From: Taenia hydatigena
Taxonomy: Eukaryota > Platyhelminthes > Cestoda > Cyclophyllidea > Taeniidae
Assembly (NCBI GenBank): GCA_036345935.2
Contig: JADWOT020000010.1
Location: forward strand, 6,932,587 to 6,996,586
Length of the DNA: 64,000 nt
Direction: 5' to 3'
A program made the translations under genes and the position numbers. Below the pieces are notes generated by a model. That model worked only from the letters and a program-made list of their open reading frames with translations, was not told the DNA's origin and ran no database searches. Positions 1-64,000 of this stretch are shown piece by piece (the stretch's first letter is position 1; each line of letters starts with the position of its first letter).

Positions 1-249
1 ATTGTGATTTTCTTATCGTCACCAAATAGGCTTAATAAATATGGCAGAATCAGCTTCACTCTAAGTCACTTTTAGACAACAAGTGTCTTAATAAATCATG
101 TGGTTAATAGGCTCATGTGCTGGTCATTGGTTCAACGACCAACTGGTGGAGTGGCATAGATGCGTTGGCTACGAGATGCTAGTGTGTTGCCCATTGGCCA
201 TGCGATGCATTTCAAAATGCAGGGAAAGGTGGTGTGCATGAGAGAGGAG

Positions 250-3130
250 GCAGATGTGATGGATGACAGAGAAAAGGGTCTGAGACATTGTCACTGCGAG
301 CTTGCCAACTCAGTGACTGACGTGTGTAGGCGCCTTCACAGAGTCGCATCTAGTTCTACTAATGTGAGCAATGCAGTGTCGTGGAAGCTTACAATGCTAT
401 TTATCTATAGTGTGTGTGTATGTATGCAGGATTCGAGAGGTTTTAAATTGTTAATAGTAGTCAATTTTGGGTTAAAAGTTAAAACCTACTTGCACTAATG
501 TTGTCACGAATTGATGTAAGGTCCCGGACATGTCGTAGTAAGGGACGGGCAAAAATAAGTGGCAGAGGGCATAGCCAGCCAGGGTCTAGTTTTACCCGAT
601 CGCCATCAGCCCTGCACCACTTCGGCACTGACTAATACAACGACTTCACACTAGCACACTAGCAAGGCGCGCCCAGACTTTCCAAACTAAGAACGAAGAA
701 GCCGAATATTCACCCAATCGATGCTAGTCGGTCCCATGTCTTGAGCATCAAACCGCCTACAAGCATCTCATTACCTCTGTGACCGTGTCTGTTTGCATAA
801 CGGATAGTAGTTTAGAAATCCACTTACAAAAAGGACAAATGCGTTAGCATGTTAGAGGTCTGAAATGCCTTAGCTTATCTTAAAATGCTTAATATCTTGA
901 AAGCGGTCCAGAGTGCTTGGTTGCTAATATGATGAATCGAAATGAGGTCTTAAAAGGCTTTAAGCGTTTGTAGGGTCTGCATAACTTTGCCAAATGAAGT
1001 CCAGCTATGGATTTAGAAAAAAAGGAATTTCGAATCTGTGCAATGTTTCATTAGAGGCACCTGGAAGAAGTTTTCTCTATGCAGCCAGAGAAGGCGAATC
1101 GCTCAATGGCAGTGAGCGTAGTTTGCAGAAGAATGGATTGAGGAATCCCTAGTGTTAGCGACTTAACGTTGCAATGACTAACATTGTGTTGTTGAGTAGG
1201 AACAAAGTTGCATTAAAGGTTATTAACTTTGGCTGTCCATCAATACATGTGTCAAGGTTCACTCCGCCGACAGACGCTTTAGCATTCCAGAACCTATATC
1301 GTCTTTTCTGCACCTTCTAATCTAATCACCACAACAACACAGAGCCACTGACAATGTCCAGCGTGCACCAGCCATGCTTATTCAATTATGCATAGTATGA
1401 CGCTTATGCGCATCGTAGTATCATTGCCTGCTATCACAAACTGATAAATCCTACATGTCACACATGCGTGACGTGCCACCTCCTGTGGGCAATCAGGGCA
1501 TGACATGTGATGCTGGAAGTGTAATTTCAATAACAGATCGCAGTCAAGGCAAACTTCTAAGAACCTGATATAAAAGGTCAAAACTTCAGTCTTATTCTTC
1601 ATGAAGAACACTACTACTCAGTGGGATCCTCCTAGTCTTGAGATGCCTCGCACACCTCAATAAAGTGGTCTACTTCCTCCACCCACAACCTCGTTTTTAA
1701 CATAACTCTTTGATCCAAATGACTTAAGTGGGAGACTAGAGGTTGACTGAAATCGTTGGATCAGCATATTGATGGGTGGTGAGAAGGTTGGCTGGGATGG
1801 TGGCGTTTAGAGGATATACTGGGGATGTTGAGTCCCTCCCACTTCGTTTGAGGCAGCTGTGTGACTATTGAATAGCTCAGGTCTCAGAAATATGAACAAA
1901 CTTTACAGTTTGGACTGTTTTTTTACTTCCAATGGCAAATATATATGAGTTTGCTCAATCGTGTTTCCTGACTTGCATGCCTCCTCACTCACGTGGGCAT
2001 TCAATCGCTCCTTCTCCCACTTGCGATACCCATGGAGGCGCAACAGGGCTAACTAAAGGCTCCTTTGGCATACTTTTAATTAATGTTGATGGCAGTGCGA
2101 GTTTTCATCCACCTTCTTTGTAGATCATGACCGGTTCCTTTCAGCTACAGAGGAAGTGAATGTATACTAAACTTGTCCTCTGGCAGTGCCACCAAGTTGG
2201 AACTCAGCTTTCGCTGATCTCATTTAATGCGTCTGTGGCAGGAGCCAGCACAACCCGTCGTCATTGCCTACAAGATTACCCGTGTCACACATATGCAACG
2301 CAACGGAGCAATTGCCCATCTTAAGTGGAATCAACCACTAATCTTGAAAATTGACAGGCTTTATTACAAGAATGCAAATTATTTGCTACTTTTGCTGCGA
2401 ACAGATACGCAAACAAGTAAATGGTTTAGCGATACCAGGCTGCTTCCAGGTTATCTAACATTGCTTAGAATGCATGAGTAACCTAAAATATCAATATAAT
2501 TATTCAGTGCTGACACTTTCAAATATGTCAGAGGTCAGTGCCATTGCATGTCATTTCGCGCTGCTGAAGCCTCTTAGACATTATAGCTCAAAATTGGCTG
2601 TCTCCTCTGACCAGCTGTCGGCCTCCCTGGACTCACTGAGACTCCTTTTGCACATTTCTATGTGTTGTGGAATAAGTATCTGGTTAGGCGGTCGGTGAGG
2701 TCTTGACCACGCGAACATACACCCGAATCAAAGCAGTCGGTGATGCTAATTTCTAGTCGAGAACACCATAAAGCTGCAACCACCACGTGGTCATCGCGTG
2801 AGGTGAATGGAGAGGGTAGTCTTGATGTGGATCACAGTCGCCTTCGCTCCAGCCGACCATCTGCAGACGGAATCGCAATGGGTGCGGGAAAGTTGCACTC
2901 AACATTTTGCCTTCGCTGACAATATTTTTTTATCCACTGCGCTTTCAATAAGGAACGTCGAGATTGGACTACACGGTGGATCAGGACCTATTATCAGTGC
3001 ATTCTACTCAAACACTCTCTTCTGCTTCGTGCAACGGTCTTGGCTCTGCTCTGAATGAGGACACTTGTGGAGTGCGTCTGCATCGAAATTGCTAAGCAAG
3101 GGAAAGTAATCACAAACGAAAAATTCAAAA
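250..3130 (+). repeat. Large diverged direct repeat, copy A
   Basis: Colinear with 5790-7860 (copy B) over many blocks: 300-400 with 5870-5965; 1230-1350 with 6085-6200; 1610-1890 with 6400-6650 (shared TTCCTCCACCCACAACCTCG and GAGACTAGAGGTTGACTG, with small changes); 2210-2480 with 7090-7260; 2660-2870 with 7570-7780. An extra 700 bp lies in this copy between about 430 and 1140. Its last part (2660-3130) also matches 14100-14590. Divergence is high and all frames are broken; no transposon gene is recognisable. Besides these blocks I see nothing here. Confidence 0.7.
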
Positions 3131-4449
3131 TTTATCGGAGAATTACTGAAATAGGAATATGAGGAACACTCGTCAATGTGAATCGAATTGTTCTTATGAA
3201 AGCGTCACATTTCCTATCAAATACCCTTTGGACAACAATTAGGAATGTTATCAGAAACAACAGACATATAAATGCAAAAATGGTGCTGAAGGCATAATAA
3301 TATGCTTTCCTTGATTCATATTGTTAGGCTGACACATTACAAACGCATTTACCAGCCAACTCAAGCCTGCTTTTTATGGTTCGGCGAAAAAGCAGTGAGG
3401 AGCGATGACCGAAGGGGAGGTCGGAATTCCACAATGGAGTCAAGCGCAAAACAGATTATAGAGGCAGTGCACCATTGCATTTTCCAGGTATTTCAAGATC
3501 TGCGTCAGATCCACAGAATTTATTAGGGGAAGCACGAGATGAATTAGGCATCAGTCTTTCATTCCAACGTAAATTAGAGTTCCTTAAATGATGGTCGCTT
3601 TTTGGTTGTGCGTTCCAGCAGGATTTCGTAGTGCAGTGAAATTCTCCCTCACGCGCATCAGCCGTGGAACTTATGCAATTTATTACGCGCACGATGAAAA
3701 GTGGTTCTGAGTGAGAAGATTATAAAGGAATGCAGCAAAATAATTATTGCATGGAAACACACAGAAACCCCTGCTGCTCACAAACATTTCAAAATCTGGC
3801 GAATGAACCAATCCTTGTGCGTTGTGCCTCCGTTAGTTAAAACATCAGAGCATAACTATCCCGAAGGTTCAGACTTTAGCTTTTATCTTCGGCGGATAGC
3901 CATCCATCATTGTCCCCAAAGAAGCTTAAAAGCGATGGAGATGGCATGAAAAATGCATTCCATTTTTCATCACATAACGGTGACATGTGGGCCTTTTTAT
4001 GATGAGCATCTTAGGACCGCATTGAACTCAAATTTGGTGAAATTGGAAATAAAATGAAGAAGTTTGTTCCATACAAAGTCAAGTCAGTGAGCCTTGCATA
4101 GCCACTTCTGTCTACCATAAATCTCTAGACACACCGCAGACATCACGACCTAGACGTCCAGCCAAACAAAAATTGCAGCCGTTTATTGTTGCTGACCGAT
4201 TAAAAAATTTCCTCCTACCATTAAATAAACTTCATTTTTAATGATATAATTCTTTCCAGTCGTGAACTGTACGCCAGTACAGTGCCGCTAAAGGCTTCTT
4301 AGTATAAAACCGGTATAAAAAGGCATTTGCCGCTTCCTGCATCAAAGGGAATTCAATATATATAAACACTATGTTTTACTTGTAATAAGTAGTAAGTGAC
4401 TGTGCGGTAGATGATGACTACCCGAGATGAAAGATGCAAGGTCTCCACG
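3131..4449. other. Intergenic, nothing recognised
   Basis: Short open frames on both strands (up to 82 codons) have no start or splice context or family resemblance. No repeats with the rest of the window were noticed. Confidence 0.5.
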
Positions 4450-4850
4450 CGACTCGTCTAATGCTCACTTAAACCTTTTAAGTGCTTTTCGGTGGCTCCA
4501 CCAGATCGGGGTGTGACGGAGGCGCATTCGGAGATGAAGGGCGGTAGTTGTAGTGGAGGAATGCATTCAATTACCACAAGATCCAAATCCCAGTTTCTTT
4601 GATATCTACACATGCTTAGTTATGTCGATTGTGATTAATCTCTGAGCTGCGCCAATCGCATAGCACGTGATTATTAGAAGGCATTTATCCAACTGCACAC
4701 TCGAGGGAATGACGCACCACGCAGACTCCGGTGTGAACAGGTTCGTTGGCAATTACTGGTGTGAGCAGAGGTGACAGCTCCATACTGACGTGTGGGTGGC
4801 ACAAATGTAGCGCTGTAGTAGTGTCAATGCATTAACGATTGACTGACAGT
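4450..4850 (+). repeat. Diverged repeat pair, copy 1
   Basis: Matches 16120-16500 in the same orientation. Shared stretches include ATTACCACAA.ATCCA..TCCCAGTTTCTTTGA near 4570-4600 (16233-16265), GACTCCGGT..G.ACA near 4724 (16395) and GTGTGAGCAGAGGTGACAGCTCC near 4759 (16427, one change). No gene seen. Confidence 0.7.
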
Positions 4851-5739
4851 ATTCTGACGCCTGTTGTGTATTAGGAGTCTTCTTTTCGGCTACCATTACC
4901 CCTTATGTCGCCTTGACTATACGAACAATAATTTTGTAAAATTGCGTAAAACACACCGAGTGTTTCCTTTCGATACTAAGTGGTATTTCTCATTTAGATG
5001 GGAATTGAAGTCGAGTAGCAAGCTAAAAAGGACCTTAAGAATTGTTGTGTTTTATTAAACGTACCGATCGGACCACCTCCAATCACATCCTCATCATTCA
5101 ACCACTGAGTCAAAACTACTCATCACTGCTTCGCGTGTGGACTGCAAGTTGTGGGAGACTACGTGCTTGTCTTAATAACTCAGTAGCTTGTTATTTCCAT
5201 CTCGATTGTCAGTTGAGCTTCAAGCATTTCCTGACTTGAATGCTGTCGAACCGATCGCATCATGGTTTTCCCACGTGCAAAGATGTCCATCTCGTCGGGA
5301 TTTGTGCTTTGCATTCGCTTTATATCGGTGCTCATTTTTAGTCCATATTCTGACATTAATCTACAAAGCATTTGTTGTTTGAATTTATTGCCCCATGTTA
5401 CTTGTTTCTTGTCAATAGGAAACATTTGAACCCTTTGGGGTTCGTGGGTAAGGATGGCATGAAAAGGAATGGCAATACGACTGCAAGCTCAGCTGCGATT
5501 CCACCCTCGGTTTATGTACCAACATGACATTTGCTACAATTAGATGCAATTCCAAAGAATTCCAATCAGCTCTCAAAGGATGCGGAGGCAACTGCTTTGA
5601 CCACAGCGCAGGATGGAAAATCGCAGACATATGGCGCATCACCGTCGAAGTCTTGTAACTACTGCGATTTATAGCCTAAAAGTAGAACGAATCCAAAAAT
5701 AAATGTTGAACTAAGCGATGCGAAGAAGGGGCACATGCA
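4851..5739. other. Intergenic, nothing recognised
   Basis: No supported gene, RNA or repeat seen between repeat copy 4450-4850 and copy B. Confidence 0.5.
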
Positions 5740-7860
5740 CTAATCATGGGCCAAACGAATGACTGCAATTCTTGTGCTTCACCAATTGGCTAAATTTGGA
5801 AGGAAGTTTGCATGAAAGGTTAACCCACTCGATAGCGGGGCCGACAGTTCACAGAAGAAAAAAACAAAGGCAAATCCATTGCGAATTAACTAACACCTTG
5901 AGTGATGTGCGTGTGCAGCCCCAAAGGCTCACTACTAGTTGTACCGGTATCAGCAATTCAACGTCGTGTTAACTGCCATTGAATTGTTGAGTAAAAATAA
6001 AGTCGAATCGCAAGTTGATGTGCACATAAGAAATCGCAGCCAAATCTCTGCTTAGTAGTCTGTCATTCCTACAGATGTTTAATGTGGCTGTTCGCCAGTG
6101 CATACATCACGTCCCAAAGCCTATTTTCTTCCTTCGTTTCCGCGCTTTCGAATCTAAATCACTACACCATCGATTGTTAAATCCAATTGGAGTCGCTGAC
6201 AATCTTTAGCTACTCTAACAATAATTTACATGAGGCTAATGAGCGTGGTAGCATGATTGCCAGCTATCAAAATTTGTTGCTGTCCGCGTGTCACACATGT
6301 ATGACACACATATTAACACACATGTTAATATTTGATTGCAGCATAAAATTATTAAAGATATGACACAGAAGGTGGAATACTAGGTCTTATATATTACGAA
6401 GAACACCATCACTCCGTGGAATACTGCTGGAGTGGTCTGTTTCCTCCACGCACAACCTCGTTTTGACTTGACACTTTGATCAAAGAGAGCTAAAGAAGAG
6501 ACTAGAAGGTTGACTGGTATCGTTAGGTCAGCAGCTTAATGGACGGTTAGGTGGACGGCTGCAATGTCGGCGTTTGGAGGACACTCGGGATGTCTCGTCC
6601 TTCTCACTTTGGGTGGGGCCTTCGTGTGGCTGGTGAATATGTTAGGCCCTTATGGATCCAAAAGAACTTCACCGTGTAGACTGAGCCCTCTATTTCTAGA
6701 GCATGCCACACCACACACATGATCATCTGATCAATCCTCCTTCCATTTACAGAACTAATAAGTTGCTGAAGGCGTACTTAGATGGCCCATCATGCATGCT
6801 TTACATTAGCCTTGTTGTTAACCGACAAAAGATGTGCTAATTTGGAAAATGGATGGCAGTGCGACCTTCCGCTTAGCCACATGTATTCCACATACCCTCT
6901 CTGCAGAAGCTCTGTATTGTCCATGACCAAAGCCTTTGGGACACAGGGAAGCTGTGCCCACTGATCTCGTCTCGCAGCCGTTCCAATGAGGCGTAACCAC
7001 TAGCTGCGGAGAAACATGTGACCTCGCATTTGCATAAGAAAGTGTGCTTACCTGCGGCCACACCACAGTCGCTACACCGCAAACTGGGTCTTCGTTCGCT
7101 TATCGTGAGCTGTTGCCATGCACCTGTGGCACAAGCCAACATGGCTGATCGTTCTTGCCTGATAAAATTCCCATGTCACGTTAATGTAGCGCAACGGAGT
7201 AATTATCCATTGTAAGTGGCAAAAACCACTAACTACAAAGATTGATTAGAATTATAGCAAGGACGAAAAGTCACTGCTAATTATTGAAAACAAAATACTT
7301 GACACTTGGGACCGATGTGCTTGCAAATGTGGGTCTGCCCTCACCGCCAAAAGAAGCGCAAGTGCCTAAATGGTTCAACAATTCTAGGGAGCTTACAAAG
7401 TTTCTAAAGACGATTTGAATGCCTCTATAACCTAAAACCCAAGCGGATTTTATTCAGAGATGACAACTATCACAAGGTCAAAGATCTTCGCCAATGCACG
7501 TCCTCAAGTGGACTTTCTTCCCTTGTCAGCTGTCAACCACCAGGGCACCCACTGCGACTCATTTCGCCTACTCCTCTGTGTAGTTGTATGGGTATCTGTT
7601 TAGGCGAACAGAGAGGGCTCAACCACTTAAACACGTACCAAGTTGAATCAGTCGGTGATGCTGAATTCTAACAATTGACTTTGTAAGGCTTAATCTACCA
7701 CGCAAGTATCATTTGAGATGGATGGAGACGATAACTTTGATGTGGATCACGGTCGCCTCAGGCGACTCTCCTACTTCTACCACGAATTCAACAACACACT
7801 ACTTTGCTAACAGCTCTTCACCGCCATTTCGAGCATCCAAAATTTTCCTATTCCTCGTTC
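5740..7860 (+). repeat. Large diverged direct repeat, copy B
   Basis: Second copy of the block at 250-3130, in the same order and orientation at an offset of about 4.9 kb. Shared landmarks include the CGAAGAACACCATCACTC region (6397), ACGCAACGGAG-type sequence (7190) and the GTGGATCACGGTCGCCT segment (7742). Its end abuts the tandem unit that begins near 7950. No conserved gene is seen. Confidence 0.7.
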
Positions 7861-7949
7861 TGTATTAACTTGATTTGAACTGGGCAAAGGTGTGTTGATG
7901 CGAAAAATAGACGTCAGTGCGATCTCCCATCAAGCCCCGTTCGCTTCAC

Positions 7950-9535
7950 CCACTCTCTCTGAAGAGCCGCTGAAAACATCACAATCGATTCCTTTGAGGC
8001 ACAGCAAAGCCAAGGACTCACTAGACTTGACTTTTAGTTGTGCCACTGACACCAAAATACAGCCGGCAGCGAGTTAGTTGATCTCACATTGGAATGCCGA
8101 GGTGTGCCTCCCCGTGACTAGTCCACGGCCACCAAACGTCAAGTTGGGTTCAGGCTACCGTCACCATTCTAATAAACTTATCATGTCCTTATTTGCTTAT
8201 GTTGATTTCATTTAATGCGTCCGAGATTCAAGTCGGCACAACAGGTCATCCTTGCCTAATGAACGATCCGTGTCAAACATATGTGACGCAACGGAATGAT
8301 TGAACATTTTAAATGACGACAGCCTCTAATTTTAAAATCGTTAGATATTACAGCAACAAAATAGCGTTGCCTTTACCTTGTTAAACTTGTTGCCTGCTTA
8401 GAAGCCAACGTGCTTGCGAACGTTGATTTAGATTGTCTATGTAGAAAAGTTTACTGTCAAGCATTTTGCCCAATCGAAAATAAAGCAGAGCAAATAGTTT
8501 GCGTTTACTTTTTTGCGCAGAAAAGCCTTGTTGTATTTGAAAGCACTTGTTATGATCTGCAATATATTCTCATCTACTCAAACACGTTTGCGGTCTAGTC
8601 CGGATATGCTTTCGGTGGATATTTACACGATGAAGAACACGATAAATAAATTCATGTCTTATTTACTCTTTCGCCAACTGAATTCCAGCTTACAATTTAA
8701 CCACTAAACATTAGATAATTTATTTGAATAACTGTTAAGTGCCTCAAATTCGCCTGGCATTATCATGCAATCTTGGTCAATGTGCATGCAGTGGAACTTC
8801 GAAGTGTTACGCGATCCACAGTCGAGTGGACTCTGCGGAATTCAGCCAGCGCAAGCTTTTAGGCGAGAGAAGTGTGATTCCGCCTCTGTGTTGTCTATTC
8901 ATTTCGACAATATCATGGTATGAATGGCTTGTTGCGGACTCCATTTAGGACAATTAGTTGTGGTAGCTGGCCTGCCTCACCTCAATTTTACGCCTTTCGC
9001 AAAATAGACAGCAGGATGATTAAATCGTCAAACAATGATTATGCTGAGCGAATTTGGCATCCATGGTGAAGAGGCGATAGGGACTAATAGCACCTTCTGT
9101 GATACGAACACAAAGTCAGTCGACAATGTTTAAAGACGAATCGCCCTTGCATTCATATAGTTGTGTAGTGAGAGAACGAATCGAATGTTCACTCAAATCC
9201 ATTGCCTCCATGCGCAAACTGTGGTGAGTGAGTCAAAAATCCTTGTAAGTGGCTTCTTTGCTAGTCACAGTTGTTATCCGAACGAGAGCTTGTGGAGTAA
9301 ATTTTGTTAAGACGTGGATGTCGGACCTGGAATCGTGTTTCGGAACAAACTATTCATAATTGGGTTAACACGTAGATCCCAGACAAAGCCGCACCTACCG
9401 AATCTAGGAAGCAAAGCTGCTTCATCTCCTCTTCTATCAAGAATCCGATTATTCGGCGTTAAAAATACAAGCACCATTCTCTCCTCCATTGTTCCGTCCA
9501 TCCCCATTGTAGGCATTTGACTCCTAAATTCTGAC
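7950..9535 (+). repeat. Tandem unit C, first copy
   Basis: Colinear with 9935-11680. Matching landmarks: ATCGAGGTGTGC-type block (8095 and 10028), the AACGATCCGTGTCA block (8263 and 10198), ATAACTGTTAAGTG (8729 and 10918), GGACAATTAGTTGTGGTAGCT (8950 and 11138), TTGTGTAGTGAGAG (9161 and 11354) and GACGTGGATG/GACGTGGGTA (9312 and 11504). The 8200-8420 part also resembles 2210-2400 and 7090-7260, so one sub-repeat occurs four times in the first 10.5 kb. Confidence 0.75.
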
Positions 9536-9934
9536 TTCACTGAACATTGAATGAGGAACGCATGGGCCGTATGTGGTCCATCTATAGCACTAGAATGACA
9601 CTGGTAGTCAAAGCAGGCTCCACTTCCATGGTGCCAAGCGCTTGTGATTTCACCGCGACCATCGGAGCGCATCCAAACCATCTCTGAAGTCAATGAGAGC
9701 CGCGAGTCTGTCAGCGCGTTGCCTATTGACGCACACAGAGGATGGAGCACTATCAGCCTGGGTATGCGTCTAGTCTTAGGGTAGAGGAGAGGCTTAAGTG
9801 GAAATACCTTCCCAATCGACACTCCACTTGCCCTGCCTTCTCTCACTGGCAATCCGGTCTGCCCACTATTTGGACTACTGGACGTATCGGACAAGTCCAT
9901 TCGTCCAGGCGCTCAGTTCATACTGTTTATTAGA

Positions 9935-11680
9935 GGCATAGCAAAGGTGGGTGCTGCTTAACTCGGCTCATAGTTATGCCATTGGCGCTAAAATACAACC
10001 TACAGAGAAATGGATGATCTTGCATTCGAATATCGAGGTGTGCACTCCAGTAATCACTCCATGGCCGCAAAACCACAAGTTGGGTTAAGGCTATTGCCAT
10101 CAGTCTAATTAAATGATCACGTCTTTCTTTGACTATGCTGATACCACTTTGTGCGTCTAAGGCTCAAGCCGACATAGCCGATCGTTCCTGCTTAATAAAC
10201 GATCCGTGTCACACGTATGCGGCACAATGGAGTAATAGCTCATTTCAGTGGCAGCAATCGCCTGTTTTGAAAGTCATTTAACGTTATAATAAAAAGACAT
10301 GACAATGCTTGTAGGTTGCTGAAAACGTTTGCTATCTGGAAGCCAATGTGATTGCAAATGTTGATTTGCATTGCCTGTGCAGAAAACCTTCAATATCACT
10401 CTTATGGTTTAGTCGGAATTTAGGCACTGCAACCATTTAATATTTAAGTTTTGCATAAATGCACTTGTTGTGACCTGCAAGATATTCACCTCGACTAAAG
10501 CATGGTTGCAGCCTTGATTAGATATGCTCCCACTGAAATAAGACGTACATGTTTTGGATATTTACAAAATCATATCTTCTTTACCCCTTCGTCAACAGAA
10601 TTGCAGCTAACGTTTTAACTATTACAAATGAGATGCGTGGCCAAGGTTAGACTTTGATTGCCTTATTGTAACACTTATGTCGTTTTAGCAGTTTTTAAAG
10701 TTTGCAATCAAATAACAAAATTAGAAGTCCTTGAGACCTCTCCAAAGACAAAGAGAGACCTAGCATATGGATGGAAAGCAGAACAGAAGGGGAATCCGAA
10801 GTGATTGCATGGCCGAAAGACCAGTTTGCCTAGAGGTGGCAAAACGACCAACCAAGTGTCCGCAACGGGAGCCAGAATTTAGGCAAAAGGCATGGTGTTG
10901 CAAAACCACTTATTCGAATAACTGTTAAGTGTCTCAAGTGTGCTTGACATTATCACGCTACCTTAATCAATGTGACATCAGTGAGGTCATGAAGCAGTAC
11001 ATGACCTGCGTTCCAGTAAACGCTGCGCACTTCGGGTAGTGCAAACTTTTGAGCGAAGGAACTGTAGTTTCCCTTCTGTGTTGTCGTTTCATCTTGAACA
11101 TTTCATGGTATTGACGGCTTGTTGTTGGCTCTATCTAGGACAATTATTTGTGGTAGCTAAAATCCTTTGTCTCGATTTTTACGCCTTTTGCAAAAAAATA
11201 CACACCAGAATAAATAAATCATTAAACAATGACTATGCTGCATAAAGATCGCACCCGGAGTGAATAGGTAATGGGTACTTAAAGTAGCTTCTGCGGTACC
11301 AACGATAAATCCGTCGGCAATGTCTATGAAGGAATTGCCCTTGCATTCGCCTAGTTGTGTAGTGAGAGGACGATTCGAATGTTCACAGAAATTTGTAGCC
11401 TTCATGTGCAAGCGGTGGCGAATGATTTGGAAATCCTTGGAAGTAGCTGCTGCATTAGTCCCAGTTGTAATCCAAATGCGAGCCTGTAGGGCGAATTTTA
11501 TGAAGACGTGGGTATAATATCGCTGAATCGGCCTTCAAAACAGACCATTTAGATTTGGGCTAGCGCGTAGGGTCCCAGACGACGCAGCACCTACCGACTC
11601 TAGGAATCAAAGCTGTTTCTCTTCCTTTGACCATTCATCTATTGTCAGATTGTTTGGTAGGTTGGTAGGAGACAAAGGGC
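9935..11680 (+). repeat. Tandem unit D, second copy of unit C
   Basis: Second copy of 7950-9535 with an extra 270 bp or so inserted between about 10625 and 10905. Between the two units (9536-9934) is unique sequence. No coding frame is conserved between the copies, so the unit looks non-coding or long dead. Confidence 0.75.
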
Positions 11681-12082
11681 ATTTGCGAAAACAAAATGCA
11701 TTTTAGGTCAAGTCTGCCAAAAAAGTCCCATTCAAATGCATAAAAGTCAAGCATCGAACTAATAATCGGGGAAAGACAAGCAGGACTGCTTTAGCGCAAT
11801 GTTCAACAATTATCAGTTGAAGAGTGCCTTTGCCATTCTCCTCCTCAATACATACTTTTGCCCTGTTTGAAGGCATGTGCGTTGTTCCATTGATGTTAAT
11901 CTCTGCAGGATTGACTGCATCAGAACACTCAACTGCCAGCGCTTGCAGACAAGAAGGATGATGTGAAGGGTGGTGCAGAGGGCAATGAAAGGATCGAGAA
12001 TGAGGACCATGAAATGACGGGAAATCACTGTTGTAACAAAACCGCACGTTCCTCAAGCTTCATTTAATTTTAACCCTCACAG

Positions 12083-12284
12083 GAAACCCTTGGTTGCAAA
12101 GTGTGGCGGTGACGCCAACACCGGCACCTTCGACCCTGATACATTCGCATCCACCGTTCTTCTGTCTCTAGATCTTGAAGCCGAGCCCTTAATGAGCTCC
12201 AATGCTGTCACCTTCAGGGGCTGCTCCAGTAAAATAGAGACTGCTGTCTCACTTCCAGCCTCTCACAAGCTTCTTGAAGCATAG
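12083..12284 (+). CDS. Candidate terminal exon, unrecognised
   Basis: A pyrimidine-rich acceptor (ending CCCTCACAG) opens a frame that runs to TAG at 12282-12284. Its C-rich third codon positions are unlike the surrounding DNA. The product includes KCGGDANTGTFDPDTF and ends LPASHKLLEA. It needs an upstream exon leaving 2 nt. The nearby stretch 11943-12045 has a coding-like frame (DKKDDVKGGAEGNERIENED) but no donor of the right phase, so I do not join them. Function unknown. Confidence 0.35.
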
Positions 12285-14069
12285 ACAGCAGAGGAACTGC
12301 ATCTAGTACTAACTAGTTTGCGACCGATTTGATTTCCCGTAGATGAGCGTGGTTAATGAATTAAGAACTACGGCAGAACTCTTTGCATTTGTCGTAATTC
12401 AAGGTGCTGCTATAATCAATTTAGTTAATCCTCCATGCTTAATCCGATTTGTATCGAATGAAGGAGTAAACACACTGGCTGCTTGTAATTATTGCTTCCC
12501 ATTGCTATCGGATTAGCCTTTTTGGAAAGGCCATTTCTCCTTATGCATCATGGGCGATGCCTTTATTTTAAATTGGTACTGGCATAAATTCTGACTTTAG
12601 AACTATTGAATGAACACAGATTTTGTTCCACTTTAATATTTAATAGTAAAAAACAATTTGTCTTTCGTGTTGTTCTATAAATACAGACGAATGGCGAAGT
12701 AATGCCTTCGCCACTGATCCAATTTATCCAGAGAGAAAGGGATCATTGTCCTACTGCAGCCATTTCTAAATATCATGCTTATAACATTTGCTGAATTTTC
12801 ATTCTAGAAGCACAATTTTGTGATTCAAAGTTCCTTTGAGGATTGCATGTCTCACCTTCATGGTTCAAAAGAGGCGTGCAAGTCACGCTAATATCTTCCC
12901 TTATGTATGAGATAATTAGGAAGGCCGCTAGTAGGTTTCGTTAGCCCTGCCGCCCAGCCAAAGCAGAGATGGAGGTTTCAGCGGCCACAAATTTACAACA
13001 AAGCGTCAAACACATAATCTAAGCATTACAGTGATAGCCATCCGTCAACATTACATTTACTGCCTTGCTGAATGGAACGACTATGCATCCTCAACCGGCA
13101 TTTGAGCTGGTCCTCTCCCATTGACCATAAGGCAAACCATTTGCAGTTAAGACGTTGGAAATTTTGTTTGTGCATGGATGTCACTTTAATTTTCTTCAAC
13201 AATTTCAAGTTTAGACACAGTCTCTACTTACTATCTCTACAGGGTTCGAATCAAAGACAACACTGGAGGCGCTGAAACTAATTTCGCTAAAAGGCCCTTC
13301 GATCCCCAGTCCCTGACAACTCCTGCTTTGGTCTAACCAAATCCAGAATTTAAAGCCAAGTTTTAGAAATTGCAGCAATTATCGCATTTTTGTTGCAAGA
13401 TTTACAATTGAAAAATGCCATTAACCTGACGAATTTTGGGCATTTGAATCCCAAACTGGGTAAGTAGACTGTCTATTACTCTGATTTATTGCTTTTAACT
13501 TTTAAAGGAATAAAGTGATTGTGCTTGTGATAAGCCGCAGTTGCTTAGCACCATAAATTCCCCGAATAATAAATAGGGGATTCATAACTTAAACTGGAAA
13601 TTCGATACCCCAATTTTGCATATTTGATTTTCATGGATCGCATAGGCTTCAGATCAGATAAATAATCGAACTATTCAAGAATGTCCAGCTGTTCAAACTT
13701 GACACTCTGATTAGATGGAGTCTGCTCCGACCACTTCGGTGGATGTGCACACCAAAATCGTTAAATAAAATGTATCGCGCCCTCTACCTTGCTTCCAAAT
13801 TGACGTCTTCTGGATGCGTCCACTTTTGTTAGACGTCACTGGAAAGACTAATTCGAAGACTATGACGATTCCTGACAGCTACACAAGGGTCTGATGTAAA
13901 TTGGAGGTAATGAACAAAGTAGAAATTGCATATATATATAGTTGGTTGTTTGGAAAGCACAAACTCACACACACTGGCAGATATGAGGCGAGTCACAGTG
14001 TGGCTACGTGATGTCAGAGGACGGCCCGTAAATTTAAGGATCCGGAGTAGACTGACTTGCGACACGTGC
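12285..14069. other. Intergenic or intronic, nothing recognised
   Basis: AT-rich, without convincing exons. A tRNA B-box-like GGTTCGAATCA at 13244 was checked and rejected. Confidence 0.5.
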
Positions 14070-14600
14070 GCAGGGCTTTAGTAGCTGTAAAGGGTCACAA
14101 ACGTATGCGCATCTCCTCTGCGTAGTGGTGTGGGTATCTGGTTAGGCGAACAGTGAGGGCTCGACCGCCCGAACGCAGGCTAAATAGAATCAGTAGGTGG
14201 TTTCAAATTCTAACAATCGAATCCGTAAGGCTTGGACTGTTAAGCAGGTATTGTTTAAGGTGATGGCAATAATGTGGATCGCAGTCGCCTTCTCTCTAGC
14301 CCCACCACCTACAGACGGCATCGCAGAGAGCATAGGAAAGTTCTACTCAACACCTTTGCCTTATCAGGTAACTCTCCTACTTTTTCTCACTTTGAGCAGC
14401 ACACTACCTCGCTAACATCTCCTCATCGTCACATCGAGGCTGCCCTAGATGGCGGATTTGGACCCATGTGCCATTTATGCGCTGTCGTTCGTCTGGGGCA
14501 TCGGTCTTGGCTCATCTATGAATATATACACATGTGAAGTATCTTAACATGAAAATCGCCAAATTTCTAATATTCACAAAAACTATTTCAAGAGCAACAA
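14070..14600 (+). repeat. Partial third copy of the 2.66-3.13 kb repeat
   Basis: Matches the end of copy A and part of copy B: GGGTATCTGGTTAGGCGAAC at 14124, then TGTGGATCGCAGTCGCCTTC at 14273, then CAGACGGCATCGCAGAGAG, in the same order as 2670-2890 and 7585-7760. Similarity to copy A continues to about 14590. The kinase-like exon begins 300 bp further on. Confidence 0.7.
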
Positions 14601-14901
14601 TATGCGGTTCACCGTGTAATGCAGCACCGGAAACACTTTATCAAAGGGCCGTTGCCCAATATCCCAATCCTTGTACGATGTGACTTCGAGGGTTAAAATT
14701 TCGTGTGGAAGGACCTCGAAGGATCACACTTCCAAGTTAACATTCAGCGGCAACCGTTTGTCATTGCCTCCGATACCGAAGCAGCTGAAAGGCGATAAGT
14801 TCGGTAATGACCAACGGTGACAGGTGAGACATGTTTCGATGGGCATATAAGAGCGCACTTGAACCAAATTTTAATGATTTCCTGATTAAAAAACAGGAAA
14901 C

Positions 14902-15027
14902 CTTGATCAAATTGATGTCAGCAAGCCTTACGCATCCGATCACGTCTGCCATTACGTTTGTCATTCGTAGATCTTCATGCTCTACTCCCTCAATCTCGAG
15001 ATACCTTACAGCCCTTACGACCTGCAT
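14902..15027 (-). pseudogene. Degenerate protein-kinase catalytic-loop exon
   Basis: The minus-strand frame reads VVRAVRYLEIEGVEHED followed by LRMTNVMADVIGCVRLADIN. This matches the kinase segment from helix E through the catalytic loop to the start of the activation segment (pattern YL..gv.HRDLR..NV......vkLaDFG). The catalytic Asp and Asn of H-X-D-X4-N are kept (HEDLRMTN), as is the Asp of DFG, but the HRD Arg is Glu and DFG reads DIN. DLR rather than DLK leans towards a tyrosine kinase. A CATGCAG acceptor lies at the start and a GTTTCC donor-like sequence follows Lys at 14902. I found no neighbouring kinase exon on either side, so this is either an isolated decayed fragment or one exon of a pseudokinase gene with long introns. 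Confidence 0.58.
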
Positions 15028-16119
15028 GTCCGGTGACCGACCGGACGATTCGTGTGCATCATTGATTCTTCTGCATTCTTAATGAGACGTGTGTTCTCAC
15101 TGACAAGCCGCAGGCAACTGCAGTGCTAAAAGGGATGCAACAAGGACTGATCTGATCTACTGTCAATGGAAGGCATAATCCAAGCTATTGACCGCTGCTA
15201 CATGCAAATTGTTGCAGTAAGGTGTCACAATCATGCCAAACTTTGGATTCTCAATCCGAAGAGGTACAACGACTCCCTTTATAATTATGGCGGTAGTGAG
15301 GCATCATTCTCCACCGATCGTCGTAGCGAGGGTTTATTTTATCATTCACAAGGCTCAAGGAGGCGATAGATGGTTAGCAAAGTAATTAACTGGTATATTC
15401 GGACTAAGGAGTCTGATGAATGTCCGCATCTATTCTGGACCCATTAGGAAGAAAATGACTTAAAGATGGACTTGAAATTTACTAATCAGTGCAAATCCAA
15501 GTCCAGAAAGGAAAACTTTTAAAGCCGATCAAAAAGTGAGAATAAGCAGATAAGTAGCCTTGTAAAGACCGAATAGTGTCGAGAATGGATAAGATAGTAG
15601 ATGACTAGATTCTCAAAACTAGAAAGGTCGAGGATGTGCGACAAAGTTGGGAGCAAACAGGCATGCAGTAATACATGAGCATAAAATGCAATAAAGGGCA
15701 CCAACATTGGGATAAATACAGCCATTAGTATGGAAATAACTGCATGGAGTTATGGGTAGGAAGGTAAGGAATGAAATAATGAACTCGCTATAGGCAGTTC
15801 AGGGACTGCATTGACCGATAGCGGTCTCAAATGCAAAGAGACACTTTCACCCGCTAACGCCAACAGCCGAACGCCAGCTGCAAACATTAGGCATGTAGTC
15901 TTAGTCAGGCGATTGGCGCTGCTGAAGATAGAATACACTAGCACTTACCCGTTTTGCTGTCACTAGATCAGCCAGCTTTTCTCCAGTTGGACAGGAGGAA
16001 TGGTATTACTGGCAGGATAGTTAGTATAAGCACAAATGGGTTGATGCATCGCATGCTTTTTTGCATTTTACAAGGAATATTTAATGTGATCCGCTTAAAC
16101 GTATTTACAATTGAATGTG
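15028..16119. other. No supported gene
   Basis: Upstream of the kinase-like exon; I searched the minus strand for further kinase exons and found none. A 67-codon plus-strand frame with its own ATG at 15166 contains an internal GTAAGG, but has no other support. Confidence 0.45.
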
Positions 16120-16500
16120 GCTCTATCCAACCAATCAACACGCAACTCGCTTAGGCGGCACCACCCGATTTAGGCGTAATGGAAGCAAAGTTGGAAACAA
16201 CGTGTGGTAATTGTGGTGTGAGAATGCTTTCATTACCACAAACTTCCAGATCACAGTTTCTTTGACGTCTACGCCTGCTTCGCCACAAGGCGTACTGATT
16301 GGAAGCCTTGCATCCAATCACAATTTGTCACAGCCTCACGCTTCTTCTCATTCGTTAATGACTACACACTCGAAAGAATGAAGCAGTATGCTGACTCCGG
16401 TATGCACAAGTTTGTAGGTGATGAATAGTGTGAGCAGAGGTTACAGCTCCAAATAGATGTGTGGAGGCACAAACAAAGCGCTGGAGAATGNAACAGGTGG
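16120..16500 (+). repeat. Diverged repeat pair, copy 2
   Basis: Same-orientation partner of 4450-4850. It contains one ambiguous base (n) at 16491. Nothing coding is visible; long open frames on the minus strand here have no homology support and overlap the repeat. Confidence 0.7.
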
Positions 16501-19500
16501 CAAAACAATTTGACGGCCGAGTTAATGGAGATGGTGCAGTGGGCCTGTTTCCATGCCACATGGAGAAGGACTGTATCTTTATACGTCCAAGCATGTTTAT
16601 GATTAGTCGGTCCATGTCGGCATTTGACTAAGTGCTTAAAAGCGCTCATGATAAATAATATACAATGGAACTTGAAAGGATCTACACTTTTTATTAATGC
16701 AGTGGGTGGATTGGGAACAAAATAAAAGTGATTTTGAATTGTCAAGCCATAGGAAATACATCAGCTCAATACGCGTACCTTTGCAGAGGCGTTTTCTCAG
16801 GCTGTACTAGTAGCTTTATCCCTCAACATTTAACCAATGCGTTTAGAAATAAGAATTTTTCAAGTATCGGTAACTCTGGAATGCAAATTTGATGCATCAA
16901 AAGCTGTCTGCTTGCATTATCTGACTTAACTAGTCGGTCAGAAGGAATGCTTGATTTTGCGACCAGATATTCCAGACTTTGTCTGCTTTCCCGCGGACCG
17001 CCTCATCACACGCGTGGCATCCGGTGGCGTGTACTCGCAGACACCAAGACGCACTTCTTTGCCTCAGCCCTGGTTGCTAACCTCCCACATCGAATTTAAA
17101 TTGCGAATTTACTCATCGCCTTACATTGTTCGACATACACGCTAAGTTCACTTTGAAGGCTAAAGAATGTGGATTCGATAATTTGGCATCATTAATTTTA
17201 CTTTCTAATGACTAAATTTACGCTCGTCCAAATATTGTTTAAATGAGAGGGCATCAGCTTCAGATCGGCGAGCGTTACGAGTTAGGAGGCATAGTCGCAG
17301 TCATAATCAGAATTCAAGTCGAGGCCAAAGCTAACCTCAAATCGTGTGATTGTTAGTGAGATGCGAAAGGTAATGCCTTCCCTTCTCTTCATCCACTACT
17401 TCTTTTCCATACCTTTACCTACTTATAGCCCACTAGTAGATGCTTCTCTCTGTAATAAACTGGATGAAATTTGAGTGTGTCAAAGCAGAGGCTAAAAGAA
17501 ACACACAATGCGTTGGTGCGAGCATCTTTATACAATCTTTTCTCTTTTGCTCCCCCTTTTTAAAATAAGCAAGACAATATGTTATCAAACATCCACTTTT
17601 CACTTCCCACAGTGTGGTACCGCCCAAAGGCCGGTGAAAGTTAGGAGTGCGCACTAGGCGAGTTGCGTGTCGTTTAGTTGCATAGAGCCGACCACATAGA
17701 GCCCTGCCTCAGCAGGCACCNNNNNNNNNNNNNNNNNNNNNNNNNNNNNNNNNNNNNNNNNNNNNNNNNNNNNNNNNNNNNNNNNNNNNNNNNNNNNNNN
17801 NNNNNNNNNNNNNNNNNNNNAATTTCCTTAACTCCACCATCACCGAAAAGTCAGATAAGATAAATGGGCACATCCGCCATTTATGAAAATGAGCCATAGC
17901 TTCTTAGTCATGGCATGGATATCAAAAATGGCAGGTGACTTGTGATGGAACAAGTCACAAGAGGACTTTTGACTTCAGCTCGGCGCTGAGATACCCAGTG
18001 TGTCTTACACATATGCGCTTGTTTTGATGAGCTGCGGAGTCTCAGACCAAACTAAGTGATTACATAATTTAACGCAGTGTTGGTGTTGGTGTAGCCAGGT
18101 TCCCATTAGCAGACTGAAACACTGTCCGTCTACGAAGTCACAGTGTAACACCTATGAGATCGTGAGGTCAATCCGCCCAGTACTAAGTTGATCGCCATTG
18201 TCTAGCTTCAGCTCTTCTAGTTGCATGTGATTTCACACAGTAAATGTTGGGAAAGTCATTGTAAAAAGAGGAAGCAGTGTGACATAAAATTACCGCTCCA
18301 CTTTTGTTAGCTTGTCGTTTAATTTTTTTTCAATTGTCCAAAAAGAACTGTTTTAGCCAACAAAAGAGCAAGCCTAACTAAATTGGATTAGCATTCTTGA
18401 GTTTTGTTTGGAGGTAGAGGGAGGGGTTATGATTGGCAATGATGAATGGAGGCCAATGGTGACGCTACGATCACGCTCAAGTACCCTTCTGCCACAAAAA
18501 CAAAATATCGACGGGCTTTTATAAGTTATTGCCGCAAATGTCGACACAGACGCCAAGTAGGCGTTGACACCAACCCAGATTTACAAATTAGTGTTAAATA
18601 AATTTACATTCTGATTGTCGCATGTGGGTTTTGGCAGAGGGGTAAGTGAGGAGCCACCAAAAGAAGTAGAATGCCAGTTTGAATAGAGAAAGGAGAAATA
18701 GAAAGCAGGGAGAGGTAATACTTTCGGCTATTTACAGAGGCCACAGTCTGTCGGACATTAACAACACACAAATGAAAAATTTCGAAAAAGGGCATGTACT
18801 CAATGGTCGAGGACTGAATTAAAATCAGTCTTCTGTCACAGCTTGAAGATGCAAGAATTATGCCGTCTCTAATCGTCTTCACTGCGATCGAAGTAACATG
18901 AATGTCTGCATTAATATGCATAGGCACCCACATTATCCATCAATCATCAGTTAGGCATTAATCTCGGTTGTCTTAATGGTTTGATGTTCCAACTGTTTGT
19001 GGTTTTCGCAGTTGCTGTAAACCATCGGAATGTGTTAAATAACTGCATTCCGACGCGACGGATTTTTACCTTCGCTTCAATTTCTTGTTCTGTACCATGC
19101 TTCCAAACTTCCTTTGAATCGGGCACATTTTGTCTGCTTACTTTATGCAGACACTTCAATCCACCACTAAAAAGTCCGTGGTCACGAAATTCTCACAAGT
19201 GCAAATTCAGAATACAGTGTTTAAGAAGGGTGTGGATGTGTGCGCCGTACCCTACCCATCGTTGTATTATGCTCTGCATCTTAAGAGGACTGTGTGTACA
19301 TGAGCTAGTGGTCGCGTTTTCTAATTAATGCAGAGATTATGTCATTGATGGCGCATTTATGTGTGTGCAGGATTGCTGCCTGCCAGCCCTATCAGAGCGG
19401 CTGTCACTACTGATTGCCTCGACAATGAGCGTGCTAATTGAGCCACTGAAAGCGATGCAGGTGGTGGCGATGACGGAGCAATGCGCTTTGCGATGCCCTT

Positions 19501-20138
19501 GTCCCCAAGTTCTCTAGTCTATCAACCAGATCAAGCCTCAGAATATTCTCAATGTTCCCGGTTCGGATGCTGCCAACGTGAGCACTCTTCTGCACTGAGT
19601 ACTTGTGGGTTCCTTACTTTCTTGCTTTTGAAAAGTTATCCACGTTACAAGCGGGTTTCCATGCTCTTTGCTTGCCTTTGCTTACTATTGATGCATAATG
19701 ACGCTCAATTTTACTGTAGTGGATCACTAAGGCAGTCCCTCTACCAGGCATAATGCAGTAAATGAATCAGCGGAAGATATCGAATTTAATTGCCTGAGGT
19801 GACATAGTTCGCATTCAGCCTCACAATCGATATCACGTGCTATACAACCAAAAAAGTACAAAGGATTGTATTATTGTGTGATTTCTATAACATTTTAAAC
19901 ACTTACAAGATATTTACCAATCTTGTGCTAGGTGTACAGTAATTGTGTGATTAAATCGCTGCGGTTTCTTCTACGCGTTTCACATCCATGTGTTGGCATA
20001 ATTAGCATCTGCTAGAGACTGAAACCACCAGCAATCTTACGGAAGATGACTCCAAAATGGATGCATTTGTCTTATTGCTCGTACGCAAAATTAGGGGATT
20101 AGGTAAGGCCAATCTAATTATCTCTCTGATCATCATAG
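16501..20138. other. Intergenic, contains the assembly gap
   Basis: Long stretch with the gap at 17721-17820 and no supportable gene or RNA. Confidence 0.5.
17721..17820. other. Assembly gap, 100 N
   Basis: Exactly 100 unknown bases, the usual placeholder for a scaffold gap of unknown size. A single n also occurs at 16491. Any open frame crossing the gap is meaningless. Confidence 0.99.
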
Positions 20139-20345
20139 GGCCTAGTGTCGTTGCTGAGTCTGACAGAAGCCATTATGGAGACGGAGAAAACCATGCGTAT
20201 GCGGCACGGCTTGGCCTTCTCCCATGGTTGCACCATCCACTTTGCCAGTAATGACGCCTTTTACGCCTTCGACCTCCTTCCCCGCCCTCATGTCACCCAC
20301 CCACTTACCCTAAATTCTTCCTTATTGGCGCCCAGTTTGCACTGA
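20139..20345 (+). CDS. Candidate terminal exon, unrecognised
   Basis: After the acceptor-like TCTCTCTGATCATCATAG the frame opens in phase 0 (GLVSLLSLTEAIMETEK..) and runs to TGA at 20343-20345. Third positions are strongly G/C, against an AT-richer background. A possible internal donor (GTAATG near 20247) would end the exon early. No domain is recognised, and no partner exon with a matching phase was found. Confidence 0.3.
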   Translation, partial: GLVSLLSLTEAIMETEKTMRMRHGLAFSHGCTIHFASNDAFYAFDLLPRPHVTHPLTLNSSLLAPSLH

Positions 20346-22477
20346 CACTCAACGAGATTGCCAGCTGTATCCACGATCTCAACTCTGCCGCGCTAAGCCT
20401 AGGTCTAACATCAGTTCTTGCTTGCTTCTTATCAGCCTATAGCTCTTTTTAACTTCAAAGATCTCTTGAACTTTCACAACAGGCCTGTGCCATGTTTTTG
20501 TCAGAGCAGCTTGTAAAATTTGTTTGGGTTGACGTTCTGCTAATGATTTAGTTAACTAAATACAACAGCCTTAAATTTAAAGGACTTACGTTTTGTTACT
20601 CTTGAATGTCCAGTAGTCTCGAAACTCCCGATATGCACTTTTGAATGCAAATTGCTGCGGGTTGCACAGCTTATATTTAAAGCTTAAGTTTTAAAATTAT
20701 AGCCACAACATTGAATAACTGTTCATATTTAAAGGTTCGATAAAGATCAAGTATTCTAAAGGCTCTTTGCTAGGGCCCGTGAATCTCGACCTCACGGAGG
20801 TAAAAATGTGTATTTCACAGAAGTGCTTGCAGCTCAATATTGCAAGTGGCGAAATTCGATGCACCTTTACAGATCCTACAGAATGGTGGGACTTAAATTC
20901 GTTTTATCTTGTTTCGCGGCAACTAAAACTTCTTCTACTTCGACTGTTTGCCTAAAATTTAAGAGACCTTATGCAGGTTTTTTGGGTTGTTTCTAATGTT
21001 CAAACTTCTATTAGAGGGTGAAATCATTTAAAACTTCTGCTGCAGACATTTTCATTTGAAAAAAACCCTCCTCATAACCACATTCAAGCTATACTTAATC
21101 AATTCTCTCAGGTTTTCGGAAACAGTCAAAGCGATCTACACCTTGCTTCTCCTTCATGCCTCTATTTTGTGCGCCTTGGTTTACCTGTTAACTCATCTGC
21201 CTGTGTCTTCCCGAATTGCAGAACTTTCATTCCTTATTCCGTCGATCGTCTTGTCCACCGATTGACAGTAGTCCTTCGTCCCCCTCTTCCCTCTGCCCCT
21301 TCTCGAATTTACTCCTACCCTACTCCACCACTTGGCATCGCCGATTATCTGTCGGAGTTTTTTAAAAAAACAATGTGTCAATTATCGAGATTTCTTGCGC
21401 TGTAGTAGTTCTAGCATCAACCTACCGGTGTCTGTTCCTAGTTGCCTCAGTCGTCCCTACACCCACCGCTCTGTAGTTTTATCAGACATCACAGTTTATT
21501 ATTACAGTACCCCTTGCGAAAACGCTGAGTCCCATAATTGTTGTTAAAATCCGTCAAGTTTTATTGAGGGTCGGACTGAAAGGCTATGACGTTTGCAAGT
21601 AGTCGGGGTAGTACGATGTTGGCCTTCCCCTCGAAGAAGAAACCAGATAGGAAAGAAATAAAAATAGTTAACCTAACAATGATTAGCGGTCGCTTTGCAA
21701 CACCCTTGGTAGTTGGCTCTCGCAGAACGCTAAATCGGTTTGCTAATTACGCACATTCCACGTCATATTCCATGCCTTGAATTGGTACTCACCACCGAGA
21801 GGAGTGAGGCTTATCGATTGCGTTTAAACTTGGAGAATGATGGCCACACTGGTGGTTTAAGAAATGATATGCCTGACTGCTTCCCTTTTAGGTCGTGGTT
21901 AACCGTCTCTACAGACTTATTGGTACGATGAAATTGGTGTGGACCCCAAACATTATTTAACAGCTCAATTTATTGCTTCTCCGCAAAGCTTACAACGCAT
22001 GTTAACAATACGACTGAATGGTCAAGGAGCCTACGGTGGGTGGAATGTTTCCTTTCTTCAAACTGTACTCCTACATTTCGTAGAGCACCGTAAGCAGCAT
22101 TTCAGACATTTCGTTTTGACAAAATTTTCAGATCCATTCAACATTCACAAGCAACTGGTAAGAGCTCCAGTGCCGCTAATAGTGGCCGCTTAGGTCATAA
22201 AACTATTCCGAAATCAGCCAAGTCGCCCACACTTAGAGTTAAACTCAATCAGACTGTTCCACCCTAGATACTGGAAACACAAATGATGGATTGCAGTGGC
22301 AACGGAATCGCGTCTAAATCGCGAGTGGATCCAAACATTCGTATTTTGCAGGAAGAGCTGCAGCTCGATGCATTCTAGCATCCCATTCGACTCGTTTTAG
22401 CAACGAAGCATGAGTCTACAATCTACAGGGCGGGCACTTCAATAACTTGATTGTTTCAGCAATGATTGGTTACTTAC
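20346..22477. other. No supported gene
   Basis: Pyrimidine-rich segments around 21200-21330 and several short open frames. None has both acceptor and donor in phase. Confidence 0.45.
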
Positions 22478-22644
22478 GCAGCGCTGGAAGTGATCGGTGT
22501 GTCCTTTGCACTGATCTCAGCCACAGAGTTGCCACGATGGCGACTGAGATAGCCAAATCCGCAGCGGGGTGTGTGTCCTGATTCATGATGCCTACCATTA
22601 AACAGACGTCGACTGCAGCTGCTGCGTCTTTAGCCGCTTTCATG
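22478..22644 (-). CDS. Candidate exon with membrane-like segment
   Basis: On the minus strand an acceptor-like CCGCCCAG is followed at once by ATGAAAGCGG; the frame stays open to a consensus donor C|GTAAGT at 22477. The product is alanine-rich near its start (KAAKDAAAAVDVCLMVG) and has a hydrophobic run AISVAIVATLWL that could span a membrane. The stretch is more GC-rich than its surroundings. A TGA lies in frame just upstream, so the exon begins either at the acceptor or with the ATG at 22643-22641. No family recognised. Confidence 0.33.
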
Positions 22645-25589
22645 CTGGGCGGATACACTCAGTGGTTGAAATGCATCGCCTTCGGATCCCTGCAACGATT
22701 GTAGGTGAACAAGTCTCATAAAGCGATGGCTTATGAAACAGCTGAGGTGTCTGTAGGCCTCGGCATACGACGGATTTGAAGAGTCATGATAATTGTAGCT
22801 AACGAGGGGTTGCTTTGGAGGACCTCACGCAAAGTAGTTATTAGTCTTAGATTATCTCTATTTGCCCGTCAAAAAATGAAAGAAGGGGAAATAGCTGGTG
22901 TAAAAATGACACTGTTTGACAAGGAAATTTCTCTCACATTAATGAAAAATACCCTGACTGATGAGAAGGGTTACTTACGTAGCTAGATGACGTCTGATGA
23001 TTGGCTTTGATAAAAACGAAAAGCAGATATTGCAAGCACACAAGTGTGCAAAACGGCAGAACATTGCATGGAAAATGCACAACAATGGTAGAACGGAGTA
23101 TATTGTGGGTCTAATTCATGTTTATAAAGCAGATGACTGCTTTGTAATCCAAGCCTATGCTGACAGGACGAAAAATCACGCCAACGCATGCTTCAGATGA
23201 GCGATCAGTGCAGCTTATTCTTAGTCAACACGTGGTTGCATGAATGATTACGAAAACACCACTATAATAATTGAAGCACTTGACAGATGTGCTTTCAGAT
23301 TCCTTTCTACTCTTATCTAACCTGGTTCTGCAAATTCTTGAAGGAAGACCTTGGAATAAGTACAGTTTTAAACAAGATGGGAGAATCTACCAAATCACAA
23401 TCTTAAATAGCCCATAACTACGCCCTTGGTATAAAAAAACTATCCACGACGAAGTGCGTTTACATAAATTAAGTGACTATATTTTAGGGCCGAATCGCTC
23501 ACCTCATCAGACAGATAAAAATTCTAGGAAATGAGAAAAGGTGGTAGATAGATCAAAACCATACAGCAAATAACATACATACAACATTGCTAGGGCAAGT
23601 AAGAAGCCTTGGTAGGTGCTGAGACGAAAGCAACTCAGCATCGAAGTAATAAATAATTTCTAAAGATGTTGCGCAGAATACGTAAATGGCCTCAATTCTG
23701 CTCGTTTTTAATAAGTGCAGGATGGCCTGTAGAGGATATGAATGGAATAATGTGCTACCGATTCTTTAGAATGGAAGCGTTCAATGGCAACTTACCCTCG
23801 ATGTGGCTGTTTACTGTACTCTACCAGGTAGGACTTGAGGATATGATCTGAAATAACGAAGGTACACAGGATGGTCAGTTCGCACTCAATCAAGAGTGCA
23901 CGCCCTTATGTTCGTCAACACTTTTCCACGGAAATGCACTGGGTAGTGAAATCATTGAGACCTTAAAAAGCCAGAGGGAGGCCGCCAACAATGACATCTT
24001 GTGCAAAAAGAGTTAATGCGTGGATCCAGAACGTAATTTGAGCTTACGGACTCGAGTTAATTAGGCGATTGTCGTCGTGATAGTGAAAACTACTTAAATG
24101 GTTTGCAAGTTCTACCTGATTTCAGGTAGGTTGACCGCCTCGTCCTACTTAATAGCTGAATGGCACAACACTTTGAGCAATAGATCGAACAGTTGATAAC
24201 GAACTTATGAACCAAAAAAGTACTAAAACCATGTCCCAGATATGCATTTCAATCTGCCTACTAAAAAAAAGCTATTTTGACGAAATAACTCAAGCAAGTG
24301 ATGCTAAGAACTATGGAATGCGCGCTGTGGCACTTCACATAGACATGCAGTCTTCGCAAGATCTTCATGGCTGGCAAAGTATCTGTTCAGTTATTATAAG
24401 GCCTTAGAAATTTCCTTACGAAAACGCGTTGTCTCACGGGTTTGGGGAACCACTTTAAGTAGATAAACTCTTTTTGCATACCTCGACGCACGCTTACGAA
24501 AACGGATGCTGTACAAACGTGGACAGTTAAAAATACTTACCAAAAAGCACGATCGGTTCCTCAGTGTCATCAAACCAATGATAATTTCTAACGCATTGAG
24601 TCGCCAAAGTGAATGACCGACCAGTGGTAGCAAACAACTTTTCTAAATTTCTGGGCGCGTAATGAGCTGCGTTTCTGTCATCCGAAAAAAACTATATTGC
24701 GACGCTGGTAGTAAAGCTCCCAATGTAAGTACCTTGATTGCTTGAAGAAGAACAGTAGCTAGGCTTGAATAGTAAACGTACCTCATAAGGGACCTGAATT
24801 GTTGGCACTCCACTCTCGAAATTAATACCCTCGCCGGTTTTCACAAACACCTTAAGAAAATTACACTATACGACGCTTACGCTCTTCGCCTTCGAAACCA
24901 ATTTGCTGAACTCCACGAGATCGCTTGAGGGCATCGCAGCAGCGTGGTTGGCTATCAGAGAACAAGGTAATTGAATTCAAATTCCAAGGCGGGAAATGAT
25001 ATCAGCTAATTAAAAGTATTAGCACAAAATCCATGCATTTTTGGTGACGCTTGGCACTAGATTTTTGAGGTCTTGCGCAGGCAATGCTTTTATTTTAGTT
25101 CGTTTTGAAAAATAAAGATTGTAGGATGTAGCATGCATAAAAAACCATGAGCCATATCATTAGCAGATCGTTGAATAGACTAATGAACTATTTGTAATTG
25201 GTGGTTCCAAAAAGGTGACAATGAATCCCTTACGATGATGATTTACTGGAGTGGTTTTTTCTGCCATTCATTAAATCGATTTCTGCATTTCAAAGATTCA
25301 ATATGCAAAACCTAAAACGACGCCAGGTAATTCCATGCTGGCACATTTAGCATGCTCCTGTTCTACCACTAGTTTAGCAAAGTTAATAAAATAGCCATCG
25401 TTCCCTAACAATGCGTTAAACTTTGTGTAAACTGGAATCAAATCGAGATGATGAGTTAAACGTCATCCAAATACAATTATATTTTTAACGCATCAGACGG
25501 AAAGGGTTGTTTATTGCACGCACAAAAATCTCCCGTAGGTGCGTTGGTAATATTTTGTCTTCTGGAACTAGCGCAGCTTTGAATGTCCA
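22645..25589. other. No supported gene
   Basis: AT-rich, frequent stops on all frames. Nothing recognised. Confidence 0.5.
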
Positions 25590-26450
25590 TTATAAGAATA
25601 AAATCACCAGGTAGTGCTTAAAGCAAATTAAGTCCTTGCAGTATGTGATGCGCGAATTGAGGCTAAAGAGAAAGGAACTTGAGTTCTTTGGGTCATAATC
25701 TACAAAAAGCAGTAATGGAGGAAGAATCGAAAGCACAAAGCAAAAATGCACAAGGAGACAAAAAAATAAGAAAGCTAAACTCCAAATTTGAAGTGCAGGA
25801 AATAAAGCCAAAGAAAAAGGAAATTCAATTAACTAACTAGAAATGCACGAAACGGAATAGAGGCAACAAATAAGAAAATTACAAATAACGTTGGAGTGCA
25901 CGAAAAGGGGCAGCGGGAAAGGGAAAACGTTTGCTAATAAAATAATACATGAATTTGTCCGAAAAGAGGAAAAATGATGATGAAGCATCGGTATCCATTT
26001 AAACGAGAATGAAAGCGAGAGTTGAAGTTCAAAGCATCAAAATGCATGAAGTAAAGTGGAAACAAGAAAATTGGTTTTGAGCCGAATCGCTTTAGTTGGT
26101 GCCGAAGGAACGAAAATTGCCTATACAACGTCAACCTGCATGAAACAGGGTCGAATGAAGGGGATTTGGATATCACGAATTCGAAAAACACAAAATTGAG
26201 TAGATGGAGGGATGAATTGATATAACGAAATCAGACCAAATAAAATGAGACTAAAGGCATTAAAATAGATATAACAACGTCTAAATGCATGGAATAGAGT
26301 CGAAGGAAGGAAGACTGATATCACAGCCTCAACCGACATGACATGCAATCAAAGGAGATATTGATATCGAAGCCTCTAACTAAATGAAATTGATTTAAGG
26401 GAGGAAAATTGATATCATAACGTCAAAATGCATAAAATGGGACTGAGGCT
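25590..26450 (+). repeat. Degenerate 49-50 bp minisatellite array, forward polarity
   Basis: A purine-rich tract in which motifs like GATATCACAACGTCAAAATGCATGAAATGGAGTCGAAGG (split here only as a rough consensus: GATATCACAACGTC, then AAAATGCATGAAATGGAGTC) recur about every 49 bp. Clear units lie at about 26130, 26235, 26283, 26330, 26378 and 26427. Older units fade towards 25600. The stop-poor complement yields spurious minus-strand open frames. Confidence 0.7.
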
Positions 26451-26760
26451 GGCTTTATTTCTTGCATTTTGTATGGTGATGTTAATTTCTTCTCCTTTGG
26501 CTCCATGTTATGCCTCTGGAAGCAGGGATTTCAATTTGCATCTTCTCCTTAATTTTGCTTAATATCACAATGTGAAGGCAAATTTTTACACATTCGGCTC
26601 TATTTTATGCCTCTAGGATTAATAATATCAATTTGCTTATTCTATTTTACGTCAGTTTTGCTTATTCTGACTTTGTGAATTCAAATTTCTTCTCATTTGA
26701 GTCCACTTGTGCCCTTCAAAATAGTAATAGCGATTTGCTAAAATTTGTGCTAAGACAATT
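26451..26760 (-). repeat. Same minisatellite, inverted polarity
   Basis: From about 26451 the same unit appears as its reverse complement, pyrimidine-rich on the plus strand (CATTTTGTATGG.GATGTTAATTTC, then TTTTATGCCTCTAGG), with spacing again near 49 bp or multiples of it (26505 and 26602). The array therefore flips orientation at about 26450. Confidence 0.6.
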
Positions 26761-29218
26761 GTGCTTCGTTGGGAGATGCGCAGCCCTCCACTCGTTAAAC
26801 CGCCTTTTCTAAGCCGTTTGAATTGTCAAAAATTGCATTCGATCCTAGATAAAAGCCTTCAAATAAGGACAGCAATTAATATTTAAAGAGGTGTGCGCAT
26901 TTGTAGGCAGAGGCTTTACTTAACTAGGTACAATGGCATATAGATCAGTGGGAGGAAACGAATCGCAACGCGATAGCCCCATTGTCAAAAGTCTTTTTGT
27001 TCATTTAGTGTTAGTTGGCGCCAGTCCAATGGTAGGTGGGGCATACACCTGCTTTCATTGGTATCAATCACAAGCATTCTTACGTCTTCATGCGACGGAA
27101 GAAAACTTTTTGCGGAGAGCAGCAATTTAGTTGAACTCCACCCTTAGTGCGTGCCTCTATGCAAGTACTTGTCAACAGTGCGAAGTGGTGAGATTTGTGC
27201 TCCAAGATGCAAACTCAGCTTTCACTGAATGACAATGTAATTGGACCTTAACCTTTCACAAGTGCCATGATTAATGGAGGTAGGCATATATTCTAATAGG
27301 TTAAAGCAATGAATATTGGAGGTAATCTAAATCCTGATGCACCGATCAAAGACACACTAGGCAATGCGAGGTCGATTGCATGATAGTAGCTGGAATAGAG
27401 CAAGTATGAATGCCTTTTGATTGGCACGCATCCACTATTAATGCAGTCACAAATTCTAAGGCGTTTGCTGCTCGATGCGCTCTCATTCTCACTTATTGCT
27501 ACGGTCGAAGGAACGTGCACTGCCGTGCAAAACTGCGGCGATCAAATTTGACTGTCCAAAAGTGTTTGGATGAGCAAGATATTAATTTTATATTTGCGCT
27601 TGATGTTAGAAAATAGCTTGGCAAGATTGCATAGCCTAAACATAACGTCAATTTATTCAAAAGTGAGTAGCCACTAAATAAAGTCAGTAATTTTAATTTG
27701 TCTCCATTCGTGTTTTAATATCAGCCGCATGAGCGAACGTTCCAAGTGCCCGACGAAGTAGTATTCGTGGTGTCTGTTACTGTCCTGCGATTATTTGAAT
27801 TTTATTGCTACTTCTTGCCCACTTTGGGCCAGATTTGTGTTTGCATGGGTAGCTGAAAGAGAAGGTTTATGGTTTTAGTAGATAACATCCGTGTAGCAAT
27901 GTGACTAAATGCTTTGACTTGCCAGTCCTCTTATTTTCCTACTTCTATTAGTCTTGTTTACCTTAGTGCCATCTTGGGTGCATAAACTGAGACGGCAAAT
28001 GTGAAGCTTGTGACAAAACGAATCGCGTCTGCTACCGGAAAGAAGTGCACTCTGCACACGCATGACACACCACTTTGTCTTGTGGTGAATACCACCGTCT
28101 CACCACTTGAGAATGCCCTCATCTACTTTGTGTACCCAGTGCATGAGTGTAGAGGTCGAAGCGGAAAAATAAAGTGAATAGCCATGAACAGGCCTATTGG
28201 CACTATAAGAGCAGAATCAAACCGCGGTGTCAGTCTATACTCATCGAGCGATTCTTCACATTTGACGCAAAAAAAAGAAACCTCCTGTGGCAAGACAGCG
28301 AGTTCTTCTGTTCTGCTTAGTCCTTTACTTCCTTGCAAGGGTCAGTATAACTTTGATAAGCATATTCTTTATAGGCTTTGGTGGCATTAAGGACAGGGCA
28401 GCGATGAAGGTTGTGGTAGTTCGGAGCACACTCTCCCTTCCCATTAACGATACCGCTGGCACACGTGGTGTGTTGCGCAACGAAATTCGTGTTTCCTTAA
28501 CGACATTGACTTCGAGTAAATCATAGCTTCTCGAGCTTTCAAGGACCGGCCATCAATGGTTTCTGCATAGGTCACGTGGAATGGACTTCTTCCTCCGTTA
28601 TGTCATCGACTTGTTCAGTACTTTTGCACGAATAGGCAGTGCAGAGGCAGGTCTTTAAGTTTTATCATAGCATACTGGCTAATTTTTATTTCGAAGAAAA
28701 TTTAGCTTCTGAAATGGCCTTTGGCTGCACCTTATTGCAGCTAAATCATTGGTGGTGCACTTAGAGCGATAGGATGAAGATGAGGTGCAGATTCATTTCC
28801 AACCGAATATACAAACACAGACGAAGATCTGCACAGTTGATCTTGTACTGGTGACAAGACGACTTCTTCGGTTGGTGCTGTGGGTGCTTGTTATTTCGTG
28901 AATCCAACTTCAGCTTGATGCTGTGATACTGCGAAACGAAAGTCAAGATCCTCCTGAATGAAAAATTCTAACGAAAAGCGGTCCTGCTATGGAGGGATAC
29001 TGACTACCACACACTAGTTTACGGCTGCAAAGGACAAAGCAAATAGGCTACTGCTTCTCATCCTGCAAGCTGACATGATACCATTGCTTTCCTTTAACTT
29101 TTTGTAAAAGGGCGATATCCTCCATGATGCAATGCATATTTCCAAGATATTTGTAGCATATTCCCTTCTTTGTACGGTTATTGTGCCCAGCAATTCTACT
29201 GCTAGGAATTATTTCCGA
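26761..29218. other. No firm gene; ambiguous open region near 28.1-28.4 kb
   Basis: At 28123-28390 both strands are open: the minus strand has an acceptor-like CTTGCCACAG and a 53-codon tail to 28123, the plus strand a 68-codon ATG frame from 28184. I cannot tell whether either is used. The rest is featureless. Confidence 0.4.
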
Positions 29219-29501
29219 AATCAGTAGGAAAGTCTAAAAGTCTTGAGAACGTAGAGCCTCCTCAATCTTTAGGCTCAAAGTGCAGCAAGAGTGCCGTACA
29301 GAAGAAGAGCACAACAAAGACTACCGTTGCATCATCTGCGGATACACGTTTGACCACCTGGATGTAGTGCTATACCACGCTGAACAGCAGCATCCCACCG
29401 GACGAGATGTCATTAATCGGTCGCGTCTTCAACTTCTGCGTGCTGCATTCGATCCCATGGGCTATCGCCTCAAAAATGCAGATAAAAATGAGAGTGTCTA
29501 A
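29219..29501 (+). pseudogene. Dispersed last-exon fragment of the zinc-finger family
   Basis: The 3' half reads in one frame from 29280 to the stop at 29499-29501 and encodes a finger like finger 3 of the intact gene: YRCIICG then HLDVVLYHAEQQHPT, with Cys-X2-Cys-X12-His-X4-His spacing intact, followed by a related RSRLQLLRAAFDP tail (RARLMRAALNP in the intact gene). Upstream homology continues, but in another frame: VEPPQS here equals LEPPQS in the intact gene, so a frameshift separates the two parts. No counterpart of exons 1-4 is visible in the 250 bp upstream. It looks like a decayed exon fragment about 25 kb from its relative; use as an internal exon of another gene cannot be excluded. 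Confidence 0.7.
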
Positions 29502-31689
29502 CCTCTCTCTGCAAGATAATGCAAAATCTGTCGGCAAATGCTGGAGGACAAATCTATATTGACGCTACCGTTTGTAAAGTCAAATATCAATCTTGACGCT
29601 ATTTGTGGGCTACAATTGTAAACTACGCTATTTAGTGAGCTGCTTTTGACTTCGGTCGATTTCTTTTTCACACGTTCTGACCAAATGAAAAATTCCTTTT
29701 CGAATGTTTCACTGCTAAACCATAGTTGATAGGTATCAGACAAATGTAGCGAAAATTGCCCTAGTTTAAATCTGGATTAGATTGGGTTTTTAAAACTGTA
29801 AAACTGTCCGTGCTGTAATTCGCGAGGGTTAAATTGAAACCTCGAAGAAGGACTGACAAATGATTATCTTTTGCAATGCACACGCGGACACGCTTGTGCT
29901 TGATTAGCAGATTTTAGCTCCGAATACGCATGCACAAATTTGTGAACCAGAAGGTGAGAAGTTAAACATGAATTCTTTACCATAGAAGCAAAGCATGTCT
30001 TTGACATTTGTTTCGTTTTTTGAAAGATTCCATGTATTATTATCGATGATCTGGCCAGCGGCTTAAATTCGCCTGCCTCTACCTCCCTGCCCATAAGCAC
30101 GTGGAGGCGATTAATTGCCAGACTGCTCGCTGACCATCATCAGCGCCTCTCAGCTCCATTCACAGGTTAGTCTCATGCTGACAGCCTTAGATTAAGTCTT
30201 CTAGATGCTGTCAACACAAGTTTGTCCACAATTGTAATTGGCGGCATTTTTCTGAGCATACTGTGTCAAAGGCGAGAAACTCACCCCAAATGGTACGCTT
30301 CCAATTCTTTGCGCGCGACCAGGAGAAAAGCGAATGTGAACGCACGGTTACTACATCATTACCAGTTGCACTAGCATAATCCCACTGAAAAGTGTGCTAG
30401 TGTCCTCTCCTCCACTTTTCTTCGATTCATCTTGGCAACCGCACCTTCTCTGCCTCACCGTGGCTTCTACGGTCATGACTTTTGCTCATCTGAAGACATT
30501 TCTGCATCTATATCAGTTGATGCTTCAGAAGGTGCTTACCTCGAAGGGAGGAAACAGCAATGGTTTTCTTTGTGGTCTCTTTTTGTCAGTGGTCAGTAGT
30601 TTCTGCGCATTTTTACGGCTCACTAACAGAACGCATGCCTTAACAGAGATTCCTTGCAACAAAACAGAAATTCGCAAAGGGCTCAAAAGTGACTTGGCTT
30701 AGCCGTTGGCACAATAAAGCAAAATATAGATTACACGTGCACCCATTCATCTGTCCTTGTTGGATACGATGAAGTATTAAGTGACCCGGTTGCCTTCGAC
30801 CAACATGGAGTATTATGGGCAATTGTGCGCCATAAAAGTCTCTGTGTGACTGGACTCAAGCTCATCCACTAACAAAATGAGATGAGAGCCAATGATCTCA
30901 CCCGTCCGTGTTGTGTCGCGCTCTTTTAATGACTTGCGATTGACAGTGCTTACCGCGCGAATGCCATATTGGCTGGGTTAGTCCAGAATGGGTAATGAAC
31001 CCCATTTGCAGCTTTTATAGATTTCGATGGCAAAAGCAGGATTGGCTGAAGGATTCATTCAATCAAACATTATTTATTAATACAACTTTGGTTTCCTTTG
31101 AAGAATGCATGACAGGCATGATTTAAATAAGCCGTTGTCAAGTTGATTTGTAGATGAGTGCAATTTCTTCATCGTTAGTATCGCTTTTGATTCGTCTCAG
31201 CTGATTGATCGATGGGTCCTCCCACCTACTATATATAGGTTCTTTCACTGTCCTACCCCTTACCACCACTACAATAAAATTGCCTTGCGCTTTGTGTTTG
31301 GGTTTCTATTGCTTTTATAGTGGTAGCACAATGCTTTTTCTGCAAGTGGAGAGAAGCATTAAACTAGATAAATCTCCACACAAAACTAAAAATTCCAACC
31401 ATTCTTTATTAGCTTTTCTGCTTCAAATACCATCTCAAAGTCAGCACAAACAATAGGCTAGTAGTCAGTGCACGTCTCAAGGGGTACGCTAAGTGACAAA
31501 AAGCGATTTCCGTCCAGAGGTTAGGGAGGAGGGCAGAATTCAAGAGTAAATTTTGGATTTGTAAGAACATCCTACTTCTTTCAAGCAGTGGCTGTGCTTA
31601 AATACCCTGTTTGAGATTAATTCGGGTCGGCATAAGTAGGTAGTCCCCTAGACTTCTAAAATGCGACTTAGTGTCGACAACGTAGTTTT
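29502..31689. other. No supported gene
   Basis: A coding-like plus frame near 30400-30595 (SEDISASISVDASEGAYLEG) lacks a convincing acceptor. Otherwise nothing. Confidence 0.4.
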
Positions 31690-32410
31690 ACTTTCGAGAG
31701 TTCACAAATCCGAAGTGGACAAAACAGGTCTGAAGGAGAAATAATTGATTTCTCGAATTCAAAATGTATGAAACGGGGAGTAAAAAGACAAAATTGAATC
31801 AACAATGTCTAAATAGATGAAAATTGATTCGAATAAGGAAAAAGTAATTATGTAGAGTCAGACGTCCAAAATCGAGCAGATTTAGTCAAGATGACGAAAA
31901 AATGCTTAAAGGATGAGATGGAACTGAATGGATTAAAATTAACTCACAATGTTGTAATGCATGAAATATATTTAAGAGCGAAAATTCCGCGGGTGGAAAG
32001 AATGATTTTTTGCAATAAGTAATAAACGAAATGAAGACAAATGATGTCATTTTGTTTTTTCGCAAGTGAAGCGCATGAAATGGAACCCTGCAGACGAAAG
32101 TGGTTTCAAAAAGCGTGCAATGAAGTCAAATAAAATGATACTAATTTTGCGATTTCGGAAGGTATGAGACGGAAACACAGGAGCAAAATGGACCTATCAA
32201 AGCAAAATGCACGTAATGAACCCGCCGAAGGCGTAATTGAATTTACAACGTCGAAGAGCGCGAAATGAAGTTGATTGAGTCGAAACCGAATGTGCGATGT
32301 CAAAAGTACGAAATAGGGGCAGAGGAGAGAAGATGGATTCTGTAATACAAATGTATGTAAGAGAGCGGACTGGAGAAATTAATTTCGCGATGTCGAAGCG
32401 GCTGGCATGA
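31690..32410 (+). repeat. Second degenerate array of the 50 bp minisatellite
   Basis: The same family as 25590-26450: AAATG.ATGAAA-like cores recur at about 31761, 31812, 31959, 32072, 32161, 32208, 32255, 32306 and 32350, with CACAATGT and ACAACGTCGAA between them. Strongly decayed and purine-rich; no gene. Confidence 0.6.
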
Positions 32411-32836
32411 CTTGCAGACTATGCCAATGGCACCACAGCCTCTTTTTATGTCTGCCGCATCTTCGTACCATTGTTGAAAGAGGGAAAGCTTGACTTGATG
32501 ACGCTCTAGACGCGATGAAGCCTATTAACATTCTATGCCTCCATGGCATAAAGTGCTGGCTGAACTTGCAAAAGGCTATAATTCTAGTAGCAGTCTTTTG
32601 TAAACTGGAAGAGTATCGGACAAATATTTGCAGAGGTCAATCCAGAGCAGATTATCAACTTTACGAGCGTCGCGAATCTCCTCAAAATTTGTTTAAAATG
32701 TGCTTTAATTGATCTGCCGCTAAAACAGTGTTTGTTCCTTCACTTTAATGCCATTAGAATTCAGTGTAACACGCCTCAGTGCAGGTTAGTAAGCCTTAAT
32801 GGGTGGCAAATTTTACTTTAAAGGCAATTGCACTTC

Positions 32837-32998
32837 ATGTCCATCCCAAGACTCGTTTCACAAATGGTTTACGCTCTCAACGCCTTTGCAGTGGTGGAAA
32901 CCATGTCAACTTTCTTGCATCACGAAGAGCTGCACTCAGTGTGTGTGTTTCATTCAAGCAACTTTGAGCCACTTCGCCAACGCGCATGCCAATTGTGA
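32837..32998 (+). CDS. Candidate coding segment, unrecognised
   Basis: From the ATG at 32837 a frame of 53 codons runs to TGA at 32996-32998 (SQMVYALNAFAVVETMSTFL.. ending ..FEPLRQRACQL). Codon third positions are balanced and G/C-biased relative to the flanks. A weak acceptor (TTTAAAG, exon from 32824) would keep the same frame. An overlapping cysteine-rich frame (94 codons from 32799) is open in the same stretch, so the reading frame is not certain. Confidence 0.25.
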   Translation: MSIPRLVSQMVYALNAFAVVETMSTFLHHEELHSVCVFHSSNFEPLRQRACQL

Positions 32999-33731
32999 CG
33001 AACCGACAATGTTGATGCATACACGAGCAGAAATTCCACTGTGTTTAGTCGCCTTTACAAGCACAAAAAGGTGGTGGGGTTAATTTTAAATCCAGTGCTG
33101 GAAATTTTCCGTGATAAGCACCACAACTGAAGGTGTCCTTTTTGATTGTATGCAGTGTAATCGCCGGAACGTTGAAGTACTCTGTCTAGGAAGTCAATTG
33201 AGAAATGTCATCTGTAGACAAACTTTCACCTTACCTCGCTGAAGAGACCCGTGCATTAAATGTGCTTAAATCGCTCTCCTTCATTTTGTAATCCATGTGC
33301 ACGCCCGAGTAAAGTGTGATTTTTTATTTTTTCATTGAATGATAAAGACGAAGATGCGTCAAGTGTGATCAACGCTTCAAACATCCATGCCATTTTCTGC
33401 GTTGTGTGCACCCCAAACCTCATCTCTTTTCCAATCTGCGTAAGAATGCACCCACTTGTAGAATTTTGTCAAATATTATTTGTGCGGCTATCTGATAAAT
33501 TCAAAATATTTTATTACCTTAAACGTAAGCAACTAGGAGGCGAAGAATTCTTGATTTTCGTCAGCACTAAATCGGCGTTTGTTTGGATGCTGCCTTTGAC
33601 TTCAAACCCGCCTCGACCTTCACTACAATTGCAGGCCGCCTGAGGACATTACCTCTTTTGAGGTCAACGAGTAATCCTGACACTGTGACGTGCTGAGTTT
33701 GAAAATTGATGAGCTTCTTCAAAACTACCAG

Positions 33732-33946
33732 TTTGTCCACTCAAGTTGCAATTACTCGATGCATTTTCACTATTCAAATTGCACTTCAAACCGGTCCACT
33801 TCAATAGTGCTGCATTCCCTGTGGTCATCAGATCAGTTCTTGACTTCCTCAGCAACCTTTTAGCTGAAGTCTGCTTCGCCTACCCCCTAAACACTTTTGT
33901 ACGCCTTGGAAGTACCGACCCAAAGGCTTACTGTCAGTCATGCTAA
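33732..33946 (+). CDS. Candidate terminal exon, unrecognised
   Basis: After the acceptor-like GAGCTTCTTCAAAACTACCAG a frame runs to TAA at 33944-33946, encoding a hydrophobic product (..FPVVIRSVLDFLSNLLAEV..). Codons show the purine-any-pyrimidine bias common in coding DNA. The opposite strand is also open over 33664-33855 with a hydrophilic product, so the coding strand is ambiguous. Confidence 0.25.
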
Positions 33947-35224
33947 ATGAATGGCTAAGTGAGGATACAGAACGAAAAAAGGACAAATAAGTGATTTAGA
34001 GGTTCAGCTTATCAGTGCTTGTGCGTCAACGGAATACTCTCTCCTCGCGAGCTGACGAAAGAAGTCCTCCTTGTTTTGCAGTAACATGCTGCTTGAACGA
34101 AATTAAGTAGTCAAAATTTGGTGCATGTACCGAAAAACACACGATGTGGGTAGCTGTCTGACCACTTTAGATACTGCGCGCTGTTCTAAATGCTGTCGCC
34201 GAAGTCTGATGTGTTTTGGCTTGAGTGCGAACTCCTTGCTTCCTCCTAGAATATCAATTGTTTTAATCTTTGCTCATAATGGTATTTGCGGAGGATGCGA
34301 ATAGCAAAATTAGCGAAAGTTAACAACGCATTAAGAGTTAATCAAATCTGCCTGAGGCATTATGACTCCAAATATGAAAAAGCGATTGAAAGGGGTCTCA
34401 CTCAGGTGATGGGAAATCACTAGACATTCATAAGCACTGCTTTCATCCAGCCAATTGGGAATATCTGTCGGCTAAGGTGCGTAAGTAGTGCTTAGAAGTG
34501 CTCGGTAGGGCATGTAGAGGTCCTTGCAACAGCCCATACAGTATGGGTGGCACGTTTTTCCTAATAATCACCAAGTATTAGGAGATTTTTAGCTATGGAT
34601 AATCCAGACCTTTGTCATCGCATCCTTTACGAAGTGAGGTGATCTGGTCCAAGTTAAAGAAGCACACCAAAGCACGTCTAAGCATAGGACTGAGTAAATG
34701 GCTTTAGATAAAGGAGCACTATGTAGTCTAGAGGGGCTAGAATGCCATACTTGCGGGTAGACAGGCTTATTATTGAAGTAAACGTCAAACAAGTGCTGAA
34801 TTAGGGGCTCGATTGCCTTAACATGGGCTTAGTGCGAAGTGGTTGAATCAGACTGCGCCTCAATGCGAATTGCTTAGTTAAATATAGACTACCAATAATC
34901 GCATTTTGCATAACCTTTCTGATAATAACGATACAAATTGCTATAGTTCTGCCAGCATTGGCGGCATGTATTGCAAAATTTGTTTTTATCTATTCTTCAC
35001 CTGCATACAAACTGGCACAAAATAGAGGACAGGAAGGTAACACAACTGATAAATGGCATTGAATTCGAGAATAATTTCTTCCGTAAGCCTTTTGTGGATC
35101 TGCAGTAGGCTCTGCTTTTATTGCATTTAGGACACGTAAGTCCGAGATGCTGGCGATAGGACATGCTAAAACGTCGTTGTTGATCTAGAGAGAAGGCTAA
35201 AGTGTTCAGTAGCACGCATGGACA
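33947..35224. other. Nothing recognised
   Basis: No repeat, RNA or supportable exon seen. Confidence 0.5.
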
Positions 35225-35360
35225 GTTTATAAAAGTCATTATAGATAAATTTTAATTTGAGTTAGATAAACCAGCGCGAATTCACCTTTCGTCTGCATTT
35301 AAAATAGGATTTAGTAGGAAAACCCTCGTATTTTTTAGCACTCGCCGGCAGATGCAAAAG
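35225..35360 (+). repeat. Short interspersed repeat, copy 1
   Basis: About 135 bp matching 50225-50360: TTGAGTTAGATAAACCAGCGCGAAT here against TTGAGTTAGATAAAACAGTGCGAAT there (first 20 bases nearly identical), then similar sequence through AATAGG.TTTAGTAGG and CACTCGCCGGCAGAT. No coding content. Confidence 0.65.
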
Positions 35361-38300
35361 TTTCATAAATGACTTGAGTGATGAGTTGAAATTTATTATA
35401 CATTTTTATAGCCCAGTCATGGAATGTGAAAGCAGCGGATGTTACATTATTTCCACAGTTAGCTGGGTTCTGCCTCTCTGAGCAGTGCTTCCTCAATTTG
35501 TTTAGCTGTCACTTCACGCGGGCGACTATTTCTGCATGCTAAGCATCGTTTAGAGGCTAAAGCCGGCTCATCTACAAAAAAGCTTTTATTTCTCCCCTTT
35601 TTCACAGTTCGAAATCTGCGGCACTGATGATTGCTACTTCCATGCTTGGTAAAACAATCATCTTCAGCATTCTAAACAGCGAATTGTCGGTTGATAAATG
35701 GACTGCTGTTCTTTACTTAAGAGGGTTATATTTAAGGGGCCCAGGTTCTCGTTTTTTGGTGTGCATCATCAGCGATTTCATCAACCTGCACCTGTTTGCT
35801 TACCTGCCTAATTCTTTGCAAATTTATTAGTGCTCGAGGGATCTTTTAGATTTGAAGAGAATCACATTGTTTAGCACGAAGTTCGCCTCAAAAATTTTGG
35901 ACCTGATTGTTATTTAGTGATTAGAACACTCTATGCTGACATGTACACCAAGTAAAGGAAACAGAGCAGCTTTCTCATCATCAGCCTGTCTTAGGCGTTT
36001 GACTATCGTGGATACGGCGCCACTTAGTCTCGCATCTTGCAGAGTCTAATATCTACGTAGGCACTGACGTCCTTTTATTTGCGTGCATTATTCGCTTTGC
36101 AACAGGTGCTTTGGCAACGAATTCAAGCAACAGAGAAACAACTTAAAATTAGATTATGCCAGATTTTGGTGCAGAGCAGTGAATTTGCTTTGGTCCCAGC
36201 AATGCTCCTCAATGTCCACTATTTTATGCAAGAATCTTTTCACATTTGTGTGCTACACAGTCTCGTTCACCAGAATGGCAAACAATCAAATCATGGCTTG
36301 TAGTAGCCTGTCAGGCGCAGACTGGAATTTTTTGTTTTAACAATTTGCTGTAAACATTTTGTGAACAGCCTTGCCACGGTCACCAATCTTTTGCAAAAAT
36401 AATCAAGGTGAGGATATGCGAGAATTCGAGGTGGAGAACGAGCACGATGAAGCATTAAAGGTACTGCTTTGTAACAATGTCCGTACCATTTTTGCTAACT
36501 ACCAACACCGATGGCAAAACAGCTGGCTGCGTGCTTTCACAAAGAATCATTGATGGAAATTAAGATTTCTTCTTAAGAGAACAGCTGACTCTCCAATACA
36601 AATAAGTTGCATATTTGCAGGGCAACGCGATCTGTTCATAGCCTGTGCAATACATTTGGGATAATGTTTGGGATCTTGATGAATTTCATTGAACACAGCC
36701 TTTGATTTTCCTTAACCTAACCACCTTCGAATACGGTTTGCACAATTTGCCAGAAATGAACATTTCTCCTAGTAAACTTAGAAGCAACTATAAACATTGT
36801 CAAAAGCTTGGGCTGTTGTGCCTGAAACGTGGTGGTTTCGCAAGCGTCATCTTAGCCTTGAGTGGTTGCATAAAGAACTAGTTCTCAACGCGTACATAAA
36901 ACGAGTATCTTGAAAACCGAATGCGAATCCACCGATTTCGTGGAGCGGTCTTGAGAATTGTGGTTCGTGGTGACTTCGAGGCGAGTTCTAAAAGCAGTTG
37001 AATGGCTTAACTTTTAGCATTTTCTTTGAATAAGAGTGAGTCAGAAACGTGACTTCTTCTCCAAACTATCAATAGTGCCCAATAAGTTTAGCCTCAAATG
37101 CTTTTGCCAACTTATGAGTTTGTTTAAAGAAAAAGTTGGAGTTAGAGCTCTTTAGTAAACATTGATTACTATCAGAGGCGTATGAATTACAAAATGATAG
37201 TCTTTGGAAAGAAATGAATGGCATACGATAATTCTATTCGCACCGTCAGGTCTGCGATATACCACAGGGATAAATAGGTGAACGAAAAGGCACCAACTCT
37301 GACAAATATGCATTTTAAAGATGAGGGTATTACTAATTAATTTTATCAGCGTTAGTTTCGTAAAACGTAATTCCCTTCTCCACATGCTTTCTCGCAATTT
37401 GCCGGGAATTACATCCCGTATCCTCGATATTTCCCCAGCTCTTAGTCCCTTGAGGCAGCTAAGGAGTTTCGAACAATAAAATAGGAATTCGCAGCGTGTC
37501 TGAAATTGGCTTAATTAAGCTCATCTCAACTTTTACTCCTTCAAACTCACTGCGAATTTCTCCGTCTTTTTCTTATAGCTCATAGTCTACGAATGTCATC
37601 CTTTTAAGTCCTCTTTATCTCTCTCTAGTCTTACTCTTCATTACGACATGAGTAAACAAGTTATAGACTTGTAACCTAGATCTGACTTTTACAGGCTCGA
37701 CTGGATCTAACTCAACCACACTTTGCATGGAATCAAATCTTTTTTTAGTTTATATTAAATAAGATTGCCCTTAGTTTTCCATTCCCATCTCTCATTTGAC
37801 CAACCCATTTTGCTCCACATTGCCGCAGCACCCTAGGTCCATTTTCTACTCCTTATCCATTTGTTCTCGAGAGCGATGCCAGTGCATCGCTCAAATTTTG
37901 TAACTTACAGACTGGCCGAACTCCTATCTGCCTACCTCATTACCTACTTCCTGTAGTTTCCTTGTACGAAATCCCTCCCTTTGATGCTTTACGACTTCGG
38001 ATCAGAATTCAAGCTTTCCTCCTTGGTTTACATGTGCAAGTTTCACTATGTCTGCGCGAGATTGTGCAAATGTGTACTTGCCGCTTATCATTATTTTAAT
38101 TAATGGCCATTTGGAGGGTAGCATTAACCGGTGTCGAGAGGACAGATAGAAACGTGTGTGTGTGGTCAGGTGTAGGCAAACCCAAAGGCACTTTCATCTC
38201 ATTTTCCCCGCACTTGTCCTTTTCGTAGAGGAATTCGCCAGGTTCACTCTGGACGAAGCACGATCTAATTCAATTGTTTGTTTGATGGCTAGCTGATTCC

Positions 38301-40643
38301 TTCTGCGATTTTAGCTCTACAATTTCTTACTACTTCGCTACTCACCCACAAACCCACTTAACCACATTTAAGCGCCTTTCTTCCCTGCGGCCTCTCTGCA
38401 ACCCCTTCTGTGGATTGATGCGGACATCTTGAGGTAGGAAGAAAGAAGTGCTACAACGTCTCGAAGCCATCTACCACAATAGGTGGCATTGGGTAGGTGA
38501 GAGGCAAACGAGGTAAACCAGGCAGTGTGGTTAATTTAACTGTGCAAATCTTTCACAATAAGTGAAAGCATGATGTCGCTTTTGTCATCAGTAATTAAAT
38601 TTGCCTGGGTGAGCACGAAACAAAGGGTCCATGAAGCAGAGCGCTGCAGTAAAAGCGGCAGTAGGGGCGGCGAACCAACATTTTTATTGTCGTGGATGCC
38701 CCATTCGTCGAGCTGAACTGTCCCCTTCTTATGTTGAGATGAAATGCGTGAATTATTTCGCTTAACTCACTTTCGACCTCTAAGGTGACTAATTTTGTTT
38801 TAATATATTGTTGGTGGGATCGTGGTTCCATTAATTAACAGTGTTACATAAGCTGGCGCAAATACGTTTGTTAATATAGGGAACTAGTGCAAGAAAATTG
38901 GCCTTGCCTGGTGTCACAGATGGTATGGAACGTTAATTAGCCGAAATCACGCTTCTTTTTAAATATTATATTGCAGGGACCAGGTGAAAAGCTTAGCCTG
39001 TTCTGATTCAGTTCAATCAAATCTGATCAATTTGAAGCCTAATCTTGCGTGCCTCGCTACAGTAATTACGCAGTGGGACGTGAATATTAGGCAAGTTGTT
39101 ATCTACCAGCAAGCCTCTAAGTGCCGCTGCTCATTCTATTGTTGTAAGCGCATATTTAAGGCGTAAAAATTAAGTGCAAAGGTAGTACAGGTCGTAGTTA
39201 TTCATCCCTAGACATCGCTATTCAGATAACGAAGGTGCGTTTCTGAGGCGTATTTCCAATCCGATGCCTGGAAGGATTGTTGGCTTACATAACGATTGGC
39301 AACAGCGACCACCGCTGTTATTTAGCAGATGTAAAGTTTAGCTGTAGGAGACAAGCATTGGAAATGGATGCAGTAGGATGATAGAGCATAGTGTTGTGGT
39401 GCAGTGTGCCTTAGTTTCTTCCCTTTACATCTATTCCTGGTTTAATTCCATTGCCTATTGATCTAGGCAGTTGACTAGAAAATAAATCCAGTAAAATTGT
39501 TTTCATAAAAATTTGATTGCCATAACTTGAAGCACCCGACGAGGCCATTCACAACTCCTTTTTCATGTGATTTGCATATGGGGTAGCATTGGAACGGCTT
39601 AAGCAATAGGATTGGGAGAAAGATGAAGAGGGGAGCAGCAGGGAAACAGGACGGATGGATGGGCAGAGTAGAGAAGAATAACGAGGCAGGATGGAGACAC
39701 TGACGAATTGCAGAATAGTAGAAATGGCGCTGCAGAGCATGATGTATAACCGAGGACGATGCAACGTGTGGAAGAGCATGGCTGATGGCAGGCTTAGTGA
39801 TCGACCTCTTTGAATCTGATGCATGGGAATCGATTAGTAGCACGTGCCGCGTGCTGGCTTTCAGCGCTGTCTGGTGTGGTTTTTGGACGGTATACTTTGT
39901 ACTTGGTTTTGTAGGAGCAGGAAGCGATTGCATGCAAAGGAAGTAGGGTGGACTGAAAGGGGCGCTGGGATCAACGCGCCATAAAATAAAAGCGTTTCCA
40001 GTCCTAGAGTGCTTGTCCTCGACGTTATGCGCCTAATATTTTTTGCAACTAAAGCCATTCAGGCGTTTGTAAAGAGTTCTAGTAACTGGAGGCATAGTTG
40101 ATTAAAAAAATGTCACCTCGTTTTAAGCGATATTAGTGGAGCTAGCAAGAATGCGTTCCAACTAACTGTTACCTTGCACCTTGCTTGTTCATTGTAAAAG
40201 TTTGCAGAGTTAAGTGCTAGCATGCAAAATAAAATATATAAAGTGTTCACGGGGTTATTAGGTATGAAGCTAAACAGCTCAAAAATGATGGACTATAATG
40301 GCTATTTTATAATGTCAATAAACGGTTTTTGCTGACTTGATGTTAGTAAGATCTCTTATTGACCATTCACTCAGCCATCTTCCACATTCCGTGCAGTTTT
40401 GACTATTGAAGTGCTCTGATGGCACAAATGAGACTGCAGATTATAATATCCGGAATAATCGGAAAGAGTGTTGTTATGCATACACCACTCCTGTTCATAT
40501 TGCCGCCTTCGATGGCTCAAGAATCCAATCTTTCAGCCCAAATGGCATAATTTCTTTAGAGATTGCCCATGTGTTACTGTAGTCACTAGGCTTCTCTGCA
40601 GTAAGTCGATGATCTCTCATTAATGAAGGTGTGGGATCTTTAC
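35361..40643. other. Long featureless stretch
   Basis: Contains C/T-rich sequence around 37530-37640 and a purine-rich segment at 39600-39780. The latter produces long minus-strand open frames (up to 152 codons) of low-information composition, judged spurious. Confidence 0.45.
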
Positions 40644-40803
40644 CTGTCAGAAGGAGCCGATGAAACTGAAGTCCTCGATGGGCTCGAATGGATAAGATGC
40701 CCACGTTTAATTCACTCATGCTCTTCTCGTTGAGCCCCATGAGTCCGTGCCTGGACCGATGAATCGAAGAGGTCACATGTTGTACGGCCAATCTGTCGAT
40801 TGT
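40644..40803 (-). CDS. Candidate internal exon, unrecognised
   Basis: The minus strand has an acceptor-like CTTACCTAG, then a phase-0 frame TIDRLAVQHVTSSIHRSRHG.. ending ..IRAHRGLQFHRLLLTG at a donor G|GTAAAG. If not spliced there, the frame continues to a TGA at 40495. Composition is balanced and hydrophilic as in a real exon, but I recognise no domain and found no adjoining exon. Confidence 0.3.
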
Positions 40804-43800
40804 CTAGGTAAGATGCTGATCAATAGATGAGTCAAAATTAAGGTGCGATGGCGTCTTCTTTAGGTGATTGTAATTTTAGGTTGACCCGACAGTCAGAACG
40901 CCTAAAAGACATGCATTTGTATTTGACTGCTGAGCCGTGATCTGTTAAAGAAATTTATGAATGCCTGTCATAACAGGTTTTACGGCGATATTGCTTTGGG
41001 CATGTACTCATCGAAGCCTATGCCTTCCGGTTTAAAGTAAGGCTTGACCATATCGCATAACAAAATAATCAAGTTTCTTCAAATTATTGCCTTAGTTTCA
41101 TTAGAAATTATTATAATTATCTGCACTTTGTTTAGTGTCCTTTTTGCTATACTTGCTGAATCAACACATTTTTGGTTGGATGTTATGCTGCCGCATCATA
41201 GTAGGTAGACATTAGACAGAAGAGGCAAGAGACCTCCATGGTTTTTAAATCGGACAAAGTCCTGTTTGTATAACAGATAAACTTAAGTCCCACCTACTAA
41301 TGTGAATCGGAAATTAATGATGTGTGTAGCCAAAAGTGATGCGGCATAGAAAAAATTGGGTGGTTAAATAAATGAAGTCTCCCAAAAAGGCTAACAATCA
41401 GCTATTCTTTGCGATGCACTCGAAGACACGCTTAAGCCCGATCAGCAAGATGTTGTAAGCCGTTCTAATCTGCGTGCATAAATTCGACAAATGCTTCCGA
41501 TGACCTACCGATGTGGTGAGTTATTAAGCAATTTAAAAGTCTGCTTTAAATGTCATTACTTAGATTAAAATGCAATCTGGATGAGACCACATAATCCCAG
41601 ACCTCCATAAAAATGTAAACTAATGTGTTAGAAGTGTAGACAAATGTTTTTAGAGTATAAAAGGAAAATGTTTTGATTAGGTATTTGCCTTTCAAAAAAA
41701 TGGTTTCGACTTTACTGCTATTTGTGGCATTATTAAGTCTAGATATGATTGCGACGGCATTATTCTGGTGGTGTCTGAATTAAAGATAAGCCTACAATAG
41801 TCTAAGAAGCACTTCAGTTTCGCCAACTACGGAGTGTTGGCTCAAGCGTAAGCTGAACTCATGTGAATTGTAAGCCCAGGCACTGTTTGCTGTGAATAGT
41901 GAAGCTACTTCTTTTCCTTGGGAAAGATAACCTCTGAGATGTGCAAAACACTCGCAGGTAACTGTCATATAATAATAGACATCACCTTGACGCCGAGACA
42001 CCACACATAATGAACATCCAGATTGAGTTATCGTGGTCAGGAGGACTAATTCGATAGCACTCGGAGTGCGAAGCTAGCGCTCCAGCATGTATGGTTTTAC
42101 ACTGAGGGTGATTTTGTATCCTTGCCATCAACGTGGAGAAAACAGAACTGTAGCAAAGTTGCGCCTGATTAGGGTCACGAAAATGGTATGAATCACTTCG
42201 AGATCAAGACCACCGGCCGAATTCGCAAGCGTTTATCTTTAAGGCTTTAAGTGATATCTAGCTCATAACTTTGTCGACGCGCATTCTGAAGCAGCAAAAT
42301 GATAAAAAATATCATGCTCGAAGCAAACGCAGTGGCGTTTATTTCCCAAACGATTTTCAGAATGAAATTACTTAGCCTAGACCTGGAGAGAGTAACGGTT
42401 CGTTAGGCCATGTCAAACAAATCAGTTTAGTTAGTTCGGATCAAGGAAATCAAAGCGAGAGAGCGTTTACATTTACTTGCTGGCACCGCTGAACCTGCCA
42501 GAAGTGTTCCGAGGTCTGCCATACAGAAGCACAAAGGTGTTATTTGTTTACAATCCGAATGAATCGCCTTAACTAGCAACACAGGTGACATTTAAGATTG
42601 CTTATTTGTGAAGCAGCATAAACTAGCGCCAGAATCATTGCGACTGGGTAAAATTCATATGACGCTATGCTAAGATAGTTGGCATAGAAACCCGAATAAC
42701 CTTGCCGATTCATAGTTTCTTTTTGGTTAGCAAAGCAGAGAGGGAGATTTTGTATTCGTATAAAATATTGAAGCAAATGAAAGCAAAGTCTTGCTTTCTT
42801 TGAAGCAATTTGCATCTCATTGTGCCATGCGGTTCATTCACTGTTTGGATGTGAATGAGGACGCTCATTTCCTTTAGCACTTGCATCCGCTAATTTATTT
42901 GACTCCTTACGACCTATTTTGCGTCCCTTCTTGCATTGCTGTATGCATGTGTGGAACCAAAATAACACGTCTAACTTGTCTTCAAGTCATTTGTTGCCGT
43001 CCGCCATGGACCGTACTAGATTTATTGAATTATCGAGTGTGGAGCTTAAATGGTTTATAAAATGCTGACACCATACCACTAACCGTTTTTTGCATTAGAC
43101 CAGGTCCCTAGCTAATCGTACATTTACCAGTGGCATTACATTGCAAACCGCATAAAATTCATTAATTGTTTTAGGCCCAGCAAGCTAGTGTTGCATGCGC
43201 GTGGTAAACGCCATCAATCGAAGGAATTAAAGTAACCAGACGCATTGTGAATAAAAAGAACCACTGATTTTTAAACATTATGCTAGCAAATGGTTGGAGA
43301 ACCAGTCAAACTGAGACTTCCGATGATGTGCGGATGCTTCAGAATGCCTCAATTGGGCCAATCGAAGCAGGTTCTCCCAATAGTTCAGCGTACCTAGCAG
43401 GGGGTGAATAAATAGATGCACGTGTAAGTGATCTAAGAACGTATTTTGTGCCGCGTTGCGCTAGTGGCTCATTCAAATCATTTTTGCACTTCGCGAATTT
43501 CTGCATTGTTATAAAATCTCCGTCAAGACAAGCATCCCGTTGGTGAACAGCGAAAATTCACACAAACTACTGACAAGTGTCATAAAGAGATCACAGAAAT
43601 CGGGCATCGCACAGATATTTCTAGTTATAAACCCAGTGTTTTCTTCCAGCGGCTGAATTCAGAGAGCTAGCACAGATGTCTGGCGTGAAGTCATGTTCAT
43701 AGTACTACCTGACTAACTTTCAGAATGACCCACAACTCCATGTGCAATGTGCACCGCCTTAGGTTTTAGTGACAAACTAGAAGTCAGTCTTTCACCAGCG

Positions 43801-44432
43801 GCAGTGGTCTGCTCCATATTTCAAATTTTAGATCATTCTGCTGCTTATCAATCTCCGAGAAGCCATTGAGCCCGAGTAAGATAAAATTTCGAGGAGCCAG
43901 TTAAACTTGTCCGGGAAGCATTATCAAGCCGAAAAAATTGGTGGCATTTAGGCATAGGTGTAGACTGCTTTCGCTGCGGTCGCTGGTATCCACATCAAAA
44001 CTAGAAGTATGGAGCTGATAGTGCCTACCACTGTAAATGACAACGAATCAATGACGAATTGAATCCGGTATGCATCTGAATGGCCGATCGTGTTCTTCTC
44101 ATCCATTAAGCCATTAAGTAGTCTGCTTAATAATTAGCCCTAGGATGTGCGCGCAGTGCGGTGTCACTATTATTGGCATAGCAACGAAGGCGTAGCCTTA
44201 AGGAGGGATACTACTATAAAGATAGTTAGTAAATGAAACACTCTGCTGCAGGCAACGGGAGAAATGGTGGTATTGAATGAACAAACTAGAAAGGTTGTGT
44301 GTAAGTAATGTGCAATGGTTGACGAAGATTTGGTTACTTTGCTAGAACATGCTGTACTTGGCGAAAAATCTCTAAAAAGAATTTTGGTCAAGGCACATAA
44401 AGGCAGCGGGCTCGAAGTGTTTAGACGACCGC
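40804..44432. other. Nothing recognised
   Basis: No gene, repeat or RNA supported upstream of the spliced-leader-like gene. Confidence 0.5.
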
Positions 44433-44523
44433 CACCGTATATCGGTCCTTGCATTTTTGTATGGTGAGTGTCGATATAGCTCTGTCTACGAGCTGTTATT
44501 GTTTGGCTGGTCCTACAGGGGCC
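44433..44523 (+). ncRNA. Spliced-leader (SL) RNA-like gene or pseudogene
   Basis: The first 31 nt (44433-44463) resemble the cestode mini-exon as I recall it: they begin CACCG, contain ATCGGTCCTT and end TTTTTGTATG, immediately followed by the donor GTGAGT. The hairpin ACCG/CGGT is intact. The intron-like part forms a perfect AGCTC/GAGCT stem at about 44478-44494, then a single-stranded ATTGTTTGG that resembles an Sm-binding site, then a GGTCC/GGGCC stem. Exon, donor, stem, Sm site, stem is the known layout of an SL RNA, which donates its exon to pre-mRNA 5' ends by trans-splicing. Against function: the exon is about 5 nt shorter than the 36 nt I remember, and the U run of the Sm-like site is interrupted by a G. 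It is therefore a variant SL gene or a pseudogene. Confidence 0.72.
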
Positions 44524-47500
44524 TAAAAAATGATGCAAAGTAGAGGAAGGTAGTAGTTTTTTTATGACTGCAGGCTTACTGTCCGGTGGTGGTGTTGGAT
44601 TTCTGAATCGCTGTGGCGCATTACACTGCAAGTGGTTGGCATTGACTAATGCTACAGGGGTAGACACAAAGCTCTACCATAAAATGCACTAATCTAGTTA
44701 TGGTACATAGTCGAGGACTTTAGCCACGCCATGGTAGCCGAGAGGAAATGCTATAGACAGGCCAGACATGCATAACAATCCCGCACAGTAGGTTACAAAA
44801 TATTTGGAAAATCAAGGCAACTTCATTTGTTTGTCGTGCTCCAAAAGTACAGGCAAGTGCCTCATTACGGTGCAACGTGCTGGTCGCTTAATGTAAAGCA
44901 GTGAAGTCGTTTAGTCTGTAACATGTAGGACCACTATTACCACGTCTTGGTGTGAAGTCTGCACACAGAACACTGTTCCACACGGAAGCGCAATTTTTCA
45001 TGAAATACTCGGCCGTGATAATTGCGCCTACTCATTCTTCTTTTCCAGAGCACAGGTATCCGTGTTCTCACCAGTGGACAAGTGAGCGACACTGTAATTT
45101 TATCGATCGTTTTTCCGAACCAATAGCTCGTCATGATAAATGACACAGTTATCGCATAAAAGATGGCCTCATGGATCCATTGGTCGATACACTTATTTAT
45201 GCAGTTTGATGAGAGTGGCATATGCGGCCCAAACGTGGGCGATCCACGCACTCGATTCCATCAAGGGCTTCTGTATCACCGCTCTTTTCTGATGGATAGA
45301 GATCGCACGCCTTGACGAATAGGAGATTATCGAAATGCTGCTGAGGAGGCTTGCGACTGCAATGACACATAGGCACTATTTGATCAATAATAGTAGCAGC
45401 TTACCTCGATTCAACCGCTATAGTCGTGCTTGCGCTACATCCAACATTGATATAAATGAGTGAAAAGCATCAACGAAGAAGAACATGGCCAGGATGAAAA
45501 TCCTTACAACGGCTTGGTGAAAGGAAGTGGAGGAGAAGTGGATGCATTAACATGGCAAAGAATCCAGTTTTAATCAAAATGAGATCTTACTCACAACTTA
45601 GAAACTAACTATATCGTTGTCAACCGCCTAAGTAATGAGGCAGATAATTAATCTGATTAGTCCATCGGTGTCTTCATCAACTACCACGGCCACAGAGTGT
45701 GAATAAACTATATCTGTCGAGGATCGATGCATTGGCCGTGTTTATTCTCATTGTTTATTTCGCTGTCAAATGTCCTAGGCTGGGACATATATGACACCTT
45801 ACGTCGATTACCTTCCTTTTTTAAGAGGAACAGCCGGAGAAGGCATGAGTTGATGGATCACTTATAATTTGCTATGTATATTCTAATACTTTGTAATCCA
45901 CATCTCAGCTCATCTAGCCTTACCTTTTGCCACACATGCTTAGCACGATCTCCTATTTTGCAGAACTTTAATACAAGTGTGCAACCAAGGTATAGGAAAC
46001 ATTGTCATTTAATTTTATCAGTAAATTCGAAACATTAAGGCTAAAGCCGTATGGCTTCTGCGTATAACACGCCCTTCCTACCCCCTTTTTTGTTGGGTCA
46101 TGCTTGTTGTGATATCGGCGTATAGCACAAATCGATGCAAATGCAAAGAAGGTGTGGTTGAACCTGCGCTTCATTACATATTCACAGAGATCAGCATGCA
46201 ACAACCCGCTTGTAGTTTATTTCTACAAGAAGGTTATCGTCTCCGTCACCACCGACATAGGATGTTAGCGCCACTTCATGACAGATAGTCTACTCAATTT
46301 GTAAACACAATAATCCAGAGGCACGAGAGAACATAGGTCTTGCAAGTCTTGAAGCGCAGTCAAACAAATCATACAGTGCTGTTTCTGTACGAGCATATAA
46401 GATAATGCTAGTAATGTCGATGGAATTGTTCGAAATGCACAATAGGTAAAAAGGACAGGTGAGGACCAAGACCATTTTACGGTAGACTACTGGTAGGAAT
46501 CGCCAAAAAACTAGCGTTGCTTCATACTTAAAGCAGTCCAAACGCACTCGAAGTAAAAAAGACATCCTGTTACACGCTCATGTGAATGTCGATGTTTGGC
46601 ACTGCCTCATAATTTTTGTGATACACATAGTTAAGACTACTCGATAGAAATGTTGCTGTAGTGGAGTGGAGAAAGGACAAAACGAAGCACATGATCGGAT
46701 CTACGCTATACTTGATTTGGGTCCGACTCGAAGTTCAAAGATCGCATGCACTGCTAAATAGACATCAATAAGCCTGTAATCAGCACCGGAGATGGGAGGA
46801 GTTGCGCTTTGGACATGACTCCTGCTGAAGCACGCGCACAGTGGAACAGGTTCCATCGGACCGATATTGGGAGAGGAGTTCTGGTAACGCTACACATCTA
46901 GTGTCTCTTTGTTTCCACTTTTTTCTTTTTCTTCAGCTGATTTCGATAAGGGTATCACCTGATGGTACCAGAAATTGCCTTAAGATGGCATCAAGTCTTG
47001 TAGCCTATAATGAAAGTCAGCGCCGATGGCCATGCGGTATGTCTCATTGGGGCAGTAGTGCGAATGTACAGAAGTGTCCTCCCTACAACTTTCTCAAAGG
47101 GTTGTTGGAGTTGCGAACATCGCTGATTATGCAATCCTTGAAAGCATCCCCCTGAGAGTCGATCAGAGGAAGTTCCGAGGTGGTTTTCTTCCCTTCAGCC
47201 TCATCGCATCGACTCACCTCAAACCGAACAATGTTTTGAGTGTGCAGGTAACCACCTTAAGGCGAAGGTGAGACAATGGAGTTTAAGGTCATGATGGCCT
47301 CATACACCTAGTAATAAATATTTATTTCAATAAAGCAAAGCTGTGATCAGTCGGCAGAAGAGGATGATGTGCGGTTCCGGCTTATGGAATAGGCGATACC
47401 ACTGTCTACTAGACCGTCTGACACTCAGTGGCCGCCATTCACTCTCCGTCGTTAGACAATATCGCAAAACGTAGTGACCCAATCTATTTTCTTTTCTCTT

Positions 47501-47904
47501 GCTCCATTTGGTGCATTCTGACTTTGTGTAATCAATTTCTAAACTATTTGCACTACATTGCGGTGGCTTCGTAACATCTAACGTCATAAAATTGAACTGA
47601 ACTACACAGGAACGAAGCAACCTAAAATTTGAGACATAACGCACTATTTTTGCAGCCGCAAGACAAAATACTGTGGTTCAACAGAAGGCTCACCTTGTTT
47701 GGCACCTGAGTCTTGATAGGATCAGTTTCATATCAAACCTGGTGATCTCGGCTGCACTTTGCCCTTTATTAAAAAGACGGAAGATCATCAATGCAAATAA
47801 TCCTATAAATAAGCGCCCACTGATGGGTGATCAGTTAGACGGGCTTACATCAAAAGACACTCCCTACCAATAGGACATTATGAATGCCACATGTGATTAG
47901 CTTG
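44524..47904. other. Nothing recognised
   Basis: No second spliced-leader copy and no supported exon found here; SL genes are often multicopy, but only one is in this window. Confidence 0.45.
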
Positions 47905-48375
47905 GAGGTAGATAGAAGGTGTGTTCTCATTAGAAAGCCTGTTACTTTGCATTTTAAAGGCACAAAATTCAGTATTGCCATGAATCAAAAGCCTGCCATC
48001 ACGAGTTTGGTGCAGGTTGGCACACTCCTTTTCGCTTCCATTGTTTATGGGGAGAAAGATAGCAGTTGGTCCATAATGACTGTCTTGGAACAACGTTGAA
48101 GTAGCTATCATTTCATTGGTAGATGGTAAGTTAGACGACGACGTTGACCGTGCTTGAGATGCAGGCTGGCATGACCGCCAAAATTTCGTAATCCGTTGTC
48201 GGAGGTTTTGATGGTTCCGATGCATTTAGAAAGCTAGAACAGAAGTTAACGTCGTGTTTACAGGCACTAGCACGCACACGCAGCATGGAGGTAAGATGGA
48301 TCCCTCGATGAGAAGCGTCTGACAAAGTGCCTTCTCTTCTAAATCGCATCTAATTCATACATCCGTGCTGAGTCT
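47905..48375 (+). repeat. Interspersed repeat pair, copy 1
   Basis: About 470 bp closely matching 63511-64000 in the same orientation: GGTAGATAGAAGGTGTGTT, ACTTTGCATTTTAAAGGCAC, CATAATGACTGTC.TGGAACAACG and GACGTTGACCGTGCTTGAGATG are shared with few changes. On the minus strand a frame reading QDSHYGPTAIFLPIN then KECANLHQTRDGRLLIHGN is open here but broken in copy 2. The family may derive from a processed transcript or a non-autonomous element; I do not recognise it. Confidence 0.75.
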
Positions 48376-50224
48376 ATCATATGAGGCATTTATCATGTGG
48401 TCATACCCCATTAGCCTCGGTCTTTTTAACAAAATTTCAAAGTAGACGGTCCGATAAGGTTCAGGCGTATGTCGACCATTAGCAGCTCGCAGAGTTAATC
48501 GTAAATGGTGTTAAGGGTGCACAAAATTATACACATGGGTGATCGCGTAATAAGCTCCAATTCAGGTGGTTACAAATGAGTTTTAGAACAGGAATATAGA
48601 AAGTGTCACCAAACCACCAGAATGCATAATCAAGTGGAACGGTGAAGGTGTAAAGAAAGATAGAGACAATTCTCACAGCCACTTATGAAATTCCAGGTAG
48701 CAAGGAGCAAGCGCTTGGCTTTCATTTAACGTCTTTATTTGCGGATGATGTGGTCTGATGGACATCGAAAAACTTATCAAAACATGGCGGCAATTGTCAA
48801 CATACAAATAAAATCATTCTTTGTAGTAAATTGAGTGGAGAAGAATCCATTTGTTTCCAATCGACTTCATTATGATTGAAGCCAGTTGGAATGTTATAGG
48901 CGCACATAGTTTTATGCACATATATTCCACCCCTTCCCATTCGTTCTGTCCCTTCAATACTCGTTTTCAACACTAAAAAGAACACACGTTTTTAGGATAT
49001 CTAACACATACATGTCCTTCAGTTTTTCCTTTACCTTGACCATTCACGCACCAACACTGCTATACTACAGAACCGAATGGTCTCGTCTCAATGTTTGGCA
49101 CTGTTCTTGCAGGTCCTTAATTTTCCTCTTTTCAATTAAGCGCGGTCTTAGTCACCCATTAAATCGTCGATTTTGGCAACAAAAATCAGACCGAATCATT
49201 AATCCTTACCTTTATGGTGGGCTGGAGTTTCTTTGACCCATCCTCTCTTTATTAATCTTCTCGCTATAGGATAAATTGAAAGCTATTCTTTATTCACTAC
49301 AACACGTTAAATACTTAGTTTTTAATCGCGCATAACTGAGAACCAGCTTTAACGTGGAATGGGCCCCGCTTTACACAATGTATTAAACTTGAACATCGAT
49401 GAATGCACAACACGCAGGGATAAAATCGAGTAATTCTATTTGCAACATCCTCGATTACAACCTGTGCATTAAATCGATCTAGTCGAGTAACGCTGCATCT
49501 GCCACTTGACTCGTAATTTACTTCGTTGTGACGGAGTCGTTATCTTAAATGAAGTCCTAAACCAGCGCAGTTATGTGACTATTAGATACTTGCCTTCGTT
49601 ATTCTCTTTTCCTCAAGCAGTATTTTTAATAGACACAATTTGATCATTCACTTACATTTCGAGCCGTAATGTTCTCTTCCTCTACTGCTCGACTTATCCA
49701 ACTATACTTTTTCCACACTCGCACCAACACGAAATCCTTTTTCAGGGGATTTTAGACGCACGGGTTACTTAAGGTACCGACTGTGCTTCCATCGTGTAAC
49801 GACTCTATTTCTATTCCACTTCATTGCATAATATGGTGCATTAAAACAGTGTCATTATCCCTTCCTATGGCTCCTTCTTTGCTGTGCTTTGCATCTTTTG
49901 TTAGAGAGGTTACTTGAGCAGATATCGCACACCACCGCGAATGTGATGAAGGATCAGCGATATTTTAAAGTAGTCTATTAGTGGGTAGTGCCACAAGGCT
50001 GAAGCAACTTTGTGCCTTGAATATTCTAAGCACGTGCAAATTTCTCTTTCATATCGCCTCCGACACTCACATCACGAACTTCCGAATGACGCTATTGGAT
50101 GCAGCTTAAGCTTAGTTGTCTTAAAAGGATTCACTTTGTCGCAAACCTATTAGAGAGTCACTGGCTGCATTCGTCACAAAGCATTTAAAGAGGGTGGAGT
50201 AACCCAGCACCCAGCTTCAAAGTT
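48376..50224. other. Nothing recognised
   Basis: No supportable feature seen. Confidence 0.5.
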
Positions 50225-50360
50225 ACGTAACTGAAGTCTTTTTGGTCAAATTCTAGTTGAGTTAGATAAAACAGTGCGAATCCGCCTTCCATCCGTCTTA
50301 GAAATAGGGTTTGGTAGATAAAAACTTATTTTCCAGCAATCGCTAACAGATAACTTGGTG
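50225..50360 (+). repeat. Short interspersed repeat, copy 2
   Basis: Same-orientation partner of 35225-35360, roughly 80 percent alike by eye; the flanks do not match. Likely an old dispersed element fragment. Confidence 0.65.
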
Positions 50361-50570
50361 TCTCCACCACACGGCTACATGCCACTACCGACCCTATCCC
50401 CAAATTATAATGTAGCCCCATCCAGAGGCATAGATGTGTAACTGCTTACTGCAATCCCCCAGCAGATAATGAAACCCGTGTTGCTTACATGTTCTTAGTG
50501 ATTTCTTCCTCCACCACTACCACTTCCACCAGTAATGACTATAGCTAACACATTCCTTTGCTATCCTTTA

Positions 50571-50622
50571 TATAATGAAATAAAATAAAACAAATAATAG
50601 AAATAAAAATAAAATAGGCATG
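50571..50622. repeat. A-rich low-complexity tract
   Basis: AAATAAAATAAAA-type sequence built from imperfect AAATA units. No gene. Confidence 0.7.
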
Positions 50623-52899
50623 AAAAATTAATGGATCCCTGATGTCTTTTATGCCTCTAGAAGGTTATATATTCTCAAACAGGAGTTGAGACGGATAGGC
50701 ATCCATCTGTTCAGCCGTTGCAGAACTCCACAACAATCGCACAGATCCACCCTTTTTTCAACAGTGCATTAAAAATACTAGTGTGCTTCTGGTGGCTATC
50801 CAATCTGAAAACATTTCCTTGCATTTGTATCGCCAGGTGCGGTGACTATGGCCCAAAATGGCAGAAACTTACGACAGCTTCCGGTGGCTACGTCGATCGC
50901 CTTTAAGAGGCATGAGATGTAGCGCCTTAGTGATACAGCCCTTGCATTCCCACAATTATCACCGTTTCTGGGAGCCTTTCCTCTAAGTTGCGCTGTACAT
51001 ATCTTGGCGTTAATGATGGCGCCGCTTAACTGGCAGCACCTCATGCTGCCAAACCAGCAGTCCTCTGACAAAGAAAATGAAAGTCCCCAATTCCATTCGA
51101 GTGGGGTTAAAGTGCTTGCATTATCAGACACTACGTTTAACGGTAGGAATTTTAGGTCGTCTGATGTTCTTTACTTCTGATTTTACAAAAAGTCGCGCTC
51201 AGCTCTTCCCAATTTGACTTAGTGATTTCATGCCCTGTTTCCTTTTGTCCCCACCACTAATGGGTATTTACGAATTCGTCCTTGTATTGGCCCTCATCTC
51301 CTCCGTAGACCCGTTAGACGTGAGCCAATGACAAGGAATTCCAAAAGCTTCAACTTGTTAATCCATCATTTCCTGCTAGACTTTGGTGCAATGGACTCAA
51401 TTTTGCTCGCCGTTTGGGCAATTGATTGTGTGTGGGGGGTTTGTGGACAAAGTAACGAACCAGAGGAAATGTTCTCCTGTATTGGATTAAATGTCCTTAA
51501 AATGTTCACGTTCTCTGCTGATCGCAGGTTTTGTTAGCTATGACAAATCCGTGGGTGCATGGAACGCGATGCGTGCCAGGAATGGTTGCGTTGTGGGAAG
51601 GTAAATATTAAGGACTAAGCTGCAGTTAGAGACAGAACTTTTATAAACTACTGCTCTTAACGAATATAGTAACACCTGCTAGTGTGCCTTTCTAAATGTA
51701 TTTATTTCCTAGCAATTGATCAAAACCAATGTGTCTCACACTTTGCGCTGTCCAGCAGATCGTTGATTGATTATCATCTTTTGTGAAATCTGTACCAACT
51801 TCGTAAATTGGCATATTTGTCTAAGAGTAAGTAATCTATTGCATCATAAGCATTCCGTTATGCTTCGGCTTTTTAATTAAAATATTTTTTTAGGTTTTTC
51901 GTACTCTTGCACGAGGTCTTGTATGCCACCTATTTGCGTTTGCATGGATGTCATTGATCTATTTAGCTTTTGACCTTGCCAAAGTTAATTCCTAAATTCC
52001 CTATAAACCTGCTGTGTTGCATAGCTATCACCTTGTGTGATTGCAGTGAATTCAGCGCAGCCTTACAGAGATTTACACACTATGCGCCACTGCCAAGTTG
52101 GTCAGTAAAGGACGGCAATGAGTGCTGGTGTTGAGCCATGGCCTTAGGATTTTCTACAAAGTTCCTGCTGAATCAGCCAACTTTGTTAATTCATTGGCTC
52201 CTAATGGAACAAGTTGTAGAAAAGGCGGATTCTAAGAGATCGACATTGTGAACAGTTTGCGAAATACAAATGCCAGCGGCCTGAAAACCTTTTCCTACCC
52301 ATCCGCAATATTCGAAAAGGCAATGCTTCGGGAATCTGTGCTACTTCAATAAAATGCCTTAGTGTATCTTAACATAACAAAGTATTATAATAAATTTTAT
52401 TAAACATCCAAATATTCTGCACAAATACCCACTTAAAGCACGAAAATAGCCGCATTTTGCCTGCATCCACCCTTCGATGCGCCTATTTTATGCTGCATAA
52501 ATCTTGCTTTGAATCATTGCATTACCGCGAAGTAACTTTCCTTCGATTCTTAAAATTGTGTGCTGCTTTTTGGTTGCCAAAATAAAAGGGTTGTTATTAG
52601 CTTCCCTTAAAGTTCGTGGTTTGGCAATTCATGTCAGTATCCACAAGCTGCTTCCTCAACGTCCCCTTCCCTGTGGATATTATACCCCTATTTAAGCAGA
52701 TGCGTCACTCAGGTCAACAAGTGTCATGATTTGCCACTAAAAGGAATACCTTGCAGGTCCGAAAGCAAGGCATCCTCATTGTGGTAAAACGGCAAAAGCG
52801 AAGCATTTCTGATAATGCTTAGATACTGTCGCTTCTGCTGAAAATGTTCATTCTTGTTTTCTGAAGAACTCAGCTCTAGATTGTCTAGCTAACGGAGCG
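50623..52899. other. Nothing recognised
   Basis: Intergenic sequence leading to the inverted repeat. The 111-codon minus-strand frame at 50796-51131 lacks family or splice support. Confidence 0.45.
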
Positions 52900-54010
52900 C
52901 AGAACATACGAGAAAAAATGTACGAAGCCGAATTACTGACACGATGCAGAGATCATGACCTGCTTCTGTGGCTTGTAATGCATAGGTATAGGTGATCGCA
53001 TGCATTTGCGTGAAGTTAGTCAAGTGTTTTAACACTAGACGAATCTTCGAACCCTACTAATCTGCAATCAGTCAAAAGAGTCTATCAGCGATGTCAAGTA
53101 ATCTTAATACTACGTCAACTCTGGCCTATTTAGCTTATTGAATCGTGGATTTAAGGACATTTTGCGTGATCGAGCTTACTGTATTAGTTCTTAAAAATGC
53201 AACCTCATATTTAAATGCACTGCTAAGTTCGTTTATGCACAGCATAAAAATATGCAATTTAAGTCCCAGGAGTGAGCCTTGCTCACGAGAATAATGCTGT
53301 GAATATCGCAAATGATGTCTAGTCACTAAAATTTTAGAGATGAGCCAAGTTCAGGACCCGCAGAGGCCAGAAAGTAAGACTGTGGAAACTCAAGTGATAA
53401 ATGCCTGATGTTTTTGTATGAAGGCCTTTCGTGCTTTTAAAGGAGCGGAGGAACTGCCAAAGCAGGAACGCGTGGTCTCAGATGCATCGATTGGAAGTTA
53501 CAACGATGAGATGGGCGACGAGGGAAGATTAATCCAAGCACTTATGACCAACCCTGAAGACGAGATTAATTTTCTGGAGGAGATAAAAGTAAATATGTGG
53601 TTTGTTAATTATCACGTGTGTCTAAATTTAGTGGCGATTTCTTTACCTATATCACCACGTATTTGCCTTAGAAGATGCTCAAGAACAATGACTCCCAACT
53701 AACCCACATGTTCGGTGGGAATGTCATCAAGAACCCATTAGTACCTGACCGAGCGGCGCAGATGGAATGCCTAATGGATTTGCTCTGTACGCGGCTGTGG
53801 TATAAAGCTATGCAACTTAGATGCCCATCATGAGGAAGTTTGTATGCTAGTGCACTATTCTATTCGTCTAAGACAACTTTCCCATTCTGAGCAATCCTGC
53901 TTAAAGCTTGTTTTGTATCCTTGCGGAAGGCGAGAAGAAAGCTGGTGGTGATTACAAATGTACTAAGTGTGGTAAAGAGTATTACAACTTGGATGGCATG
54001 CACCAACACC
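52900..54010 (+). repeat. Left arm of a large inverted repeat
   Basis: About 1.1 kb whose reverse complement recurs at 54698 to about 55790. The match includes promoter-side sequence, for example the block around 53030-53110 with TTTTAACACTAGACGA and ATCAGTCAAAAGAGTCTAT, which matches reverse-complemented sequence near 55620-55700. The inner boundary at 54010 is sharp; the outer boundary near 52900 fades and is approximate. The arm contains exons 1-3 and part of exon 4 of the broken zinc-finger copy. Confidence 0.85.
53340..54010 (+). pseudogene. Inverted, truncated copy of the zinc-finger gene
   Basis: This plus-strand copy mirrors the intact minus-strand gene. Equivalents of exons 1-3 are at 53340-53373, 53443-53588 and 53672-53786, with the same lengths (34, 146, 115 nt), start codon and splice sites as the intact gene. 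The exon 4 equivalent begins at 53873 but meets an in-frame TAA at 53902-53904, where the intact gene reads AAA TGC after Ala108. Homology then stops at about 54010 inside finger 1, just after the codons for HQH, so finger 1 loses its last histidine and fingers 2 and 3 are absent. At best it could make a protein of about 108 residues with no zinc finger. Exon 2 differs from the intact gene mainly in its first half (for example DASIGSYNDEM against DAPSGSFNDEM); its second half is identical. Confidence 0.85.
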
Positions 54011-54207
54011 GATGGCTCACACCTAAGGTGGAGTAGCAAAGCACCATACCAAAAAATATGTTAACTGGACACGGTTGCGAAAGACCTTAAAGGGAATAAG
54101 TATCAGCTTGTTATAGAAGAAGCGCGAAATTTTTGTTAAAGAAGCAGTCACAAAGAGCGTTATACATATACATATGTGTCAGCACCTAGATACACTTTCT
54201 CTTAAGT

Positions 54208-55378
54208 CTAGCTGGTAGGATTCCGAGCATCCTCTTCCTCATCTGCATTAGGATTGAGTGCAGCACGCATGAGGCGAGCACGCAACCGGCCAATGAATTC
54301 GCGTTCAGTTGGGTGCTCCTCTTCTGTGTGTGATAACATCACATCCAATCGATCAAAAGCGGATCCGCATACACTACAGCGGTACTCTATCCTGCGCCTT
54401 TTTTCAGGAGGATGCCCCTTCAGATCTTCGGACATAGAGGACTGAGGAGGCTCTAGGCCATCAGGTCTTTTCAGTCTTCTCAAAGCTTCCTGAATTGATG
54501 GCGGCAGCTCAAATACATCTTTTAAAAGAAGTAAAAGGCATTATTCATTGTAATTAGTAGTAGAGCAAGGAACACTGACTGCAATCACACCTTACCACCA
54601 TGTATCGTCTTTCTGTGGTGTACCATATCCGTAAACGTGTTGCATCCCTCGAAGCATTGCACGCAGAAGTAGAACCTGCATTTACTGTGGCGCAGGAGGT
54701 GTTGATGCATGCCATCCAAGTTCTTATACTCTTTGCCACACTTGGTACATTTGCATTTACCATCAGCTTTCTTCTCGCCTTCCAAGAGGGCATAAAACAA
54801 GCATTTAGCAGGATTGCTCAGAATGGGAAAGTTGTCTTAGACGAATAGAATAGTGCACTAGCATACAAACTTCCTCATGATGAGCATATAATTTGCATGG
54901 CTTTATACCACAGCCGCGTACAGAGCAAATCCATTAGGCATTCCATCTGCGCCGCTCGGTCAGGTACTAATGGGTTCTTGATGACATTCCCACCGAACAT
55001 GTGGGTTAGTTGGGAGTCATTGTTCTTGAGCATCTTCTAAGGCAAATACGTGGTGATATAGGTAAAGAAATCGCCACTAAATTTAGACACACGTGATAAT
55101 TAACAAACCACATATTTACTTTTATCTCCTCCAGAAAATTAATCTCGTCTTCAGGGTTGGTCATAAGTGCTTGGATTAACCTTCTCTTGTCGTCCATCTC
55201 ATCGTTGAAACTTCCACTCGGGGCATCTGGGACCGCAGATTTCTGCTTTGGCAGTTTCCTTGCTCCTTTAAATGCACGAGAAGTCCTCATACAAAACCAT
55301 CAGGCATCTCTTACTTGACACCATTAGAATTTCTAAAGTCTTACTTTGTTTCCTCTTTGGGTCCTGACCTTGACTCAT
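54208..55378 (-). CDS. Three-finger C2H2 zinc-finger protein, five exons, intact
   Basis: Reading the minus strand gives five exons: 55378-55345, 55265-55120, 55036-54922, 54835-54596 and 54518-54208. All introns have GT..AG ends and are 77-86 nt, all phases match, and the spliced frame is 846 nt (281 residues plus TAG). Finger 1 has Cys128, Cys131, His144, His148; finger 2 Cys156, Cys159, His172, His177; finger 3 Cys226, Cys229, His242, His247, with a basic patch KRRR at 218-221 just before it. Residues 30-75 are charged and probably helical. The start is the first ATG before a GTAAG donor, and the inverted copy keeps both. C2H2 fingers usually bind nucleic acid, so a nuclear role is inferred; I do not recognise the family. 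The least certain junction is the exon 3 donor (GTACGC), chosen because phase and intron length fit. The alternative is read-through to a TGA shortly after residue 98. Confidence 0.82.
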
Positions 55379-55790
55379 TTCTTCTGAATTTTAGTGACCA
55401 GATATCATTTGCGACATTCGTGGCGCCAATCACCTGAGGGGATCTCACTCGTGAAACTTAAATTGCATGTTTTTTACTTTGCGTAAACAAAATTACCTGT
55501 GCATTTAAATATGAGGATACACAGTTAATAACTAGTACACCAAACTCAAACACGCAAAATGTCCCCAAATGCAATATTTAGAAAGCTAAATAAGTCAGAC
55601 TTGACGTAGTATTATTAGGATTACTTGACATCGCTAATAGACTCTTTTGACTGATTGCAGATTAGTAGGGTTCGCAGAATCGTCTAGTGTTAAAACATCT
55701 GTCGACCGCCGTGCGAATGCTTGCGATCACCTATACCTGTGCATTACAAACCACAGGAGCAGGTCACGACCTCATTATAGCTACTGCTTT
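54698..55790 (-). repeat. Right arm of the large inverted repeat
   Basis: Reverse-complement partner of 52900-54010, carrying the 5' part of the intact zinc-finger gene (exons 1-3 and the first half of exon 4) plus some 400 bp upstream. The spacer between the arms (54011-54697) holds the rest of exon 4, exon 5 and unrelated sequence. The outer end is approximate. Confidence 0.85.
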
Positions 55791-56590
55791 TGAAATTCAA
55801 TTCACGTTTGTCTTCTAGATGCATTCAAAAGCCTTAGCTATACCTCATTCCCTACCAAAGCTTTTTCTGCTATTGCTGGATTGGGGCATACCATAGTATT
55901 GTTATAACCTCATTCACAGACCAAAGCTTTTTTTGCAATTAACTGCTCACCCTTCAATTAAGTGCTTAATCCAGAAGTAGTCTGCAGTTGGAAACCATAC
56001 CTAAACCTGACAATGCAGTAAGACGCTAAATAAGTGTCACTACTTACTCCCATAATACTGTGCTTGACAGGCAGTTAGTCCCAACCTTGTCTTCGCCAGC
56101 ATTTCAACGATTTCATTTTGGCATTTAACTGCCACTAAAGCTGACCAAGTGGTAGTAGTGGGACCGAATCGTCGATGGGAATGGGTATTACCACTGCAGA
56201 GCTGAAAAGCATGGTTGCAATGGTATAATGAGATGATACTTTGATGAAACTAGAGCACGATCTGCACACTACCTTCAGGTCAAAATAAGCTCAGTGCGGT
56301 TCATGGATTGAGTTTATGGGATGCTACTCCCTGCAGCTGCCAAGTGCCAGGATGCCACGATATTTATGCGACCACTTCACCTATCTGACGACTCGTTGCG
56401 TATGGCCTAATCATCGTGCACTGATATGAGCCATCAATGCATGTTAATTTTATGCGCTTTTGCAGTCAGCTATTAATAGAGCAGAGTCGATGGTGAGCAA
56501 AGCAGACTACGGTCTCACTAATTTGTAGATTAAGTACACATTGCGGCATTATTTCTTCCGCACTCAATTCTCCCTCAATCGTTACGCAAG
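55791..56590. other. Spacer between zinc-finger locus and next candidate gene
   Basis: No feature seen beyond two copies of a CCAAAGCTTTTT-type stretch at 55857 and 55920, set in similar surroundings (a small direct repeat of about 60 bp period). Confidence 0.4.
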
Positions 56591-57506
56591 AGTCGCCAGT
56601 CCGACCAAGTCTGTCTACGATCCGTCACACCCATGCCCGCTCTGATGAGAGAGGTGTCGACACATTCCGGGAGGTTGTTCGGATATCCTGCACCTACATG
56701 ATTGCGTGCACATCGAAAATGACGTGTGGTCGACGTCGTGCTCATTTAGAACACAATAGCTTTTCAGGGATAATTGGGTGGCGAATGGGTGACAACGACA
56801 TGCAAAGTAGTCGTTCGCATCTATTTAAGCAATGGGATGAGTGTCTGTCAATGGGACAGGAAGTCTATTTCAATTTAGAGGGTAAGGCAAATGTAAAAGA
56901 ATCCCAAGAGGCAGAACATGAGGTGGATCCACTGGCAGCTGCGCCCTCATCGAAAGGATGTCATCGCCTCTTAATCGGCCTAGGATTGTAGTCATTGCAA
57001 TGAACGCATGCACTGCGACAAATTGGCTGCGTTAACGTATATGTAGTTGGGTAGGCGCGATCAGTTCACAGTGAAACAACTTTACTGCCCATTCACATTA
57101 AGGTGATCTGGTGTATTTCAGTCAGAATACGCAGTGATTCCGTAAGTCGATATTGCAAATGGTTGTTTTCAGAATTTTTTGCGAGTTACTCCTAAAATGA
57201 CTTCTCAATTGCACAGGATGCCATTTGTTTTGTGTTAAGAATAAGTTCTCGCTTTACTCTGTCGCTCTGTTGGAAATAGCCAAAGTATTCCAAGAATCTC
57301 AGGAAATACTGCCAATTTGTTGTGGAGAGAATGGTTTGCAGAAAGTGAAGTCAGAAGAGGTAAAACCTCAGCACATAAATGTTTGCTTCAATATTAGAGC
57401 AACGAATGCAGTGTCGAACGGCAGTGCAGCAGGTGACTATGGCAGCGTTGAGCAGAGTGTGACAAATGCAGATGAAATAATTAACGGAAACATAATCATC
57501 GATTAA
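56591..57506 (+). CDS. Candidate two-exon 3' end of an unrecognised gene
   Basis: Exon A (56591-56881) follows a pyrimidine-rich tract and an AG and ends at a strong G|GTAAGG donor. Its frame is open upstream to about 56492 as well, so its true 5' end is unclear. Exon B (57217-57506) follows a good TTCTCAATTGCACAG acceptor and ends in TAA. The phases match (1 nt left by A, 2 nt at the start of B), giving a product through ..NLEG-CHLFCVKNKF.. to ..NGNIIID. Visible pieces are a charged stretch (VKSEEVKPQH) and an acidic C-terminus; no motif is recognised. If unspliced, exon A continues to a TAG at 56989-56991. This is one of the better coding candidates outside the zinc-finger locus, but it has no homology support and the start is not located. 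Confidence 0.38.
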
Positions 57507-58155
57507 TGGAAATGTGATTAATTAGGGCACTGGTTACCAGAATGGCTGAAAATCAGTAGATCAGCGTGCAAAATGTGTGGACGGATGTTCACGGTGTTGA
57601 CTGATTTTGTGTTGATGGCTCGAAACAACGACATCTTTAAAAGCACTGTTGAAATTGTCTTGCCTAACTATGCATGTAGACAGTTGAGGAGGTGGAATCA
57701 TGGACGAATGCAGATGAGTGCGGAAATGGAATTAGGCAAACATGCCAATGGGCAGAGCGATTTGCAGGGAAAAGCAAATGTGGTAGGATTATGCCGATTC
57801 ACCATACATAAAATCAAGAGCCAGAATGCTGTAATGTGACTGGAGACGGCTGGTCCATTCTGCTCCTATTGGGCATCAGTGTGAGAGCGCAAGTAAAAGT
57901 CTTGTTGAGGTGAGAGTATACCAAACGGACTACTGAGACGTCGAATTGAGATCGATGGTCTTTTCGACGATGATATAATATTAGGTGATTTACATGTTTA
58001 GTTATAAAAGAAGTAGATGGAGTACAGTCACGACATCTTGGCTCTCGAATGCGTGACAGGCATGGACCCACAGATATTTGAGTTCACTGTAATCTCCCCT
58101 CTGACGCGGCGCATTTGAGATGTCTCTATTTGGGTCTCTGCTCTTGTCTTTCCAG

Positions 58156-58212
58156 CACATCCAGATGGCAGATTGCAGAAGCTGTGCTGAGTTGTACGAC
58201 GCCAAGAAATAA
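58156..58212 (+). CDS. Candidate short terminal exon, weak
   Basis: A strong polypyrimidine tract and acceptor (TCTGCTCTTGTCTTTCCAG) precede a short frame HIQMADCRSCAELYDAKK followed by TAA. It could be the end of a plus-strand gene that includes the candidate exons around 56.6-57.5 kb, but no donor was found that would bypass the TAA at 57506. Confidence 0.2.
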   Translation, partial: HIQMADCRSCAELYDAKK

Positions 58213-59141
58213 TAGTAGGTCATTGTTGGGTCCAGCATCCATCAATTAGGACATCACAATGAGGGATCCAGTAGCCGTCGTCCATCAGGCCTGGTTTGAG
58301 CGTGCACAGTAGAAGAGAATAGACACGAACTATAGAGTAAACGAAGCCCAATTGTTTTTGTTTTCCATATGAAAAAGGTGTTCACTGGGAATGCCACCAG
58401 AGGTCACCTACGCATTCGCACAATGCGTTAATAAAAATGCTGCTATCAGCTTAGCAGTAGAAAGATCAACACAACTGTGCCAGAGGGTAATTCACTAAGC
58501 GGGTCGATCCTCCCACCCTGTATCATCAACCAATGCTTTGCACAAGAATTATTTCAGCTTGCTCGCCTACAACCGAGTGATTTCTTCAGCACCCTAACGG
58601 CCCTAACTGCAGTTGGCATTACAATTTTAAGGCATGAAGCGTCAGTAAAACAACAGCATTATTAGCAGAGCTAATCACAACGCTGAGTATGTGAGACGAA
58701 TGTCACGACACTGAAGTAACCCACGAGCCCTTCATTTCGAGAAACATGGGGATAGTAAACCGCACTAGATTTTGGAATGTGGTATTGTTGGCTCAACAGT
58801 GAGTGAATTGCCAAAACTACGACAAAGGAAAATGTGGTAAACACCACGCCCCACTTCCATCCTTTTGGTGTTTTCACCCTCTACACAGTTCCATCAACCA
58901 ATACTTTCCAATCTGTGTCATTTCTGGGCAATGACAGACACCACGGTAGAGTAATTCTGAAAGTGTGTGTGGGACATGTCGATCCGAGTCCATCCTGGAA
59001 GCACTGACATTCATGTTACCACTAGGCAAAGACAACAACTCATGGACAGTGCGAAGTGCGTGTGACAGTCTTTTCGCTGCCTCCACACTTTATGCGAGGA
59101 TGGATTCCACATCCCCGACTGAACACTGACCACATCGTCAG

Positions 59142-59249
59142 TGGTATCGGAAGTGCCACATGTGCTACAATATCCAGCATTTCAAAATAAACAGCACAAT
59201 TATTTACGTGACACGGATGCAGAATTTGTGATTGCTTATTTGAGAGTCG
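59142..59249 (+). CDS. Candidate internal exon, weak
   Basis: Acceptor-like CCACATCGTCAG and a good G|GTGAGAG donor bound a 108 nt open stretch (product includes NKQHNYLRDTDAEFVIAYLR), entering and leaving in phase 1. The antisense strand is open across the same region. No family recognised, and it is not linked to the candidate gene upstream. Confidence 0.22.
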
Positions 59250-62200
59250 GTGAGAGTTTCCCTTCGTGCCTGCTCCCCGTGACACGTTGTGCAAGTTCTC
59301 TGTGTCCTTCGCTGACCTCTACCCAATAGTTTTCATGAAGTACAGCGCCTACGCTTTTGCTTAGTTATAACCCCAATTTGTAAGGAAAGATGACGAATCG
59401 TAGATCTAAAATGATTGCATTGGAAAACCGCCGATAAATAAGTGAATAACCGCAAACACTGCAGCCTGTGTCACAAAATACAGTAATGGTTAACTCGGTA
59501 AGCAAAAAGTTGCAACACTGTGAACACTTTCTAAACCAGTAACATTGCAAACATCAATGCGACGCGAGTGCGAGTTCCACTGCTGCATGAAATTGTGCAG
59601 GCTGAGGCAAGGCTGTCACGAGTACTTCACCCTGTCCATAAGTCGTTGTCATTGCTAATTGATAACATGAACATCAGCACTTCATGATTGGTGTGCAGAG
59701 TCCTCGATGGTCACCCACTTGATGGTTAGTGTGCTACCTCAATATCGTGATGTTAATGTTCAAATGCTCGCTGTTGCAATTACTTGCTTAACAATCTCCC
59801 TATCTTACCGATGCTTTATGACCTCGCATTTCAACACCAACTCAACACACAACTGTGTGCATGCTGAGGAAAGCGGTTGATCTTTGACAGCTAAGCTAAA
59901 GCAATTATTGTGATCAGCGTTGACTGATGATTCTGTGCGAGAGAATCGACCTTCTTAGTGGATTGAAGAAGGGCGTGGTGTTGACTGCATTGCACTCTGG
60001 TGCAGTTTTGGTGATTCTCCCGCTCTTATGCAAACAAATGCAGTTCAACCTGCACACTGCACTAATGCACAGATAACCTCTGGTGGCATCCTTACTGGAC
60101 AACTGTTGTGTGTGGAAAACAGTAACAATGCAAAGGGCAGGAGTTGCACTTGTGTGAGAAATACTATGGATTCATAGTCCCATACATAAACAGTTGGAGC
60201 GTTCAAGTCGTTCTATTCAGTTTTGAAATTGACCACTGTCTAAAAATTACATCGCATAGATCGAGGTGTGCATCTCACTGAATGGCTTTAGCTGTAGAAA
60301 ATGATATGTCCTGAATATTTTCCAAAACAAAACGGACGTCTTATGAAAACCTTGCTTCCGCTAGCACCGCAAGTGTTTTGATTGCATTCATAGTTAATTT
60401 ACAGTTTGGTACGCAACGCTAGCCGACCTGCTGCGTTTATCTGGGTTCTCCTAATGTTCTCCGCATTCTCAATCACTTCTTTGCAAATCAAGTGTGTGTG
60501 TGTGTCTGTGTGTGATAGGATTGGAAGGGGCCTTTTCAATCTCTAACTATTGCTGTAATGGTAGGTCCCTTACGCGCGAACAATGGCTGGCTGAAGAAAT
60601 GCGCGATTAGGTCTTTGCGTTTGAGAACCGCGAGTAGCAGAAAATAAAGAAGTAAATATGCATTGAAGTGAGCAAGCACAAGTGTCGGTTGCCTCTCCTC
60701 AACTGACAAAATAAACGTTGAACATCGCGGTAAAATTGTCTTTCCACATTCTCAAAGCATTTTTGGTTTCAGACTGCTAAACGTGGTGAACTACTGACCG
60801 TCTCACAACAGTGGCCATTTAGAATGGTACAGTTTCTGCGAGAATTTAAAGATTATATACAAACATTCCTCCTCCTTCTCCTCCCCCTTTACGTCCTTGT
60901 TCTCGCAAAAAACGGTGCTTCTCTGTTAAAGGAATCGGTTGAACTGCGAATCTTGAGCAGGCAATTTAGCATCAACTTGTATTTATTTTTTGTAAACTCG
61001 CATATCCGTTGTGACTAAAAACCAATTTCACACGAATTGATGCCAATGGTGTGCAAGAAATTGTGTGGCTTTGTTGCTGTTGCCGTCACCACCACATGCG
61101 TGTTAACGAACCCCAACACAACGATAAATACTGTACGAAATGCAGATGTCGTTGGCCATTGTTAATTTAGCCTCGCATCACGAAGTGTGATGGGTGCCTA
61201 AGTAAGGCAGTGGATATTCATGAGGTCTTTTACGCATCTAGAAAATAATAATACGCACTTCAGCTTGGCTTATCCTCGAGTCAGTCCTACTTACTTGCCA
61301 TTGCATACAGGCGGACTATGCTCCTTGCTACTTTGATCAAGCCTGACATGACGTCATGCATCGTGAGAATGCGACAGAGGAGAGCACGCGAATTGGTGCA
61401 TTAAGGGTACTCGTAGGCTCTCTCTCAACAGACAGTCTCGTCGTAGAAGGACAAATCACACTCCCTAACTCAATGCCACATAACTTCACAAGGTACACGC
61501 ACCTGCATGGCAAAGTGCGCTCACAATAAAATAGTTCGCTAAAAATGAATATGTTATCTAGAACTTCAACCCGAGACAAAGGGATTCAGTGGTTCTAGGT
61601 TCTTGGGAAAAATTGCCTTCTTCTTCTTGGGCACAAAAACATTAATTGATTCAATGCAAAAGCAGTGACTACCTGAAAGCAAAAAGGAATTGTTTGGGTG
61701 CCGAAACACGTAATTTATCAAAGCACTTCAAATCTTTCTCAAAGACAGAAGAGCATACACCACTCGGACATGAAGGATACCCGCGACGCAATTTCGTCTG
61801 CACCTATCAAACTTGCCCATCCATTAAATTTTGAAGCAATAAGGAAAGCCATAATCTACACTTTCACCGAAATCCTTGTCGATTACAAGAAAACAACGAA
61901 ATAACGAGCAATGTCATAATGTAAGGCGAGATTGTTTAGGTTTAAAGCCATGCAATAAGGCAACTTTGATTTGGTTTGACACTAATGTTGGATTGCTAGG
62001 CAACTAATGCAATGTAGACCTAATCAAAATAGGCTCTAGCCATCATCAGCCCTAGCTCTAGGCTATAGCTATTGTATTTTTGCTCTCTTAATATTTTTGA
62101 AGCTTAATGAATGTCACTGATGGTTTTTTGCTTGCTTCATCAGTAGGTGCTTTGACTTTTGCCAAAATTTGCCACTTTCTATAGCCAGAATAATAATTCG

Positions 62201-63510
62201 ATGTGAAGGCCTTACAAACGCAATTGTATATTAATGCGACTTAACCTTGGAAACAGTAAACAGCGCAAGGCGATCAAGGAACACCACTTTTTGTTTTTTT
62301 TAAGTATTGGGAGGTTCCTGTTACCAAAGCGGGTTATATTCCTTTTGCATTGCACTTTAAGAATTTGAATCTGGCCAAACTCTTCCCACACGTGACCATG
62401 TTTCTCCTACAATTCAAGCCATTGTGAAATTAATTCCAGAAATAAGCGGCTTGTTTAGAACTAACATTCTCATGAAGCAATTATTAAGATCCCAAAAGCG
62501 AGTAAATCGTGGTTTGATTTTCCTTTACCTGACTCCAAATGCTGTTGGTGACAGAGATGGCGAAATTGAGGACCTCAGACGTCTCTTCAACGTAAGACGA
62601 TCCGCCCGTGAAGACGCCGCTAATTATTTTGCAAAAACCGTCTGATGACACCAAAAGGCTTGAGCTGGATGCACATAGTCGGGTGTCCCACGATGTAACG
62701 AACTTGAGCTCTTGATCTGACTCTTTACGCACGAACGAAGAGCTTGACTACTCAAATAAGCATTCAAATTAAAGTATACGGTCTTCACCTCATGAAAAAT
62801 CTGCCACTTTTCCGGCCAAGTATAAACCTTGTCCTTTAATGACGAATCAGCCAATCATGAATCAGCTCCGTGTTAGGAATGGGTATTTCGTCAAATGTGG
62901 TGGTTCATTATGTTTGCGCCTCCACAGAGCTTGGCGCATCGCGTTCCTCTCTAGCACAAATCAGTGACCATGTTGTCGAATTTGTGCTCCAACTCTTTAG
63001 TCTAATTTACAGGCAGGCGTCTCTTTTCGGCTATTGGTCTTTGCGTCCGCTTTGTTGTTACCTCAATTTATTTCTAACTCGCCAACTTCGCCTTCCTTCC
63101 AATCACACTCATCACCACATGCAATTTTCCTTGCATTTGCCGAAACTATAGAAGATTTAAATTCGTTATTTATGCCACTGTTTTTCCTCTTTTCTTTCTA
63201 CTCTACCGTCCATATAACATTAAGTTAGTAGCTTTTTCACTGCTGTATTTTTCACGGAAACACTATTGTAGCATCATATTGATGTCACAAATTGCATTTG
63301 ATAACAGATGTTCCATCCCATATTTTTAAAAGGGTAGTGCTTTAAAGCAGAAAATAAGAATCAACTTTGCAATTATGGCTTTTTGAAGGATGAATCCGGG
63401 TTGCATAATTATTATTATTTAATGCCTAGAGCATTGCTGATTTAACCTAGGCTTAATAATGGCATGCCAAAAGTGATTAACTTGGACAAGTTAACAAAGC
63501 ATATCCATGC
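59250..63510. other. No supported gene
   Basis: Apart from the GT microsatellite, short open frames and C/T-rich patches (60870-60900) there is nothing I can support. Confidence 0.45.
60492..60514. repeat. (GT)n microsatellite
   Basis: An imperfect GT run with one C interruption. This is the only obvious dinucleotide microsatellite in the window. Confidence 0.9.
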
Positions 63511-64000
63511 TGGGTAGATAGAAGGTATGTTTTCGTCAGAAATCTTGTTACTTTGCATTTTAAAGGCACAAAGTCCAGCATCCTCATGAAGCAAAAGCCT
63601 GCCTTAATGAGTTTGGTGCAGATTAGCACGCTCCTTTACACTTCCAATGTTTATGAGGAGAAAGATAGCACTTAATCCATAATGACTGTCATGGAACAAC
63701 GTTGCAGTAGCTATCATCCCGTTGGTAGGTGATAAGTTGGACCACGACGTTGACCGTGCTTGAGATGTAGACTGGCATGACCGCCAAAATTTTGTGATCC
63801 ATTGCCAGAGGTTGTGTTGGTTCCATTGCCAAAAGGGGTCTTAAGCAATGCGCTGGTAGAAAGCTGAAACAGAAGCCAGCATCGTGTTTGCAGGCACGAG
63901 CGCGCACACGCAGAATAGAGGTAGGATGAGTCCCTCGATAAGAAACGTCTGACACAGTGTCTTCTTTTCTAAATAGCACCAAATTCATACATCTATGCTA
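63511..64000 (+). repeat. Interspersed repeat pair, copy 2 (runs off the window)
   Basis: Direct-orientation partner of 47905-48375. Homology still continues at the last base, so the element is cut by the window end. It has a roughly 30 bp insertion near 63815-63850 relative to copy 1, and stop codons where copy 1 is open on the minus strand. Confidence 0.75.

Follow-up and report, generated by a model that had tools for sequence, protein, structure and literature searches.

An Inverted Duplication of a C2H2 Zinc-Finger Gene in Taenia hydatigena with a Homogenized Core Probably Produced by Gene Conversion

Introduction

The human Y palindrome P6 is built of inverted arms lying near each other, which carry tracts of identity that have been ascribed to gene conversion. 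Crossovers reportedly invert the palindrome sequence on occasion, and conversion has been reported to outnumber inversion (PMC3723533). Gene families have also been described that are acted on by inverted or fold-back duplicates resembling them. In Drosophila, such duplicates constitute the hairpin RNA (hpRNA) loci Nmy and Tmy, and hairpin RNAs were reported to suppress drivers (PMC10618873). At the soybean I locus, an inverted repeat of chalcone synthase genes reportedly silences members of the family via small interfering RNA (siRNA) (PMC3804491).

In parasitic flatworms, the Piwi pathway has been reported to be absent and Dicer and Argonaute genes to be present; the endogenous RNA interference (endo-RNAi) set is described as reduced, with ERI-1 orthologues lost in taeniids, for which a paralogue may substitute (PMC8191739, PMC5594548). 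The silencing of mobile elements in tapeworms has been called an open question, and surveys of small RNAs in trematodes and cestodes reportedly yielded microRNAs (miRNAs) or endogenous siRNAs (endo-siRNAs), and no piRNAs (PMC6880638). In Schistosoma japonicum, more endo-siRNAs were attributed to transposable elements than to natural antisense transcripts (PMC2820009, PMC3149011), and endo-siRNA candidates with full complementarity to mRNAs have been reported (PMC2817716); hairpin RNAs are named in these reports as a class known from other animals (PMC2820009, PMC3149011, PMC2817716). Among the papers listed by searches of an open-access library, judged by titles and the starts of abstracts, none dealt with a tapeworm hairpin-RNA locus or with gene conversion between inverted copies in a tapeworm.

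Here, we analyzed a 64,000-nucleotide stretch of Taenia hydatigena DNA (the window), in which a zinc-finger gene and a truncated copy of it converge on a short spacer. In contrast to P6, this locus has short arms (1.1 kb) that match at about 81% outside a core, with homogenization confined to about 0.37 kb; conversion in P6 is also reported to be GC-biased (PMC3723533), whereas the core described here shows no rise in GC. For the Drosophila and soybean loci, siRNAs have been reported (PMC10618873, PMC3804491), whereas the present locus is known from sequence alone. If the core is real, the locus offers a compact and readable case of conversion between inverted duplicates in a tapeworm.

Anatomy of the Locus

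Comparison of the window with itself by blastn (word 11, E up to 1e-8) gave an inverted match between 52949-54010 on the plus strand and 55773-54698 on the minus strand, with 86.9% identity over 1080 columns and 22 gap positions. Among the seven self-matches of more than 120 columns listed for the whole window, this was the strongest (1188 bits, against 368 for the runner-up) and the only inverted one, and hence it is not due to chance. An inverted-repeat detection resolved the arms as three ungapped pairs. The locus is thus an inverted duplication, having two paralogous arms in inverted orientation. The copy-side arm (52949-54010, plus strand) includes 391 bp upstream of the copy's ATG, and the gene-side arm (54698-55773, minus strand) contains the 5' flank, exons 1-3 and part of exon 4 of the gene. 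The spacer between them (54011-54697, 687 bp) holds the 3' end of the gene (54208-54697) and a 197-bp segment (54011-54207) with no alignment to the gene. No known RNA family was found in 52000-57000 at the gathering threshold.

The gene itself lies at 54208-55378 on the minus strand and is predicted to encode a C2H2 zinc-finger protein of 262 aa in five exons (55378-55345, 55265-55120, 55036-54922, 54778-54596 and 54518-54208), with GT/AG borders and an open frame. The exon 3/4 junction was placed so as to match the Taenia solium homologues P0001 and P0002, and the resulting model agrees with the T. solium protein TSMEX_007070 through this junction. An alternative model of 279 aa, in which the junction is shifted, carries 17 extra residues relative to the homologues and was rejected; identity to TSMEX_007070 was 61% with the 279-aa model and 65% with the 262-aa model. 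A Pfam search with the 279-aa model returned 11 families up to E 1, none at its curated cut-off, and the top two were C2H2 fingers. Among 10 of the 17 stop-to-stop open reading frames (ORFs) of at least 110 aa, Pfam gave one match, far below its cut-off.

The truncated copy occupies 53340-54036 on the plus strand, with an open frame of 133 aa in exons 53340-53373, 53443-53588, 53672-53786 and 53930-54036. It holds exons 1-3 at the same lengths as in the gene (34, 146 and 115 bp) together with 81 bp of exon 4. The start codon is kept, and the GT/AG borders of its three introns (those between exons 1-3 and the one before exon 4) are intact. After 54010, the copy ceases to align to the gene, and a new stop codon ends at 54036. 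The copy consequently ends inside the first zinc finger, reading MHQHRWLT in place of the gene's MHQHLLRH, and its protein would be without the last His of this finger and everything beyond. From the C2H2 finger pattern, we take the lost His to be the last zinc-binding ligand. A retrocopy origin was rejected because the copy retains three introns as well as 391 bp of upstream sequence.

The anatomy of the locus thus shows a convergent pair of a gene and its truncated copy. This bears out the preliminary description, which had recognized two inverted arms of about 1.1 kb, a spacer of about 0.69 kb with the 3' end of an intact gene, the intact five-exon gene on the minus strand, and a truncated copy on the plus strand.

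The Gene Family

A profile search found 17 proteins at E <=0.01, among them seven from T. solium, three from T. asiatica, four from T. crassiceps and two from Echinococcus granulosus. All 16 matches that could be assigned to an organism come from Taenia or Echinococcus; this search reaches only relatives that share short words, and the family may be spread more widely. In two FastTree trees, from which the copy was left out, the window gene grouped with T. solium TSMEX_007070, T. asiatica P0006 and T. crassiceps TcWFU_008973 (support 1.000 and 0.845). The gene is related in sequence to the TSMEX_007070 family and shares its Cys and His positions over the fingers; it groups within this family, but its nearest protein is 65% identical. 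The gene thus belongs to a fast-evolving C2H2 family, and its relatives by themselves would place the window in a taeniid tapeworm.

The family is multi-copy, with 7 of the 17 matches coming from T. solium. TSMEX_003784, 003785 and 003786 bear consecutive tags and lie on contigs of equal size, and contigs of equal size also carry three T. crassiceps family proteins, which suggests that both sets are local clusters formed by local duplication. TSMEX_001213 and 001214 bear consecutive tags but lie on contigs of differing size. The T. crassiceps proteins P0010 and P0013 are nearly identical where aligned, with P0013 being without an inner part, a sign of either very recent duplication or two models of like loci. 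Elsewhere in the window, 29277-29498 on the plus strand matched the last exon of the same zinc-finger family (72% identity to P0003 and 68% to P0002). The first part of this match seems by eye to be frame-shifted, and no upstream exons were found near it by tblastn at E up to 10; judging from the sequence, it would be a remnant of another family member.

Mosaic Identity of the Arms

The preliminary description did not mention that the arms are mosaic in their identity. At 53529-53901 of the copy (plus strand), 280 bp (53529-53808) and 76 bp (53826-53901) are identical to the gene, and the partner segment of the gene is 54807-55179 on the minus strand, as counted from gap-free aligned rows. Within this core there are four differences, at copy positions 53809, 53816, 53820 and 53825; they fall within 17 bp, for which random placement gives P of about 2.7e-4, and this clustering fits two tracts or one discontinuous tract. 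Outside 53529-53901, identity is 81.4% over 688 columns. The longest identical run is 280 columns; when the 1061 ungapped columns were permuted 5000 times, no run exceeded 104.

Arm identity shifts sharply at both ends of the core. It is 81.0% in the upstream segment, 79.4% in exon 1, 82.6% in intron 1 and 80.0% in the first part of exon 2, and then 98.4% in the last part of exon 2 (where the one difference, at 53528, is just outside the core) and 100% in intron 2 (83/83) and exon 3 (115/115). In the last 28 bp of intron 3, identity is 71.4%, and in exon 4 it is 88.9%. The core thus spans the end of exon 2, intron 2, exon 3 and most of intron 3. Selection on the protein was rejected as the cause of the identical core because the introns share the identity. 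A tract of identity far above its flanks and independent of coding constraint is the pattern of recent interlocus gene conversion, or else of an assembly error. GC-biased conversion was considered and set aside: GC content is 41.6% in the core and 41.4% and 42.2% in the copy's flanks. The absence of differences in 280 bp gives a 95% upper limit of about 1.1% (rule of three), approximately 1/17 of the 18.6% found outside, and therefore the homogenizing event is young relative to the duplication. We regard this sharply bounded core as the modestly surprising part of the locus.

Origin of the Duplication and Its Homogenized Core

The locus is quite probably explained by an inverted segmental duplication of the zinc-finger gene at the DNA level, with recent gene conversion from arm to arm and with the copy being most likely a by-product. 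About 1.1 kb, made up of upstream sequence, exons 1-3 and part of exon 4, lies inverted directly downstream of the gene. The arms would have drifted apart until about 81% of positions matched, and some 0.37 kb at the core would recently have been re-homogenized, save for the four clustered differences, by conversion between the facing arms, as the identity profile suggests. TSMEX_007070 matches the gene and the copy (nearly) equally (14/27 each in the N-terminal part; 16/26 for the gene and 17/26 for the copy in the exon 4 part), so that either arm may have been the donor in the conversion. Both the inverted duplication and the gene conversion can be explained in ordinary ways, with no role for RNA.

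Conversion is the simplest cause of the core, and the main alternative is an error of assembly: the inverted duplication would be real, but the reads of one arm would have been placed in both during gap fill or consensus building. An identical stretch that exceeds a short read is hard to place, and the window bears signs of a draft scaffold, namely a run of 100 Ns at 17721-17820 and a single N at 16491. Nevertheless, no Ns lie near the locus, and the four clustered differences suggest that both versions were told apart there, so we consider such an artefact unlikely. A second functional gene is a still less likely account of the copy; its 133-aa protein, having no complete zinc finger, could for example compete with the full protein. 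The kept start codon and splice borders and the frame open to the new stop are in its favor, as is a 60-column block at 53025-53084, about 256-315 bp upstream of the copy's ATG, in which 58/60 positions are conserved between the arms (permutation p 0.027); this block may be a promoter element that the arms have in common, or a conversion tract of greater age. However, when the 67 codons outside the core were evolved neutrally 20000 times (with splice sites not simulated), a stop-free frame survived in 29% of the runs, and, being so common under neutrality, the open frame is weak evidence of a working protein. In these 67 codons, the copy and the gene have 34 differences, and the 20 amino-acid changes are about as many as the 22.8 expected without selection (P of <=20 = 0.16); dN and dS were 0.17 and 0.30 by NG86 and 0.20 and 0.18 by YN00, values drawn from 67 codons only. 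A protein search with the copy as query gave three candidates, none at E 0.01, although its sensitivity was low and it missed known family members too. The copy is thus most likely a pseudogene whose frame is still open, a by-product that is truncated and under weak constraint. It may still be transcribed, because its upstream side is duplicated too, and a protein may be made from it, which would be compatible with its open frame and splice borders.

Two further readings, both compatible with a duplicated and converted locus, would give the inverted arms a function. As the preliminary description proposed, transcription reading through past 54208 into the copy might yield an RNA that folds back on itself into a long double strand, from which Dicer could produce siRNAs against the gene family; conversion would then be retained as it keeps the stem matched. 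The geometry of the locus suits this scheme, its long inverted repeat being predicted to form a long duplex, as expected of an hpRNA or endo-siRNA locus. Folding prediction for the read-through RNA gave, when unspliced, a 285-bp helix without interruption, at -1378 kcal/mol (two mononucleotide shuffles reached about -638 and -641), and, when spliced, helices of 114 and 65 bp, corresponding by position to exon 3 and exon 2; such a fold is expected from any inverted repeat of comparable size and has no bearing on transcription. Downstream of the gene's stop, AATAAA/ATTAAA first occurs on the minus strand at 52401, a distance of 1806 bp that reaches beyond the copy arm; downstream of the copy's stop on the plus strand, it first occurs at 58430, after 4393 bp (a distance reached or exceeded at 4.5% of positions). 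This spacing would allow read-through, but it is only mildly unusual on the minus strand: 13% of sampled window positions have a hexamer gap of at least 1806 bp, which makes the missing hexamer weak evidence, and variant hexamers begin to appear 343 bp downstream on the minus strand and 255 bp on the plus strand. The statement in the preliminary description that tapeworms have Dicer and Argonaute and lack a canonical Piwi pathway agrees with what is reported for parasitic flatworms (PMC8191739). Flatworms were reported to retain two Dicer genes and Argonautes (PMC8191739, PMC5594548), and the endo-siRNAs of S. japonicum, which derive chiefly from transposable elements and to a lesser extent from natural antisense transcripts (PMC2820009), are likewise in favor; against it stand the reported reduction of the endo-RNAi pathway in parasitic flatworms (PMC5594548) and the conversion of inverted copies without such a function in the human Y palindrome (PMC3723533). 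A hairpin-RNA locus is accordingly one possible reading of several, and we think it improbable, yet the locus is the exact place to ask whether tapeworms, reported to be without Piwi, make hairpin-derived siRNAs.

The other reading, which we hold to be very improbable, is that recombination between the arms, made possible by the identical core, inverts the spacer, making the locus a two-state switch of promoter and N-terminus, with conversion as a by-product. Each arm has its own upstream side, exon 1 and start of exon 2, with equal exon lengths and phases, so that each inversion would join the other 5' half in frame to the single full zinc-finger body. The failure of TSMEX_007070 to favor either 5' half is allowed by a switch, yet is no evidence for it. 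If true, this would be a natural promoter and N-terminus switch in a tapeworm gene, and the locus is a place to ask whether such inverted repeats flip.

Other Repeats in the Window

Two direct repeats were observed apart from the inverted arms. The units at 47907-48363 and 63513-63993, one on each side of the locus, are 81% identical over 481 columns and possibly represent an uncharacterized mobile element; Pfam found nothing in the ORF at 47881-48225. The other pair, 8720-9430 and 10910-11626, is 73% identical over 725 columns.
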